64,000 bases of DNA, from positions 1 through 64,000 of the forward strand of contig JACREZ010000004.1 of assembly GCA_016212665.1 (NCBI GenBank). The letters are read 5' to 3'. Both the position numbers and the translations under genes were made by a program. This DNA is from Ignavibacteriota bacterium (GTDB lineage Bacteria > Bacteroidota > Ignavibacteria > UBA10030 > SZUA-254). The notes below the pieces were generated by a model. It did no database searches. It was given only the letters and a program-made list of their open reading frames with translations, and was not told the origin of the DNA. Each line of letters begins with the position of its first letter. The first letter of the stretch is position 1. This document shows positions 1-64,000 of this stretch, piece after piece.

Positions 1-30
1 CAGCGTAACAAACTGCTTTCTCATCAACAT
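1..30 (-). CDS. 5' end of a protein-coding gene running off the window
   Basis: Only the first ten codons are visible (reading MLMRKQFVTL). An ATG at 30 follows a GGTGG-like ribosome site; a second ATG lies at 24. A stronger AGGAGGG at 54-60 precedes a competing ATG whose frame stops after six codons, so the exact start is unsure. The basic-then-hydrophobic beginning would suit a signal peptide. It lies downstream of the tRNA-Asp terminator, on the same strand. No function can be given. Confidence 0.35.
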   Translation of the reverse strand, partial: MLMRKQFVTL

Positions 31-114
31 TATTTCCACCCAACGTTCATCTTCCCTCCTCAAATGATTATTATTTTTGCGTCCCTCTCAAGATTCCTCT
101 CTCTAAAATAATAA

Positions 115-139
115 GAGGCTGTCCTTTTGAGACAACCCC
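115..139 (-). terminator. Intrinsic terminator after tRNA-Asp
   Basis: Read on the minus strand, the arms GGTTGTC and GACAGCC pair around a short A-rich loop and are followed by TTATTATTTT. It lies 11 bases downstream of the tRNA-Asp gene. The arm sequence also resembles ends seen in some IS families, but no transposase is nearby. Confidence 0.55.
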
Positions 140-150
140 ATTATTCTTTG

Positions 151-225
151 CGGGGCCGACGGGACTCGAACCCGCGGCCTCCTGCGTGACAGGCAGGCGC
201 TCTAACCAAACTGAGCTACGACCCC
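151..225 (-). tRNA. tRNA-Asp (anticodon GUC)
   Basis: On the minus strand a complete 75-nt cloverleaf is visible. The 7-bp acceptor stem is GGGGTCG/CGGCCCC with discriminator G. The D arm is GCTC/GAGC, the anticodon stem CCTGC/GCAGG carries loop CTGTCAC with anticodon GTC, and the T arm is GCGGG-TTCGAGT-CCCGT. The CCA end is not encoded. Confidence 0.97.
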
Positions 226-481
226 TTTGAAATTCTTTTTGTATTCACCATTTTTTCTTCCACAACCTCGTTCGACATTCTCAAAAGTGTTAGGTGTTGT
301 GTTAGGTGGTTCATTGACATGCAAATATAAGAAAAAGTACAGTAAACACAAAGCCGTTATTTTTTCTCATGTGTTGCTAATTTTTCAAATGAGGTTCTTA
401 TTGATTTGAGAAAATCCAATCTCTCTAATCTATTCAACGCCTCAGTGTTGATAAAAAGGGGATGCCTTCAATCTTTTCATC

Positions 482-1555
482 TCAACTTTTCAAGAGGTCT
501 AAGAGAGATGTATTTACATAGAGATGATACTTACCGACAAAACTTTCCCGCAAAATCTTTGCTTGGACAAGTTCGTTCAGGTATCTGCTCGCCGTTCTAT
601 AATGGACATCTAATCGTTTTCCCAAATTCACGGGAGTCATGACCGGGTGAGAAAATAACGCTTCGACCAACTCTGCGGTATATATTTTTTTATGCTTTGT
701 GCGAACATGTTCTCTTATCTTTTCAAGCAATTTCATAACCCGCAACAACGTATCCTTTGTTTGTTTGGCTTGTGAGTGGAATCCCTTGAGCATGTACAGA
801 ATGAACTCATGCCAACGCTGATGCGAATTGACTCCCTGTAGCAACGTGTAATACTCACCGCGGTTCTTGTTAATATATCCGCTGATATATAAAATCGGGA
901 GTGAGAGAAGTCCCTGTTCCATTAACGAGAGAACCATCAACATTCTCCCTGTTCGCCCGTTGCCATCAGCAAAAGGATGAATTGCTTCAAACTGGTAATG
1001 TGCAATTGCACATTTAATAAGCGGGTCAATGCCATCCTCTGCATGAAGAAAATTTTCCCAATTCCCAATCAACCCTTGTATGTTCTGTGCTGGAGGCGGA
1101 GTGTAAAGAATTTCACCCGTTGTACTGTTGGAAATTGCATTGGGAATTGTTCGATACCCCTTTTTTGCATCAGGGAGAAGTCTGCTATGCAATCCCTGAA
1201 CAAGACGGGTGGAGATTGGTATTTTTTTTATTTGTTCCGCTCCCCAAGAGATTGCTTCACGGTAGCGTAATACTTCTTTATCGAGCGGTCGTTGTTCCGC
1301 TTCAGGAAATAACTGCATCTGCAACACTTGTTCTACGGTCGTATTAATATTTTCTATGCTTGAACTTGCAACCGATTCCCTGATGATTGCGGGCGAAAGA
1401 AACAACATAGGATTCGGCACGGAAGAGGAATAACCATTCAATTCCCCTAGCTCAGTTCTTGCTCTCAACAAAACATCGAAGAACTGTTCATGTCTGAAAT
1501 TGAGAGACGGGGGAAGAAACGGTAAATCAAATGGCACGGCCGGGACAAATTTCAT
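482..1555 (-). CDS. Fic family protein (putative AMP-transferase) with C-terminal winged helix
   Basis: Fic-domain proteins usually transfer AMP from ATP to a hydroxyl of a target protein. The core motif HPFADGNGRTGR is complete near residues 193-204, with the catalytic His and the Asn/Arg residues present. An inhibitory-helix motif of the (S/T)xxxE(G/N) type (SSSIEN, about residues 64-69) lies before the core, as in self-inhibited class II Fic proteins. The N-terminus (FVPAVPFDLPFLPP) matches the Fic_N type region and the C-terminal 80 or so residues look like a winged helix. The ATG at 1555 is preferred over a TTG at 1564. Palindromic DNA sits just upstream, which fits autoregulation by the winged helix (inference). 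Target unknown. Confidence 0.9.
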   Translation of the reverse strand: MKFVPAVPFDLPFLPPSLNFRHEQFFDVLLRARTELGELNGYSSSVPNPMLFLSPAIIRESVASSSIENINTTVEQVLQMQLFPEAEQRPLDKEVLRYREAISWGAEQIKKIPISTRLVQGLHSRLLPDAKKGYRTIPNAISNSTTGEILYTPPPAQNIQGLIGNWENFLHAEDGIDPLIKCAIAHYQFEAIHPFADGNGRTGRMLMVLSLMEQGLLSLPILYISGYINKNRGEYYTLLQGVNSHQRWHEFILYMLKGFHSQAKQTKDTLLRVMKLLEKIREHVRTKHKKIYTAELVEALFSHPVMTPVNLGKRLDVHYRTASRYLNELVQAKILRESFVGKYHLYVNTSLLDLLKS

Positions 1556-1594
1556 ATAGGACAAAATACGAAAAAATATTCTGTATCGCCATTG

Positions 1595-1617
1595 ATATGT
1601 GACACCGTGTCACATAT
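1595..1617. promoter_or_regulatory. 23-bp palindrome, probable operator
   Basis: The arms ATATGTGACAC and GTGTCACATAT are perfect 11-bp complements around one central base. It lies in the 140-bp gap between the divergent fic and TMTC-like genes, about 40 bp upstream of the fic start. The core TGTGA...TCACA resembles a CRP-type site, but with seven spacer bases rather than six. Which regulator binds is unknown. Confidence 0.6.
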
Positions 1618-1631
1618 TTCTGCTGTTTTTC

Positions 1632-1650
1632 AAATAGAGGAACTCTATTT
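1632..1650. promoter_or_regulatory. 19-bp palindrome, possible second operator
   Basis: The arms AAATAGAG and CTCTATTT are perfect 8-bp complements with a GAA centre. It lies 46 bp before the ATG at 1696 and 15 bp from the other palindrome in the same divergent promoter region. A TATATT sequence shortly before the ATG could be a promoter element. Confidence 0.4.
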
Positions 1651-1695
1651 TCCTCTTGCATCAAAATTCATTTTCATTTTTTCCTATATTACAGC

Positions 1696-3933
1696 ATGAT
1701 ATTACCGCTCAAAAATAATACACTCAGGCAACTTACAATTATTCTCCTATTAGTTGTTTCTACCACGCTCGCCTATTGGAAAACATTCGATAACAAATTC
1801 CTCAACTTCGATGACAGCGGATATGTTACAAAGAACGAGCAGGTGAAATCTGGATTGTCCTGGGAGACAGTTCGCTGGGCTTTCACCTCCGTGAAAGAAA
1901 GCAACTGGCATCCTCTGACGTGGCTTTCCCACGCGCTTGATGTTTCGTTGTTTGGCGTTGACGCGAAATATCATCACGCAACCAATCTCCTCCTTCATCT
2001 TCTCAGCACGATACTATTATTTCTTGCTGTCGAGCGAATGACGAAAGCTGTTTGGCAAAGCGCGTTCGTCGCGTTTATGTTTGCGCTCCATCCGCTCCAT
2101 GTTGAGTCGGTTGCATGGGTTGCAGAACGGAAAGATGTTCTCAGCGGCTTGTTCTGGATGCTCACGTTTCTCGCGTATATACAATATCATAAAACTTCCC
2201 GAACGCAATGGTATATTTCTTCTCTCATTTTTTTTGCATTGGGATTACTTGCAAAACCGATGCTTGTCACCCTTCCATTCGTATTGCTCTTGGTAGATTA
2301 CTGGGCGTTGAACCGTTTTCAACTTCCATTTGATGTATCGCCGAAAGAGAAAAAAAACAATCTCGCCGCGTTGCAACAATGTGTCAAAGAAAAAATTCCG
2401 TTGTTCGTTCTTTCGATTGCATCAAGCATCGTTACGTTCATCGTGCAGAAACAAGGTGGAAGTATGGCGGGAACTGTTGACTTATCGTTTTCCGACAAAG
2501 CGGCAAATGCGCTTGTTTCCTACGCACAATACATCCGCAAAACGTTTCTTCCTACCGACCTTGCGGCGATGTATCCACATCCCGGCTCTCAGTTACCATT
2601 GTGGCAAATTCTGGTTTCGCTCATCCTCCTCGGAGCCATAACTGCGTTTGTCTGGCGAAGGCGACGTGAACATCAATATCTTCTCGTCGGCTGGCTGTGG
2701 TTTTTCGGAATGTTGGTTCCGGTCATCGGTCTAGTGCAGGTCGGGTTGCAGGCAATGGCTGACCGCTACATGTATCTTCCGATGATTGGTCTTTCGTTCA
2801 TGCTCGCATGGGGAATTCCTTCGCTCCTTCAACGATGGAAATTTCCTCGATTCGTTCTTCCTGCTCTATTTATAGTATCCTCTCTTTTGATGTTCGGAGG
2901 AACGTTTGTTCAAACGTCATACTGGAAAGACAGCAAAACATTGTTTGAACGGGCAATTGCCGTTACTAAAGATAATCACCTTGCGCATAACAATCTCGGC
3001 GCAGACCTTGCCGACTCTGGGAAACATGCTGAAGCATTAGTGCATCTTCGTGAAGCGTACAGGTTGAAACTGAACGGTGTTTTGATTCGAAGTAACTTAG
3101 CACGCTCGTTAGTTGCACTCGGCGAGCGTAAAGAAGCGCTTGAACATTACAAGTTTGTTCTTTCTCAAATCGGAGACGACCCAGCTTTGTATTCCCGCAT
3201 CGGGGATGTTCTCGCCGATGAAGGAAGAATTGCGGAAGCGATAGTGCATTTTCAAAAAACTCTTCAAATGGATTCCCTCGATATTTCGACACGATGTAAG
3301 CTCGCGAAACTGTACACACAAGTTTCAGAGATGGAAAAAGCGAGAACGGAATGTTCTGTTATCTTAACGCATCAGCCGAAAAATTCGCTCGCGCACGATA
3401 TTCTCGGTACCATTGCCGGAAGCGAAGGAAAATACGATGAAGCATTGAAAGAATTTTTGATTGCGCTGGAACTCGATTCATTGAACAGTGAAGCGTATCT
3501 CGACCTTGGAATTCTGTACGAAAAAACCGGGAACATTGATGGCGCGTTTACAGCATACGAGAACGCAATCCGTATCAATCCCCAATTGATGGATGCAGAA
3601 TACAAACTCGGGACACTATTCGCGCAGAAAGGTAAGCCGGTTGAAGCAGAACTCCACTTCAGGCGTTTAGTGGAACTTGAACCGGGAAATAATAAGAACA
3701 GAATTGACCTCGGAAGAATTTATACTATCAATAATAAATTTGAAGAAGCAGTCCTGCAATTTACGGTAGTGTTATTGGCAGATTCACATAACATTCTGGC
3801 GCATTATCATTACGCAAACCTTCTTGTAAAAACCGGACAGATTGAAAAAGCGAAGTACCACTTTTCTGAGGCGGTCAGAATTGAGCCGTCGTTTCAACCG
3901 GCTCAGGTTGCGTTGCAACGACTTTCAGAATAA
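1696..3933 (+). CDS. TMTC-like GT-C glycosyltransferase with TPR tail
   Basis: A multi-pass membrane protein of 745 residues. The first 410 or so residues hold about nine to eleven hydrophobic helices with motifs typical of the TMTC/DUF1736 group: LNFDDSGYV near residue 39, and HPLHVESVAWVAERKDV near residues 134-150. From about residue 420 to the end there are roughly nine tetratricopeptide repeats. Eukaryotic TMTC proteins are O-mannosyltransferases that use dolichol-phosphate-mannose; a similar use of a polyprenyl-phosphate sugar is inferred here. The convergent neighbours on the minus strand are a GT39-family protein and a DPM1-like synthase, which could supply the lipid-linked sugar. Its stop lies only four bases from the stop of the convergent gene, with no terminator between them. 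Confidence 0.75.
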   Translation: MILPLKNNTLRQLTIILLLVVSTTLAYWKTFDNKFLNFDDSGYVTKNEQVKSGLSWETVRWAFTSVKESNWHPLTWLSHALDVSLFGVDAKYHHATNLLLHLLSTILLFLAVERMTKAVWQSAFVAFMFALHPLHVESVAWVAERKDVLSGLFWMLTFLAYIQYHKTSRTQWYISSLIFFALGLLAKPMLVTLPFVLLLVDYWALNRFQLPFDVSPKEKKNNLAALQQCVKEKIPLFVLSIASSIVTFIVQKQGGSMAGTVDLSFSDKAANALVSYAQYIRKTFLPTDLAAMYPHPGSQLPLWQILVSLILLGAITAFVWRRRREHQYLLVGWLWFFGMLVPVIGLVQVGLQAMADRYMYLPMIGLSFMLAWGIPSLLQRWKFPRFVLPALFIVSSLLMFGGTFVQTSYWKDSKTLFERAIAVTKDNHLAHNNLGADLADSGKHAEALVHLREAYRLKLNGVLIRSNLARSLVALGERKEALEHYKFVLSQIGDDPALYSRIGDVLADEGRIAEAIVHFQKTLQMDSLDISTRCKLAKLYTQVSEMEKARTECSVILTHQPKNSLAHDILGTIAGSEGKYDEALKEFLIALELDSLNSEAYLDLGILYEKTGNIDGAFTAYENAIRINPQLMDAEYKLGTLFAQKGKPVEAELHFRRLVELEPGNNKNRIDLGRIYTINNKFEEAVLQFTVVLLADSHNILAHYHYANLLVKTGQIEKAKYHFSEAVRIEPSFQPAQVALQRLSE

Positions 3934-3937
3934 CACG

Positions 3938-5533
3938 TCACTGATTGTTCGGGGAGGCAGTAGATATTTTTCTCTTGTACACCACAAGACTGCTCTGCTG
4001 ATATTGATTTGTCGTCAGAGAATCTTCCCATTGCTTTGATTGAATATCGAACCCGCCTTTTATTTCATACTCATTCTTCAGCAATTGATTCAAATACGCT
4101 AAGATGAATTTCGGACTTTGCTTCTGTGTCAGCCAACTGTTTTTTGAACGGGAAAAGACAATCACTTCCGGCGGATGTTCCTGCAAATCCCGTATCGTTT
4201 CCTGCTGGTACTTCAACACAAACGGAGATTGAAGCATCAGCGGATACATGATGACAAACCGTGTCGGGCTTTTTCGTTTGGCATAAAAATAAATCTCCGG
4301 TTCGGAACCGGCAACAAACACAACATCGTCCGGCGTGGAAAGCGCCTTCACCTTTTCTGCAACGATTCCCGCTTCGTTGAACGGATTCATCGTACCGTAG
4401 AACCATTCAATCATCTCTGCGGATGATTTGGAATATTGAGGAAGGATTGGCAGCGTTACCAGCACGATGACAACAGCAAGAACGATATTTTTTTTCAGAG
4501 CAGAATGCTGTGAAAAATATTTTTTGAACTGTTCAAAGAATGAATTCAACGAGAGCGCACTGATGATTGCCAAAAACGGGACCACGATAAAGTAATAATG
4601 TCCCGCCGCGCTTTTGTAAATCGTCAGCAAAGAAATCAACAGGAGCGATGAAGAGAACCACCACTTTGCCGGACGACGAATCAGAAAAAAAATCAAGAGC
4701 AGAATCAGAATCCACCAGTTATTGAAAAACTCTTTGAGAAAGAACATCGCCGGACCGAATCCTTCAGTGGCAAACTGCGCAAAGTACCAGTTATATTCCA
4801 CTGCACACTCCCAGAATGTTTTTCCCGAATCATGCAGAAGAAACGGTGATAACAAAACGAGCGAGGAGATGACAAATCCGCCAATAGCGAAGAGAGCAGA
4901 CCGAGCATGAACAGTTTGATGTTGGTTTCGTCTGCGCGATTCAAAGAACCAGACAAGAAAAACAAACGCACAAACTGTAATTGAAATCGGTTTGAATAAA
5001 ATTGCAAGCGCACTGCAAACTCCGGCGACGAACCAAAGCAGTCCATCATTACTCCATGTTCTGTGGGAATAACAGAACAAAACGCCAAGCAACGGAAGCA
5101 ACATAAACACTTCCGTATTTGCGGCGAAGGGCGAAAGGACAGGCAACGTAAGCATCGGAGCCATGAGCCAGACCGAAACAATTCCTGTCCATCGGTTGAA
5201 TTCACGGGAAACGAGCAATCCGGTGAGCAGTAGCGTAAGCACTAAAGAGAGTGTCGCGAGAATTCTCGGCGGAAGAATTGAATCACCATCGAACAACTGA
5301 CCGAGCATGTACGTGTAAATTATCATCGGCGGTTTTTGGAGAAACGAATTCTCATACGGCATAATGTTTTGTTGCATCAGCCATGCGGAGTATGCGTATT
5401 CTCCTTCATCGCGTTCGAACGGCATTGTGAAACTGTGCCAGCGAAGAAGCAAAAAGAACAAAAGTCCGCCGAAGATGGCAAGCCATTGCGCCGTTGAAAA
5501 TTTTTCGCGGGGAAGTTGCCGGGCGTTACTCAC
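3938..5533 (-). CDS. GT39/ArnT-like membrane glycosyltransferase
   Basis: This 531-residue protein has about ten hydrophobic helices. The first periplasmic loop carries the acidic ERDEGEYAY motif (about residue 40), the hallmark of the PMT/ArnT/GT39 GT-C fold. Such enzymes transfer a sugar from a polyprenyl-phosphate donor to protein, lipid A or polysaccharide. The start is a GTG at 5533; the ATG ten bases upstream runs into a stop after five codons, and the GTG start keeps the first membrane helix. It lies 30 bases downstream of a DPM1-like synthase and is very likely co-transcribed with it. Acceptor not determinable. Confidence 0.8.
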   Translation of the reverse strand: MSNARQLPREKFSTAQWLAIFGGLLFFLLLRWHSFTMPFERDEGEYAYSAWLMQQNIMPYENSFLQKPPMIIYTYMLGQLFDGDSILPPRILATLSLVLTLLLTGLLVSREFNRWTGIVSVWLMAPMLTLPVLSPFAANTEVFMLLPLLGVLFCYSHRTWSNDGLLWFVAGVCSALAILFKPISITVCAFVFLVWFFESRRRNQHQTVHARSALFAIGGFVISSLVLLSPFLLHDSGKTFWECAVEYNWYFAQFATEGFGPAMFFLKEFFNNWWILILLLIFFLIRRPAKWWFSSSLLLISLLTIYKSAAGHYYFIVVPFLAIISALSLNSFFEQFKKYFSQHSALKKNIVLAVVIVLVTLPILPQYSKSSAEMIEWFYGTMNPFNEAGIVAEKVKALSTPDDVVFVAGSEPEIYFYAKRKSPTRFVIMYPLMLQSPFVLKYQQETIRDLQEHPPEVIVFSRSKNSWLTQKQSPKFILAYLNQLLKNEYEIKGGFDIQSKQWEDSLTTNQYQQSSLVVYKRKISTASPNNQ

Positions 5534-5563
5534 CGATGCTCATAGTTAAATCCGTACACGATT

Positions 5564-6301
5564 TTATTTCGAGAAGAAATATTTTAATGCCGTCCACACA
5601 GTTCCAAGTCCATAGCGGATACTTCTCCGAAAATTGATGCTTGAACTTTCCGGAAAGTATCTTACAGGAACCGGAATTTCTCCAATGCGAAATCCCTTTG
5701 CAACAATCTGAAACATCACCTGACTATCGAACACGAAGTCATCGGAGTTGCTCATAAAGTCAATTTGTTCAAGCACTTCGCGTTTGTACGCTCTCATTCC
5801 TGTATGCCATTCAGAAAGATTCTGTCCACTGACGATATTTTCAAACAACGAAAGCAAACGGTTGGCGACGTATTTATATTTCGGCATCCCTCCAGCCAAT
5901 GCTTCCTTGCGAGAACGAATTCTCGAACCCAACATCACATCGAAATATCCTTCCGAGATGTAACTGACAAAATACCGGATCAATTTCGGGTCGTATTGAT
6001 AATCGGGATGAAGCATGATGACAATATCGGCGTCGCGCTCTAAAGCAAGCGTGTAACATGTTTTCTGATTACCGCCGTAACCTTTGTTCCGCTCGTGACG
6101 ATGAACGAACATGCCCAACTGTGTTGCAACTTCGACCGTTCTGTCATTACTGCAATCATCCACGAGAATCATTTCGTAAACAAGTCCCTTCGGGACATCG
6201 TTGACAGTTTGTTCAAGTGTTTTTTCGGCATGATAGGCAGGAAAAACGACAACGACTTTTGGATTCGTTGTTTGAGGAGAGAGCGGTTGGTTTTCAGTCA
6301 T
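5564..6301 (-). CDS. Polyprenyl-phosphate sugar synthase (DPM1-like GT2)
   Basis: A 245-residue family 2 glycosyltransferase. Visible motifs are the nucleotide-binding VDDCSND, an acidic HPDYQYDP in place of the usual DxD region, GSRIRSRKEA, and the late DDFVFDSQ/EIPVPVRY segments seen in DPM1-like enzymes. Membrane helices are absent, so it probably acts on the inner face of the membrane, making polyprenyl-phosphate-mannose or -glucose. It is the first gene of a two-gene unit with the downstream GT39 protein, which is a plausible consumer of its product. The start is an ATG at 6301. Confidence 0.85.
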   Translation of the reverse strand: MTENQPLSPQTTNPKVVVVFPAYHAEKTLEQTVNDVPKGLVYEMILVDDCSNDRTVEVATQLGMFVHRHERNKGYGGNQKTCYTLALERDADIVIMLHPDYQYDPKLIRYFVSYISEGYFDVMLGSRIRSRKEALAGGMPKYKYVANRLLSLFENIVSGQNLSEWHTGMRAYKREVLEQIDFMSNSDDFVFDSQVMFQIVAKGFRIGEIPVPVRYFPESSSINFRRSIRYGLGTVWTALKYFFSK

Positions 6302-6366
6302 AAGCGGATTGAAAATACCAACTCATCTTCACATATCAAAAAGAAAAAGCTCGTAAACAAAAAAAA

Positions 6367-6396
6367 ATCCCGTCCTGCATTTCTGCAAGACGGGAT
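6367..6396 (-). terminator. Strong intrinsic terminator
   Basis: The arms ATCCCGTC and GACGGGAT enclose an inner TGCA/TGCA pair, and a run of Ts follows on the minus strand. It lies 100 bases after the stop of the 2.2-kb-residue secreted protein gene and upstream of the DPM1-like gene, separating the two transcripts. On the plus strand it is followed by AATTTTT, so it could work both ways. Confidence 0.85.
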
Positions 6397-6418
6397 AATT
6401 TTTCTCTGATTGGATTCG

Positions 6419-6493
6419 TGGAGTGTTGGAGTCTTGGAGTAACTTCTCGATACTCCAGAACTCCAATTCTCCATTATTCCTTTACTCCATTGG
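6419..6493. repeat. Octamer-period fold-back repeat
   Basis: Three TGGAGTNN octamers (6419-6442) face about five NCTCCANN octamers (6452-6493). The 23-base arms 6419-6441 and 6451-6473 pair with four mismatches around a 9-base loop. The element sits between the stop of the large secreted gene and its terminator. It belongs to the same style of degenerate short-period repeat seen elsewhere in the window, but with a period of 8. Confidence 0.7.
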
Positions 6494-6495
6494 TA

Positions 6496-9400
6496 CTACC
6501 GCACCAACATCATCTTCTTCACGCTGTTGAAGGTATGTTTGATACCATCGGCATCAAGTCCTTCCGCTTCGAGACGATAGAAGTACACGCCTGTGGGGAG
6601 ACTTGTCGCGTCAAATTCGATTTCCTGAAGTCCTTCTTCAAGTTCCTGATTGTTCAACAACGAACCGATTTCCTGACCGAGAAGATTAAATATCTTCAAC
6701 GTCACGTTCGACGGAACCTCAAGTTCGAATTGAATCATCGTCATCGGGTTGAACGGATTCGGGTAGTTTTGTTCTAACCGATACGTAAGCGGTTGAACAT
6801 CGCTCTGCCCGAACTTTCGCTCGAACCGTTGTAATGAGAACGCGACTTCCGGTATGCTGTGCAAGTACGATGCTTTGTACAATGATTTTCTTCCTTTTAC
6901 TGCCAAGGGCTTTGTCGAAATTGTATCAACGACAGCATTCGTAGTCGAAAGACTCTTTGAAAGGTCTTGTGAGAATTCTTTATTCAGTCGCAACATCACA
7001 CTATCGAGAACCCGTAAATAGGATCTCCCGTAGCGATAGGTTGTATCGGAAACACTTGCACTAAGTTTGACTATTTTTCGTCCCATCGTTAATACCGTGT
7101 CATAGAAATGAGAAATCTCTCTCAATGTCTTTCCGACGAGTACGCTATCACTGAAATCTGCATTCTTCGGACAAGCATACACCAGTTCGCCATACCCGGG
7201 TGTTGTGATGCCCAGGTCGCTCGCCGCGATGTTTGTTTTGAATGTAAGGAATAGAATTTGACCGTAGTTCAATGCATTTCCTATTTCTGATTCAGCAACG
7301 TTTTCACCGTACGCAGTAATATAATCTGTCGGATATTTCTGCTTTTGTTTCCTACTGTCATACTTGAGTTTTTGATCATTATACAACCAATGCTTTGCCG
7401 CGCTTGCTTTGTACGGGTGTAAAGCATCTAATTTGTAATAATACCATCCATAAATGAGCGAACTATCCGGACGTTCAACACCAGCAAGCATATACCCTGT
7501 GGGTGAATCGAACCCGCGATTTATATGGACGGAATCCCGCACGTTTCCACCGGTCGGTTTTTTCGCAAATCCGCTCTTCTGTCTTGCACCGGCTGATTTA
7601 TTATATTCACGAACAGTAAATGTTCTGAACTTTGTTGTATCAAGAATAAAGAAGTTCCCGAACACATATCCGCTTTCATCTTCATTACTTAATAACTGGA
7701 ATGAATAAGGATTTCCGTTTGCCGGTTTTGTTTGTCTCCAGTATGAATCACCTGCTTCTTTCAATGTATAGTTGTCTGCCGGTACCGGGTCGAATGAGAA
7801 GTTTCCATTTTCATCCGTCACGGTTGTCTCAGGGGCAGTATGGGAACCGACGAGAACAATTTTCTGTCCTGCAAGATATTCTTCGCAGACTTCATCAAAC
7901 GTCCCGGTGCTGTCGTAGTCACGGAATTTGTAACCGCTGACTGTACCAAACTGAACATTGGCAAAATCTTTTCCGGCATAAACGCTTCCGCTTGTCACAG
8001 ACAACGTATATGAATCTGTTGAAGGAATCGTATGATACCAATCATCTGAAGGTTGAACTTCACTTACATCATACGTTCCGGCTGTTAAACCACCGAAACT
8101 GTACTCACCGTTTGCATCGGATGAATCTTCCGCAACGAGTGAATTACCGTTCCAAAGTTGAATGAGCCAACCCTGAAGCGTTGGTTCGCCTGCATCAATG
8201 GTCGAGTCGCCATCGGTGTCCTGATACTTCGTTCCACTGATAGAACCGAGTTTGAAGTTAGCAAAATCTTTTCCGCTCACATTCGAGCCGGAAGAAATCG
8301 TCACAGCGTATGAACCTGATGCGGGGATAGTCTGAATCCATCCCGACTGTAATACTTCACTCACTGTATATGTTCCGGGCGCGAGATTACTGAACATGTA
8401 ATCACCATCGCCGGAGGTTGTATCTTTTGCAACCAATGTTTCACCGTTATACAATTCAATCACCCAACCGTTTAAAGTCGGGTCGGATGCCGTTACGCTA
8501 TCGCCTGCAATGTCTTCATATTTCTTACCGGAAATAGAAGCCGGTTGGTAATTCATGAATGTTGCATCGGCGATGCTTACCGAACCGGATTGAACTGTTA
8601 CCGAATGTGAACCGCTTTGCGGGAATGAACGAATCCATCCATTCTGCATTTGCTCGGTGATTGTCCATGTGCCTGCATCAGAAGGACCGAAAGTGAATGA
8701 ACCTGTTCCGTTCGCGTTTGTTACAACTGTCTTTGTTGAAACGCCTTTCGTTGCAACAATCGTCCAACCGGAAAGTCCTTGTTCGTTATCATCATGTATA
8801 CCATCACCGTCTGAATCCCCGATTTTCCAAACCGGAAGTGAGACACTCTGGAAATTACCAAAATTAACACCCGATACATTTTGACCGGCAGTTAAGTTAA
8901 TATCTGCAGGATTTGTACTTGTCTGTGTCCAACCATTCTGTGCAACTTCACGAACTGTATATGTTCCGGAGGTAAGATTGCTAAAAGAATAATTTCCATT
9001 TGCATCGGTTGTAGCAGAAGCAGTTGCAGAACCGGTCAAGTTGATGACCCAACCTGCCAATCCGTTATCTCCTTCATCCCGTGAACCGTTGCCGTTTTTA
9101 TCATTGTACTTTGTACCGCTGATGCTACCTTGAAGAATAGTAACATGCGCTGTTACAACACTGTCACATCCATTTGCCGCAACATATGCGTGGCTGTAAT
9201 CACCAGAGCTTGTGACCATTTGACCCCATGGTAATTCGTATGGATTTTGTTCTGTACTTACTGAAAATTCAGTAGCAGCACCGTAATTGATTGTGATGTG
9301 TGCAGTCACTGTGCTGTCACAACCATTTGAGCCGACAAACTTATGACTGTAATCGCCGGAGGTTGTTACCGTCGTATCCCACGGGAGTGAATAGGTATCA

Positions 9401-12400
9401 CATGCCGTTGCAGAAAACTCTGAACTTGTACTGAGGTTAATTGTCACGTGTGCGGTCACTACACTATCACAACCATTCACAGTCTGATATGTGTGTGAAT
9501 AATCTCCTGAAGTTGTTACCGGCTCACCACCCCAAGGTAGTTCATAACTATTACATGCGGTAGCAGAAAATTCTGTGCTGACATTCGGATTGATAGTCAC
9601 CTGGGCAACAACAACGCTGTCACATTCATCTGAGCCGGAATATGTATGCGTGTAATTACCGGACTCGGAGACTGTTCCGCCCCACGGCAACGTATATAAA
9701 CTGCAAGCAGAAGCAGAGAAATACGTAGTCTCCGGTTCACAAACAATTCCTATCGTAACTGAATCAGATGCATAGTTGTTTGCTTCGTCCCATTCATCAA
9801 TGCTCAGCGTCGGGTCAATGTATGCATAAAATTGCATCGAACCATTTGGCTGAATTGCAGGAATCGTATATGTCAGATTGACTGTTGATGATGCACCGAT
9901 AGGAAGATTGACATACGAATCACTTCCAATCTGAGTTCCGGTTGTAAATGGATTTCCCGAATAGAATCTCACGAGAGCGTTACTAACATTGCTGTTAGAA
10001 GTAGCATCATTCTTGAATGTAGCGGAGAGATGAATATCACTTCCGGCATTCACGGCATTTTCGGTAATGGCGAACGATTCTACATACAAATCTTTTCGTG
10101 AAGCAACAATTGTGATGTACGCGTTGTTGCTGCTTGAATCTCCATGCGAATCATACACACGAAGTCCGACCTGACCGTTGTATTCGTTGGCAAAAACAAC
10201 CGTTGCAGTGTCAGTGTTTGCATCTCCATACATACCGTCACCATTTGTATCCCAGTTGTATGCAACAACGGAATCGTTCGGTGCATCGGGGTCGTACGAT
10301 GTGGAGCCATCCAGAAGAATTGGTTCTCCCACTCTGCCTGCGTATGCCGGTGCCCCGCCTGGAGGAATAGCAACTGCAACCGGTGCATGGTTGGCTTCAT
10401 TAGAGATAACAACTGTCGCTGTTTCCAAGTCATATAGTGCTGGACTACTATTGTCTTTGACACGTAATGTAATTGTGTACGTACCGTTTGATGCGTATCC
10501 AGGATTTGTCGGGTTCAAACCAACTGCATCCGGAGATTCAAAATCGGTTCCATCTGCGGCATCAAAATCCCAGAGATACTCGATAATTGTTTTTGAAGGA
10601 TCTAAATGATACGAGTTAGAACCCTTCACCTGAAACGCTGTGTTCGGTGGTTTCGAACTTATTGGGTCAATAACTGCAATTGGCGGAGGTACGACAACAC
10701 CTTGCGTGAGGACAAGAACACCAAATGCTGTTCCCATATTTGTGGCGCCGTTCACCCAGTAATAATCATTCCAACTTCCATTTGCTTGCTGACCGTTGGT
10801 AGGATGGTGAAGAAGGACATCACGATATTCCTCGTACCAGTTGTGTGAACCGACGTTTGTTACACCTGTTCTGTTATCAAGGAGTCTCATACCTTTTGTA
10901 ACAGAATACATGGCGTACATATTTCCGTTTTTATGGTCCGGGCTCTCGTGATACGTACCAGCATCCCAATTGTTATCTAAAAACGAGATAGCATTCACCA
11001 CAGCGGCATTTGAGGAATTAGCGCCGATAGAAACAAGAGAGACAATTCCAGCACCCGTCTTTGCAATATTGAGCCATTCGGAACCACTGGTATAACCAAA
11101 CCCACCGTTCGCGTTCTGTGAATATTGTAACCAAATCAGTAATTCATCTTTGACAAACTGAGGAATTGTCATGCCCCACGTGCTTTGAGCCGCTTCGAAA
11201 ACAAGCGCACTCCATTGCACCGCAGAGTTATCACTACTACCATAATCGGCAGTGTTAATATTATAGCGCCAACCGCCCCGTTGATTACCACTTTCGCTTT
11301 GTGAATATGCGAGTTGGTCAATTGCGTCAACCATGAAAGCGTAATAAGATTGTCCTGCATGAGGACCGTTTCGAATAATATCCGCCTGTGCGCTTGCGGC
11401 AGTTCGATGAGCGGCAACAAGTGCGAGTAAGCCGACACCGTTTGCATAGTTGTCATAATTTAAGTATGCACCGAGTCCATCTCCATCAGAATCAGGATTC
11501 CCTGCGGTCTGGGCAGAGATTGACATTGTAGAAGAGAGATTAAGCATATAATTTAATCCCATGCGGACAAATTCTGCATAAATATCCGTGTTAAAATCGT
11601 TTGTCGGTAAATGTCCGTTTTCTTCAAATGATAGTAAGGGCAATCCGGTTGAACCGATGTAACTGTAAGAATCTCCGGTCCATGAACCATTTGGTTGTTG
11701 ATTGAGATATAAATAGAGTAACCCGTGTTCAATTGCCATGTTCGTTTCAATCTGAGGCGTTGAAGCGGCATAAATACGAATCGTTGATTGGTCAACATCC
11801 ACTGCGTTCACTGCATCCTTCACAGTCAGTGTCATTGTACGCGTTCCTGCAGTTGTGTATGTGTGCGGCGCGCCAATAAAATGCGGATTGGATACTGTTC
11901 CTGAATCTATGTTACCATCGCCGTAATCAAGCCAATATTGGTACGGTGGCGTTCCTCCATCAACATTTCCCCAAATAGTTAATGCCTGATTTGCAAGACC
12001 GTTTCCATACGCGCCATTGACGCCATAACTCGGCATCGTGTTGACACGAAGCGGCGGCTGCCAGTTACCGAAATTGCGGTTTGAGTGTGTACTTCCATTA
12101 GTGACATTGATGGTAAAGTTATTTCCGGGGAGAGATTGTTCCCAGCCAGCCTGAAGTTGCTCACCGAGTGTGACACTACCAATAACGGGCGCGCTGATTG
12201 AATAATCACCATTCGCATCTGTTGTATCAAAGTAGGTGTTGTTGACATGAATAACCCACCCTGGCAGACCTGGCTCACCGGCATCTTTTACGCCATCACC
12301 ATCTAAGTCATGAAATTTAACACCGGAAAATGTGCTGGGTTGTAGCTGGTAATTTCCGAAATTATATCCGGGATAATTATTGTTATCATAAAAAAGAGGA

Positions 12401-13044
12401 TAATTATAATAACCTCCGCTCGGATTCGATACTAACCAACCGGATTGAGTGGTTTCAACTACGTAAACATAGTCATATCCATAATAGAATGGTGAGAACG
12501 TAAGCGTGTAATTTCCGTCAACATCGGATATAGCAGAATAGCTACCACCCGAATAATAAGGATATGCATTAATAGTCCATCCTTGTAAACCAGATTCACC
12601 TGCATCTTTTACACCGTTACTGTTAAGGTCATTGTAGACAGTTCCACTAACCGTTGCTCCAACAAGGGATGTGGTTTTAGATTGACCAACAGATTTTCTT
12701 AACTCTAACTCTTTTGCTTCATCTAATTTGACAGCAAATTTACTTCGCGCTTCTTCTAATGAAGGTTGTTGCGGTTGCTGTTGAGATTGAGGTTTCGATT
12801 TGAACCGCGCGTTAAATTCATCTGCCTTTTGTTGAGCAGATACTGCTTTCGCTTGATAGAACTCTTGCCATAATTGGTCGGGAGTTTTATCCGGCTGTGC
12901 GGGAGGCTGTGGTTTTTGCGTATAACCATTCAGCAACTCCCTTCCCTTCCCTAGGATTTGATCGTTTTGTTGCGCTGACGTTGTGGTTGTAAACAACACG
13001 ACAACCATCAAACAACAAAGTATAAATTGAAAGAACTTTTTCAT
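6496..13044 (-). CDS. Giant T9SS-secreted multidomain surface protein (SdrD-B, toroid, PKD, CARDB)
   Basis: About 2182 residues. A signal peptide (MKKFFQFILCCLM) ends near TTSAQ. A Gln-rich linker is followed by two SdrD-B-like repeats (about 128-330) and a PKD-like domain. Residues about 428-780 resemble the alpha/alpha-toroid of prenyltransferase/squalene-cyclase repeats (QQPNGSWTG, QNANGGFGY). Two more PKD domains, a CARDB-like domain (about 983-1098), four roughly 50-residue repeats ending GCDSVVTAHVTI, five further SdrD-B repeats, an unnamed roughly 280-residue module and a type A sorting domain (LEQNYPNPFNP, from about 2086) complete it. The ATG at 13044 has a GAGGG ribosome site; the in-frame codon seven residues upstream lacks one. 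Probably an adhesin or cell-surface component; no enzymatic role is shown. Confidence 0.85.
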   Translation of the reverse strand: MKKFFQFILCCLMVVVLFTTTTSAQQNDQILGKGRELLNGYTQKPQPPAQPDKTPDQLWQEFYQAKAVSAQQKADEFNARFKSKPQSQQQPQQPSLEEARSKFAVKLDEAKELELRKSVGQSKTTSLVGATVSGTVYNDLNSNGVKDAGESGLQGWTINAYPYYSGGSYSAISDVDGNYTLTFSPFYYGYDYVYVVETTQSGWLVSNPSGGYYNYPLFYDNNNYPGYNFGNYQLQPSTFSGVKFHDLDGDGVKDAGEPGLPGWVIHVNNTYFDTTDANGDYSISAPVIGSVTLGEQLQAGWEQSLPGNNFTINVTNGSTHSNRNFGNWQPPLRVNTMPSYGVNGAYGNGLANQALTIWGNVDGGTPPYQYWLDYGDGNIDSGTVSNPHFIGAPHTYTTAGTRTMTLTVKDAVNAVDVDQSTIRIYAASTPQIETNMAIEHGLLYLYLNQQPNGSWTGDSYSYIGSTGLPLLSFEENGHLPTNDFNTDIYAEFVRMGLNYMLNLSSTMSISAQTAGNPDSDGDGLGAYLNYDNYANGVGLLALVAAHRTAASAQADIIRNGPHAGQSYYAFMVDAIDQLAYSQSESGNQRGGWRYNINTADYGSSDNSAVQWSALVFEAAQSTWGMTIPQFVKDELLIWLQYSQNANGGFGYTSGSEWLNIAKTGAGIVSLVSIGANSSNAAVVNAISFLDNNWDAGTYHESPDHKNGNMYAMYSVTKGMRLLDNRTGVTNVGSHNWYEEYRDVLLHHPTNGQQANGSWNDYYWVNGATNMGTAFGVLVLTQGVVVPPPIAVIDPISSKPPNTAFQVKGSNSYHLDPSKTIIEYLWDFDAADGTDFESPDAVGLNPTNPGYASNGTYTITLRVKDNSSPALYDLETATVVISNEANHAPVAVAIPPGGAPAYAGRVGEPILLDGSTSYDPDAPNDSVVAYNWDTNGDGMYGDANTDTATVVFANEYNGQVGLRVYDSHGDSSSNNAYITIVASRKDLYVESFAITENAVNAGSDIHLSATFKNDATSNSNVSNALVRFYSGNPFTTGTQIGSDSYVNLPIGASSTVNLTYTIPAIQPNGSMQFYAYIDPTLSIDEWDEANNYASDSVTIGIVCEPETTYFSASACSLYTLPWGGTVSESGNYTHTYSGSDECDSVVVAQVTINPNVSTEFSATACNSYELPWGGEPVTTSGDYSHTYQTVNGCDSVVTAHVTINLSTSSEFSATACDTYSLPWDTTVTTSGDYSHKFVGSNGCDSTVTAHITINYGAATEFSVSTEQNPYELPWGQMVTSSGDYSHAYVAANGCDSVVTAHVTILQGSISGTKYNDKNGNGSRDEGDNGLAGWVINLTGSATASATTDANGNYSFSNLTSGTYTVREVAQNGWTQTSTNPADINLTAGQNVSGVNFGNFQSVSLPVWKIGDSDGDGIHDDNEQGLSGWTIVATKGVSTKTVVTNANGTGSFTFGPSDAGTWTITEQMQNGWIRSFPQSGSHSVTVQSGSVSIADATFMNYQPASISGKKYEDIAGDSVTASDPTLNGWVIELYNGETLVAKDTTSGDGDYMFSNLAPGTYTVSEVLQSGWIQTIPASGSYAVTISSGSNVSGKDFANFKLGSISGTKYQDTDGDSTIDAGEPTLQGWLIQLWNGNSLVAEDSSDANGEYSFGGLTAGTYDVSEVQPSDDWYHTIPSTDSYTLSVTSGSVYAGKDFANVQFGTVSGYKFRDYDSTGTFDEVCEEYLAGQKIVLVGSHTAPETTVTDENGNFSFDPVPADNYTLKEAGDSYWRQTKPANGNPYSFQLLSNEDESGYVFGNFFILDTTKFRTFTVREYNKSAGARQKSGFAKKPTGGNVRDSVHINRGFDSPTGYMLAGVERPDSSLIYGWYYYKLDALHPYKASAAKHWLYNDQKLKYDSRKQKQKYPTDYITAYGENVAESEIGNALNYGQILFLTFKTNIAASDLGITTPGYGELVYACPKNADFSDSVLVGKTLREISHFYDTVLTMGRKIVKLSASVSDTTYRYGRSYLRVLDSVMLRLNKEFSQDLSKSLSTTNAVVDTISTKPLAVKGRKSLYKASYLHSIPEVAFSLQRFERKFGQSDVQPLTYRLEQNYPNPFNPMTMIQFELEVPSNVTLKIFNLLGQEIGSLLNNQELEEGLQEIEFDATSLPTGVYFYRLEAEGLDADGIKHTFNSVKKMMLVR

Positions 13045-13315
13045 GAGACCCTCATTAAAGAACATTGAATAATATGGTGATTTTGAAACTAAAACTTCTG
13101 AACCATTGTAAAAAGGACAAAGTATTTTCTATTTTTACAATGTTGTTGGCAAAGAAAGAACTCAATTTCTCTACCTTGAACGTTTGGATAATAAGCATTA
13201 TTTACGACATAGTCAATACCACAAATAGGGTATTTTTATAATTATTTTGATAAAATAAAAATAGGCGACTTCTAATTAGAAGTCGCCCGTATTCAGATAA
13301 ATAAGTCGTAGTGTT
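13045..13315. other. Intergenic region between the two giant genes
   Basis: It holds the terminator at 13264-13287 and then about 220 AT-rich bases that must carry the promoter for the downstream giant gene. A TACTTTG sequence on the minus strand is close to, but not exactly, the TAnnTTTG element of Bacteroidota promoters. No small gene or RNA is evident. Confidence 0.5.
13264..13287 (-). terminator. Intrinsic terminator after the 2868-residue protein gene
   Basis: A perfect 24-base palindrome (arm GGCGACTTCTAA) is followed on the minus strand by TATTTTTATTTT. It lies 28 bases after the stop codon at 13316. Confidence 0.85.
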
Positions 13316-16300
13316 TTATTTAATTAAGAGCATCTTTCCCACATCTGAGAATCCCCGATGTAATCCGCCCACGTCTTTTCCCTTCGCTTCAATCCGATAG
13401 AAATACACTCCGGAGGGGAACATTGTTGCGTCAAACTCAATTTCATGGTACCCTTCATCATGGATTTCATTATTGAGGAGTGTTGCTACTTCCTGACCGA
13501 GCAAGTTATAAATTTTCAAGTTGACTGTACTATTAACCGATAACTGATAACCAATAACTGTTACCGGGTTGAACGGATTCGGGTAATTCTGTTCCAACCG
13601 ATACGCAACAGGTTGTACCTCGGATTCACCGAATTGTTCGTCATATCGTTGCAAGCGCACGGCAACTTCCGGAACACTGTGAAGATATGACGCCTTGTAC
13701 AGCGATTTCGCTCCGCGCACTGCCAACGGTTTTGTAGAATACGTGTCAACCTTCGTCGAAGTGAATTCATTGTTCAACCGGACAACAACACTATCAAGCA
13801 AACGCAAATAGAATTTCGGATAGCGATAGACTGTATCGCCGGTGTTGCGTATCAATCTTCCTAACGTCAGGACAGTATCATAGAAGTGAGAAATCTCGCG
13901 TAATGTTTTTCCGACAAGAACGCTGTCACTGAAATCCGCATTCTTCACACAACCATATACCAGTTCACCGTACCCGGGAGGTGTAATTCCCAAATCGCTT
14001 GCCGCGATATTTGTCTTGAACGAAATGAAATGTGCCTGACCATAATTCAACGCGTTCCCGATTTCTGACTCGGCTACGTTTTCACCATACGCGGTAATGT
14101 AATCCGTGGGCTTCTTTGGTAATTTCGGTTTGCCGGGAAGCCGCGGATACGTCACGATGCGAACAGCGGAAGGATTATATAACCACGACTTCGCGGCGCT
14201 CGGTTTATACGGATGTGTTGCATCAAGTTTGTAATAATACCAACCATACACTAACTGACTATCAGGGTTCGATTGGGGAACACCAACGAGCATGTACCCT
14301 GTCGGCGAATCAAATCCTCGTTTCACATGAACTGAATCGCGAACATTTCCGCCGGTCGGTTTTTTCGCGAAGCCGCTCTTCTGTTTCGCGCCCGCGGCTT
14401 TGTTATACTCATTAATTGTAAACGTACGGAACTTTCCTGTATCAAGGATAAAGAAATTGCCAAAGACAAATCCGCTTGTATCCACATTGCTTAACAATTG
14501 GAAAGAATACGGAGTACCGTTTGCCGGTTTCGTTTGTCTCCAGAGCGCATCTCCGGCTTCCTTCAGTGTGTAAACATCTGCCGGTACAGGGTCGAACGTG
14601 AAGTTGCCGTTTGCATCAGTCACGGTTGTTTCCGGTGCGGTATGTGAGCCGACAAGTACTATTTTCTGTCCGGCAAGATATTCTTCGCAGACCTCGTTAA
14701 ACGTTCCTGTGCTGTCATAGTCACGGAACTTATATCCGCTAACAGTACCAAACTGAACATTGGCAAAATCTTTTCCGGTATAAACACTTCCGCTTGTTAT
14801 ACTCAACGTATAAGTTACTGTCGAAGGAATGGTTCGATACCAATCTGCCGAAGGTTGAACTTCGCTTACATCGTACGTACCGGCAGATAATCCAACGAAA
14901 CTGTAATTTCCGTTTGCATCGGACGAATCCTCTACGACAAGATTCTGACCTTTCCAAAGTTGAATGAGCCGGTTTGGAAGTGTTGGTTCACCTGCGTCAA
15001 TTGTCGAATCGCCATCGGTATCCTGATACTTCGTTCCACTGATGGAACCGAGTTTGAAGTTGGCAAAATCTTTTCCTGACACATTCGAACCGGATGTGAC
15101 AGTCACAGAATGTGATGCTGTTGTAGGATAAGTCTGAATCCAGCCGGATTGCAAAACTTCCTGAACTGTATATGTTCCGGGCGCAACACTATTGAACTGA
15201 TAATCTCCACTTCCCGATGTTGTATCTGACGCGAGTAATGCTTCACCATTATAGAGTTGAATTACCCAGCCGTTCAATGTCGGGTCGCCTGAAGTGACAC
15301 TATCACCGGCAACATCTTCATACTTCTTTCCCGAAATGGAACCGTATTGAGCATTGCCGAAATTAATATTCGTCGTATCCAATGCGGAACGAACGGATAT
15401 GGTGTGCGTTCCCGTCAACGGGAATGTTTGTGTCCAACTTGATTGTTGAACTTCGCTTACCGTCCACGTTCCCGTTTCGGTTTGACCGAACGAGAACGAG
15501 TACAAACCATTCGCGTCCGTTGTATCAAATTTCGCTGACGCGTCTTTCATCGCTTTAATGATCCAATTAGCAAGCACACCCTCGCTTCCATCTTTCACGC
15601 CATTCCCGTTATCATCGCGCCATTTCAATCCGGAAATTGTTGGTGATTTGAAATTGCCAAAATCCTGATTGACAGCATTGGAACCCGCTGTAACATTCAC
15701 CGAATATGTACCACTTGCAGGCATTGTTTGAATCCAGCCGTTTTGATTTACTTCACTCACTGTCCACGTGCCTGTTTCCTGTTCAGTAAACCGGAATAAA
15801 TAATTTCCGTTCGCATCAGTCGTATCAAGTTTTGTTGCCGCATCTTTCGTCGCCTGAATAATCCACCCTTGCTGTCCGGGTTCTCCTGCATCTTTCATAC
15901 CGTCTCCGTCGTAATCATTGAACTTCTTCCCGCTGATGAAACTGAAATGCGCGTTCCCAAAATCTTTTCCGGTAACATGTTGTTCCGAAGCGAGATTGAA
16001 TGTGTAAGAACCGCCGACCGGGAATGTTTGTGTCCAACCCGATTGTTGTGTTTCACTAACTGTATAATTTCCTGCATGAAGATTTGAAAATGTATAATTT
16101 CCGTTTGCGTCTGTCGTTGTAACAATCGGCGGAGGCGGCGAGGCGATATTCAACTGCAAGTTCATTGACCAACCTTGCAATCCAGATTCGCCATCATCCT
16201 TCGAACCGTTACCATTCATATCATTGAATTTCATCCCGCTGATTGAACCCAACACGACGAAATGATTTCCGAAATCTTTTCCTGTCAGATTTTCTCCGGC

Positions 16301-19300
16301 ATTGAGTGTAACTGAATACGAACCACCCGGCGGGAATGTCTGATTCCAACCGGCTTGCTGTTGTTCACTCAACAAATAATCTCCCGCGCTTAAACTATCA
16401 AACGAATAATTGCCGTTCGCATCTGTTGACGTGAGAATCGGGACCGCACCGGAAGCGATTGAAGTATAGAGTTGAATCGTCCAACCCTGCAAACCATTTT
16501 CCCCTTCATCCTTCGTTCCGTTACTGTTCACGTCATTGAATTTCATTCCGGAAATTGAACCGATTTGATGATTGCCAAAATCATTTCCTTCGGAATAGGT
16601 TCCCGATGTAACTCCGACTAAATGATACCCTTGTTGTTCGTAGGTGTGTGGAAATGTTTGTACCCATTGAGATTGTTGAACTTCAATAATATGATACGTT
16701 CCCGGAAGTAAATTCTTGAACGTGTACCAACCTGTACTATCTGTTAAAACAGTATCTTTGATTGTTGGTTGATTCACTTCATACAGTACAATCTTCCAGC
16801 CGGAAATCAATGGCTCATTTTCTTCTCGGTCTGAGTTATTATTCAGGTCGTTCCATTTCCTTCCTCGAATTTCTCCGAACCGGAAATTTCCAAAATCTTT
16901 TCCGGTTGCATTTTCTCCGGCGTTTAATGCAACTTCATAATTTCCGTTCGGAGGAGAGGTTTGCGTCCATCCGACCTGCTGTTGTTCGGTAACAGTGAAC
17001 GTTCCTTCAGATAAATTTTCAAACGAATAATTTCCATCTGCATCTGTTGTATCAAACACTGCGTCACCATTAAGTACTATGACCCAACCTTGTAACGGCG
17101 GTTCTCCTTCATCCTTCACTCCGTCGCCATCAACATCATTCCACTTCATGCCGGAGATTGAACCCACCGGTGGATTGTAATGATTACCAAAATCATTACC
17201 GATTGAATAGGTTCCCGATGTAACGCCTACTAAATGGTATCCTTGCTGTTCATATGTGTGCGGAAATGTTTGAACCCATGGGGATTGCTGAACTTCGATA
17301 ATGTGATAAATCCCCGGCATCAAACTCGTAAACCAATACCATCCCGTGCTATCCGTTGTTACCGTATCTTTGATAGTGGGATTATTGACATCCCACATCA
17401 CCATTTGCCAGCCGGGAATCAATGGTTCGCTTTCTTCTCGGTCAGAATTGTTATTGAGGTCGTTCCATTTTCTTCCTCCGATTGTTCCGTATTTATAGTT
17501 TCCAAAATTCACATCGTTAATCGCTTGACCGGAAGCAACAATTGTTGATTCAGCCAGAACAGAGGTACGCGTCCATTCTGCTTGCATGACTTCGCGAATG
17601 CGATATGTTCCCGCGCTAAGACTGCCAAACGAATAATTTCCTGCTGAATCAGTTACCGCAGAAACTTCACCGCCATCAAGCAGACCATTATTATTTGAAT
17701 CTATGAAAACCGTCCAGTCGGATATTCCCGGTTCGTTTTCATCTTTTATACCGTCAGCATCTACATCATGCCACTTCATGCCGGAGATGGAACCAAATAC
17801 AGGGGCCTGAACGATTAACGTACAACTTCTCGCGCCTGTACATCCGTTCAAATCCGTTGCAGTAATTGTAAAATATGAAGTCCCGGTTGAAGTAGGAGTT
17901 CCTGTGAGACCTCCTGCACTTGAGAGACTCAGTCCCGCCGGAAGCGAACCGCTTGTGACTGCAAATGAATAAGCCGGCGTTCCTCCGGAAGCAGATATTG
18001 TTTGATTGTACGAAGTGCTCGTTGTTCCATTCGGCAACGAAGATGGATTCACTGTAATCGTCGGGCAACTGAAATTATTCAGCAAGATGGAAACGTTCGG
18101 ACTACTATAATTCATTGTCGCCGCATCCATATCTCCATCACCGTCGAAATCTCCGACAGGAAGTTCCCCAGCGATTGAGGCATCTAATCCGCCGTACAAG
18201 AACGATTGCGTTTGAGTAAACGTACCTGTTCCATTATTCTTCAATACTTCAAACCGATTATTCTCATCAATTGCAGTAAAATCTATATCACCGTCACCAT
18301 CAACATCTGCCATTCCGCCAACACTAAATGTTGCCGAGCCGGTAATTGAATCGGTGCGAGTATAAACTCCATAACCATTATTCTTGAGTATTTCTAACCA
18401 ACGGAAGTATGGAGTATGAAGAACTCCAAGGTCAATATCTCCATCGTTATCGAAATCCGCATTATAGATAGACTTAGGCGCATTCCCGCGATACATCGGG
18501 AATGATGAAAAATTCCCTGTGCCGTCATTAATAAAAACTCCAAGGTAATCACCGTATCCATTGCCGCAAAGAACATCTAAATCACCATCAGCGTCATAAT
18601 CGAAATTGGCAATATTACCCGGGTTGTCATAACTACCCCACCACATGGTAATAGCAAGTATTTCAGTAAAGATTCCGGAGCCGTTATTTTTTAAGAAGCA
18701 TACTCTCGGTTGTGTATAGGTCGAAGCATAAACTGCCAAATCAAGATCCATATCACCATCAAAATCACCTGCTGTGAGATTCGTGTAAGAAATGTTAGTA
18801 GTCTGTGAAGGAGTTCTCGTCGGAAAATTTCCCGTACCATCATTATAAAAAGTAACAAGTTGATTATAGTTATACGATTGCGACATTGCCGCGATGAAAT
18901 CAAGGTCGCCATCACCATCAAAATCTCCAACGATAGTGTGTCGTTCTTGGCCTAGTTCGCCTTTGAGTCTGTAGGATGTAAATCCACCGGAGCCATTGTT
19001 TAACATAACGGTGAAAGAATCAATGCCCGATGTTCCTGCAATGAGGTCGATATCGCCATCGTTATCTAAGTCGGCCGATGTGCCGCCGACAGAACTTGTA
19101 CCTGTTGTGATATTTTGTGTGTGCGTGAATGAACCTGTTCCGCCAATCGCCTGAACGGTGAACGAGAACCGATAGCCAGCCAATAATGAATCACCGCTTG
19201 CGGATTTAATATTTTTAGCAAGACGAACATGTATTTGTTCTCCTTTTCTAAACTCGATAACAGGGTCAAATGAAACGAGAGTATCACCGCTGAAAGAGAA

Positions 19301-21922
19301 TGACCCGTTATACCTGCCTGAGTATGAACCTTCAACGACAAATGTGTTCGAAGTTATCGTCCCTGTATTGATTGCTTTATTGAATTCGATATTCACATTT
19401 GAGGTAACGCTCACATTCAACGCATTCTTCGATGGCGTTGTACTTTCCACCGCAATCGGCGGCTCACCAACAACGATGGTATATGTTTTTGATGCACTGC
19501 AACCGTTCCCGCGAACTGCGGTTACTGTGAATGTATAAGTTCCGAGCGTCGTCGTTGTTCCCGAAAGAACTCCACCGGACGAGAGAGATAATCCCGGTGG
19601 TAACGTTCCGCTTGAAATAATAAAGTTGAATGACTCCACGCTTCCGGTAACAGTAAATGTTTGGCTGTATGAAGCATTCTCCGAACTATTCGGAACTGAT
19701 AACGGCGGGTCAAGAGCTATCGAAGGACAACCATAATCATTAAACACAACCGAGACGTTGCTTGAACTGTAATTTCCCGTTGCGAAATCCGGGTCTCCAT
19801 CACCGTCAAAATCGCCGTAAGTAAAACCAAATGGGTCAGCGCCACCGTGTCCGTACAATGCAGTATTGGGAAAACTGCCAGAACCATCATTCTTGTAAAC
19901 ACGGACTTCATAGTTTCCAAAAGTTGGCACTATATCAAGATCGCCATCGCCTTCAACGTCTGTTATGATTGCCTTATTTCCACCGGAACTTAAATCATAT
20001 CCGAATGTAAAATTCCCGTTACCATCATTATTAAGAATTGCATTGTATCCCGCGAAAAATCCACCGACTAACACTTCGCCGATTCCATCACCATTAAAAT
20101 CTCCTGCGTTCACAAGCGTCGGGAAATTATGTAACCCCGGAAGCGTTAACGTATCCTGAGAAAAATTTCCTTGACCATCGTTATATAAAAACCGTACAAA
20201 TGCTTGATTACTATTTCCAACCACACCATCTAAGTCTCCATCAGCATCAAAATCGTACAGTGAAACAGCATCGCCGACTATGCCAAAACCTATGAGACCA
20301 ATGTGTGAATACTTCGAAAAAATCCCACTACCATTATTTTTTACTACGTAGACTGTATTGGTGTTACCACTTGGTACCAACATGTCAAGATCGCCATCCC
20401 CATCAAGATCACCCAATTCAAATTGGAGGGGTCCCGCTACATCAGAGACAGTATACGGTGCAACAGAAAAATTACCTGCTCCATCATTTACAAAAGTATA
20501 AATAAACGATTCTCCCGCAGAGCCGTAGTACGTATTACAATCTCCGACAATATCAAGGTCACCGTCATTATCCACGTCGCCGCTTCGTGCTCTCCAAAGA
20601 GATGAAGCAACATACAACGTTTCTTGTTTGAAAAAATGACCGGTTCCGTCATTGTACATTATATATAATCTGTGGTCGGAACTGTTAACCGGAGCCGCAA
20701 GGTCAACGTCTCCGTCATTATCCCAATCACCGGAAGTAATCCCCTGCATTCCGGTGTTCATCGGATATAAATTATTGAGAACAAATCCGCCCGTACCTGT
20801 TTGTGCCTGAACTGTGAACAAAGATTGATATCCGTTGGTCAGATATTCACCAGTTCCTGAACGGATATTGCCGGTGAGAGAAATTGCAATGTGTTCAGCA
20901 TCTTCAAAATCCTCATCTGGATTAAATACAAAACCTGTATCGCCTAATAATGTAATTGTGCCGAAATGTCTTCCGGAAAGCGGACCGCCAATAACAATGT
21001 TGCTTGCAATGAGCGTGCTTGTGTTCATCGCTTTATTAAACACAACGGTAATGTTTGTTGATTTACTGATGTTAAATGCATTCTTCGAAGGAGTAATGCT
21101 CTTGACGGCAAGAGGTGGTTCATTGACTACAATGGAATATGCCTTATTTCCCGTGCATCCATTTGCATCAGTAGCCGTCACGGTGAAATTGTATGTCCCG
21201 GCAGTTGTCGGTGTTCCATCAAGCGAACCACCCGGCATGAGTGTTAATCCCGCAGGAAGCGAACCGCTTGCGACAACAAACGTGTGACTTGGTGTCCCGC
21301 CGCTTACCGTGAAGAAATGGTTATACAACGTTCCGACGGTTCCGTTGGATAGCGTAGTTTGATTGAATGAAATTGTCGGGCAAGTTACGGTATAAGAAAA
21401 TTGTGTCGCTTGCGCGGAAGTAGTTTTCGGGTTAATAAATTCTCCGCTGTTGGCAAATATTTCCGAGCCACCACCGGAGTGCCACGCGCTGATAATATAT
21501 TTTATTGTCTTACCCCCTTGTTGCGCAGGAATGGTCGCTTCCCACACATCTACATTTTGTCCCGCATTGAAAAGACATACCCAACTTGCATTGACTACCT
21601 GTGTTGTTCCGCTTGCGGTTCCGAACGCGCCCGAGGGATTTGAACCATCGGTGGTATAATATATTCTCGCATTATCTGTGTAGTATTGATACTCTACTTT
21701 GAAGCGAAGTGTAACAGCATCGGCAGAACCGGGCGTTAGATTACTAACGTACAGTCCGCCACAACCGGGATTGTTTGTTGTCCGTTCGTGGTAAACGTAG
21801 TTCGCTGTGGCGAATGCCGCTTGTGTTGATATGAAGAAAAGAAAAAGAGAAAGCACAAACAGGCTCATGCTTTTCTTACTGGAATTGATTAGGAGATGTT
21901 GACTTGCGGAAACATTACTCAT
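13316..21922 (-). CDS. Giant T9SS-secreted protein with FG-GAP/VCBS and SdrD-B repeats
   Basis: 2868 residues with a signal peptide whose hydrophobic core is LFVLSLFLFFIST. After a unique N-terminal domain, a block of putative-Ig (He_PIG; SGSLPAGL motif), Ig-like Big_5 (VVFNKAMN) and a run of DxDGDxD FG-GAP/VCBS repeats occurs twice (about 179-727 and 729-1280). A third He_PIG follows. Eleven SdrD-B repeats (KWNDxNxNGxKDxGE pattern) run from about 1377 to 2500. Then come the unnamed module shared with the neighbouring giant protein and a type A sorting domain (LEQNYPNPFNP). Calcium-binding Asp loops make it a probable long, calcium-stiffened surface stalk. The ATG at 21922 has GGGTG upstream; an internal ATG at codon 19 would also keep the signal peptide. 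Confidence 0.85.
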   Translation of the reverse strand: MSNVSASQHLLINSSKKSMSLFVLSLFLFFISTQAAFATANYVYHERTTNNPGCGGLYVSNLTPGSADAVTLRFKVEYQYYTDNARIYYTTDGSNPSGAFGTASGTTQVVNASWVCLFNAGQNVDVWEATIPAQQGGKTIKYIISAWHSGGGSEIFANSGEFINPKTTSAQATQFSYTVTCPTISFNQTTLSNGTVGTLYNHFFTVSGGTPSHTFVVASGSLPAGLTLMPGGSLDGTPTTAGTYNFTVTATDANGCTGNKAYSIVVNEPPLAVKSITPSKNAFNISKSTNITVVFNKAMNTSTLIASNIVIGGPLSGRHFGTITLLGDTGFVFNPDEDFEDAEHIAISLTGNIRSGTGEYLTNGYQSLFTVQAQTGTGGFVLNNLYPMNTGMQGITSGDWDNDGDVDLAAPVNSSDHRLYIMYNDGTGHFFKQETLYVASSLWRARSGDVDNDGDLDIVGDCNTYYGSAGESFIYTFVNDGAGNFSVAPYTVSDVAGPLQFELGDLDGDGDLDMLVPSGNTNTVYVVKNNGSGIFSKYSHIGLIGFGIVGDAVSLYDFDADGDLDGVVGNSNQAFVRFLYNDGQGNFSQDTLTLPGLHNFPTLVNAGDFNGDGIGEVLVGGFFAGYNAILNNDGNGNFTFGYDLSSGGNKAIITDVEGDGDLDIVPTFGNYEVRVYKNDGSGSFPNTALYGHGGADPFGFTYGDFDGDGDPDFATGNYSSSNVSVVFNDYGCPSIALDPPLSVPNSSENASYSQTFTVTGSVESFNFIISSGTLPPGLSLSSGGVLSGTTTTLGTYTFTVTAVRGNGCSASKTYTIVVGEPPIAVESTTPSKNALNVSVTSNVNIEFNKAINTGTITSNTFVVEGSYSGRYNGSFSFSGDTLVSFDPVIEFRKGEQIHVRLAKNIKSASGDSLLAGYRFSFTVQAIGGTGSFTHTQNITTGTSSVGGTSADLDNDGDIDLIAGTSGIDSFTVMLNNGSGGFTSYRLKGELGQERHTIVGDFDGDGDLDFIAAMSQSYNYNQLVTFYNDGTGNFPTRTPSQTTNISYTNLTAGDFDGDMDLDLAVYASTYTQPRVCFLKNNGSGIFTEILAITMWWGSYDNPGNIANFDYDADGDLDVLCGNGYGDYLGVFINDGTGNFSSFPMYRGNAPKSIYNADFDNDGDIDLGVLHTPYFRWLEILKNNGYGVYTRTDSITGSATFSVGGMADVDGDGDIDFTAIDENNRFEVLKNNGTGTFTQTQSFLYGGLDASIAGELPVGDFDGDGDMDAATMNYSSPNVSILLNNFSCPTITVNPSSLPNGTTSTSYNQTISASGGTPAYSFAVTSGSLPAGLSLSSAGGLTGTPTSTGTSYFTITATDLNGCTGARSCTLIVQAPVFGSISGMKWHDVDADGIKDENEPGISDWTVFIDSNNNGLLDGGEVSAVTDSAGNYSFGSLSAGTYRIREVMQAEWTRTSVLAESTIVASGQAINDVNFGNYKYGTIGGRKWNDLNNNSDREESEPLIPGWQMVMWDVNNPTIKDTVTTDSTGWYWFTSLMPGIYHIIEVQQSPWVQTFPHTYEQQGYHLVGVTSGTYSIGNDFGNHYNPPVGSISGMKWNDVDGDGVKDEGEPPLQGWVIVLNGDAVFDTTDADGNYSFENLSEGTFTVTEQQQVGWTQTSPPNGNYEVALNAGENATGKDFGNFRFGEIRGRKWNDLNNNSDREENEPLISGWKIVLYEVNQPTIKDTVLTDSTGWYTFKNLLPGTYHIIEVQQSQWVQTFPHTYEQQGYHLVGVTSGTYSEGNDFGNHQIGSISGMKFNDVNSNGTKDEGENGLQGWTIQLYTSIASGAVPILTSTDANGNYSFDSLSAGDYLLSEQQQAGWNQTFPPGGSYSVTLNAGENLTGKDFGNHFVVLGSISGMKFNDMNGNGSKDDGESGLQGWSMNLQLNIASPPPPIVTTTDANGNYTFSNLHAGNYTVSETQQSGWTQTFPVGGSYTFNLASEQHVTGKDFGNAHFSFISGKKFNDYDGDGMKDAGEPGQQGWIIQATKDAATKLDTTDANGNYLFRFTEQETGTWTVSEVNQNGWIQTMPASGTYSVNVTAGSNAVNQDFGNFKSPTISGLKWRDDNGNGVKDGSEGVLANWIIKAMKDASAKFDTTDANGLYSFSFGQTETGTWTVSEVQQSSWTQTFPLTGTHTISVRSALDTTNINFGNAQYGSISGKKYEDVAGDSVTSGDPTLNGWVIQLYNGEALLASDTTSGSGDYQFNSVAPGTYTVQEVLQSGWIQTYPTTASHSVTVTSGSNVSGKDFANFKLGSISGTKYQDTDGDSTIDAGEPTLPNRLIQLWKGQNLVVEDSSDANGNYSFVGLSAGTYDVSEVQPSADWYRTIPSTVTYTLSITSGSVYTGKDFANVQFGTVSGYKFRDYDSTGTFNEVCEEYLAGQKIVLVGSHTAPETTVTDANGNFTFDPVPADVYTLKEAGDALWRQTKPANGTPYSFQLLSNVDTSGFVFGNFFILDTGKFRTFTINEYNKAAGAKQKSGFAKKPTGGNVRDSVHVKRGFDSPTGYMLVGVPQSNPDSQLVYGWYYYKLDATHPYKPSAAKSWLYNPSAVRIVTYPRLPGKPKLPKKPTDYITAYGENVAESEIGNALNYGQAHFISFKTNIAASDLGITPPGYGELVYGCVKNADFSDSVLVGKTLREISHFYDTVLTLGRLIRNTGDTVYRYPKFYLRLLDSVVVRLNNEFTSTKVDTYSTKPLAVRGAKSLYKASYLHSVPEVAVRLQRYDEQFGESEVQPVAYRLEQNYPNPFNPVTVIGYQLSVNSTVNLKIYNLLGQEVATLLNNEIHDEGYHEIEFDATMFPSGVYFYRIEAKGKDVGGLHRGFSDVGKMLLIK
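13532..13566. repeat. Heptamer array inside a T9SS sorting-domain coding region
   Basis: Five consecutive 7-mers with consensus (G/A)ATAAC(T/C). They encode the GYQLSVNST segment of the sorting domain of the 2868-residue protein. The same kind of array occurs at the matching place in three other sorting domains in this window. Confidence 0.65.
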
Positions 21923-22018
21923 ATTTCACCCTATGGTTTTGATTTAGTGAGAACTTAATGAAGATTAGAAAAAGAACTTATGATAATTAATTTAAAAAAC
22001 GATATAATTCCAAGTGAA

Positions 22019-22657
22019 TCAACTCAATACCTGTTCCTTCAACGCCTTCGATACCGCCTGCGATTTTGAATGAACATGAAGTTTCTCGTAGATACTTCGA
22101 ATATGCGCGCGAACGGTATGAAGACTCAGGAAAAGTTTTTCTGCAATCATTTTGTAGTCATCACCATTGACTAACTGTTTCAAAACTTCTTTCTCCCGCT
22201 CTGTTAAATCGTAATTGTTTTTTTGAGCCGGTGCGAAGTGTTTAAACATCTCCAACACTTTCCGTGCAATCCTCGGCGACATCGGCGTTCCTCCTTCATG
22301 CGCATCCTGCACAGCAACTACTAAGCGTTCGGGCATGACAGGTTTATTAAGATAACCACACGCACCCGCACAGATTGCCTGAAAAACATTTTCATCATCT
22401 TCAAAAACAGAGAGAATAATAATTTGAACGTCGGGATATTTATTCTTCAGTTGACGCGAAGCCTCCACACCGTTTAATCCTGGAAGACCAATATCCATGA
22501 GAACAACTTCCGGCTTCACGGAATCAAACTCATACAACAAATCTTCAGCACGTTCGTACGAGCCGACTAATGAACATAACGAAGAATGTTTTACAACCAA
22601 CGCTGTTCCAATCCTGTAATCAGGATTGTCTTCAACGATGGCTACTTTTATTGACAT
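22019..22657 (-). CDS. NarL/FixJ-type response regulator
   Basis: 212 residues. The receiver domain (1-120) shows the acidic pocket VEDN, the phospho-acceptor Asp55 in LMDIGLPG, and the conserved Lys in LNKPVMP. The C-terminal LuxR-type helix-turn-helix (about 148-210) contains LTEREKEVLKQLVNG and LSLHTVRAHIRSIYEKL. It lies 85 bases downstream of a matching HisKA_3 sensor kinase and should be its partner. Target genes are not known; the upstream secreted giant gene next door is one candidate by position only. Confidence 0.93.
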   Translation of the reverse strand: MSIKVAIVEDNPDYRIGTALVVKHSSLCSLVGSYERAEDLLYEFDSVKPEVVLMDIGLPGLNGVEASRQLKNKYPDVQIIILSVFEDDENVFQAICAGACGYLNKPVMPERLVVAVQDAHEGGTPMSPRIARKVLEMFKHFAPAQKNNYDLTEREKEVLKQLVNGDDYKMIAEKLFLSLHTVRAHIRSIYEKLHVHSKSQAVSKALKEQVLS

Positions 22658-22742
22658 GATTTGATTTCAGTACTACTAACGAATAAAACGACTACAATAT
22701 CGTGAAATCGAATTACCGAGTCAATAGGCAGAATATGCTATT

Positions 22743-25682
22743 TTACAACTTTACGGCAAGAAGAATCTTGGTTCCATGATTTGGCTTGGAGAGAATCTCG
22801 AACGAACAATCCAGCGTTCTGCACCTCATTTTCATCGTTTCCAACCCTTTTCCTGTGGATTTTTCTGACTGGTCAAACCCTTTTCCGTTGTCTTCGATTT
22901 CGATGGAAAGCGTTCTATTGACATACGAGCATCGAAACTGAATGTTCGTACATTCGGAATGTTTCATAGAGTTATTGATTGCTTCTTTGAGTAAAAGCCA
23001 GAGATTTTTTCGTTGTTCCGGGCGTAAGTTAAACGATGGTAAGTTCTCTTTCGATGGAATGACGATATGCGGCTGTATTGCTTTTGCATGACAAGCCCCG
23101 TTTAAAAAATCCTGAACACGAATCAGCAAATCGTGCAGAGTTTCAGTGCGCGGGTCTATCGCCCAAATGATTTCGCGAATTGCATCCACAGATTGATTTG
23201 AAAGAATTGAAACGCGTTCTAACAATTGTTTTCTCTCCGGGTCGTTGTAACTATCATCCTGAACAATTTTGCTGTACATCGCGATACTGCTCAGGTTGGT
23301 TGCAATCTCATCATGAAGGTCAGCCGCAAGCCGCGTACGAAGTCGCTCAATTTCTACTGCTCGTTGAATCCGGTAGCGTACGATTGCATACACTGTTCCA
23401 ACAAGAATAATAACGGACAAACTGAGAAACCACCATGTCATCCAAAACGGTTGAAGGATGGTGAACGACACAATCCCTGCCCGATTGCTCTCTACACCAT
23501 CTGCAGAAATTGCTTTCACTTGAAATGTGTATGTTCCCGGTTTCAGTGAACGATACGTGACAGAACGTTCAGATGTTGGTACAAGCCAATGGTTATCTTC
23601 CGGCAGAAGTTGATATTGATATTTTATTCTGTTTTCGCTTTTGAAACTTATTCCGGTAAAATCGAACCGTACATTATTCCGGTCATACGGTAGTTCCTGG
23701 TCCTGCGTAAAATCCATATCAATATTATTGACTTGAAAACGACTGAGATGAATGAACGGAGGAGGAACATTGTCCGTCGTTTGTCCCACATCAAACCATG
23801 AAATGCCGTATGGCGTCATCATAACATAGAGTCCATTCGAACCTGTTACGGCAGTATAAACTCTATTTCCATCAAGGATAGTGATGGGATGACTTGCCTT
23901 AAAGTTTTGGGTCTCAATAGTTTGCACTCCCGATTGCATACATATCAATATTTTTCCTTGCTCATCTGTTACTACCGACCAGACAGCATTGGTCAACAAT
24001 CCTTCTTGCTTTGTAATTCGAGTTACACTCCCCTGTTCCAACACTGCTACTCCTGAATACCGATATGCAAACCACATTCTGCCTTGCGTATCCTGAGTTA
24101 TTCCCTTTATTTCTTCATCCGGTAAACCATCTGCCGCTGTATAATTTTTAACGGTTGTTTCATTCTCATCCCAATGAAGAACCGATACTCCGTTTGAAGT
24201 ATTCGCCAACCAAAGATTGCCATCCCGGTCCTCGAAGATACATCTTGACCAGATGGTTTGTAATCCATCTTCTTTTGTAAACTTTCTAAGAATCCTCGGT
24301 GAGTTCGTAACTGAGACACAATACACACCGGAATCTATTACGCCAAACCACAATCTACCCTTTGAATCGAGAATAAGACCCCGCGCCCAATGCGTCAATT
24401 GCGTTGAATGTAATAACGTCGAAAACTTTTTCTTTTGAAGTAGAGTCGAATGATTTCCTCTGTTCCTTTGAATGGTGTAAGAAAGTATTTCCCCGGTTGT
24501 TGATGAACACCAAAGATTATCCTCCTCATCAATTCCCCGCGGAATAATTGCCTCGCGTGGCAATATCTTTCCTAAGGAATGAAAATACTTTTCAGATTTA
24601 TTTGATGAAGTAAACCAAACTTCCCAAACTCCTGAGAGCGACGAAATCCAGTAATGCCCGGCAGTATCCACAAGAATATTCGCGGCTTCAAACTTGATGT
24701 GCATTTCATCGAGCGCTAATGATGAGAGATTCCTTTGCTCTAATTTTGCAAGTCCTTTTCCATTTCCCGCTATCCATAAATTATCTTCTCTATCAAACAG
24801 GATTCGTGTGATGTCGAAATCATGTAAACCATTCTCTGTTGAAATACGTTCGAATACTACTGCTGGATCATCGGGGCGAAATGAAAGAAGACCGTTCGTT
24901 GAAGCACAATACATTTTCCCCCGACCATCTTCACGGATATTTCTGATAAGACCGAATCCATGCTTCATCTCCTTGAGTTTTTTCTCTCCATGAAATTTCT
25001 GTAACTGGCTGTCTCCCCGCGCAACCCAAATCGTTCCTTTGCTATCAGGATAGATTGCTGTGACTCGTTTCGGATATGCTGTTATTTTTTCAATGGTGTG
25101 AAGTGAATCTTCCGTTCTGTTGTAACACCATAATCCATTTTCTCCTCCCATCCAGATATTTCCTTCTTTATCTTCCGCAACCCGGTACACCCAACCGTAA
25201 ATTTCCTTTTTCTTGAATTCGGTTGCCTTGCCTGCCTGAAATGTGTACACGCCATTATCGGTACCACACCAAAGAATTCCTAAACGGTCTTCAATCATAC
25301 TGTACACTCGGTTTTCATCTCCTGTTTTGCCAAGTCTGTAGGGAGTGAATGTTCCTTGTTCGTACTCGCAGATTCCGCTCCCCGTTCCAATCCACATTAC
25401 TCCCGCGGTTGATTTGCTTTCAAAAATAACACGAACAAGTACAGCAGGTAAGCCATCGCCGAAGGCATAATTGGTAAATGAAACGCCATCGAAAATACTG
25501 ATACCTTCCGATGTCCCAATCCACAAAAATCCTTTTGAATCCTGACAGAGTGTTAATACGGAATTATCAATCAGACCGTCTTTAATCGTGTACTGGCGGA
25601 ATGGATAAACCTGTGCCGTTCCTGTTTGAAAGGATAAAACAACAAGCGCAGAGATAAGTATTATTTTCACTCTGGAATTCAT
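22743..25682 (-). CDS. Sensor histidine kinase with two-component-regulator propeller ectodomain
   Basis: 979 residues. A signal peptide (ending near GTAQ) is followed by about fourteen Reg_prop repeats of the GxLWIGT type forming the periplasmic propellers (about 30-630), then a Y_Y_Y domain (about 660-740, ending PGTYTFQVKA). One membrane helix (WFLSLSVIILVG) precedes a HisKA_3 dimerisation domain with phospho-acceptor His near residue 788 (ADLHDEIATNL). An HATPase domain has the N box EAINNSMKHS and G1 box DNGKGF. Such ectodomains sense sugars or other surface ligands in Bacteroidota; here the ligand is unknown. It is not fused to a receiver domain, unlike many polysaccharide-utilisation hybrids, but has a separate regulator downstream. 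Confidence 0.93.
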   Translation of the reverse strand: MNSRVKIILISALVVLSFQTGTAQVYPFRQYTIKDGLIDNSVLTLCQDSKGFLWIGTSEGISIFDGVSFTNYAFGDGLPAVLVRVIFESKSTAGVMWIGTGSGICEYEQGTFTPYRLGKTGDENRVYSMIEDRLGILWCGTDNGVYTFQAGKATEFKKKEIYGWVYRVAEDKEGNIWMGGENGLWCYNRTEDSLHTIEKITAYPKRVTAIYPDSKGTIWVARGDSQLQKFHGEKKLKEMKHGFGLIRNIREDGRGKMYCASTNGLLSFRPDDPAVVFERISTENGLHDFDITRILFDREDNLWIAGNGKGLAKLEQRNLSSLALDEMHIKFEAANILVDTAGHYWISSLSGVWEVWFTSSNKSEKYFHSLGKILPREAIIPRGIDEEDNLWCSSTTGEILSYTIQRNRGNHSTLLQKKKFSTLLHSTQLTHWARGLILDSKGRLWFGVIDSGVYCVSVTNSPRILRKFTKEDGLQTIWSRCIFEDRDGNLWLANTSNGVSVLHWDENETTVKNYTAADGLPDEEIKGITQDTQGRMWFAYRYSGVAVLEQGSVTRITKQEGLLTNAVWSVVTDEQGKILICMQSGVQTIETQNFKASHPITILDGNRVYTAVTGSNGLYVMMTPYGISWFDVGQTTDNVPPPFIHLSRFQVNNIDMDFTQDQELPYDRNNVRFDFTGISFKSENRIKYQYQLLPEDNHWLVPTSERSVTYRSLKPGTYTFQVKAISADGVESNRAGIVSFTILQPFWMTWWFLSLSVIILVGTVYAIVRYRIQRAVEIERLRTRLAADLHDEIATNLSSIAMYSKIVQDDSYNDPERKQLLERVSILSNQSVDAIREIIWAIDPRTETLHDLLIRVQDFLNGACHAKAIQPHIVIPSKENLPSFNLRPEQRKNLWLLLKEAINNSMKHSECTNIQFRCSYVNRTLSIEIEDNGKGFDQSEKSTGKGLETMKMRCRTLDCSFEILSKPNHGTKILLAVKL

Positions 25683-25734
25683 TGGCTGTAATAGTACGAA
25701 TTCCAGATTGATTCTTCAAATATTAAGAGATGGT

Positions 25735-25814
25735 AACCTTGCGAAGGTTCTCCCGTCAAATTCCAAGTTGTGTACAAATGCAGTAATCACCTATTGGAAA
25801 AACCTTCGCAAGGC
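25735..25814. repeat. Paired palindromes; the right one acts as glgP terminator
   Basis: AACCTTGCGAAGGTT (25735-25749) and AACCTTCGCAAGG (25801-25813) are each near-palindromic and complementary to one another. On the minus strand the right copy forms a short CCTT-GCG-AAGG hairpin followed by TTTTT, 14 bases after the glgP stop. The pair may be a REP-like element in the gap between the sensor kinase start and glgP. Confidence 0.55.
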
Positions 25815-25827
25815 TTTCTCAGTAAAT

Positions 25828-27954
25828 TTATTTCGGAAAGTAATACTTCTCCGCATACTCCATCACCATCCGATGCGTGTTATACATCGGAATAATAGTT
25901 TTGATGGAGTTACGGATTTTCGAAATCCATCCGCGGGGAATGGCTTTCTCATCCCTGTCATAAAACAACGGAATGATTTCATTCAACAAGACATGATACA
26001 TCGCTTCTGCATCGAGTCGGTCTTCATCTTCAGGGCGCAATCCTTCTTCCGTCCCACCGATTGCCCAACCGTTTTCTCCGTTGTAGGCTTCAGACCACCA
26101 ACCGTCAAGCACGCTTGCGTGAAGTCCGCCGTTGATGGCAATTTTTTCTCCGCTTGTTCCGCTTGCTTCCATCGGACGGCGAGGGTTATTCAACCAGACA
26201 TCGCAACCGGAAACAAGATGACGCGCAATGTTCATATCATAATTTTCAATGAATATCACTTTCCCCCAGAACTGCGGAAGATTCGTCACCTGCACGACCT
26301 GATTCAAATATGCTTTTCCGTTTTCATCCTTCGGATGCGCTTTGCCTGCAAAAATTATTTGCACCGGTCGTCCTGCTGTATTAAATATTTTCTCTGCGCG
26401 CTCCACATCAGAAAACAACAACGCCGCACGTTTGTACGATGCAAACCGCCGGGCAAATCCAATCGTCAACGCATCGGGATTCAACAATTTTTGAAACGCT
26501 TCTTCACCAAACACGCCGCCGTGAATCCGTTGATTGCGCGCTTTGTTTCTCATAAACTCCACCAACTGTCGCCGCAACTGGTATCGCAACGACCACAAAT
26601 CTTCATCGCTCACAACTTTCGGGTCAGACAAATTGTTCCAGAACTCTCCATCCATCAATCGCTCCTGCCACTGATGCGAATCGTGTCTCTGCCAGAACTT
26701 CCACGAAATATCCACCGACCAACTCGGCAAGTGAACGCCGTTCGTCACGTGACCAATCGGCACATCATCCAACTCCAATCCCGGGTATAAATTCTTCCAC
26801 ATTATCCTGCTCACTTCTCCATGCTTTTTGCTGACTCCGTTCGCGGCGCGAGAAAGTTTCAGCGCAAGCACCGTCATCGTGAACGAGTGATGACCTTCCG
26901 GTTCAGGATTTTGTCCATAACTCCAGAGTTCTTCCATGTTCATGTTCAATGAGTGAGCCATGGAACGCATCGAAATCTCAAACACATCGCGCGAGAATCG
27001 GTCATGTCCTGCCGGCACCGGAGTATGCGTTGTAAAAATACATTTCTCACGCACACGCGCTTCCGCTTTCTCTCTCGATTGTCCTGATTGAATTTGTTCC
27101 CGCATCATCTCCAACGTAAGAAATGCCGCGTGTCCTTCGTTCATGTGATATACTTTCGGCTCAATCTTCATTGCACGAAGCAAGCGCACGCCGCCGATTC
27201 CCAACACCATTTCCTGACGAATCCGTGTCGCCGTATCTCCGCCGTATGCCATCGCCGTCAATCCCCGAATCTCCCTGTCATTCTCCTCGACATCAGTATC
27301 GAGCAAATATATTTTACATCGTCCGACATTTACTTGCCAGCCCTGAGCGTACACATTCTGGTCCCCAATCTCGACCAATATTTTCACCTGATTCCCATCG
27401 GCATCAATCGCCGGCTCAACCGGCACAACCTGTGGGTCAACAGAAGGATACTCCTCATGTTGCTTCCCTGCATCATCCACATGCTGTTTGAAATACCCTT
27501 GACGGTAAAACAATCCCACACCGACAAACGGTAAACCCAAATCGCTTGCCGATTTTGTATGGTCGCCTGCAAGCACACCAAGTCCGCCCGAATACAACGG
27601 CAGACATTCATGCAAGCCAAATTCCGCGCAAAAATAAGCAACCAACCCGACATTCCGCTTCGAGTTTGGCTCGCCGAACAATTGCGGCTTCTTCTTCATA
27701 TAAGCATCGAATGTATCCAACACGTCAAGTACTTTCGGCTGAAATTCCTCATCACCCAAACGCGCGTACAACTCCTGCCCGGAGATTTGAGAGAGTAAAT
27801 AGACCGGATTATGATTCGAGATTTTCCATGTCAGAGGCGAGAGTTCTTTGAAAAGTGTTTGCGCCGCCGGATGCCATACCCACCAGAGATTATGTGCAAG
27901 TACATGCAACCGTTGCGCCAACGAGGGGACAATATTTTTGGAGTGCTTACCCAA
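25828..27954 (-). CDS. glgP: Alpha-glucan (glycogen/maltodextrin) phosphorylase
   Basis: GT35 enzyme releasing glucose-1-phosphate from alpha-1,4-glucans with pyridoxal phosphate. About 708 residues of the shorter TIGR02094 type. Visible are the DUF3417-like N-terminus (LAHNLWWVWHP), the CAEFGLHECLPLYSGGLG segment, HMNEGHAAFL, HVTNGVH, and the late RPMEASGTSGEKIAINGG motif, in which the Lys of GEK is expected to hold the cofactor. The start is uncertain: no ATG lies near the N-terminus. A TTG at 27954 has a well-placed AAGGA seven bases upstream, whereas a TTG at 27969 has no ribosome site. A hairpin in the 130-base leader (28014-28043) could be regulatory. It is followed by its own terminator. 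Confidence 0.93.
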   Translation of the reverse strand: MGKHSKNIVPSLAQRLHVLAHNLWWVWHPAAQTLFKELSPLTWKISNHNPVYLLSQISGQELYARLGDEEFQPKVLDVLDTFDAYMKKKPQLFGEPNSKRNVGLVAYFCAEFGLHECLPLYSGGLGVLAGDHTKSASDLGLPFVGVGLFYRQGYFKQHVDDAGKQHEEYPSVDPQVVPVEPAIDADGNQVKILVEIGDQNVYAQGWQVNVGRCKIYLLDTDVEENDREIRGLTAMAYGGDTATRIRQEMVLGIGGVRLLRAMKIEPKVYHMNEGHAAFLTLEMMREQIQSGQSREKAEARVREKCIFTTHTPVPAGHDRFSRDVFEISMRSMAHSLNMNMEELWSYGQNPEPEGHHSFTMTVLALKLSRAANGVSKKHGEVSRIMWKNLYPGLELDDVPIGHVTNGVHLPSWSVDISWKFWQRHDSHQWQERLMDGEFWNNLSDPKVVSDEDLWSLRYQLRRQLVEFMRNKARNQRIHGGVFGEEAFQKLLNPDALTIGFARRFASYKRAALLFSDVERAEKIFNTAGRPVQIIFAGKAHPKDENGKAYLNQVVQVTNLPQFWGKVIFIENYDMNIARHLVSGCDVWLNNPRRPMEASGTSGEKIAINGGLHASVLDGWWSEAYNGENGWAIGGTEEGLRPEDEDRLDAEAMYHVLLNEIIPLFYDRDEKAIPRGWISKIRNSIKTIIPMYNTHRMVMEYAEKYYFPK

Positions 27955-28013
27955 TGAGGATTCCTTCAAGAAAAAATTACAATGATTATGATGATAAAAA
28001 ACGGGAAGAATTT

Positions 28014-28043
28014 ACGGTTTTTCTGACTGCGAACAAAAACCGT
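28014..28043. promoter_or_regulatory. Stem-loop in the glgP leader
   Basis: The perfect 9-bp arms ACGGTTTTT and AAAAACCGT enclose a 12-base loop. It sits between tRNA-Ser and glgP. The minus-strand 3' flank is not a clear T run, so this is not a confident terminator. Confidence 0.35.
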
Positions 28044-28093
28044 TTTACAAAAGATATGAAATGAATATTGCCCCGAGTGTTACCTTAAACTTG

Positions 28094-28176
28094 CGGAGAG
28101 CTAGGGATTCGAACCCCAAAGCCCGTGAGGGCGCCGGTTTTCAAGACCGGTGCAATAGCCGTTCTGCCAGCTCTCC
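28094..28176 (-). tRNA. tRNA-Ser (anticodon UGA)
   Basis: An 83-nt gene on the minus strand. The acceptor stem is GGAGAGC/GCTCTCC with discriminator G. The anticodon stem CCGGT/ACCGG carries loop CTTGAAA with anticodon TGA. The long variable arm (CGCCCTCACGGGC) is typical of serine tRNAs, and the T arm has TTCGAAT. CCA is not encoded. Confidence 0.96.
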
Positions 28177-28185
28177 AAAAGAAAA

Positions 28186-28210
28186 CCTTGCAAGTATTTT
28201 GCTTGCAAGG
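28186..28210 (-). terminator. Intrinsic terminator of the EamA transporter gene
   Basis: The perfect arms CCTTGCAAG and CTTGCAAGG enclose a 7-base loop and are followed on the minus strand by TTTTCTTTT. It lies between the transporter stop (28249) and tRNA-Ser. Confidence 0.85.
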
Positions 28211-28248
28211 CGATGCAAATATAGCCAAATCTTCCCGACTATCCAAGC

Positions 28249-29109
28249 CTACCCAAACTGCGTCAACACAACTCCTACAAGTGCAAGAAACCCACCGACA
28301 AAAAATGCCGGTGTTAATTCCTGTCCCAACAACGTCACTGCCAGCAACGTCGTGAGTACGGGTTGCATGTTGGTAAAAATTGCCGCCTTGCTCGCCTCGA
28401 TTCGTTCGAGCGCATAGTACCAGAGATAATAGGAAAATATCGAAGTTGCTATAGCCAAATAGAGAAGCCCGCCAACGTGTGCAACGGTCAGACTTGAGTA
28501 ATCAAACTGTACCGCTCCAATCATTCCTACCGGGAGAAAGAACACACCGCCGAGTATCATCGTTGCGGTGCTTGTTGAGAACGCACCATATTTCAACGTC
28601 ATCGTCCGACCCTGCACAGTATATAATCCCCATGCCAACACCGCAAGGACAAAAAGAATATTTCCAAACGTGTACTCTGAACGGAAATCAATTCCCCGTT
28701 CAAACACTATGATGACGATTCCGGTCAAAGCAACAAAAACGCCTATCCCCTTTCGAAACGTTATTTTCTCTTTCCCCAAATAATGAGACAAGACAAGGAC
28801 AACGGCAGGAGTTGTACCATACAGTAGAGCCGCATTTGCCGGAGTAGAATAGTTCATCCCTGCAAGAAACAGAAATTGATTAAGAGGAATAGCAAGAAAA
28901 CTAAGCCACATGATCTTCTTTTTATCCTGTTGTTCAAACTTCAGCCGACTTCCTTGTATCCACACATAGATAAGCAAACCCGACGCCGCCAACACCGAAC
29001 GAAACAACGTGAGCGTCAGTGGTTCAATATCGCGCACGACAATCTTGGCAACGATGTGAGTACCGCTTGCTAAAAATTGTTGAAAGATGAGAACGAAATA
29101 AACAAACAT
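28249..29109 (-). CDS. EamA/DMT-family membrane transporter
   Basis: About 286 residues with ten hydrophobic helices arranged as two EamA repeats. Typical segments are EPLTLTLFRSVLAASGLLIYV in the first half and the SIFSYYLWYYALERIEASKA...TTLLAVTLLGQEL signature in the second. These proteins export or import small metabolites; the substrate cannot be read from sequence. The ATG at 29109 starts just before the first helix. A longer frame beginning at 29223 would overlap the divergent MFS gene and lacks family features. It is divergently arranged with that gene, 83 bases apart. Confidence 0.88.
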   Translation of the reverse strand: MFVYFVLIFQQFLASGTHIVAKIVVRDIEPLTLTLFRSVLAASGLLIYVWIQGSRLKFEQQDKKKIMWLSFLAIPLNQFLFLAGMNYSTPANAALLYGTTPAVVLVLSHYLGKEKITFRKGIGVFVALTGIVIIVFERGIDFRSEYTFGNILFVLAVLAWGLYTVQGRTMTLKYGAFSTSTATMILGGVFFLPVGMIGAVQFDYSSLTVAHVGGLLYLAIATSIFSYYLWYYALERIEASKAAIFTNMQPVLTTLLAVTLLGQELTPAFFVGGFLALVGVVLTQFG

Positions 29110-29192
29110 GCTCTGGTAAAAAATAAGGATGAGAATATACTTCAATTCACTTGATAAGCAAAAGCGGGAATTTTCGTATCTTGGGCTCGCCG

Positions 29193-30419
29193 ATGGAAAT
29201 CTGGAAAAAGAACCTCTACACATTGTGGGCGGCGCAGTTCCTCACCATGATTGGAATGAATCTCGTCATTCCTTTCCTCCCGTTTTACATCCGTCATCTC
29301 GGCGTTACCGACCAGCAAGAATTAGCAATGTGGAGCGGACTTGCATTCTCCGGCACATTCATGTCCTCATTTATCGCCACACCGATTTGGGGTTCCCTCG
29401 GCGACCGGCACGGAAAAAAAATGATGGTCGTTCGGGCAATCTTCGGTCTCGGCGTTGCTCAAATTTTCGTCGGCTTCTCTCAGGATGTCTATCAATTATT
29501 TTTCTTCCGCATGGTTCAAGGAGCGATTAGCGGATTCATCCCCGCAGCAATTGCGCTCGTCTCCAGCTCCACGCCAAAAGAAAAGATTGGCTATTCTCTC
29601 GGATTTCTTCAATCCGCCACAGCAGGCGGAGCCGTCTTCGGTCCCTTCGTCGGCGGTATTCTTGCTGATTTTATTGAATACCGATACATCTTCTTCATTG
29701 TCGCAGGTTTATGTTTCATCGGCGGTCTGTTCATTATGAAGTTTGTACAGGAAGTTGAACAACCCGAAACGTTGAAAACGCGCTCTTCCGTCTTCGATAA
29801 TTACAAATTCGTCTTCACAAACAATCAACTCCGGCTGATTGCCATTACCATTGTCATCGGTCAGGCTTCTGCATTGATGATTGAATCAATCTTCGCGTTG
29901 TTTGTCGAACACTTCTTCCAGCAAACGGAATATGTTTCAACATTAACAGGAATTGTCGTGGCGATTTCAGGATTGTTCATGTTCATCGCAGCGCCATGGT
30001 GGGGAAAACGAAATGACCGAATCGGATTCAAGAAAAATCTTTCCGTTGCGCTTGCCGGAACGGGCGCGTTTTATGCCGCGCATATTGTAGTCCCCGGTCT
30101 CGTCGTGTTGATGATTCTTCGTGCAGGTCTCGGTTTCGTGCGCGGCGGAATTCTTCACACGCTTTTTTCTCTCTCCAACCATCACGCTCCCGCCGACCGG
30201 AAAAGCGGCTTGATGGGAATCGCCTCCAGCATGGCAGTGCTTGGAAACATGCTCGGTCCGCTTACAGGCGGTTACATCGCTTCACAATTTGGCATCACCA
30301 CAGTATTCGCAGTGAACAGTGTTATGCTCATGACTGCCGGATTTGTTATCAATCGTTTCCTCACCGAAGTACGAACCGATGAACCGGATGACACAACTGA
30401 GTCTGTCGAAGTTCCTTGA
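29193..30419 (+). CDS. MFS-family transporter
   Basis: About 408 residues with twelve hydrophobic helices. The first cytoplasmic loop carries the family signature GSLGDRHGKKMM, and helix 5 has FLQSATAGGAVFGPFVGG, as in drug:H+ antiporter-like members (TetA/MdtG style). The C-terminal half repeats the pattern (WWGKRNDRIGFKK). The ATG at 29193 directly precedes the first helix; an upstream in-frame TTG at 29151 adds 14 unlikely residues. The substrate is unknown, and efflux of a drug or metabolite is the usual guess. A weak hairpin terminator follows at 30444. Confidence 0.88.
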   Translation: MEIWKKNLYTLWAAQFLTMIGMNLVIPFLPFYIRHLGVTDQQELAMWSGLAFSGTFMSSFIATPIWGSLGDRHGKKMMVVRAIFGLGVAQIFVGFSQDVYQLFFFRMVQGAISGFIPAAIALVSSSTPKEKIGYSLGFLQSATAGGAVFGPFVGGILADFIEYRYIFFIVAGLCFIGGLFIMKFVQEVEQPETLKTRSSVFDNYKFVFTNNQLRLIAITIVIGQASALMIESIFALFVEHFFQQTEYVSTLTGIVVAISGLFMFIAAPWWGKRNDRIGFKKNLSVALAGTGAFYAAHIVVPGLVVLMILRAGLGFVRGGILHTLFSLSNHHAPADRKSGLMGIASSMAVLGNMLGPLTGGYIASQFGITTVFAVNSVMLMTAGFVINRFLTEVRTDEPDDTTESVEVP

Positions 30420-30443
30420 ACACGCTTGAGTACTGTCAAAGAA

Positions 30444-30468
30444 AGTTGGAGGAGAAATTCCCCCAACT
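30444..30468 (+). terminator. Likely terminator of the MFS gene
   Basis: The arms AGTTGG and CCAACT extend inward through GGA/TCC with one mismatch, and ATTTCT follows about three bases later. It lies 25 bases after the MFS stop codon. Confidence 0.5.
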
Positions 30469-30484
30469 CCATTTCTAACACAAC

Positions 30485-30591
30485 CTATAGGGTAGTTCCA
30501 AAAACTCTATTTTCTTTGCGCCACTTTGCGTATTCTTTGTGTGCTTAGCGGTTAAACATTTGTAATTGAAGTTTTTGGAACTACCCTATAG
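30485..30591. mobile_element. 107-bp MITE-like element with perfect 22-bp inverted ends
   Basis: Bases 30485-30506 and 30570-30591 are exact inverted copies (ends CTATAGGGTAGTTCC), separated by 63 bases containing a CTTTGCG-rich sequence. There is no coding capacity and no obvious target-site duplication. It lies between two convergent genes, ending two bases before the stop codon of the downstream minus-strand gene. It might instead act as a bidirectional terminator, but no T run flanks it. Confidence 0.5.
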
Positions 30592-30593
30592 TC

Positions 30594-33500
30594 TTATCTT
30601 AACAAGATGAGACGTTTTACATCAGAAAAATTTCCGGCAGTCAATCTGTACACATACACACCGCTCGGCAATAACGATGCATCCCACTCAACAAACCTGT
30701 AACCGCTAACCTGTAACCCGTCACTAAGCGTGGCAACTTCCTCCCCGATTACATTATACACTTTCAACGTCACCCACGAATCAACCGGTAACTGATAACG
30801 GATAACCGTTGATGGATTAAATGGATTCGGATAATTTTGTTCAAGTGCGAAGGTTTCAGGTTTAAGGTTTAAGGTTTCATATTCATTGCCGTCGCCTTCA
30901 GGCGGCGGAGGTGGAAGTTCATCCGATGCAATAATCTTGATTTTCCCCAATGACAAATTACCAACTTGCCCGCCTTTGGTGGGTGAAACTAATGACGATA
31001 GTAGAAGCTCACCGGACTGATTTGCTTTCACCCAATACCCCTTCCCCGGTTCGATATTATTCGTCGCGAAGTATCTGCCATTGAATCCATAGAATAGTGA
31101 AGTAACCATTCCCGGTGGATTGGAAGTAATCGAACTGACATTGATTGATTGAGAAACAGAACCGACAAGATTCCATCCTTCGTGAACCTGAATAGTGTCT
31201 TCATATTTTGGATAACCTTGTAACGAAGCAACTTCTGCATTGGGAAACTTCGCCCAATATCCTTTACCAAATTCCAACCTCGCATCCTGATTGTAATTTG
31301 TCCCGTCGAACGAATAAGCGTAAGGATGAACTGCGTTCGGGAAAATTTCATGCACGGAATCTTCAACAGGAACGACCGGCAAGGAGAGAATATTCCATCG
31401 GGAAGAAATCGGGACATTGACTGTCAGATAAATTCCGGTTCCTTGCAATGTCACCGAATCAGTTGAAGAAACAGCATTGTGTGTAAACTCCACTACTCCG
31501 GTAATCGCTCCAATCGAACTCGGAGTACATGTTATGGTGAATGTTCTGCTTGCAGACGGGAGGAGTAATGCAGTAGTTGGAAAAATGGAGTAATCGGAGT
31601 TGTTTGATTCTGCTAAAGAAATTTCAAGGTCGGCTGTTCCAACATTAGTAACAACCACGCTGTCGGTCTTGCTTGAATAGACAACAACATCTTCAAAATT
31701 AAGTGAGGTTGGTGCGACTGAAAATAATGGCGCGATACATCTTCCACCTACAGAAACAGAATCAGGCGTTCCGTTCGCGTTATGGTCGAAAACAACAAAT
31801 CCATTCTTCACTCCCATCGAACTCGGCAGAAATGTTACATAAAATTTCAAACTTTCGTACGGGGGAACCGTCGCCGATGATGGACTGACAAGATAATTAT
31901 TGTTGTTCGCTCGCGCTTGAGAAATGAACAACTCGGATGAGCCGATGTTATGAACTGTAACACTATCGAGTTTACTTTCTCCGAGAAGAACATCACCAAA
32001 CGATAAACTTGCGGGAGCGACAACAAATGCTGTTGCTACTCCTCTTCCGGTTACGTCCACTGAATGTGGTGAACCACCTGCATTATGTGTAAAACTGATT
32101 TGCCCGGAAATTATTCCCGTCGAACCTGGAGAAAATGTAATGGCAAACTCCTGGCTTTCTGAGGGTTGGAGTGTGGCTGAAGTTGGAGTGATGGAGTAAT
32201 CACTGTGATTAGATTCAACAAGCGAAACGACAAGTTCTGCAGTTCCGGTATTTGTTACTATGACGCTGTCTGTTTTGCTATTTCCAAGTTGAACATTATT
32301 GAAATCAAGCGACGATGGAATAACAGAAAACTCAGGAGCGATGCCCTCTCCGCTGACCGGTAATGAATCAGGTGAACCTTCAGCGTTATGCTCAAAAATG
32401 ATGAAACCATTCTTCACTCCACGAGAAGATGGTGTGAACGTTACGGTAAATGTTGTGCTGTCATTCGGTTCCAACCATCCCAGCGTCGGAACGACGGAAA
32501 AATCGGGATGACTCGAAGTGACGGAGTTAATACTCATCGCTTCGATTGCCACGCTCTTTGCCGAAACAGTCGCAGTCGAATCCGAACCAACGTGAACATT
32601 TCCAAACAATAACGGCAACGGTGTGAACTCAAGATATTGAGACGGGTCAGGCACACCGACGAAGACACGACCGTCATACATTCTCACGGTAGGTGTCCCG
32701 CTTCCCGGTTCATTCAACGAGAACTGTGTAAACCTGATGAGCGAGTTCTGCCCGGTGATTGCAGCCGGTGCAGTTTTGAATTTCAACCGAAGCAAAATAC
32801 CGTCGTTGGAAAACGGCAGAGTTCCTGCCGCTGCAATTCGAACAGTGTCGAGCGTATCTTTGAAGGAAACGCTGAACGATTCACACAACGTCCCCTCGTT
32901 TTCGACATTCAACAATCGAACAACGGATGAATTGTACGTCACTCTCGTCTCGAAGGAAATTACTCCGAAATTGTTAGCGCCGGAAAAGAAAATTGGGATA
33001 TCAACCGAATCACCGAGCGCAACAATCGAAGTGTCGGGTAACTTCGCACGAATATCATTCACGGTGATGGTTCCCGTCGTTCTTATGAATCCGAATGAAT
33101 CAACCACGGTAACGGTAGTTGTTCCGCGGGACAATGCAGTTAACCATCCATTTGCCGGATGAATCGTCGCAACGGTTGGATTGCTTGTCGTCCATGCATA
33201 CGGCGGCGTTCCCCCGCTCGTCACTCTGAACAAAAGATTATCGCCGCCTGCAAGCGTTGCCGTGTTCGGTTGAATGACAAGCGTCGGCGCGGGAATGGGA
33301 GTGAATTGTTCAGCGCTCGTATTTGCAAAGATTTCTTCATTGAACAAAACATTGGAGAACGTCAACGTCGTCGTTCCGCTTGCCGCGCTTCCCACACGCA
33401 TCCGAACGTACGCAAGAATCCCGCTTCCGTTAATTGGTTGCGCGCCGGCGAGCGCAACATCCACTTTACCGCTGAACACATTGAACGATGGAGCAGACCA

Positions 33501-34388
33501 GTTCGTTGTCATCGTTCCGGCTGTGAGGACATCAACCGCCTGCAAATGCGTACTGCTGTAATTAATTGAAAACCGTGCTGATACGATGCCGAGCGAAGTT
33601 ACGTCGGTGACATATATCGGAAGATTGAATGTAAGAGTTTGTGTATAAGAAGTATCGCGTGTATAGATCGTCAGACTTCTGAGCGAAGGGGAGTTGATGG
33701 CAAATTGCACGGTCGAATCCTTCAAACCCTGCGCGTCCGCAACATGAATCTTTATTAAACCAACTCCCACTCCTCGCATCTTTCCGTTTGTATCAATAGT
33801 CGCTATTGCCGGATTGGAACTTGTCCACGTAAGCGGAAGTTGCCTATCCCCCGTTACACTGAATTGCAACGAGTCGCCAACGACAAGATTTGACGAAGGA
33901 CTTTGTGGCGAGATGTGCATATCGAGAACTCTGACGTAGCCGTTGGTTGAAGTCGCAGTCGGTGAACCTTCATTCAACATGATGCTCTGAAACTTCAGTG
34001 AATCATATAGCGACGAAGGAGTTGCATTGATAATTACGCGCAAGTACGCAAACACTCCGCTTCCGGTGATAGCGCCTGTATCGGAAAACCCGAGCCTCTT
34101 GTTGGCAATGTTGTACTCGTAATCCAACACACTATCCAACATGGTGCCGGGTGTTTGCAAACCAATGACATTGAGAACGTTCGTGTTAAATGTAAAAACC
34201 ATCTGCCCGGAAATCACTCCATGCCCGGAATTTATCGCGTTCACGGTGAGAGGCATGAGAAGCGTATCGCCCCGTTTGCCGGTCATGCTCGAAAGACTGA
34301 ACTGTATTGATTGCGCTTGAAGGATTGTTGAACAAACCAACAGTGTGAACAACAATATTTTCATAGTAGTAAGAAATCTGTTTTTCAT
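30594..34388 (-). CDS. T9SS-secreted protein with cohesin-like, Big_2 and choice-of-anchor D repeats
   Basis: 1264 residues. The signal peptide ends near LQAQS. Three cohesin-like domains (about 28-150, 240-370, 445-575) show the LNEGSPT / VFAYLRVII pattern. Two Big_2-type Ig domains (WTSSNPAIATID, WTTSNPTVATIH) lie between them. Four choice-of-anchor D (ASH-like) repeats (LDFNNVQLGNSKTDSVIVTNTG type) follow, then a paired GWN/GYW domain and a type A sorting domain (LEQNYPNPFNP). The ATG at 34388 has an AGGTG ribosome site and starts three bases after the previous stop, so it is the last gene of a three-gene operon. Probable role: surface binding or scaffolding. Confidence 0.82.
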   Translation of the reverse strand: MKNRFLTTMKILLFTLLVCSTILQAQSIQFSLSSMTGKRGDTLLMPLTVNAINSGHGVISGQMVFTFNTNVLNVIGLQTPGTMLDSVLDYEYNIANKRLGFSDTGAITGSGVFAYLRVIINATPSSLYDSLKFQSIMLNEGSPTATSTNGYVRVLDMHISPQSPSSNLVVGDSLQFSVTGDRQLPLTWTSSNPAIATIDTNGKMRGVGVGLIKIHVADAQGLKDSTVQFAINSPSLRSLTIYTRDTSYTQTLTFNLPIYVTDVTSLGIVSARFSINYSSTHLQAVDVLTAGTMTTNWSAPSFNVFSGKVDVALAGAQPINGSGILAYVRMRVGSAASGTTTLTFSNVLFNEEIFANTSAEQFTPIPAPTLVIQPNTATLAGGDNLLFRVTSGGTPPYAWTTSNPTVATIHPANGWLTALSRGTTTVTVVDSFGFIRTTGTITVNDIRAKLPDTSIVALGDSVDIPIFFSGANNFGVISFETRVTYNSSVVRLLNVENEGTLCESFSVSFKDTLDTVRIAAAGTLPFSNDGILLRLKFKTAPAAITGQNSLIRFTQFSLNEPGSGTPTVRMYDGRVFVGVPDPSQYLEFTPLPLLFGNVHVGSDSTATVSAKSVAIEAMSINSVTSSHPDFSVVPTLGWLEPNDSTTFTVTFTPSSRGVKNGFIIFEHNAEGSPDSLPVSGEGIAPEFSVIPSSLDFNNVQLGNSKTDSVIVTNTGTAELVVSLVESNHSDYSITPTSATLQPSESQEFAITFSPGSTGIISGQISFTHNAGGSPHSVDVTGRGVATAFVVAPASLSFGDVLLGESKLDSVTVHNIGSSELFISQARANNNNYLVSPSSATVPPYESLKFYVTFLPSSMGVKNGFVVFDHNANGTPDSVSVGGRCIAPLFSVAPTSLNFEDVVVYSSKTDSVVVTNVGTADLEISLAESNNSDYSIFPTTALLLPSASRTFTITCTPSSIGAITGVVEFTHNAVSSTDSVTLQGTGIYLTVNVPISSRWNILSLPVVPVEDSVHEIFPNAVHPYAYSFDGTNYNQDARLEFGKGYWAKFPNAEVASLQGYPKYEDTIQVHEGWNLVGSVSQSINVSSITSNPPGMVTSLFYGFNGRYFATNNIEPGKGYWVKANQSGELLLSSLVSPTKGGQVGNLSLGKIKIIASDELPPPPPEGDGNEYETLNLKPETFALEQNYPNPFNPSTVIRYQLPVDSWVTLKVYNVIGEEVATLSDGLQVSGYRFVEWDASLLPSGVYVYRLTAGNFSDVKRLILLR
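30697..30878. repeat. Three heptamer arrays within one T9SS sorting-domain coding region
   Basis: Four 7-mers (C/T)TGTAAC-like occur at 30697-30724, four (G)GATAACN-like at 30787-30814, and four AGGTTTN at 30851-30878. They encode the LQVSGY, RYQLPVDS and TLNLKPET stretches near the C-terminus of the 1264-residue protein. Confidence 0.65.
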
Positions 34389-34391
34389 AAC

Positions 34392-35390
34392 TCACCTGGT
34401 CGTATCATTAAGACTATGGTTGGGTGAAAAAACCTGTTGACGCCTCATTGCATTTTGATTTGATGACAACTTCAACCTCCCGTTCGCGTTGGCTTTAAGC
34501 CAATATCCTCGCATCGGAACAATGAAGTTAGTCTGATAGTAAGACACATCAAAACCGAAAAAATCAGAGGCAAGAATTGAATCAGGAAGTTGTTTGATGG
34601 AATCCCGCTCCACACCATCCGAAATCGAGCCGACTAAATTCCATCCTTCATTCACGGCGATCGTATCCGCAACTCGAACCGTTCCGGTGATTCCTTTGTA
34701 CGTGATTCCTGAATCCGCTGATAACTTTATCCAGAATCCTTCTCCGTTCCGGATTGAATCAGTCGGAACATACCCTGCCGGAGTGTAAACAAACGCGTTC
34801 AATCCTTCGCCGAACAATGTTGAGACTTTTCCATCATCAACCGTGAGCGGCAACGAGAGTAAGTTCCATCCGTTGTGGATTTGTGTTTGAATTGTAATTC
34901 GTTGAGCGAACGTCACCTTTCCGTTCGTCAGGAAAGCGGGAGGGGAACCTTCATTGAATTGAAAACGAGTAAACTCAAGTGGTGAGTACCCACCGCTTAC
35001 CACGTTGGTATCAATCGCGAACCGAATCCGAATCAATTCGCCTCTTCCGCTCAACGCAGACGTTGCGCTTGCGGCAATCAGAACGGTATCAGCTTTCCGA
35101 TTGCTGATGATGCTTGCATCATTGCTCAACGTTCCTGCTTTTACAAGAGTGACAAAATGCAATACTGTTGTGTCGAATCGGATGTTTGTTTCATACGAAA
35201 AAATGTTCAACCCGCTCAGGCTACTGGCGAAGAGCGGCACTTCAATCGTGTCGTGCGAATTCACAATCGTATCCGGCATTGATACAGAAACCGACATTTT
35301 CCCCGCTCTTGGAATTTGTGAGTACGTCATTTCAATCGACAAAAAAAATACAACAATGAATGTGCAAAGACATTTCAAATTATTTTTCAT
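34392..35390 (-). CDS. Secreted single-cohesin-like protein with paired GWN/GYW domain
   Basis: 332 residues. A signal peptide (ending near MTYSQ) is followed by one cohesin-like domain (about 30-165: FSYETNIRFD, RIRFAI, FNEGSPPAFL). A C-terminal region contains two copies of a GWNL(L/V)S...GxGFW(I/L)K motif pair, also found in two other secreted proteins here. Unlike its operon neighbours it has no YPNPFNP sorting domain, so it may remain periplasmic, be released, or depend on a partner. It sits nine bases after the beta-helix gene and three bases before the multi-cohesin gene. Confidence 0.8.
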   Translation of the reverse strand: MKNNLKCLCTFIVVFFLSIEMTYSQIPRAGKMSVSVSMPDTIVNSHDTIEVPLFASSLSGLNIFSYETNIRFDTTVLHFVTLVKAGTLSNDASIISNRKADTVLIAASATSALSGRGELIRIRFAIDTNVVSGGYSPLEFTRFQFNEGSPPAFLTNGKVTFAQRITIQTQIHNGWNLLSLPLTVDDGKVSTLFGEGLNAFVYTPAGYVPTDSIRNGEGFWIKLSADSGITYKGITGTVRVADTIAVNEGWNLVGSISDGVERDSIKQLPDSILASDFFGFDVSYYQTNFIVPMRGYWLKANANGRLKLSSNQNAMRRQQVFSPNHSLNDTTR

Positions 35391-35399
35391 TGACTTCGT

Positions 35400-38300
35400 T
35401 TACCGAATGAGCGACATCTTCTTTATCATGTTGAACGTTTGCTTCCCATCAGCAAACGCTTCAAGACGATAGAAGTAAATTCCGCTTGCAAGTTGTTGTC
35501 CGTTTGCATCAGTTCCGTTCCATGGTTGCGCATAGTAACCGGCTTCCTGCATTCCATCAACAAGTGTTGCAACTTCTCTGCCGAGCATGTCATAGACCTT
35601 CAGCGTTACAACATTGTCAATCGGCAATTGATAATTGACAATTGTTAAGGGATTGAAAGGATTGGGATAGTTTTGTTCAAGAGCAAACTCCGTCGGTAAG
35701 CCCTTCACTTTGTGAACAACTTCTCTCACCGATTCCGTCATATCAAGTTCATTGAGTTTGAAATTATTGAGAGTAAACCTGATAACATCCTTTGACTTCG
35801 CTGCATCCTTCATCTTGAATACAAGTTTTACAACGCTTCCATTCTCTGCAAAGGGATTGCTTCCCGCCATCGCGACATCAACAGAACCATCGCTTGAATG
35901 ATGATACAAGGACATCTCTTTCGATACTTCCGTTTTCTGTACGCTTGTGAATTCAAGTTCATTCACATCGTATGAAAGTTTGAAATCAGTTGCATAAATT
36001 CCCAGAGCGTTGTTGAGATTTAGATAGAGATGAACAAACTCATCTCCGATTTTTTCCGTCTTGAAGTTACACGCAATGACTGAACCTGCATCAACAGAAA
36101 TTTTTCCTGAGCCGGGGAAACCGGTGATGCTTCCAACAACAAACCGAAGAATGAGCGAAGCATCATACGCGCTCACGGTTGCATCGCCGCTTACATTGGC
36201 GGCTGTTTGTTGAGTTGCACTGAAAGTAATAATGCCAACGACATGTTGTAACGTCAGTGCCGCATCGTATGCTGTAATCGAACCGTTGAAACTCGGGTCA
36301 CCAAGCAATATTCCCGATCGCGATGTTAGGAACGGACGATACTGCACGACACCGTTGGGAATGTGAATACGGTTTCCTGTTCCAGTGAGATTTTGGTCTG
36401 CGCCCTGATTCACATACGGACCGCTTGCTGCGCCCCAATAATTTTGCCGGGCATCAGTAGTGGAAGTTGTAGCATTATGCAATCCGTACGAACTGTTATC
36501 ACGGATGTTATTGTTTCGTAAAACAGGCGTGTTCGCTCCGACGACTCTAATTCCTTCGACATTGCTGTGAATCTCGTTCGCACTCGAAGCAGAGAGAGAA
36601 TTATTGAAATACAATCCAAAGTTGCTACTGTATGAAATGTAACTCGAATCAACCGGACAACGATTACTGACGATATAGATACTTCCTGCATTCCCTCGTC
36701 CGCCATAACGGATAATCGAATTCAGGATGTGAGAACTATCGCTGTAACCGGCTGATAAATAAATCCTGTCCCAGTCGCCCGGACCGGGAACCGTAGCGCT
36801 ACTGTCAGCATTCGAGTCGCCGCCGTAGGAATCATCTTTCCACGAAGTAAAAACATTCTTGTAGATTTGTGTTCCTTCGGAAAGCAAACGACCATCAACC
36901 TGAAATAATCCGTTGCCGAATTGTCGTGTGAATTTCAGAATTGTTCCCGGCGCGATATACACCGTGTTACCGCCGGAGACCGTAACATCACCGCGCACCG
37001 CAATCACGTTTGAAGTAAATCCTGTAGGATACGACCCTCCGATGCGTCCAAGGATATTTCCTTCAAGTGCAATAATTTCATTGTGTGTATTCCCCGATAT
37101 GTAATTATTCTCATACACATTTCCATGCGTATTTCCCGTGAGAGCAAGATTCAATTGACCGGTGATACCGAACGGGAATTGATTTCCCATAATTGAATCG
37201 TTCAGGATATATGCGCGCGAGGAAAAAATTCCTGCGCGTCCGTTATTCCGAATCTTGTTTGTCGTAATAACAAGAAGCGAATCGAGCGCGTCATTTCGAC
37301 TGATGATATTGACGCCATCCTGCACATTGTTGTTGATAGTGTTTGAAATTATTGTACACCCGGTAGTAGTGTTCAGCACATGGATTCCTGAGCCGCCATT
37401 GTATGATATTACGCAATTACTGACTTCGCTTACTTTAGCATTACTCTCCGCATACACTCCCGACGAGCCATTTTTCAAAAGATTTGAATTCTTCAGGGTG
37501 AGATTTGTTGTTGTATAACCATACAACCTGATTCCATACGTGTTACAACTATCAATCAACAGTGAATCAAACGTGATTGTATTATTTTGATTGACAGCAA
37601 TACCAGCCGCGTATGATTTACGGATGATATTATTGGTAAACAGTATTCCGTTGCAACTATTGCCAAACGCAACAGCCTGAACATTATCTCGTCCGCCAAA
37701 CTTGAAGATGTTATGACGGACTTTGCAATTTCCGTTATAGTATGCAATATAGTTCCAATCACCCGGCGCAGGATTGAGTGAATCCGTTGCGTGAGAAGTT
37801 TTTCCTCCCACAGTATTGTCGCGCCATGATGTCCATGTAATTGGCAACTCTGGCGTCCCCTCTGCAAGCAGGATACCATTGACACTGAAATTTTGATAGC
37901 CACCGAAATATTCAAATTTAATTCTTGTTCCAGGGTCAATCACCAAGGTATCACCGTTTGAAACGGAGAAATCATATCTCACGACATAGGTTTTGGATGG
38001 TATATCTTCAGGAAAAGTAAAAGATAAATTTCCTTCAATACTTCCGTTGTAAATTGCAACAGCATTGTATTGATTGTTTGAAATGATGTTACCGTCAATG
38101 TTATTGTTGTCCACATAACTGTTACCGGTTCTCCTCCACACAGCAATCGGGTAACGGTTGTATTGAATGGTATTATCAATGTACCGAGCCGAGGAACTAA
38201 CAATCCCTTCACCGGTATGGTGGGATACTGTATTACCGATATACATGACGCTCGTCCATGTATATACCGTATTATTGTTTGAAATTCCACCGGTAGCATT

Positions 38301-41009
38301 ACTGTCAATAAAATTTCCCAGATACGTTTGCGGCAGGCGTCCGTCCGATACATAAATTCCCCACCCGTTATTCCTGCGGATGATACAATTTGATATCTCA
38401 CGGAACGTTGGCGAAGAGCCGCTTTGATACGAACAGTATAATCCATGGTTTCCGTTATCTTGAATCGTACTCCCACGAATAGTTACATCATCTCCGCTGT
38501 AATAACCGACATACATGCCGTATGTCGTACTGCTGTCAATCGTACAGTTTTCAAAAGAGACAACAGAATTGCCTGTAACGTAGACACCGTAATTGCTCGA
38601 TTTTCTGAATGTTGAATTGGAAATTGCATTTGCCAAAGTTACCCCCTCAACATTCAATCCATATTGAGAGTATTTCAGAATACATTTATCCATGATTGTA
38701 TTATTCGCACCGGTACCATTCAATTCAATGTATCCCCAATTCCCTGACGCAGGCGGGGTGTTATCGGTCGGTAAATTTGTCTTTCCGCCATACATCGTAT
38801 CACGGTAGGAAGTAAAGATAATCGGGTCATTTCCATCGGCGATAAACCGACCTGAAATTCGCCAGTACAAACCGCTCGCGAATTTTACTATGACACCGGG
38901 TTCAACAACGAATGTTGTTCCCGTTGCCGTCGTTGTGGAGGTAGAGTTTTCAATCATCACATACGTTTTCGAACTCATGCCGGCAGGGAATGTATAAAAC
39001 AGAGTATCGCTGAGATATTCCCGGTTACATCGTAATGCGATTGCATTATTATATACATTTCCTGTTATCGTATTTCCGTTGTATCGCGTTCCGCATCGCC
39101 CTGCCAAACCAATCGGGTAACGGTTATTCGAAATAATATTGTTCGTGAGAAATCCTTTCGACGTTACAAATCCTTCCTCACCATTATTGCTTGCCGTATT
39201 GTTCTCAATCGTGACCAGCGAATCAGGATTGTAGCACCATAATCCGACTTTTGTATTTGCATGAAACGTAGAATTGGAAAATGTTTGCATTCTGTCTCCG
39301 TTCCAGGCATACACTCCATGTCCTGTGTTTTGAGTAACAGTGCAATTATCCAACAACAATAATGTTGCTCTGCTTCCTCCGCCATCAGTATGAATCCCGT
39401 TATTCCCGTTACGCGAAATAGTCGAATTGCTGACACTGTAATGCGACGTACCGAGCGCCTGAAGACCGTAACTTCCGTTTCCCACAATTTCCGAATTCGT
39501 GATTGTCGTATTAACATTGTTCATGGAAACCCCAACTCCTCCGTTCCCGCTAAACGAACAATTCGGAAGAGCCGAACTTGAATTCGTCATATTCATTCCT
39601 GTATTCGAACTGTTCGTTACATAAATATTTGTTATTGAAGGAGAACAATTACTTACAACAAGTTCAGCATAGGTGTAGAGCGTTCCCCCGAATTTAAAAA
39701 TACAGTAGTTCAGGATACTCGAATTATTTCCTCCACCGCTAAGATAAACTGTTTCCCAGTCTCCCGCGGTTGGTCCGGTTACTCTCCCATCGCCGTTACT
39801 ATCGCCTCCGTAACTGTCATCTTTTTCCGAGGTAAAGACAATCATACCACCGTCAATCCCGCCGGCTTTGATAGTACCGGAAATAGTCAATGAAACTCCC
39901 GCCGCGAATTTAATGACTGTACCCGGGGCTATCGTGAGTGTATCTCCCGCTGTTACAGTGACATCATTCTTTATCCAATACACCGTGTTGGCGCTCCATG
40001 TTGTGTTCACTGTTATGTTTGCGGTAACATTAACAACCGGATACGCGCCAACCCAGATATTCCACGGATGAAAATCCACATAATTTGTAACAGCATCTCC
40101 CAAACCGGTTGGGTTAAAATCAGAATTGTACGGTCCCATATCATGTCCCCAATAATTATATTCCGCCTTGACAGTTGACGTACCGCTATTTTTGAAGCCG
40201 TACGTCGTGTTGTTCATGATGACGTTATCTTTAATCGTCGGTTGCGATGAACCGACGCTCGTAAATTCAATCCCTATGGTATTCGCTCGAATTGTATCGT
40301 ACCAGATTGTCGGGCGTGCGCTTGCGTCAATATAAATTCCCGTCCCGTTTGAATCAACAATACAAGTATTGACAACTGTAGTCGCGTTCACTGCGATGCG
40401 GATTCCGCCCGTTGTATTTCTGATAACAAGACACGTATCAACCGTGTAACCAAGACTTAAATCCGTAAAGATTCCAAAGCCGGCATTATCGCTGAACGTA
40501 CTGCGCGCAATTCTTGGAGATGATGCACGAACATTCACTCCGTGATTCTGACTATATCGAACCGTGCAATTGGTGATGGCAATACTGTACGCCCCGGTTT
40601 TGTAAAAGATGTTCGCCGCGTTCGCTCCGGAACCTCCATACTCGACCAAACAATAATCAAACACAGAACCGACATTCAATCCGTTTTGAAACTCTATGCT
40701 GTTCCAATCGCCGGCGGCTGGTGTTCCTGCATTCGACGTGAACGTGATGACGCTATCCGCTTTCCCGTCAGCAAGCAATTTCCCGGCAACAATAAGTTGA
40801 GTTCCCGCATCGAACTTCACAACCACTCCGGGTTCAATCCGTAACGTAACACCGTTGTTCACCGTAACGGTTGCCGTAACAATGACAGGGCTTCCTGCGA
40901 CAGTCCACACAGAATCCGTCGTCACCTGTCCGGAAATATTTCCGGCAAATATTTTTATTGAAAGAACAAAGGTAAATAATGATAGAAGAAACAGTAGTCG
41001 CTTGTGCAT
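35400..41009 (-). CDS. T9SS-secreted parallel beta-helix protein with dockerin- and cohesin-like modules
   Basis: About 1869 residues. After a signal peptide there are five roughly 300-residue parallel beta-helix modules. Each opens with a 'LxIxPGTxIKF...GxLxAxG...AGDW' entry strand and continues with PbH1/NosD-type Asn-rich coils. Near the C-terminus is a dockerin-like module of two F-hand-like loops (GDPSFNGSITAYDAAL and ANVSGDATVSAYDASL). It is followed at once by a cohesin-like domain and a type A sorting domain (LEQNYPNPFNP). The ATG at 41009 has AAAGG upstream; a GTG at 41024 is less likely. It is the first gene of the three-gene operon. Beta-helix domains often bind or cut polysaccharides; no catalytic residues were identified. 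Confidence 0.85.
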   Translation of the reverse strand: MHKRLLFLLSLFTFVLSIKIFAGNISGQVTTDSVWTVAGSPVIVTATVTVNNGVTLRIEPGVVVKFDAGTQLIVAGKLLADGKADSVITFTSNAGTPAAGDWNSIEFQNGLNVGSVFDYCLVEYGGSGANAANIFYKTGAYSIAITNCTVRYSQNHGVNVRASSPRIARSTFSDNAGFGIFTDLSLGYTVDTCLVIRNTTGGIRIAVNATTVVNTCIVDSNGTGIYIDASARPTIWYDTIRANTIGIEFTSVGSSQPTIKDNVIMNNTTYGFKNSGTSTVKAEYNYWGHDMGPYNSDFNPTGLGDAVTNYVDFHPWNIWVGAYPVVNVTANITVNTTWSANTVYWIKNDVTVTAGDTLTIAPGTVIKFAAGVSLTISGTIKAGGIDGGMIVFTSEKDDSYGGDSNGDGRVTGPTAGDWETVYLSGGGNNSSILNYCIFKFGGTLYTYAELVVSNCSPSITNIYVTNSSNTGMNMTNSSSALPNCSFSGNGGVGVSMNNVNTTITNSEIVGNGSYGLQALGTSHYSVSNSTISRNGNNGIHTDGGGSRATLLLLDNCTVTQNTGHGVYAWNGDRMQTFSNSTFHANTKVGLWCYNPDSLVTIENNTASNNGEEGFVTSKGFLTNNIISNNRYPIGLAGRCGTRYNGNTITGNVYNNAIALRCNREYLSDTLFYTFPAGMSSKTYVMIENSTSTTTATGTTFVVEPGVIVKFASGLYWRISGRFIADGNDPIIFTSYRDTMYGGKTNLPTDNTPPASGNWGYIELNGTGANNTIMDKCILKYSQYGLNVEGVTLANAISNSTFRKSSNYGVYVTGNSVVSFENCTIDSSTTYGMYVGYYSGDDVTIRGSTIQDNGNHGLYCSYQSGSSPTFREISNCIIRRNNGWGIYVSDGRLPQTYLGNFIDSNATGGISNNNTVYTWTSVMYIGNTVSHHTGEGIVSSSARYIDNTIQYNRYPIAVWRRTGNSYVDNNNIDGNIISNNQYNAVAIYNGSIEGNLSFTFPEDIPSKTYVVRYDFSVSNGDTLVIDPGTRIKFEYFGGYQNFSVNGILLAEGTPELPITWTSWRDNTVGGKTSHATDSLNPAPGDWNYIAYYNGNCKVRHNIFKFGGRDNVQAVAFGNSCNGILFTNNIIRKSYAAGIAVNQNNTITFDSLLIDSCNTYGIRLYGYTTTNLTLKNSNLLKNGSSGVYAESNAKVSEVSNCVISYNGGSGIHVLNTTTGCTIISNTINNNVQDGVNIISRNDALDSLLVITTNKIRNNGRAGIFSSRAYILNDSIMGNQFPFGITGQLNLALTGNTHGNVYENNYISGNTHNEIIALEGNILGRIGGSYPTGFTSNVIAVRGDVTVSGGNTVYIAPGTILKFTRQFGNGLFQVDGRLLSEGTQIYKNVFTSWKDDSYGGDSNADSSATVPGPGDWDRIYLSAGYSDSSHILNSIIRYGGRGNAGSIYIVSNRCPVDSSYISYSSNFGLYFNNSLSASSANEIHSNVEGIRVVGANTPVLRNNNIRDNSSYGLHNATTSTTDARQNYWGAASGPYVNQGADQNLTGTGNRIHIPNGVVQYRPFLTSRSGILLGDPSFNGSITAYDAALTLQHVVGIITFSATQQTAANVSGDATVSAYDASLILRFVVGSITGFPGSGKISVDAGSVIACNFKTEKIGDEFVHLYLNLNNALGIYATDFKLSYDVNELEFTSVQKTEVSKEMSLYHHSSDGSVDVAMAGSNPFAENGSVVKLVFKMKDAAKSKDVIRFTLNNFKLNELDMTESVREVVHKVKGLPTEFALEQNYPNPFNPLTIVNYQLPIDNVVTLKVYDMLGREVATLVDGMQEAGYYAQPWNGTDANGQQLASGIYFYRLEAFADGKQTFNMIKKMSLIR
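35616..35650. repeat. Heptamer array inside a T9SS sorting-domain coding region
   Basis: Five 7-mers of the form G(N)(C/T)AATT encode the LTIVNYQLPID part of the beta-helix protein's sorting domain. Confidence 0.65.
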
Positions 41010-41345
41010 ACAGTTACCTTTCACAAATGTTGTATTGTTGAAAACCTATTGAGAGCGTGTTACCGCATGGTCATTGCGAGTGAAGCGACGAAGTCCCAAC
41101 GGGATGGCGCAAGGCGCTCACAATCTCACTCTCGAAAACAAAAATGAATGCGGGATTGCTTCATCCGACACATCCAGTTATAATTGCTCATTGTATAGTA
41201 TGGGCAGATTATTAGATTTTACACTAAGGGTTGAAAGATTTTTACTGTAGGTTTCATAAAAAACGCCCTAAACCCTTCCATTAATTGGCTTTCACGGAAT
41301 ATTTCCGTTTCTTACTGCAACTATGTTCCGAATTGAACAAAAACG
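41010..41345. other. Intergenic region between divergent genes
   Basis: It holds a REP-like sequence (41070-41170) and must contain the promoters for the three-gene secreted operon and the plus-strand lipoprotein. A small hairpin ACGGAA-TAT-TTCCGT lies 40-55 bases before the lipoprotein ATG. No further gene was seen. Confidence 0.5.
41070..41170. repeat. REP-like intergenic sequence
   Basis: TCATTGCGAGTGAAGCGACG at 41070-41089 and GCGGGATTGCTTCATCCG about 60 bases later match in style the GCGAGCGAAGCGAAGCAATC intergenic repeats found in many bacteria. Only one copy is in this window, so its repeat status rests on recognition. Confidence 0.4.
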
Positions 41346-42704
41346 ATGAGCAACAACGGTAACGAAAAAAACGTATTTCTCCTGCTTGCTTTGAGCTTGA
41401 TGAGTATTTCTCTCTTTAGTCTTGCTTGCGAAGAAGAAGAACTGAAAATTATTATCCCGCCCCACGTACCGACAATTGCAATAACTGTTGATGATGTTGG
41501 CGTAACCGAAGCGTGGCTGAAAATTGGAAGCATAGACAGCACAACGCTTGGCAATATTATGGTGAAACATGATACCACCGTTGTACTGACTGCAAACGTT
41601 ACGGCACGTGAAACAATAGTTGTAAGCGAACAACTCCTACCAAACAAACACTATACATTTAAAACATACAAGTTGGACAACACAACACTTATTGACTCCA
41701 GTTTACCATTGAACCTGACAACGATCGATACTACAAGCCATGATTTCACATGGACATTTGATACACTTGGAGACGGGAATGCGAGTATACTGCACGATGT
41801 GTGCATTGTGAATGATACGCTGGCGTATGCTGTCGGGGATATAGAAATATTAGATACAAGTAATAATTTTGTACAACATAATCTTGTGGTATGGAATGGA
41901 AAAACATGGGAAGTGAAAAGGATGTATTTACCCAGGTATGGATTTGATTGTTCGTTGGTTACCCATAGGGCTTCACCACTCTATTCAGTTTTTCAATTTC
42001 CATCGGGGAGGATTATCTTTTCTGATGGTAGTAGCACGATGGTATTATTGGGGGATACTACAAATACAAATTATCCCTGTATGCCTGCAGGAACAGGGTC
42101 GGGGACAATATTGAAAATCTGGGGAGTGTCAGAAAATGATTTTTATTGTATTGGTAGGAGAGGAACACTTATCAGGTATTTGAACGGGGTATGGAAAAAA
42201 CTTGAAAGCGGTACGGGGTACAACGTAGAAGATATTTGGGGAGCGGAAAACCCAAGAACGAAGGAAACGGAAATACTTGCAATTACAACCAGTAATCCGC
42301 TTCTGTTAAAAATAGAAGGAGAAACTTCAACTCTCCTTTCTGGCGAAGGATTACGTTTTTCTCAGAGCGGAATTTGGTTTGTTCCGGGGAAAAAATATTT
42401 TATAGCCGGAGATGGGTTATTTGCAAAAAACTCACCGTATTCAACAGAGCAATGGAGGGAAGTAGTTGGGACAACAAACTTTAATTATTACAGGGAAGCA
42501 ATCCGTGGAAATGGATTGAACGATTTTGTCGTGGTATGCCACTACGGAGATATTTTTCACTTCAACGGTTTTACCTGGAAGAGCTATCGGCAAATTACTT
42601 ATATGAACGGTGTGTATTATCGTGTTGCAATGAAAGGGAATATCGTTATTGCCGTCGGAAGGGTAAACAATACGGCAATTATTGCTACGGGAAAACGAAA
42701 ATGA
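41346..42704 (+). CDS. Hypothetical lipoprotein
   Basis: 452 residues. A lipoprotein signal peptide ends in the lipobox LFSLAC, followed by acidic residues. The rest lacks a domain I can name with confidence. Residues about 45-140 look like a fibronectin-type beta sandwich. The later part has repeated short segments (ILHDVCIVNDTLAYAVGD, IWGVSENDFYCIGRRGTLIRYLNGVW) typical of a propeller with one strand motif per blade ('GxxGxIxxYNGxxW'). Similar proteins are common in this group as surface lipoproteins of unknown role. It is one of only three plus-strand genes. Confidence 0.75.
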   Translation: MSNNGNEKNVFLLLALSLMSISLFSLACEEEELKIIIPPHVPTIAITVDDVGVTEAWLKIGSIDSTTLGNIMVKHDTTVVLTANVTARETIVVSEQLLPNKHYTFKTYKLDNTTLIDSSLPLNLTTIDTTSHDFTWTFDTLGDGNASILHDVCIVNDTLAYAVGDIEILDTSNNFVQHNLVVWNGKTWEVKRMYLPRYGFDCSLVTHRASPLYSVFQFPSGRIIFSDGSSTMVLLGDTTNTNYPCMPAGTGSGTILKIWGVSENDFYCIGRRGTLIRYLNGVWKKLESGTGYNVEDIWGAENPRTKETEILAITTSNPLLLKIEGETSTLLSGEGLRFSQSGIWFVPGKKYFIAGDGLFAKNSPYSTEQWREVVGTTNFNYYREAIRGNGLNDFVVVCHYGDIFHFNGFTWKSYRQITYMNGVYYRVAMKGNIVIAVGRVNNTAIIATGKRK

Positions 42705-42935
42705 AAGGTGTGCCACCATGAGAAGAAGATAAAAATCCCGTTCCGTTGTTTGTGCCACCGAGACTGGCAACTATCGTACATTTCTCTGGCTAATTGCCAC
42801 AGGAAGGCATCCCTCAAAACACCACATTTTTGGCAATTTCAAAAAACCTCAAAAACAGCGCCATCTGGCACATCCTCCAAATAATGCCCGTTTTTGAAGC
42901 GAACGGAAGGGTTGTCCCAAGTAACGGAACGCCCG

Positions 42936-43291
42936 GCACTTGTCCCGGAACAGTTTGCACTCGTCCCGGACCGGTCCGCACTTGTCCCGGAACGGTCTGC
43001 ACTTGTCCCGGAACAGTTTGCACATGTCCCGGAACGGTTTGCACATGTCCCGGAACGGTTTGCACTTGTTCCGGAACAGTTTGCACTCGTCCCGGAACGG
43101 TCCGCACTTGTCCCGGAACGGTCCGCACTTGTCCCGGAACGGTCCGCACTTGTCCCGGAACAGTTTGCACTCGTCCCGGAACAGTTGCACTCGCGCGGAA
43201 ATGGGTCGCACTTGTGCAGAAACGGGTTGCACTCGCGCGGAAACAAGTTGCACTCGTACAGGAACAGTTTGCACTCGTACAGGAACAGTTT
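42936..43291. repeat. 21-bp minisatellite, about 17 units
   Basis: The consensus unit is GCACTTGTCCCGGAACGGTC plus one more base. Units 1-11 are exactly 21 bp, unit 12 (43167-43186) is one base short, and units 13-17 are more divergent. The array is open in nearly all frames. The plus frame reading ALVPE(R/Q)(S/F) has four of seven variable sites at third codon positions. After the one-base deletion the related heptapeptide ALVQEQF continues in another frame. This could be the remnant of a repetitive protein gene or a non-coding array. Confidence 0.85.
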
Positions 43292-43357
43292 GTTCACGTG
43301 GGAAAGCAATGTGAAATTTCCCATGGGGGTTGTCCAAAAAAATCCAAAAGAGGGTAG

Positions 43358-43382
43358 CCGCAGACTTCATGTCTGCGGTTTT
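43358..43382 (+). terminator. Hairpin followed by T run
   Basis: The perfect 8-bp arms CCGCAGAC and GTCTGCGG enclose loop TTCAT and are followed by TTTT on the plus strand. It is 650 bases beyond the lipoprotein gene, so it would end any transcript crossing the minisatellite. Similar CCGCAGAC hairpins are often dispersed elements. Confidence 0.5.
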
Positions 43383-43434
43383 GATATGGAAACTCAACCA
43401 TGTGGCTGTCCAACAAGCAACTTTGGAGTTCAGG

Positions 43435-43552
43435 ATTCATCATTCGATTTTCGTCATTTACTCAAATATCAAATGTCGAACAATGAATGTCGAATGACGA
43501 AGGACTATTCGGACAGCCTCAATCAGAAATCAAACATCGAAAATCAGATATT
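43435..43552. repeat. Two heptamer arrays downstream of the CHAT gene
   Basis: 7-mers such as ATTCATC, CAAATGT and CGAATGA run from 43435 to about 43504. A second set of (A)ATCAGA-like 7-mers occupies 43521-43548, ending within six bases of the CHAT gene stop codon. Confidence 0.55.
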
Positions 43553-43553
43553 G

Positions 43554-46500
43554 CTACTTTCCAATCAGCACAAACGAAGCCCAGTTCATCGGAGCGGAAG
43601 TTTGTTCTGAAGAAATCATCCGGAGTTTTGCGGCGCGCAGCGCAGCGCTGTTGCTCTGCTTCTGAATCATCCCTCTGAAACATTCCACCATCAACCCGGA
43701 AGTTGATTCATCATTCACCTGCCATAAGGAGACAAGCAGATTCGACGCGCCTGCGTAGAGAAAGGCGCGGGTCAATCCCAACATCCCTTCTCCGTTCATA
43801 ATTTTTCCCAATCCTGTTTCACATCCGCTCAGCGCAATCACATCTGCTCGAAATGTGAGATTGTAAATTTCTCCCGTGTATAAAAATCCGTCTTCGTTCG
43901 CGTTCTTCTCCTCCGTAAATACAATGGCGGAAAGTTCCGGCTGTTCCGTGTTGACCACAACATGCGAAGCGAAATGAACATACCGGTAATTCCAGATATC
44001 GGCAGATTTGAAATTCTTTTCCGTTGCATCACTGCCAATGAACGCCACTGCTTTTGCCGTCTTTTCCGAACTCCAGAGTTTTTCAAGGAACGGGCGCGTA
44101 TCAAACAGAGCAAATGTTTCCTTCACTTCCCGCTCTGCAAACGGGAGAGCGGGAAACGTTCTCTGCTTCCCCGAAACAAACCGGTTCACCGTTTCTTCAT
44201 TTTCCGATTCATAGTTCGGCGCTACGGCAAGATACTGCTTTGGAGTTGGCGGTTGCTTTTTGTTTTTCAATTCCAACAACAACGTTGCCGATGGCGCGTA
44301 ACTGACTGAATGGTCTCTGAGAAGATACGGCAAGTCGGCATACGAATTATCGGAACGGTTCACCTCTGCCGTCAGCAACGCCTCGAACGGGATGAGATGC
44401 AACATTCCGTCCGGCACGATGATGAGATTTTTGCCGGTGATGGATGCTTGCACAGGTCGGAGGAGATAATTATACAAGGTGAACGCGTTTTTTGTGTACT
44501 GGATAAATTGCCGGTTGGTTATTCCTTCCCGAAATTGCCTGATAGAAGTTTCCAACATCGCATCCACGGGAACAGAGACTGCTGTTAAGGAATGTTTGGT
44601 CACGACAAAAATTGCAAGCGCGCTCTCTCCCGCGACATATTCAATCAACACATCATTCGTTCCCAACAATTTCTGCTGAAGTTCTTGTACGGTTGCCGTT
44701 CGTGCCTGGTATTTCAAGGAATAATACTCCGGGTACTTTTTTTCCAAATGATTGATATGCGATTCGTACATTCGCTTCAGAGAAAACAATCGTGACCGCC
44801 ATTGGGTAATTTTCTTTTGGTCTGCCTTCTTCCCTTTTACACCTTCTTCGTTGAGATTTTTTTCCAACGAACTCAAATCCACTTTGAACTGATATTCCTT
44901 CCGCAGAACACTGTCCGGGAGCCCGGCAAACTGTTTCGCTTTGGAATCGTTCATTGCTTCCAGTAACAACCTCGCTTTGCTTTTCTCGGCAAACCTCAAC
45001 GCCTTCTCCCGGTACGATGCATTCTTCGTTTCTTCAAACAATTGCATTGCAGTTCTCACCGCCCCTTCATCTACGCGTGAATATTTTTGTGTGAGATTGA
45101 GTTTGGAATATTCTGCTGAGTAGCGCCTGTTCATTCTGTCAATCAAATCGGAAGCAAGCGAATACGTTTGAAACGATGCCGAAAGGTCGCCGGGGAATGG
45201 TTGATAAGCCGCCGCACGTACCTCGAACGCTTTTGCTTTTGCCTCAAGCGCAGAAAGAAGCACGACCTCGGAACGAATGTTCTCCAATGCGGGATTCTCA
45301 GGAAACGATGTTGGTTTGAAGGAAGGTACAACCGTGGCAATGGCAGATTGGAAATACTCTATGGCCTCATCGAATTTCTTCAATCTCAATGATGCGTTTC
45401 CAAGTCCGATATAAATTTCTCCGGTTTCCGGGTGGTGCGCATCTAACTTTGCCTGATTAATTGCCAACGCTTTGTTGAAACAAAATATCGCTGAATCGTA
45501 TTGTTGCAAATCAGAAAAAACTTCACCGATAGTTGTGTATCCTTTCGAGAGAAGCGGATGCAGACTATCGTACACAGCCAATCGAATTGCCATGGATTTC
45601 CGTTGATACTCCAGCGCACGTTCGAGATTGTGCATGGATTGATACACTTTTCCGAGGTTCAGATAGTTTATAGAAACCGTTGGATGCTTTTCACCAAACA
45701 CCTTCAGCCGTATCCGTAGTGATTTAGTTTGGAACTCGATTGCTTTTTCATACTCTCCCGTTTCATGATAGATGACAGCAATATTGCTGTATGGATTTGC
45801 AAGGTCAGGACTCTCTTCTCCTTTTTTCTTGAGTTCAATTTCGACATCCTTGAAAAAATACTCCAATGCTTTTGCGTGGTCGCCCATGTTCCACAATACT
45901 AACCCGATATTATTGAGGGTGTTTCCGATTTGTGCATCGTCGGGAGGAAGAGTTTTCTGTTCGATAGAATATCCCTTGTTCATATATTCGAACGCTTTCT
46001 CGTAATCGCCTTTGTTCCAATAGACTATGCCGAGATTTCCATATACTTTTCCAACCTCAGAATGAATATCCCCAAACAATTTCAACCTCACGTTGAGCGA
46101 TTTGTTGTAGATGCTGATTGACTGGTCGTACTCGCCCATTCTTCTATACACAATGCCAAGCGAGTTGTATGCCTGCGCCATATTGAAATGAATTTCTCCC
46201 AAATGTTTCTTTCCCAACTTCACTGCTTTATTGAGATACTCAATCGCGTCCTGATAAATTTCCTTCGCCGTATAATTTCTCCCCAGCACAATCAAACTCA
46301 TCATCTGCCTCTCAGGATTTTTCTCTTTCTCGAATTGCTTCAAAGCATTCTTCAAAACGGCAATGGAGCTATCATACTTGTTTGCTTTGTACAATCCTTC
46401 ACCGAGGGCAAACAGAACATCTCCTTCAGTTTGTTGCTTCGTGGTATCGGCTTGAAGTATTTCATTATTCTTTCCATCAAAAAAAGCAAGGCATACCACG

Positions 46501-46571
46501 CCCTGTATCTTCATCAGCAAAATACAGAAAGAAAGAAATCTCAATAGACGAAATATATTTGAATGTGACAT
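43554..46571 (-). CDS. TPR-CHAT caspase-like protein
   Basis: About 1005 residues. An N-terminal hydrophobic stretch (about 9-30) suggests export or membrane attachment. Eight to nine tetratricopeptide repeats of the kinesin-light-chain type (NNIGLVLWNMGDHAKALEYF) span about 65-420, followed by a helical linker. The C-terminal CHAT domain (about 690-1005) keeps both catalytic residues of the caspase-like fold: the His in VHFASH near 869 and the Cys in ALSGCETGLG near 917. CHAT proteases cut a protein partner recognised through the repeats; the target is unknown. The ATG at 46571 is preferred to a TTG at 46631. An ECF sigma/anti-sigma pair lies directly upstream on the same strand. Confidence 0.92.
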   Translation of the reverse strand: MSHSNIFRLLRFLSFCILLMKIQGVVCLAFFDGKNNEILQADTTKQQTEGDVLFALGEGLYKANKYDSSIAVLKNALKQFEKEKNPERQMMSLIVLGRNYTAKEIYQDAIEYLNKAVKLGKKHLGEIHFNMAQAYNSLGIVYRRMGEYDQSISIYNKSLNVRLKLFGDIHSEVGKVYGNLGIVYWNKGDYEKAFEYMNKGYSIEQKTLPPDDAQIGNTLNNIGLVLWNMGDHAKALEYFFKDVEIELKKKGEESPDLANPYSNIAVIYHETGEYEKAIEFQTKSLRIRLKVFGEKHPTVSINYLNLGKVYQSMHNLERALEYQRKSMAIRLAVYDSLHPLLSKGYTTIGEVFSDLQQYDSAIFCFNKALAINQAKLDAHHPETGEIYIGLGNASLRLKKFDEAIEYFQSAIATVVPSFKPTSFPENPALENIRSEVVLLSALEAKAKAFEVRAAAYQPFPGDLSASFQTYSLASDLIDRMNRRYSAEYSKLNLTQKYSRVDEGAVRTAMQLFEETKNASYREKALRFAEKSKARLLLEAMNDSKAKQFAGLPDSVLRKEYQFKVDLSSLEKNLNEEGVKGKKADQKKITQWRSRLFSLKRMYESHINHLEKKYPEYYSLKYQARTATVQELQQKLLGTNDVLIEYVAGESALAIFVVTKHSLTAVSVPVDAMLETSIRQFREGITNRQFIQYTKNAFTLYNYLLRPVQASITGKNLIIVPDGMLHLIPFEALLTAEVNRSDNSYADLPYLLRDHSVSYAPSATLLLELKNKKQPPTPKQYLAVAPNYESENEETVNRFVSGKQRTFPALPFAEREVKETFALFDTRPFLEKLWSSEKTAKAVAFIGSDATEKNFKSADIWNYRYVHFASHVVVNTEQPELSAIVFTEEKNANEDGFLYTGEIYNLTFRADVIALSGCETGLGKIMNGEGMLGLTRAFLYAGASNLLVSLWQVNDESTSGLMVECFRGMIQKQSNSAALRAAKLRMISSEQTSAPMNWASFVLIGK

Positions 46572-46675
46572 TATACCGAGTATCTCATCGTAAGTCCGGC
46601 ATAACGTAAGGGAAAAGTTGGAAAGAGACAAGAATTGTTATCAGCCGAAGTTACGCAACACCGTTGTTTGATGTC

Positions 46676-46815
46676 AAAAATCCTAATATCGAAATTCGAA
46701 ATATTAAACAAATCCGAAATTCAAAAAACTAAACCGCTGTTTCCAGTGAAATTGAGCCCTTGAACATTCGAGATTAGAATTTGTTTAGAGTTTCGAGATT
46801 AGGATTTAGGATTTT
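46676..46815. repeat. Heptamer-period fold-back element
   Basis: The left arm (46676-46724) has 7-mers like (A/T)TCGAAA. The right arm (46763-46815) has 7-mers like GAGATTA and GGATTTA. The arms are imperfect inverted copies: the reverse complement of the right arm shares AATCCTAAT and TAAACAAAT with the left. About 40 bases lie between. Confidence 0.6.
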
Positions 46816-46885
46816 CTCCTCGCGTTATCCATTGAATAAATTCAACGGCAATAACTATCAAGACACAACTAACAGCTATTTATTG

Positions 46886-46905
46886 CCGTCCGATTCATCG
46901 GACGG
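46886..46905. terminator. Perfect hairpin after the anti-sigma gene
   Basis: The arms CCGTCCGA and TCGGACGG enclose loop TTCA, ten bases after the anti-sigma stop. There is no strong T run, so it may be an RNA-stability hairpin or a weak terminator. Confidence 0.4.
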
Positions 46906-46915
46906 ATAAGTTATT

Positions 46916-47560
46916 TCAGGGCAAATATATAAACGACGCAGACTCCGAGCTGATGATACTCCCTTCCATCATAACCGCATCCACTTGCCAGTGATATGTT
47001 TTTTCTTTTTCAAACAGTTCGGCTTGCTGAAATTTCAGTTTCGCTTCGGTGGTGATTTGCTTGGAAAGTACTTCTCCCTGCTCATTCATCAGATAAAATT
47101 GATACTGTACGGCTTCTTGAACAGGCGACCACAAAAATTCGAGAGGCATAGTACTGATAATTTCTCCTTCGAGCGGGGAAACTAATTCGACCGATAATGC
47201 CACTTCTCCTGAGCGATAAACAACCTCTTCCGATTTCCATGGTTGCCAATACATCGCGGCGCCGATGAAAAGCAACAAAAGTATCGCGAAAGCGAATTGC
47301 ATTCTGTTAGTACCGTAATTCCACATCGAACCCTTGCGCGGGGTTACTTGAACCAATCGCTCTGCTTGGTGGAGAACATTGTTATCCAATTGCGGAACGG
47401 CGCTTTCGGTTATTGCAGACATCATTTTGTATGACGATGCAAGATGTTCACAACACATCTGGCAAACGCCAAGATGTTGTTCGGCTGAAGTACGCTGCGC
47501 GGGTGAAAGTCGTTGTTCAAGAAATAACGCGACTTCGGAGTCTGTTAAATGGTCTCTCAT
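46916..47560 (-). CDS. Zinc-finger anti-sigma factor
   Basis: 214 residues. The N-terminal cytoplasmic domain carries a zf-HC2-type HxxxCxxC motif (HLGVCQMC, about 29-36). A single membrane helix (FAFAILLLLFIGAAMYW) lies near 88-105. The periplasmic part looks like a fibronectin-type fold (FLWSPVQEAVQYQFYL...YHWQVDAV). It should hold the neighbouring sigma factor inactive at the membrane until a signal releases it. It follows the sigma gene by 36 bases and precedes the CHAT gene. Confidence 0.85.
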   Translation of the reverse strand: MRDHLTDSEVALFLEQRLSPAQRTSAEQHLGVCQMCCEHLASSYKMMSAITESAVPQLDNNVLHQAERLVQVTPRKGSMWNYGTNRMQFAFAILLLLFIGAAMYWQPWKSEEVVYRSGEVALSVELVSPLEGEIISTMPLEFLWSPVQEAVQYQFYLMNEQGEVLSKQITTEAKLKFQQAELFEKEKTYHWQVDAVMMEGSIISSESASFIYLP

Positions 47561-47596
47561 ATTTTCTAACTTATGATATGGACAGAACAGGATGCT

Positions 47597-48382
47597 TTAC
47601 GCTTCGAGATGCCGACGGGCATGCGCACGAAGGGTTTTCAAAGCATTTTCTATGATAGTATAAATTTTACGCTGAGGATGTATTTGCAATAGTTCACCGA
47701 TTTCAGGGGCGGTCATCCCTTCCCAAAATCTCATGCGGATAATAATTCGCTCTCGTTCCGGTAACTGCCCGACCGCTTCATCGAACCACTGTTGCTCGAA
47801 CATTTCTTCTGATTGCTGAAATGACTCGCTCATCTTCGCGTCGGTATCATCATACGAAATCCGGTGAACTGTCTGAGAAGATACCGGGTTCTCGTCTTTT
47901 ACAACACGTTCAATTTTCAAAAGCGACTCAGCAACACTAAGGTTGTTCTTTCCTCTCCCGGCAAGATGATGTTCAATTTCATCCCGGGAATAACCTTTCC
48001 AGTAGTAGAGTTTGAACACACAACGGTCAAATTCGGAAAGACGGAGTAATGCCGCAGGATAGCGTAATCGTCCGTGAAGCGTTCGGTGTTCTTCGATACA
48101 GAGGTTCTTCACGACAACAGTCAGCCACGTCGAAAGTTTCGGTTGATGTTCTTGCGTTTCGGGTTGAAATTTTTTCAGGACAGCAAAGTTGTTGGCAGAA
48201 AGTTTCGTACAGACAAACAGATATTTATCCATCACGCGGTCATGGTCGCGTTCCGTCTGCCAGATAATTTTCAGGAAGAGATTTGAATAACGACGGAGAA
48301 ATTCTTTCCAGGCATGTTCTGTAGTAGAATTGCCAGAAAACAATTTCTTGAGAAGAACCGTATCCGACTGTAACCGAAGCAT
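47597..48382 (-). CDS. ECF-type RNA polymerase sigma factor
   Basis: 261 residues. Region 2-like sequence occupies the first 110 residues (AWKEFLRRYSNLFLKIIW; TWLTVVVKNLCIEEHR). Region 4 is clear at about 205-255 (LPERERIIIRMRFWEGMTAPEIGELL). A second region-4-like helix pair (LSEFDRCVFKLYYWKGYSRDEI) lies near 113-135, suggesting an internal duplication; length exceeds the 180-200 residues usual for ECF factors. It is paired with the downstream zinc-finger anti-sigma factor and probably controls the CHAT gene, its own operon or both. Confidence 0.87.
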   Translation of the reverse strand: MLRLQSDTVLLKKLFSGNSTTEHAWKEFLRRYSNLFLKIIWQTERDHDRVMDKYLFVCTKLSANNFAVLKKFQPETQEHQPKLSTWLTVVVKNLCIEEHRTLHGRLRYPAALLRLSEFDRCVFKLYYWKGYSRDEIEHHLAGRGKNNLSVAESLLKIERVVKDENPVSSQTVHRISYDDTDAKMSESFQQSEEMFEQQWFDEAVGQLPERERIIIRMRFWEGMTAPEIGELLQIHPQRKIYTIIENALKTLRAHARRHLEA

Positions 48383-48551
48383 AGTTTATGACATCGTGTA
48401 ACTAATTTCGGAACAATGATAGAAAAAAGGAGAGTAAGATGCAAGTGAAAATGTTACAGACTTCAGATACTATTCAGTATTCAAGTTATTCAACAATAAC
48501 GAGGAGGTTTTAGATTAATTGAATCCCCTTTACATTCTATGATAATTCAAG

Positions 48552-49736
48552 TCATTCGTTAGAGCGCATCGTTGGTCGTGTTGCTGATAAAACAATCTTT
48601 CCATCCTGAGCAACTTTCACCCAATATCCTTCTCCGGCATACAGCATATCGGTAACAGTATAACCGCGGTTATAACGATAAAATCCACCGGATATAATTC
48701 CGGGTGGATAGGAATGGACATATTCCGTTGAAAGAGTCATTGATGGAGTTCCAATGACATTCCATCCGGCTTTCACATCAGTGGATTCTTCGTACGTGAC
48801 TTGACCATCAAAATAAATACTTCTCGTGCTATCAAACTTTAACCAATATCCTCTTCCGATTTGTAAGGTGTCGAATGTACTATAACCGTCATTGTATCCA
48901 AACGCATGAGAAATTGCATCGGGGAAAAGTACCGTTTTCCGAAAATCAGAGACACGTTTTGGTACGCTAACTAAATTCCATCCTTTCGAATATGTTTTCC
49001 AACCAGTTATTATTTCGGCATCACCGTGCATACTAAACCAAATATTGAAATTCAATTTTCCAATAGCGTGCCACCCACTGTCATGCTCATAAAATATCCA
49101 TGCACGAGAAAGTGAATCGCTCGTTTTAGATGCTTTAAATTGAGTTGGATATCCGGAATTAAACTCTCCATTGTTAACTCTGCAACTTATCACTATTGCA
49201 TCACCACGAGAAAAACAAGGATTCCATTGCCACATTTCAAAATAGTTTCCAAAGTTTGGACGTAAAATTACTGGGAAACCACCGAGTCCAAAAAGATCTT
49301 CACCCCATGGTTGAAATGAAGGAATTAAACCCGAAATAGTTGATATCCATTGTGTATCAGTTGCATCTTGATAGAATGCGGCTAAACCTTGGTCAGTGTC
49401 ACGAGTGTTTTTCCAATAGCCCCAACGTATAGGTGGTGAAGGATAATCGTATCCCGGACCTCTCCCCTGCCGAATGTTCGATTTGTGTACTCGAAAATAT
49501 CCGGTCGAATCTAACGCGCTTATTGTATCACCCATCAGCCAGAAAATAGAATCTATACATCCTGTTGCCGGTGCAATAAACCACATTGCAATTACATCCT
49601 TCCCACCAACGCTCACAACAGTGTCAGGTGGAAAAATATCAGGAGAATATCCGTGCAAAAAATTCTGCCCGAAACTATGTTCGGACATCAGAAGAACAAG
49701 AACAATAATGATAAAAATTGAATTGTGGTTCTTCAT
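48552..49736 (-). CDS. Secreted protein with paired GWN/GYW domain
   Basis: 394 residues with a signal peptide ending near HSFGQ. The first 250 or so residues are unfamiliar, Trp-rich and probably beta-structured. The C-terminal 130 residues contain two GWN(L/V)...GxGYW(L/V)K motif pairs, as in the 332- and 1264-residue cohesin-like proteins. There is no T9SS sorting domain. The start is an ATG at 49736. Function unknown; the shared C-terminal domain suggests a surface or envelope role. Confidence 0.7.
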   Translation of the reverse strand: MKNHNSIFIIIVLVLLMSEHSFGQNFLHGYSPDIFPPDTVVSVGGKDVIAMWFIAPATGCIDSIFWLMGDTISALDSTGYFRVHKSNIRQGRGPGYDYPSPPIRWGYWKNTRDTDQGLAAFYQDATDTQWISTISGLIPSFQPWGEDLFGLGGFPVILRPNFGNYFEMWQWNPCFSRGDAIVISCRVNNGEFNSGYPTQFKASKTSDSLSRAWIFYEHDSGWHAIGKLNFNIWFSMHGDAEIITGWKTYSKGWNLVSVPKRVSDFRKTVLFPDAISHAFGYNDGYSTFDTLQIGRGYWLKFDSTRSIYFDGQVTYEESTDVKAGWNVIGTPSMTLSTEYVHSYPPGIISGGFYRYNRGYTVTDMLYAGEGYWVKVAQDGKIVLSATRPTMRSNE

Positions 49737-49869
49737 AACTTTCCTATTTCACCAAATTTAAATATCAACATTCACAAATCATACTTCTTGATCAAGTTAC
49801 AACTCTTCCGGCAAATAATCAATCAGGGAATCCCTGGTTTTTGGGCAGACAAAACTTTAGACTCGGGAA

Positions 49870-50691
49870 TTACCGCATCAACAGCAACTTCTTTACCGAT
49901 GAAAACTCACCCGCTTGCAGTTTGTAGAAATACACGCCACTTGGCAATCCCTCTGCATTCCATTGAACAGAATATTTTCCTGCTTCCTTCTTTTCATCAA
50001 CCAACTTTGCAACTTCCCTTCCCAACACATCAAACACTTTCAATGTTACAAATCCGAAATTGGCAATCCGAAATCCGAAATTTGTTGAAGGGTTGAACGG
50101 ATTGGGATAGTTTTGTTCAAGTGAAAACTGCATCGGTTGTTCATTCCAAAACTCACCGACACCGTTTGGTTGTTTCGGTCCGTAAGTAAATATTTTTATT
50201 GCGGAAACACTTGGGTTGTCAATGAAAAGAGAGTCCTGAGTGAACATATTGATTGCAGGAGAAGAAACTCCACTTCGTGTTATTTTTGCGCTGTCATAAT
50301 ATTGATACAGCGTGGGTAACCAATGAAATGTAATCGGGAAGATTGATACGAACACAACTTTGTAAGTATCTATCTGCGATGAACTATAAGAAGGACGCAC
50401 ATCTAAATATGTACCTTGTCCCATACACGCACCGTTACCAATAGGCATCACATCAGCAAAGTGAACACAGGCACTGATTCCACACGCCATGGGAGGCAAT
50501 TCCACCTCTCCGGAATCCGTAGCACAATAAGATGCACCGGGGCGAAGCCCCCAATAAATTGTATCATGAAATATCATACTTGTATCGTGATACATTAACG
50601 GGAGAGTAAACTCTACCTGCCCCATAGAAACGCTTCCCAATAAGAACATAAAACTGATAATCAACTGTGTAAAAAATATCTTGAACGACAT
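49870..50691 (-). CDS. Small T9SS-secreted protein
   Basis: About 273 residues. The signal peptide (hydrophobic LIISFMFLLGSVSMG) is followed by roughly 165 residues of unrecognised, probably beta-rich sequence with several Cys (CATDSGEVELPPMACGISAC). A type A sorting domain (LEQNYPNPFNP to KKLLLMR) ends the protein. The ATG at 50691 has an AGGT ribosome site six bases upstream; an earlier ATG at 50733 lacks one. One strand of its sorting domain is encoded by a heptamer array (50051-50085). Confidence 0.75.
   Translation of the reverse strand: MSFKIFFTQLIISFMFLLGSVSMGQVEFTLPLMYHDTSMIFHDTIYWGLRPGASYCATDSGEVELPPMACGISACVHFADVMPIGNGACMGQGTYLDVRPSYSSSQIDTYKVVFVSIFPITFHWLPTLYQYYDSAKITRSGVSSPAINMFTQDSLFIDNPSVSAIKIFTYGPKQPNGVGEFWNEQPMQFSLEQNYPNPFNPSTNFGFRIANFGFVTLKVFDVLGREVAKLVDEKKEAGKYSVQWNAEGLPSGVYFYKLQAGEFSSVKKLLLMR
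50051..50085. repeat. Heptamer array inside a T9SS sorting-domain coding region
   Basis: 7-mers AATCCGA, AATTGGC, then AATCCGA twice and AATTTGT. On the minus strand they encode NFGFRIANFGF, which replaces the usual xIRYQLPVDSW stretch without changing its length. Confidence 0.7.
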
Positions 50692-51000
50692 AGCCAACCT
50701 CGTTACTTGATTATTAAACCAGTGAGCCATCACTTAAAAGTTTCGGCTCATCAATGAATTATTTCAGCCGTAGTTTAGCAAAAGTTCAAATAAAAGTCAA
50801 GTCACACAGAGGATTTGTGAGTGGTTAGGTGTGAGTGGTGAGTAGGTTGTAGGTAAAAGGTGGAAGGTGATAGAAATATTCACTGCTCAGCGCTCACCGT
50901 TCTAAGCTCTATGCCCTAAGCCCAATGCCTAAATCGTCAATCGTCAATCTTAAATCATTTTTCAATCCGCAATCCGCAATCGGCAATCCGAAATCCGAAA
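50692..51000. other. Intergenic region filled largely by a heptamer array
   Basis: Apart from the array at 50818-51004 and about 120 AT-rich bases that must hold the promoter of the small T9SS protein, nothing else is visible. Confidence 0.55.
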
Positions 51001-51004
51001 TCAG
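50818..51004. repeat. 187-bp heptamer array with changing words
   Basis: An apparently unbroken 7-base register across about 27 units. GTGAGTG- and GGTNNNA-type words fill 50818-50873. C-rich words (CTCACCG, CCCTAAG, CCCAATG) follow from 50879, then CGTCAAT, then CAATCCG/AAATCCG up to the lptD stop codon. The G-rich left part and C-rich right part face each other around an AAATATT centre. Confidence 0.75.
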
Positions 51005-53601
51005 TAGATTCCTCGGTCGCTTCCCGACTTCGTCACTTTCAAATCCTGCAACTGCGATGCCTTCACGCGGATTTCAAATTGGTAACTTCGATATTGCCCG
51101 ATGGGAGTCCATGAGAAGTTCATCGTCCAGCAATGCAAGTCGCGGGAGATATTCATGCGGGGGTAAACAAACTCCTGACTGACAAAATCGTAGCCGCTTG
51201 CAACTGCAAACTTCCATTTCTCCGTCAAATTGAAATCAAGATTTCCGTTGATGCTCGATGAACGAACGACTTGCGGGTTTCTGCTTTCCGAGTAACTCCA
51301 ATCCAAACTTAAATTCCATGGAATACTGAAATCCGGTTCTGCCATGCTGTCATACGAACGGGAACGAACGGGTTGCACTCCGGCAGAGGAATCCCGCTGT
51401 GTCGGCTGACCACCCGATTTTTTCTTCTCGCCGGAAAGCGATGTGGAAAACCGGATGTTGAAATTCGTCAGACGCGCAAGCCGACCGTTCTCGCTCAACT
51501 CGAACTTGTTTACACGATTGAACCTTCCGGGTGATGATTCTTCCAACTTGTAGAAATCAAAATTCGCACCTCCATTAATATCAAACGTTCGTCCAATGCC
51601 CGTTCTGAAATTCATTCCGAGATTACTCAGGTTCATGCTGTCGGCGGTGAAATCATAACTTGCGCCAAGCCCGACATTGAGCAGTTGAATCTTCGTCCCT
51701 TCTTTTCCTTCCGCTTCGGGAATCGTTTTCATCTCAAACACATTCCCGACATTGAAGTTTGCATAGAGCCGTTTGTCTTCGGGATTATCGCCATAGACTT
51801 GTTTATCATACGCGAACGAAACGGAAGGCGTCAGCGTATGACGAATCGCTGAAATGCCAAGCACGTTCGGTTGAAGGATTCCGAAAATACGTGTGTTCAA
51901 CGAAAGACCTGTCGAGAGTGTGCCGATACGCTTTGCCTCTTTTTTATTCATGTATGAAATGGAACTATCGGACGTATCGGCAACGGGAATATCGGTACTG
52001 CTGAAATCCCGCGAATCGCTGAAGTGAAGCGAGGGCGAAACGGTGATGTAGCCAAGTTTCGGCGCGATGCTGATGCTCATGCTTTGCCCGATGCGCTGTG
52101 CGTTGCCGCGCTGAAATTCCTCGACGGCAAGCAACGTGTCAACTCCGTTGAGATTCGTTTTGATATTGTTGACCGAGACATTTGTTTTCGAGCGGGAGTT
52201 CGATGCGCTCATGCCGTAATTCAAACCGATTTGTTCGTACCAGTTCAGGTCAGATGATTCATCGCCCGCCTTCTTTCTTCTGAACGGATAACTCGTTCCA
52301 TGATTGAAACTGAGCGACGGCATCGTTTCATACACATCTCCCTTCACCAAATATTGCTGACGACTGACATTGAGCGAAATGCTGTTCGGCGATTCCCAAT
52401 GTTTCGAGAGTGTCGCGTTGGAGGAAATTGTTTGTTGAAGCGCTTCCTGATAATCAATTGTGTTTCGATACGCGTTATCGCTCGCGAAAGTGAAGTCAAC
52501 ATTCAGGCGCGTCGTCGGGTCAATATCCTGATTATGGTTGATGGTTGCCCGGTACGATTCTTCTTCCGTTCGCCGCGGGTCGTTCTCTTCGCCTGCGTGA
52601 AGCCTCTTATACTCGCCGCTGAACGAACCGGTGAAATTATATCGAACATTATATTGAAAGTTGGAAGCCGCCGCCCATCCGCCTTTTGAGTACAAATCGC
52701 TTTGCACTTTCCAATCCATGTAATCATTCATCGCCCAGTAAAAACCGAGATGACGAAGGAAGCGACCGCGTGTTCCGTCCTCGCCGTACGCCGGCGCGAT
52801 AATCCCTGAACGCCTCCCCCCCTTGTTCGGAAAGACTGCGAACGGCAACGCAAACACCGGCACATCAGCAATGAACAAATAGACCGGCTCGGCGACAACC
52901 TGATCCTGCATCTTCACTTTCATCCTCGGACTTCCGAAATAATAGTGTGGCTCCGGCGCGTCACATGTTGTGTATCGTCCTTTTGCGACGAACAAAATAT
53001 CCTTGTCCACCTTCTTGATGTCTTCGCCGTGATAAAATCCTTCGTCCATTTTTGTGTCGGCGATATTGATTTTTCCTTTCTTCGTTTGAAAGTTATACGT
53101 CAGCGTTCTGCCATCGTACTGCTCGCCTCCGTCTTTCATCACCGGCGTACCTCGGTAACCGCCATGCAACGTGTCTGTCGAATCGGCAACTCCTTCCGCA
53201 CTCAGCATATTCGTCTTCCAATCAATCCCGATTTGCTCCGACTTCAATTCCATTGTTTGATATTGAATTGAAGAATTTTTGTAGAGCGACATTGTTCTCG
53301 TCGAGAAGTGATAAATAATCGAATCGGTACACGAGTATGTCACCACCGTATCAATTCCACCCGAAGCAGCAACTGTATCTTTCAACACCGAAGTCGAGTC
53401 CGTCAGAACAGAATCAACCCGAACTGTATCTGTTGATGAAAAAGGATTACTCAGTCGGGATTCTTGCGCACTTCCGTTTCCATAAAATATGAAAAACAAA
53501 AATAGCATCAATCCGAAATCCGAAATCCGAAATCCGAAATCCTTCCAAAGACTTGTACGAATCTTGTTTACAGATTGGGTTTGTAAAAGGCGATGCATCA
53601 T
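51001..53601 (-). CDS. lptD: LptD-like outer-membrane LPS assembly protein
   Basis: About 866 residues. An OstA/LptA-like N-terminal domain (about 75-200: SLYKNSSIQY, LTYNFQTKKGKINIADT) precedes a large beta-barrel with the LptD signature FPNKGGRRSGIIAPAYGEDG. LptD inserts lipopolysaccharide into the outer leaflet. The ATG at 53601 follows the ROK gene stop by five bases. The signal-peptide core (MLFLFFIFYGNGSAQ) lies unusually far in, after a roughly 30-residue extension partly encoded by a heptamer array (53509-53542). An ATG at 53508, just past the array, is an alternative start that gives a normal signal peptide. Confidence 0.85.
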   Translation of the reverse strand: MMHRLLQTQSVNKIRTSLWKDFGFRISDFGLMLFLFFIFYGNGSAQESRLSNPFSSTDTVRVDSVLTDSTSVLKDTVAASGGIDTVVTYSCTDSIIYHFSTRTMSLYKNSSIQYQTMELKSEQIGIDWKTNMLSAEGVADSTDTLHGGYRGTPVMKDGGEQYDGRTLTYNFQTKKGKINIADTKMDEGFYHGEDIKKVDKDILFVAKGRYTTCDAPEPHYYFGSPRMKVKMQDQVVAEPVYLFIADVPVFALPFAVFPNKGGRRSGIIAPAYGEDGTRGRFLRHLGFYWAMNDYMDWKVQSDLYSKGGWAAASNFQYNVRYNFTGSFSGEYKRLHAGEENDPRRTEEESYRATINHNQDIDPTTRLNVDFTFASDNAYRNTIDYQEALQQTISSNATLSKHWESPNSISLNVSRQQYLVKGDVYETMPSLSFNHGTSYPFRRKKAGDESSDLNWYEQIGLNYGMSASNSRSKTNVSVNNIKTNLNGVDTLLAVEEFQRGNAQRIGQSMSISIAPKLGYITVSPSLHFSDSRDFSSTDIPVADTSDSSISYMNKKEAKRIGTLSTGLSLNTRIFGILQPNVLGISAIRHTLTPSVSFAYDKQVYGDNPEDKRLYANFNVGNVFEMKTIPEAEGKEGTKIQLLNVGLGASYDFTADSMNLSNLGMNFRTGIGRTFDINGGANFDFYKLEESSPGRFNRVNKFELSENGRLARLTNFNIRFSTSLSGEKKKSGGQPTQRDSSAGVQPVRSRSYDSMAEPDFSIPWNLSLDWSYSESRNPQVVRSSSINGNLDFNLTEKWKFAVASGYDFVSQEFVYPRMNISRDLHCWTMNFSWTPIGQYRSYQFEIRVKASQLQDLKVTKSGSDRGIY
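53509..53542. repeat. Heptamer array in the 5' end of lptD
   Basis: Nearly five identical ATCCGAA 7-mers. On the minus strand they read DFGFRISDFG in the leader of the LptD-like protein, directly before the hydrophobic signal core. Confidence 0.85.
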
Positions 53602-53605
53602 TCGA

Positions 53606-54556
53606 TTAGATAACAAGACTTGCCGCCCCAATAATTCCCGCCGTATTTCCGAGTTTCGCTCTCAATACCTGAATGTTCGGACGATGCGGTTTGAGAACCC
53701 GCGCACGAAGCGCATTTGTGACAGCATCATACACAAATTGTGGCGCGGCAGAAATTCCGCCACCAATAATCACTGTTTCCAAATCGAGAATGTTGGAAAC
53801 ATTAGAGAGCGCGTACCCAAGTAATGTTCCGGCTTCTGTCAGAATTTCTTTCGCTACTGCGTCTCCCTGCTCTGCGGCGAGAGAGATGACAGCGGGTTCT
53901 ATTTTATTGAAGTCTCCTTCAACAAGTTCAATAATTTTGGAATGAACGTTCGACTTTTGCAGTAACTCTTTCGTCCGTTGAGAAAGATACCGCTGACCGA
54001 TATATGCTTCGATGCACCCTTTGTTCCCGCAATTACAATCAGGTCCGTTGAAGTCAATCGTCGTGTGACCGATTTCTCCCGCACCACCGTTCGGTCCGTG
54101 ATAGATTTTTCCGTCGAGAATAATACCGCCACCGACGCCGGTTCCCCAAATAACAAAAAGAAAATTCCTGTGGTGAATTCCCGCTCCGAACTTTGCTTCA
54201 GCCAACGCCGCACAGTTCGCATCGTTCTCAACAACGACCTTGATTCCCGTAATGCGATTGATTTCATTTTGAAGATTTACTTCATCCCACGCAGAAATAT
54301 TCGGTGGCGCTTTGACGATTCCGTTGTTCACAATCCCTGGCGCGCCGATACCAATTGCTTCTAACGAATCGTTGCCATATTGATTGAACATCGAATCCAC
54401 CGTCTTCATAATTTGTTGAACAACAGCGTCCGGTCCAAGATGCGCTTCTGTCGAAACCTTCGTCTCAGAAAGAATTTTTCCGTCAGAAGAAACACACCCG
54501 GTTTTAACAGTTGTTGCGCCGAGGTCAATGCCTAAAAAATAATGTTGAGTTGACAT
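53606..54556 (-). CDS. ROK-family sugar kinase (glucokinase-like)
   Basis: 316 residues. The phosphate-binding GIDLGATTVKTG is at the N-terminus, followed by VENDANCAALAE, the GTGVGGGII turn, GEIGHTT, and the ROK zinc motif CNCGNKGCIE. All are intact, so an active ATP-dependent glucose (or similar hexose) kinase is expected. It lies eight bases after the DUF5615 gene and five bases before lptD, so these are probably co-transcribed. Glucokinase is the most likely specificity; N-acetylmannosamine kinase or a regulator without DNA-binding domain are less likely. Confidence 0.9.
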   Translation of the reverse strand: MSTQHYFLGIDLGATTVKTGCVSSDGKILSETKVSTEAHLGPDAVVQQIMKTVDSMFNQYGNDSLEAIGIGAPGIVNNGIVKAPPNISAWDEVNLQNEINRITGIKVVVENDANCAALAEAKFGAGIHHRNFLFVIWGTGVGGGIILDGKIYHGPNGGAGEIGHTTIDFNGPDCNCGNKGCIEAYIGQRYLSQRTKELLQKSNVHSKIIELVEGDFNKIEPAVISLAAEQGDAVAKEILTEAGTLLGYALSNVSNILDLETVIIGGGISAAPQFVYDAVTNALRARVLKPHRPNIQVLRAKLGNTAGIIGAASLVI

Positions 54557-54564
54557 AAGTAATA

Positions 54565-54918
54565 TTAAAAGGTAAGTAATTGTTTTTTTGAAATCACAAC
54601 AAGAGACCTTCCTTTTTTGAGAGCATATTGTAATTCTCCCCAGTGTTGGTGAAGAATCAGGAATAAATTTTCGTTAGAACAGTTTCCGAAATCAAGATAA
54701 ACAATTTGTGGCGGCGAACCATAGACAATAGACCTGTCAAAAAAATCTCTATCCTTGCTGATAACAACAAACTCGTCTCGTTTAGCAATACTCCAAATTA
54801 ATTCATCAGGCATTGATATGCCACCCAGCAGTTCTGAAACATGAACAGCCAACTCATTTCGTGAGCGAAACCAATCACAAAGACTCGGTGGCAACTGAGC
54901 ATCCACCAACCATTTCAC
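54565..54918 (-). CDS. DUF5615 PIN-like protein (putative toxin)
   Basis: 117 residues. The Mut7-C/PIN-like pattern is visible: KWLVDAQLPPSL at the start with the first acidic residue, an ELIWSIAKRDEFVVISKDRDF segment with the later acidic residues, and a C-terminal helix. DUF5615 proteins are predicted nucleases paired with DUF433 proteins. It overlaps the upstream DUF433 gene by four bases (ATGA), which fits a toxin-antitoxin operon. Confidence 0.82.
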   Translation of the reverse strand: MKWLVDAQLPPSLCDWFRSRNELAVHVSELLGGISMPDELIWSIAKRDEFVVISKDRDFFDRSIVYGSPPQIVYLDFGNCSNENLFLILHQHWGELQYALKKGRSLVVISKKQLLTF

Positions 54919-55163
54919 CCGGTTGCCTCAGACATTTCAAATGAATAAGAAGACACTCTTGCAGCAAAGCGAAGACATTCTTTTATATCTTCTAACTCGA
55001 GGTAAGGATAGTCATGAAGAATCTGCTTTTCAGTCATTCCACCGGCAAGCATTTCCAAAACATTTGAGACCGTGATTCGCATACCTCTTATTGTCGGTTT
55101 CCCGCCACACAAACCAGGAATAAGTGTAATACGTGATTGTTGAGTTACGTTTTCCATATTCAT
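54915..55163 (-). CDS. DUF433 protein (putative antitoxin)
   Basis: 82 residues of the DUF433 helix-turn-helix type, with the standard GLCGGKPTIRGMRITVSNVL segment and a Tyr-Pro-xx-xxxDI tail (DYPYLELEDIKECL). These are usually DNA-binding partners of DUF5615 proteins. The ATG at 55163 or the one six bases later may be used. Confidence 0.85.
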   Translation of the reverse strand: MNMENVTQQSRITLIPGLCGGKPTIRGMRITVSNVLEMLAGGMTEKQILHDYPYLELEDIKECLRFAARVSSYSFEMSEATG

Positions 55164-55215
55164 TCTCTTTTTGTTTGGAACAATATAAAAATCAAAGACT
55201 GAACTTTCAAACTAA

Positions 55216-56565
55216 CTACTTTTTCCTTTTGGCTTTTAAATTGTTCCACCACTTCTCCAACCTTTCTTTTATCTCTTTTTCTTTCCCTTCTTCCGTCGGC
55301 TGATAAAATACTTTCTCTTTCAAATTATCCGGTAAATATTGTTGCTCAACAAAATGTCCGTCATAGTTGTGACTGTATTTATATTCCTCGCCGTACTTCA
55401 ATTCCTTCATCAACTTCGTCGACGCGTTGCGGAGATGAAGCGGAACTTCGCCGCTCGATTGTGTTCGTACAATTTCCAACGCATCCTCAATCGCCCGGTA
55501 CGACGCGTTACTTTTTGGCGCAGATGCAAGATACGTTGCCGCCTGAGCAAGAATAATTCTCGCTTCCGGCATCCCGATGTAATCTACTGCGGTGAAGCAA
55601 CTTGTGGCAATCGTCAGAGCGTACGGGTCGGCATTCCCGACATCTTCCGACGCAAGTACTATCATTCTGCGCGCAATGAATTTCGGGTCTTCGCCTCCAT
55701 CCAACATTCGCGCAAGCCAGTAAACAGCCGCGTCCGGGTCGCTGCCACGAATACTCTTGATGAATGCAGAAATAATGTTGTAATGTTCTTCTCCCCCTTT
55801 ATCGTACTTTGTAGTTTTCTTTTGAAAAACTTTTTCAACAATTTCCTTTGAAACAATTCGTTCGTTCTTCCCGGTCGGCTTGGTGATTCTCAAAGCAGTT
55901 TCGAGAGAGTTCAGCAACACCCGCGCATCGCCAGCGGCATACAACATCAACAATTCCCGCTCGGATTCACCAATCGTCACCGACATTTTCTTCAATACGA
56001 AATCTTCTGCAAGTGCATGATTCAAAATAGTATTCAGTTCATTGACTCCCAACGGTTCAAGCACATACACGCGGCATCGGGAAAGCAATGGCGAAATTAC
56101 TTCAAACGATGGATTCTCCGTCGTCGCTCCAATGAGCGTAATGTTTCCATCTTCAACACTGTGAAGTAACGCGTCTTGTTGCGCTTTATTGAACCGGTGA
56201 ATTTCATCTATGAAAAGAATTGTACGCTTATTTAATTTCTTCCTGTTTATTTCCGCTCTGTCTAACACTTTCCGAACTTCCGCGACTCCCGAAGTTACCG
56301 CGCTCATTTGAAAATATTCTGCTTTCGTATGCTCTGCAATCACACGAGCAAGTGTAGTCTTCCCGCATCCTGGCGGTCCCCAGAAAATCATCGAAGGGAC
56401 TTCATCCTTCTCGATGAGAATGCGAAGCGACTTCTCTTCACCAACTAAATGCGTCTGCCCGACAAACTCGCTGAGAGTTTTCGGGCGCACTCGTTCCGCA
56501 AGTGGAGCGAATTGTTGTTGTGAAGATTTTTCTTTGGAAGGAGAGTCTCGTTCAAATAATTCCAT
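55216..56565 (-). CDS. rarA: Replication-associated recombination protein A (AAA+ ATPase)
   Basis: 449 residues of the RarA/MgsA/WRNIP1 type, acting at stalled replication forks. The Walker A motif GPPGCGKTT (about 61-69), Walker B FIDEIHRF, sensor 1 GATTENPSF and the C-terminal clamp-loader-like region (KSIRGSDPDAAVYWLARML) are all present. The ATG at 56565 is used rather than the TTG at 56568. A heptamer fold-back lies directly upstream. Confidence 0.95.
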   Translation of the reverse strand: MELFERDSPSKEKSSQQQFAPLAERVRPKTLSEFVGQTHLVGEEKSLRILIEKDEVPSMIFWGPPGCGKTTLARVIAEHTKAEYFQMSAVTSGVAEVRKVLDRAEINRKKLNKRTILFIDEIHRFNKAQQDALLHSVEDGNITLIGATTENPSFEVISPLLSRCRVYVLEPLGVNELNTILNHALAEDFVLKKMSVTIGESERELLMLYAAGDARVLLNSLETALRITKPTGKNERIVSKEIVEKVFQKKTTKYDKGGEEHYNIISAFIKSIRGSDPDAAVYWLARMLDGGEDPKFIARRMIVLASEDVGNADPYALTIATSCFTAVDYIGMPEARIILAQAATYLASAPKSNASYRAIEDALEIVRTQSSGEVPLHLRNASTKLMKELKYGEEYKYSHNYDGHFVEQQYLPDNLKEKVFYQPTEEGKEKEIKERLEKWWNNLKAKRKK

Positions 56566-56577
56566 CAACTACCTCGA

Positions 56578-56654
56578 CTGATATGCGATATGAGATTTGG
56601 GATATGAGCGATAATATTTTGCAAATATCTCATTTCCCACATCTCACATCACTT
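56578..56654. repeat. Heptamer fold-back between divIC-like gene and rarA
   Basis: 7-mers with GATATGA consensus on the left and ACATCTC consensus on the right. The arms 56587-56608 and 56629-56650 pair with three mismatches over 22 bases around a 20-base loop. The right arm reaches into the stop codon of the divIC-like gene. Confidence 0.75.
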
Positions 56655-56987
56655 CTTAATCTTGTATACCGTCTCGCCTTCTCGAATCATTCCATATTTA
56701 TCACGGGCGACTTTTTCGATGGCAAACTTCGATGTGTCAAGGTCGGCGGATTGTTTCTGAAGATAAAGCGAATCAACGCGCGCTTGTTGGATGAGCAACG
56801 CCATTTCTTCCTTTTGTTTTTGGAGATGATAACGGTCGAGCAATCCTTTGTCGCTGAACGTTATCATTCCTGCAACGAAGAAAAGAATGACGACTGACCA
56901 CATCAACTTTTTATTTCTGAAAAGCCGACGGAGCCAGTTCGGTAGAAATTTATGAGAAGAATCTTTTCGGTAGTAGAGGTCGTTCAT
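56649..56987 (-). CDS. DivIC/FtsB-like septum formation protein
   Basis: 112 residues. A short basic cytoplasmic tail is followed by one membrane helix (WSVVILFFVAGMITF, about 30-45), a coiled coil (YHLQKQKEEMALLIQQARVD) and the conserved EKVARDKYGMIREGE end of the DivIC/FtsB family. It joins the divisome through FtsL and FtsQ. It lies 33 bases after ddl, a common link between wall synthesis and division genes. Confidence 0.88.
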   Translation of the reverse strand: MNDLYYRKDSSHKFLPNWLRRLFRNKKLMWSVVILFFVAGMITFSDKGLLDRYHLQKQKEEMALLIQQARVDSLYLQKQSADLDTSKFAIEKVARDKYGMIREGETVYKIKK

Positions 56988-57020
56988 GGCGATTGAATGT
57001 AAGACTTCTCAGCCAAGAAA

Positions 57021-58235
57021 TCAACTTTTCTGATACCATTTTGTCTTGGGTTGGTACGATGTTTTGAGTGATAGTTTCTGACGATGTCGCTCGAACGCCA
57101 AACCGATAAGTTTATCGAGCAACGTTGAGTAGGAAAGCCCGGACGCCTGCCATAACTTCGGGTACATGCTGATGGAAGTGAAGCCGGGTATCGTGTTGAT
57201 TTCATTCAAATAAAACCTGTTTGTGCCTTTTTCGACCAAGAAATCCACCCGTGCCATGCCCGCACAATCAATCGCTTTGAAACCAAGCAACGCGTACTTC
57301 TGAATCTTTTTGATGACTGATTTAGGAAGTTTGGCGGGGATGACTTCCCTTGATTTCCCGTCAACATACTTTGCATCGTAGTCGTAAAACTCGTTCGAAG
57401 AAATTATTTCTCCCGGAACCGAAGCGAGAGGTTCATCATTTCCCAAAACGCTCACTTCAATCTCACGAGCATTTACGATTCCCTTCTCGATAAGAATTTT
57501 TCTATCGTACTCCATTGCCAACTTCATTGCACGTATCAATTCCTTCCTGTCATGCGCTTTGGAGATTCCCACACTTGAACCGGAGTTTGCCGGTTTCACG
57601 AAACATGGATATTGTAATTTTGTCTCGACCTCTTTGATAAGACGTTCGCGCCTTGTTCTGAACTCCTTGCTCAAAAACCAAACGTATGGTGCAACCGGAA
57701 TCCCCGCTCGTTCAAACAGTTGCTTTGAAATTATTTTATCCATCCCGACCGATGAACCGAGAACTCCAGCACCAACGTACGGAAGGTTGGCAAGTTCGAA
57801 CAACCCTTGCATTGTTCCATCTTCCCCAAACGCTCCGTGAAGCACAGGAAAAAGCACATCTAACCGGGAAACCATCGGCGGATATATTTCTCCATACACA
57901 CCGACTAATCCCTGAAACGTCGGGTCGGGAAGAACTATTTGCACCGTTTCATTCACCACCCATTGACGCTCTTTCAAAATGGTCATGACATTTTCCGAAC
58001 TCATCCATTTTCCATCCCGTGTAATGCCGATGGGAATTACTTCATACTTTTTCTTATCCAACGCATTCATCACTGCGGTTGCAGAAACAAGTGATACTTC
58101 ATGCTCGGCAGAACGACCACCGAACACAACACCGACTCTTATTTTGGGTTTGCGGTTTCTGCCCGCCTTGGGCGGGTGCGTTTGTGGTTTGAAGTTTTTG
58201 ATTTCTGATTTCTGATTTCTGATTTCTGATTTCAT
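57021..58235 (-). CDS. ddl: D-alanine--D-alanine ligase
   Basis: 404 residues; joins two D-Ala for peptidoglycan. The ATP-grasp motifs are complete: [42 protein letters not shown] and [10 protein letters not shown]. The family normally begins at [10 protein letters not shown], but here about 31 residues precede it. They are encoded by heptamer repeats and a CCCGCCTTGGGCGGG hairpin, and there is no ATG, GTG or TTG in frame between the ATG at 58235 and the conserved start. The leader therefore seems to be translated. It lies 60 bases after the aldolase gene. Confidence 0.94.
58147..58235. repeat. Heptamer array forming the 5' end of ddl
   Basis: Five (T/A)TTTCTGA-register units (58199-58233) give the peptide [10 protein letters not shown] looser 7-base register (GTTTGCG, GTTTCTG) continues inside the gene to about 58147 and flanks a CCCGCC/GGCGGG hairpin. 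Confidence 0.8.
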
Positions 58236-58273
58236 TGTAAATTAGTTTCTGTTTATATGTACTTATTGTAGGA

Positions 58274-58315
58274 GTTGAGAAACAAGAAACAAGCATCAAG
58301 CATCAAGCATCTGTC
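58274..58315. repeat. Heptamer array at the 3' end of the aldolase gene
   Basis: Six 7-mers (AACAAGC and ATCAAGC types). On the minus strand they encode the last residues (QMLDA) and the stop codon of the aldolase gene. Confidence 0.75.
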
Positions 58316-59036
58316 GAATTACTTTCCGTACATCTACAGAACTTTCTGTATTCTCTTCACCAACAACACACGAAATCTTATCGGTGATTTCTTTCCCGTA
58401 CGATTGCTGACTGATTGCACGAAGTTTTTCAATCTCTTCCTGTGAAAGCAATTTCTCACCGCCCAACATTTTTGCAACAAACGTAATATGCGCGGCGTGT
58501 TCGACTTTTTCCATTTTGTAATACGCATCCCACAAATCCCTACCGTACGTTACCACGCCGTGATTAGCAAGCAAGATTGCATCGGTCTGTTTGACAAACG
58601 GAGCGATAGACAAAGCAACTTCTTCCGTTGACGGTGTTGCATACTCAGCCAACGGAACTGCTCCAAGTCCGACAATCACTTCAGGAAAGACACAACTTGT
58701 GAGAGGTACTCTCGCCGCCGCAAACCCCGTTGCATAAATCGGATGCGCATGAACAACAGCGTTCACGTCAGGGCGTTGTTGGTAAATGAAAAGGTGCATT
58801 CTGAATTCGGTTGATGGCTTATGATTTCGGATTGCGGATTGCGGATTGCGGATTACAATATTTCCATTGTTATCTACTTCAAGAATATCATCTTCCGTTA
58901 CCATGCCTTTGTTGATGCCGCTTCGTGTTGTAAGAAAGTTGCCGTTCTCCAGACGAGCGCTTACGTTGCCGTCGGTGGCGGAGACGAAACCTTTGAAGTA
59001 AAGGCGATTGCAAACTTCAACTAAATCATGAAACAT
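58296..59036 (-). CDS. Class II aldolase/adducin-family protein
   Basis: 246 residues. The zinc-binding HAHP motif (AVVHAHPIYATGFAAAR), the upstream SATDGNVSARL substrate loop and the later LLANHGVVTYG are all present, as in L-fuculose-phosphate aldolase, ribulose-phosphate epimerase-like or methylthioribulose-phosphate dehydratase enzymes. The exact substrate is not resolvable. An insertion of about ten residues (VIRNPQSAIRN) encoded by a heptamer array precedes the conserved KPSTE motif. The ATG at 59036 itself lies in another heptamer array. Confidence 0.85.
   Translation of the reverse strand: MFHDLVEVCNRLYFKGFVSATDGNVSARLENGNFLTTRSGINKGMVTEDDILEVDNNGNIVIRNPQSAIRNHKPSTEFRMHLFIYQQRPDVNAVVHAHPIYATGFAAARVPLTSCVFPEVIVGLGAVPLAEYATPSTEEVALSIAPFVKQTDAILLANHGVVTYGRDLWDAYYKMEKVEHAAHITFVAKMLGGEKLLSQEEIEKLRAISQQSYGKEITDKISCVVGEENTESSVDVRKVIRQMLDA
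58821..58856. repeat. Heptamer array inside the aldolase gene
   Basis: Five 7-mers, mostly GATTGCG, read on the minus strand as IRNPQSAIRN. They lie between the conserved GNI strand and the KPSTE motif. Confidence 0.82.
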
Positions 59037-59070
59037 AAATCTTATATCATGAATCTTGAATCATTATAAC
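59022..59070. repeat. Heptamer array bridging two genes
   Basis: Seven 7-mers with T(G/A)AATC(A/T) consensus cover the 27-base gap, the stop codon of the upstream methyltransferase/reductase gene and the start codon of the aldolase gene. Confidence 0.7.
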
Positions 59071-60893
59071 ACCGAAAGCAACTCATCCACCACGCTATAC
59101 TTCCTGAACGGCGGCATGATGTAAATTCCTGCAACAGCAGATTTTGCTTCTTTGATAAAATCCTGTGAGAGTTTGACACCAAGTTTCGCCGCGTTTTTCT
59201 CTGCGTGTTGCATCATCTCTCTGAATCGTTCTGGAATTCTCATACCGGGAACTTCGTGATGAAGGAACTCTGCGTGCTTGTAACTCCGAAGCGGAATAAT
59301 GCCGAGCATGATTGGCAGATGCAAGTGTTCAATACGTTTGAGAAATGTTTCAAGTGTTTTCATTTCAAACAAGGGCTGAGTGAACGCTATATTCACACCC
59401 GCTTCGACTTTCTTTTCAAGCCGTTCAATTTCATAATCCAAATTATCGGCAGAAGGATTTGCCGCGCACGCGATATAAAATGAAGTCGGTTCACCAATCG
59501 TATTTCCCATGATGTCCGTGCCTCGGTTCATCGAACTGATGGAACGAATCAACCCAATCGAATCAACATCGAAGACGGAAGTTGCGTGCGGATAATCTCC
59601 GATGTTTGCCGGGTCGCCGGTAATGCACAATATATTCCTGATGCCGAGTGCGTGCGCCCCGAGAAGTTCTGCCTGCAAGCCAATCAGGTTGTGGTCACGC
59701 GATGCACGGTGACACATCGTCTCGATACCAACTCGCTGTTGAATCATCGTCGAGATTGCGATGGAACTCATTCGCAAGCGCGCTCGTGCGCCTTCGGTAA
59801 TATTGACGGCATCAATCTTTCGTTCGTAGCAGTATTGTGCTCCTTCCAAAACACTTGACATATCAGTGCCGCGTGGAATATCGAGTTCCACCGCTGTCAT
59901 CAATTTCTTTCCGACATTGCGGGCAAACTTCGACCAGCGCGATGCTTCTGTATAATACCGCGGTTCAAGTTCAGCGCTGATGTGCTCTCTTGATTTGATT
60001 TCAATTTTCGGAGACGGCTTCCCGACTTTCATTCCTTTCACAACATCGGCAATTGCTTTAATGTGTGAAGGAGTCGAGCCGCAACATGCACCTATCAATG
60101 TCACGCCCGATTCGACAAGTTCTTTTGCATACGTTGCAAGATATTCCGGCGTCGTGTGATAAATTGAACGACCGTTGAGCAATGTCGGAATTCCCGCCGC
60201 AGGTTGCGCCGCAAGAATGACTCCGTCTTTGTGAACATTCCGAATAATGCTGAACATTCTCTGCGGACCGACAGTGCAGTTCGCCCCGACAACATCGGCT
60301 CCTGCTTCAATGAGGTGTTCGATGACTTCAATTGGATATGTACCGTTGAGAATCGCGCCATCTTCTGCAAACGCTTTTTGTGCAACGATGGGAAGATTCG
60401 TCAGTTCCTTGGCAACGGTGAGCGCTTCGTCAAGTTCCTGCACGCTAACAAATGTTTCAAGCATTATCAAATCAACGCCGGCTTCGAGCAAGAGTTCGAT
60501 TTGTTCTTTGAAGGCATCACGCGCCTGTTGCTTTTTGATTTTACCAATCGGCTCCAGCAACATGCCTGTCGGACCGACAGCGCCTGCAACATACACTTCG
60601 TTGTTTGCCGCGCGTCGGGCAATCTCAACGCCTGCTAAATTGATTTCGCGAAGTTTATCCTGCAAATGAAACTGACCGAGTCGCAAACGATTTGCAGAGA
60701 ACGTATTCGTCTCAATAATCTCCGAACCCGCTTCGATGTACTCACGATGAATTCGCTCGACTATATCGGGATTCTTGATGTTCTGAAGTTCATGCGGAAG
60801 TTCCGGGTACTCGTACAAATCAAGTACGGTTCCCATCGCTCCGTCACAGATGATGGGCGATTCTTTAATACGTTCGAGAAAAGGTTTCTTCAT
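59064..60893 (-). CDS. Bifunctional homocysteine S-methyltransferase / 5,10-methylenetetrahydrofolate reductase
   Basis: 609 residues, a fusion like Bacillus YitJ. The N-terminal half (1-290) is the homocysteine methyltransferase barrel with DGAMGT at the start and the zinc Cys residues in GANCTVGP and GACCGS. The C-terminal half (about 320-609) is the FAD-dependent MTHFR barrel (AVELDIPRGTD, LCITGDPAN, GVNIAFTQPLF, LGIIPLRSYK). It would make the methyl donor and methionine from homocysteine. The ATG at 60893 follows a terminator, so it begins a new transcript leading into the aldolase and ddl. Confidence 0.94.
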   Translation of the reverse strand: MKKPFLERIKESPIICDGAMGTVLDLYEYPELPHELQNIKNPDIVERIHREYIEAGSEIIETNTFSANRLRLGQFHLQDKLREINLAGVEIARRAANNEVYVAGAVGPTGMLLEPIGKIKKQQARDAFKEQIELLLEAGVDLIMLETFVSVQELDEALTVAKELTNLPIVAQKAFAEDGAILNGTYPIEVIEHLIEAGADVVGANCTVGPQRMFSIIRNVHKDGVILAAQPAAGIPTLLNGRSIYHTTPEYLATYAKELVESGVTLIGACCGSTPSHIKAIADVVKGMKVGKPSPKIEIKSREHISAELEPRYYTEASRWSKFARNVGKKLMTAVELDIPRGTDMSSVLEGAQYCYERKIDAVNITEGARARLRMSSIAISTMIQQRVGIETMCHRASRDHNLIGLQAELLGAHALGIRNILCITGDPANIGDYPHATSVFDVDSIGLIRSISSMNRGTDIMGNTIGEPTSFYIACAANPSADNLDYEIERLEKKVEAGVNIAFTQPLFEMKTLETFLKRIEHLHLPIMLGIIPLRSYKHAEFLHHEVPGMRIPERFREMMQHAEKNAAKLGVKLSQDFIKEAKSAVAGIYIMPPFRKYSVVDELLSVL

Positions 60894-60901
60894 AATTCAA
60901 T

Positions 60902-60924
60902 AAAAAATCCCGTCAGGGACGGGA
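60902..60924 (-). terminator. Intrinsic terminator
   Basis: The arms TCCCGTC and GACGGGA enclose loop CCT on the minus strand and are followed by TTTTTT. It lies 47 bases after the DUF2283 stop and nine bases before the methyltransferase ATG. It could end the upstream operon or act as an attenuator for the methyltransferase gene. Confidence 0.8.
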
Positions 60925-60970
60925 CAATTATACACAATACTTAATCGTTTTGCAATCAGTCGTTCTTAAA

Positions 60971-61171
60971 TTAAACAGTTTCAAACTGTAATTGTTTGAG
61001 AAACTTTTCATTTACTCGTTCTCGAATATTCAGCAATTCTATTCCCACGACATTATTCTTTTCGTCATAGTCAAGAATAACTCCGGGCTTAATCTGTTCC
61101 GAATCAACAATTGCTGATTCATCAAGTCGCAAGTATAATGCATTACTATTCAGGTCAACTTTTAATCTCAT
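60971..61171 (-). CDS. DUF2283 protein (putative antitoxin)
   Basis: 66 residues with the compact DUF2283 pattern (DLNSNALYLRLDES...VILDYDEKNNVVGIELLN). DUF2283 genes commonly follow DUF4258 genes; the two overlap here by four bases, suggesting a toxin-antitoxin-like pair. Function not proven. Confidence 0.85.
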   Translation of the reverse strand: MRLKVDLNSNALYLRLDESAIVDSEQIKPGVILDYDEKNNVVGIELLNIRERVNEKFLKQLQFETV

Positions 61172-61407
61172 TTTAACTTCCTTATTCTTCTATCAAAAAA
61201 TACTGTTACAATTTTACCAGAAATTGGATTAACAACAACCCTTAAAAATCGTCCACCAAAATCATTTATTTGTTTGATGTAGTGGATTGTTCCGTCGTCC
61301 TCGACAAATCGTTCGTCCGGGTTTTCAATTGCTGTGTAAATCCATGTATCAGAAATCGCCCGTTCTCGTTGAACATTCAGAGCATGGTCTGTAAAATCTA
61401 ATTTCAC
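61168..61407 (-). CDS. DUF4258 protein (putative toxin)
   Basis: 79 residues of the DUF4258 type (FTDHALNVQRERAISDTW...HYIKQINDFGGRFLRVVVN...VTVFFDRRIRKLK), related in outline to RelE-like small beta-sheet proteins. The only usable start is a GTG at 61407. It overlaps the downstream DUF2283 gene. Confidence 0.82.
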   Translation of the reverse strand: MKLDFTDHALNVQRERAISDTWIYTAIENPDERFVEDDGTIHYIKQINDFGGRFLRVVVNPISGKIVTVFFDRRIRKLK

Positions 61408-61446
61408 AGTAGATAATAAGTATTCAAGAGTCGTTTTCCAAAATAT

Positions 61447-61986
61447 TCACTTCGATACCAAGAATTTCTTCACCTTCGTTTCAAACTGCTCAAACGTCCG
61501 CTCACCTGTCAGGAATTCAACCTGTTTTCCATTCGCATCATAAATAAACGTTGCCGGCAACGCACCGCTCCATTCGGGATTCACAGAATTGATGAACGAT
61601 TCATCGTCTCCTTCTTCCTTGATATAACTGAGAAAGTCCACTCCTGTAGTTTGCAACAATGGTCGAATCGTTGAATCAACAATCTCAACATCATCAATTG
61701 CAACAAGAAGCAGTTCAAGTTTGTCATGGTAAGTATTTTTTAACTTGACAAGATACGGCATCTCCTCCTTACATGGAGTACACCAACTCGCCCAGAAATT
61801 TACCACCGTTATCTTGCCGGTATTCGCTTTAATTTTTTTCTGAAGTTGTTCAAAATTGATTTGTTGTACTTCGGGCAGGTTTTGTTTCTGCTTCGTTTCT
61901 TCCTTCTTCGTTTGACAAACCAAAAACAAAAAACTCACTCCCATCATCACGATGAGAGTGAGTTGATGAAATCGTCGTTGGTTCAT
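61447..61986 (-). CDS. TlpA-like thioredoxin-fold lipoprotein
   Basis: About 179 residues. The signal sequence ends in a lipobox-like LFLVC followed by a charged linker. The thioredoxin fold carries the redox motif WCTPC (WASWCTPCKEEMPYL) and a cis-Pro in ALPATFIYD. Such periplasmic reductases serve cytochrome c maturation or thiol repair. The ATG at 61986 overlaps the stop of the upstream redoxin gene (ATGA), so they are translationally coupled. Confidence 0.87.
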   Translation of the reverse strand: MNQRRFHQLTLIVMMGVSFLFLVCQTKKEETKQKQNLPEVQQINFEQLQKKIKANTGKITVVNFWASWCTPCKEEMPYLVKLKNTYHDKLELLLVAIDDVEIVDSTIRPLLQTTGVDFLSYIKEEGDDESFINSVNPEWSGALPATFIYDANGKQVEFLTGERTFEQFETKVKKFLVSK

Positions 61987-62579
61987 TCTGAAAGTTGTGC
62001 CTTCTCTACACGCTTCACCGTGCACCCGAATGCTTTTGTTTCAGCATTTTCTATTTTCTTTCCGGCGAGAAGTGCATCGAGCGCCGCTGCTAAATCTTTC
62101 TTTTCTACTTTGTCAGCGTTTTTGCTGTCGTCAATTCTTCCGTGATAGAGAATCATACCTTTTGTATCCAACACAAACACTTCCGGCGTTACCTGTGCCG
62201 CATACAAATCGGCAATCTTGTTCATGTCGTCTTTCAACACGGGAAATTTGAATTTATTTTCCTTCGAGTGTTTCTCGATGTCGGAAGTTTTTTCCGCTTT
62301 GTTAGAATTCATCCCGACAAAGGCAATGCCTTTTCCTGCATACATGTCATACAATTTTACCATGCGTTCGTTATACGCATTCGAGACGGGACATTCGGTG
62401 GAAATCCACAACAGTACAGTGTACTTATTTTCTTTGAGAAGTTTCTCCAGCGTGAATTCTTTTCCGTCATAATTCTTCAACGCAAACGACGGGGCTTTGT
62501 CACTAATCTTCAGTGACTTCATATCGCCTGCAAATGCTGCAACCGACATGATGAGTAAGAACAAAAGTAGTTTTTTCAT
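61983..62579 (-). CDS. AhpC/TSA-type redoxin, secreted
   Basis: 198 residues. The signal peptide ends near AAFAG. The thioredoxin-like fold has the STECPVSNAYNERM motif, a single-Cys form seen in a redoxin subgroup, and VTPEVFVLD with cis-Pro. A second Cys occurs near the end (FGCTVKRV). It probably works in the periplasm with the coupled TlpA-like protein; its precise substrate is unknown. Confidence 0.83.
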   Translation of the reverse strand: MKKLLLFLLIMSVAAFAGDMKSLKISDKAPSFALKNYDGKEFTLEKLLKENKYTVLLWISTECPVSNAYNERMVKLYDMYAGKGIAFVGMNSNKAEKTSDIEKHSKENKFKFPVLKDDMNKIADLYAAQVTPEVFVLDTKGMILYHGRIDDSKNADKVEKKDLAAALDALLAGKKIENAETKAFGCTVKRVEKAQLSE

Positions 62580-62586
62580 GATGATT

Positions 62587-62618
62587 ATTTGTTAATTGGT
62601 TATTGGTAAATGGTTAAA
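62587..62618. repeat. Heptamer array between asd and the redoxin gene
   Basis: Three AATTGGT-like 7-mers with flanking partial units lie in the 70-base gap between asd and the redoxin gene. Confidence 0.55.
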
Positions 62619-62649
62619 TAAAGTCGTCAATGACTCAGTGAAGCAATCG

Positions 62650-63645
62650 TTAATGTTTCGTAATCCATACTTCAGCAATCTGCACGGCGTTTGTTGCCGC
62701 GCCTTTGCGGAGATTATCTGACACAACCCAGAGATTCAGTCCGTTTTTGGTTGATTCATCACGGCGAATTCTGCCGACGAACACGTCGTCTTTATCGTGC
62801 GCATGGATTGGCATTGGATAAACATTTTGTTTCACATCGTCCTGCACAGTAACACCGGCAGCGTGGTGTAAAGTTTCAAATATTTCTTCGAGTTCAAAAT
62901 GTTTTTCAAACTCTACGTTGATGGATTCGCTGTGACCGCCAACCGCAGGGACACGAACGCATGTCGGCGAAACCTTGATGGTTTCATCACCAAAAATCTT
63001 TTTCGTCTCAAACACCATTTTGTGTTCTTCCCGTGAGTAGCCATCATCGGCAAACACATCAATATGCGGAAGAACATTGTACGCAATCGGATGCGGGAAT
63101 TTTTTTTCGTACGAATCTTCTTCCTCGATCTCCGCATAGAGTTGGTTGACACCTTTTTGTCCTGCACCTGTGACCGATTGATACGTCGAAACAACAATGC
63201 GGCGAATCTTCCATTTATCATGCAACGGTTTCAGCGCAACGCACATTTGAATCGTCGAGCAGTTCGGATTGGCAATGATTCCTTTGTGATGGAAGATTTC
63301 CTTCGCATTCACCTCCGGCACAACAAGCGGAATTCCCTCAATCATGCGGAACGCACTGCTGTTATCAATCACCAACGCACCCGCCTTGACTGCGTGCGGT
63401 GCAAATTCTTTGCTAACCGATGCGCCTGCCGAGAAAAGCGCAATCTCGATTCCCTGAAAACTGTTCGGCGTTAACTCTTCAACGTGAACTCTCTTTCCGT
63501 TAAACTCAACCGTCTTCCCAACCGAATGCGCCGTTGCTAGTGGACGAAGTTTCCCGACCGGAAACTTTCTCTCTTCCAACACCTGAATCATTTTTCTTCC
63601 GACTAAACCCGTTGCACCAACAACCGCAACATCAAATACTTTCAT
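62650..63645 (-). CDS. asd: Aspartate-semialdehyde dehydrogenase
   Basis: 331 residues; reduces aspartyl phosphate to the semialdehyde for lysine, threonine and methionine synthesis and for diaminopimelate. The NADP motif GATGLVGRKM, the SAGASVS loop, the active-site Cys in ANPNCSTIQM and the STYQSVTGAG segment are present. It is 11 bases after lysA, forming a lysine/diaminopimelate operon that also serves cell-wall synthesis. Confidence 0.97.
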   Translation of the reverse strand: MKVFDVAVVGATGLVGRKMIQVLEERKFPVGKLRPLATAHSVGKTVEFNGKRVHVEELTPNSFQGIEIALFSAGASVSKEFAPHAVKAGALVIDNSSAFRMIEGIPLVVPEVNAKEIFHHKGIIANPNCSTIQMCVALKPLHDKWKIRRIVVSTYQSVTGAGQKGVNQLYAEIEEEDSYEKKFPHPIAYNVLPHIDVFADDGYSREEHKMVFETKKIFGDETIKVSPTCVRVPAVGGHSESINVEFEKHFELEEIFETLHHAAGVTVQDDVKQNVYPMPIHAHDKDDVFVGRIRRDESTKNGLNLWVVSDNLRKGAATNAVQIAEVWITKH

Positions 63646-63656
63646 TTAGAACTTTC

Positions 63657-64000
63657 CTATAATTGATTTATTGTTTCTCGATTTCTGATTAATACACATT
63701 CGCTTCCGTCCACCATTATTTCGGCGGGACGCTGACGACCATTGTAATTTGATGACAAAACAAATCCATACGCTCCTGTGCATAAAATTGCAAGAGAATC
63801 TCCACGTTTCACTTCCGGCATCAGGCGGTCATGAGCAAAAAAATCGCCCGACTCGCACAACGGACCGACAACATCAACACGCACGTGGTTTGAATCTGAC
63901 AGTTGCAACGGCACAATTTGATGATATGATTGATACAAACTCGGACGAATCAAATCGTTCATGCCTGCATCAACAATGACAAATGTTTTGTCGCCGCTTT
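63657..64000 (-). CDS. lysA: Diaminopimelate decarboxylase, C-terminal part
   Basis: The frame is open to the window edge; the visible 114 or so residues are the C-terminal barrel. The family motif VIVDAGMNDLIRPSLY is followed by VVGPLCESGDFFAHDR, with the Cys-Glu-Ser-Gly-Asp of the active site at the dimer interface, and by LCTGAYGF. The enzyme makes L-lysine from meso-diaminopimelate with pyridoxal phosphate. The gene continues upstream beyond 64000. Confidence 0.95.
   Translation of the reverse strand, partial: SGDKTFVIVDAGMNDLIRPSLYQSYHQIVPLQLSDSNHVRVDVVGPLCESGDFFAHDRLMPEVKRGDSLAILCTGAYGFVLSSNYNGRQRPAEIMVDGSECVLIRNRETINQL

Follow-up and report, generated by a model that had tools for sequence, protein, structure and literature searches.

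What does a tandem array of 21-bp units represent when the reading frames that run through it are open: a decayed gene for a heptapeptide-repeat protein, or a structural array of non-coding DNA? The earlier note on this locus, which lies in the genome of an Ignavibacteriota bacterium (G000), had proposed both readings. We analysed the array in the window, i.e. the whole stretch of 64,000 nucleotides, and searched for its relatives in other genomes, which were sampled at one genome per species, several of them being drafts.

Anatomy and coding status of the array

The array is intergenic, located between a 452-aa gene ending at 42704 on the plus strand and a TPR-CHAT gene ending at 43554 on the minus strand. 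The features of the locus are as follows.

41346..42704 (+), lipoprotein-like gene of 452 aa from a multi-copy family, the upstream neighbour
42814..42931 (+), leader of 118 bp directly 5' of the array, with 75-76% identity to its counterpart at contig C16 of G000
42890..42931 (+), a pair of degenerate units of 21 bp (GTTTTTGAAGCGAACGGAAGG, GTTGTCCCAAGTAACGGAACG) that keep the phase of the array and are near-identical in the copy on C16
42932..43292 (+), tandem array with consensus GTTTGCACTTGTCCCGGAACG, 17 units of 21 bp, one of them being 20 bp (phased by hand)
43163..43182 (+), 20-bp unit, the sole exception to 21 bp among the window units
43183..43292 (+), diverged sub-block formed by the last five units, CGCGCGGAAA / GTGCAGAAAC / GTACAGGAAC
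43554..46631 (-), TPR and CHAT-domain gene, the convergent neighbour on the far side

TRF placed the array at 42936-43292 with a period of 21, 17.0 copies, 82% matches and a score of 374, and together with the hand phasing this confirmed an array of 17 units with one short unit; its true phase, however, starts 42 bp before the array proper, at 42890, with the two degenerate units. The near-palindrome GTCCCGGAAC, previously ascribed to each unit, was present in about the first twelve, with GTTCCGGAAC (a perfect palindrome) in one unit and GTCCCGGACC in another, but not in the last five (CGCGCGGAAA, GTGCAGAAAC, GTACAGGAAC). A sequencing error, which had been considered as the source of the short unit, is unlikely because a sister array on contig C34 of G000 carries two 20-bp units. 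The units abut directly and unique spacers between repeats are absent, which rules out a CRISPR array. The search of Rfam gave no match reaching the gathering score, phage DNA gave no match to the array, and the exact unit pattern returned two unrelated, chance-like matches among GTDB contigs examined with TRF. Short arrays of 7-bp units (CAATCCG, AATCCGA, TTTCTGA, GATTGCG) are also present in the window, at 50963-51002, 53510-53542, 58195-58233 and 58823-58854, and periods of 7 and 14 are common in the G000 genome.

All six frames of 42932-43292 are without stops. The openness of nearly all frames had thus been correctly observed, yet it is uninformative about coding, because dinucleotide content and a period of seven codons produce such openness: dinucleotide-preserving shuffles of the unit leave on average 5.55 of the six frames open. 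Over the arrays, open frames numbered 93 against 50 in column-permuted controls, and 152 against 139.5 in dinucleotide-preserving controls, the latter excess being unclear. Similarly, the heptapeptide FALVPE(R/Q) does resume in another frame past the short unit, but any repeat would do likewise. Coding would single out one frame, and none stood out when silent and replacement changes were compared in each frame. Silent changes accounted for 23, 21, 18, 22, 21 and 5 of the 55 differences from the consensus, hence were near-equal (18-23) in five of the six frames over both strands, and the frame favoured earlier (FALVPER, 21 silent) was no better than four others, including VCTCPGT with 23. Furthermore, codon-position variability exceeded chance at p<0.05 in 0 of 28 such arrays, which therefore show no three-base periodicity, 20-bp units occur in two arrays, i.e. 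that of the window and its homologue on C34, and many sister arrays of period 21 contain stops. The C16 array does run in frame into a downstream gene, which would suit a coding array; however, this gene has its own start and a signal-peptide-like sequence past the array. The gene (L025, 6570-9815) encodes a Peptidase_S74 protein (endosialidase chaperone). A heptapeptide-repeat gene, decayed or living, is thus very improbable in spite of the open frames and the continuing heptapeptides; the window array is non-coding DNA.

Related arrays and their period

The search for homologous arrays yielded two further arrays with the window unit in G000 (C34:191376-191605 and C16:56783-57083) and arrays with a similar unit in G301, a genome from another family of the order. 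The second of the earlier readings, the non-coding structural array, is thereby supported and extended, since arrays of period 21 form a genome-wide class. The C34 array ends its contig (L002), the contig end lying inside the array; some arrays thus break assemblies, and copy numbers are maybe underestimated. The C16 copy shares the 118-bp leader with the window, the last 42 bp being near-identical, and no homology between the two was found 3' of the array. About 25 bp of the leader (near 42891-42915) is identical at the 5' edge of an array on contig C37 of G000, whose units differ. The window unit was absent from the same-genus genomes G001 and G002, both incomplete drafts. The similar unit, which agrees at 16 of 21 positions, is carried by six arrays in G301. 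A common leader is visible at five of these, and it is kept also beside an array with different units (C57 and C76, 81% over 88 bp). Leaders are therefore shared within each of the two genomes, even where the array units differ. At four G301 loci (L097, L098, L099 and L101) we additionally observed a common tail of about 300 bp 3' of the 21-bp array, consisting of degenerate units, each about 20-23 bp long (CCGGAACTCCCGATACC...). Within arrays, block patterns revealed duplications of one, two or four units.

We then surveyed 459 kb of G000, nearly all of it chosen without regard to arrays, the exceptions being the window and locus L024. Out of 28 tandem arrays with a period of 16-130, 21 had a period that was an exact multiple of 21 (14 at 21 bp, 4 at 42, 2 at 84 and 1 at 105). 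Some of the 21-bp arrays were short AT-rich pairs of units, and a coding frame contains at least one array (L137, 42 bp). About ten were long and intergenic; by extrapolation, the whole G000 genome may contain 80-100 of these, and three other genomes of the order, likewise sampled, yielded few such arrays. A signal at lag 21 was detected in 28 of 30 collected arrays, which differ in sequence and range in G+C from 0.23 to 0.69; period partly guided the choice of this collection, and the 459-kb sample is the less biased of the two. The arrays showed no sub-period of 7 or 10-11 bp. The class is thus one of intergenic arrays with units of 21 bp (or 42, 63, 84, 105), irrespective of sequence.

The helix-Fn3 gene family beside the arrays

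A 205-aa gene lies downstream of the C34 array, and its homologue (43% identity) lies downstream of one of the G301 arrays. Proteins of this family, about 205 aa in length, have a helical-looking N-terminal part and an Fn3-like C-terminal part, and they look dissimilar to known DNA binders. Searches of Pfam, NCBIfam and PDB gave no clear match to the core family, and no member was found in plasmids, phages or viral contigs; one array-associated protein had a weak match to Pfam fn3, and a wider family profile picks up apparent Fn3 repeats in large proteins. Counting fragments, G000 has eleven family matches and G301 has 17; no other genome of the order has more than three.

Period-21 arrays are located preferentially just upstream of the helix-Fn3 family. 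Using a fixed rule (a period differing by no more than one base from a multiple of 21, a length of at least 60 bp, up to 700 bp upstream), we found arrays at 13 of 27 family genes versus about 1% of ordinary genes (5/245 in G000, 1/89 in G301 with family genes removed, 0/128 in G071 and 1/112 in two others), all control genes coming from these five genomes. More distant homologues were then collected in two sets on the basis of their sequence only. In the first, which was scored by visual inspection of TRF results and included two genes already known to be array-free, 9 of 13 had an array: all seven G100 copies, one in G196 and one in G406, which belongs to another class. None was present at two G175 copies or at the G071 and G323 genes. 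A second set, from previously unused genomes and scored by the fixed rule, had arrays at 13 of 22 loci. The units differ from locus to locus across family genes; several family genes are array-free, and some have an array downstream. In an apparently orthologous cluster of the family gene and a 106-107-aa gene, found on G000:C34 and on C188 of the congener G002, the array, its position and its period are kept, and the units are seemingly unrelated.

The 106-107-aa gene (..GCVGIRIYYG..PCPPxC..) lies 3' of the family gene at L024 7048-7371 and L183 4787-5107, and as a conserved downstream partner it was seen at these two loci only. Beside it, L024 holds genes for membrane proteins and a histidine kinase. 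At L183 2331-3600 (G002:C188), a homologue of the 452-aa gene of the window, split by a RAYT-like transposase gene with flanking REP-like hairpins, is followed by the period-21 array and then by the helix-Fn3 gene. At L128 (G301:C63), a RAYT-like gene lies between the family gene and a short period-21 array; the RAYT-like genes near these two family loci look incidental. Other small helical genes, whose ends are rich in lysine, also had arrays of period 21/42 upstream (L138 11773-11948, ..KKKSEYKSP; L139 10100-10276, ..KKRKPRKKK). The idea that an array acts as antisense by matching its own gene was rejected, the comparison giving a weak sense-strand excess only, probably from degenerate units just past the array.

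Many G000 arrays have no adjacent family gene, and the window array is one of them. A family gene accompanies the related arrays G000:C34 and G301:C1; none lies within 700 bp downstream of the window array, and a profile search found no family member anywhere in the window. Linkage to the 452-aa gene family was rejected, as none of 19 other loci of that family examined had a period-21 array. At the orthologous site of the congener G001, a large repeat-protein gene comes immediately after the CHAT gene, the array and the 452-aa gene both being absent. If arrays of this class act in cis on family genes, the window copy would therefore be an orphan, probably left by gene loss or copied along with its leader.

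Possible roles and comparison with known systems

We tentatively favour, at not quite an even chance, a DNA element acting in cis, whose 21-bp step, equal to two helical turns, would count while the letters drift. A spacing of two helical turns would explain most simply why the step is fixed and the letters are free. Arrays with steps of 10-11 or 31-32 bp are absent, however, and the cause may therefore lie in the 21-bp unit itself or in common descent. As the block patterns suggest, arrays would grow by duplicating one or more whole units, and the letters would be homogenised and drift locus by locus with the step staying at 21 bp. The array could then offer a putative protein tolerant of sequence drift a series of sites aligned along the same side of the helix, and copy number might tune the expression of the adjacent gene. 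Consistent with such an element are the related arrays at other loci of the genome, of which one shares the leader, the similar unit in a species of another family, the concentration of periods at multiples of 21 over a wide range of G+C, the association with the family genes, the cluster common to G000:C34 and G002:C188, the leaders kept where units differ, the failure of the coding reading and the dyad symmetry of about half the arrays. Against it count the distance from array to start codon at family loci (45 to 425 bp), which is loose for a promoter element, the family genes that are array-free or have an array downstream, the many G000 arrays with no adjacent family gene, and the dissimilarity of the family proteins to known DNA binders. 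In its class-wide form, this proposal would give each small helix-Fn3 gene a private array, renewed by whole units and read by its spacing, with a process that always makes 21-bp units; we consider this wider form rather unlikely.

Equally doubtful is an origin as functionless minisatellites, by which one old 21-bp element spread and diverged, slippage and unequal crossing-over copying whole units and so keeping the period. The leaders common within each genome, the related units in G000 and G301, the block duplications and the G301 copies with leader and tail, which resemble a dispersed element, argue for it. However, it offers no reason for the position of arrays ahead of a single gene family, seen across many families of the class and also in a second class, or for the survival of the period in old, strongly diverged arrays.

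The symmetry of the units raises the further idea of an RNA element, the array being transcribed in a 5' leader and acting through successive small hairpins or binding sites on the mRNA. Self-complementary units exceeded column-permuted controls in 13 of 29 arrays at period 21 and 15 of 27 at 42, i.e. in about half, and RNA folding of the arrays gave a similar picture. For the window array, dyad symmetry reached p 0.007 at 21 bp and 0.002 at 42 bp against column-permuted controls, in which dinucleotides are not kept. Moreover, some arrays end only 45-70 bp before the start codon, with scant room for a promoter between. On the other hand, many arrays are without such symmetry, covariation between units is weak, and the plus-strand RNA, folded for a part of the window array, does not surpass dinucleotide shuffles (z -1.02). 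The RNA element is thus improbable, and we regard the dyad symmetry as a lead only.

Bacterial tandem repeats are usually regarded as accidents of single loci or as families of a single sequence. A class of repeat that preserves its length but not its sequence, beside one unstudied gene family throughout a bacterial class, would point to an element read by its spacing or to a repeat-making process of fixed length. The tendency of the present arrays to lie just before one family of small genes across relatives hints at a role for spacing over sequence, and they offer a handle on a multi-copy protein family that lacks a clear Pfam, NCBIfam or PDB match.

Several known systems share parts of this anatomy. 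Iterons of plasmid origins are direct repeats spaced at about two helical turns, specific in sequence to each replicon and located upstream of a gene; the period-21 arrays, in contrast, are chromosomal and many per genome, lack an adjacent Rep protein, and their associated protein is unmatched to any known family. The window array itself has no rep gene beside it, its neighbours being the lipoprotein-like and TPR-CHAT genes, which speaks against an iteron origin. Repeat-tuned promoters, such as those with 7-bp repeats upstream of the H. influenzae hmw genes, likewise place tandem repeats upstream of a gene, where their number could tune expression, but the period-21 units are long, different at each locus and associated with a gene family class-wide. 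REP/BIME elements, which have their own RAYT transposases, resemble the arrays in short units, intergenic position and inverted symmetry, whereas the window array has no adjacent RAYT gene.

Among open papers we found no published description of period-21 arrays, which is weak evidence of novelty, and one relevant work, on BrickBuilt, a minisatellite-MITE of Porphyromonas gingivalis (Klein et al. 2015, PMC4596501). BrickBuilt has a 23-nt unit (AGAYCATARTATCCTCTCRTRTG) of one sequence for all copies, and a leader and tail with terminal inverted repeats resembling IS5-family elements (PMC4596501). As it is the closest published anatomy (PMC4596501), we considered a similar non-autonomous mobile element with an internal minisatellite. 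The leader plus array at several loci, the leader, array and tail of G301, and the joint absence of array and 452-aa gene at the congener site are in keeping with this, and we nevertheless hold it to be quite improbable: around the window copy only a weak 10-bp inverted pair (90%) spans the array, this copy is tail-less, and units vary between loci, unlike those of BrickBuilt. The window array has spacer-free intergenic units at several loci and a conserved leader, its unit is GTTTGCACTTGTCCCGGAACG of 21 bp and not the 23-nt BrickBuilt unit, and neither a conserved tail nor terminal inverted repeats were found. Thus, the class has in common with BrickBuilt a spacer-free intergenic tandem array behind a conserved leader, several copies per genome and the breaking of assemblies (PMC4596501), and differs from it in having a period of 21 bp, locus-specific units, no terminal repeats found and a tie to one gene family.
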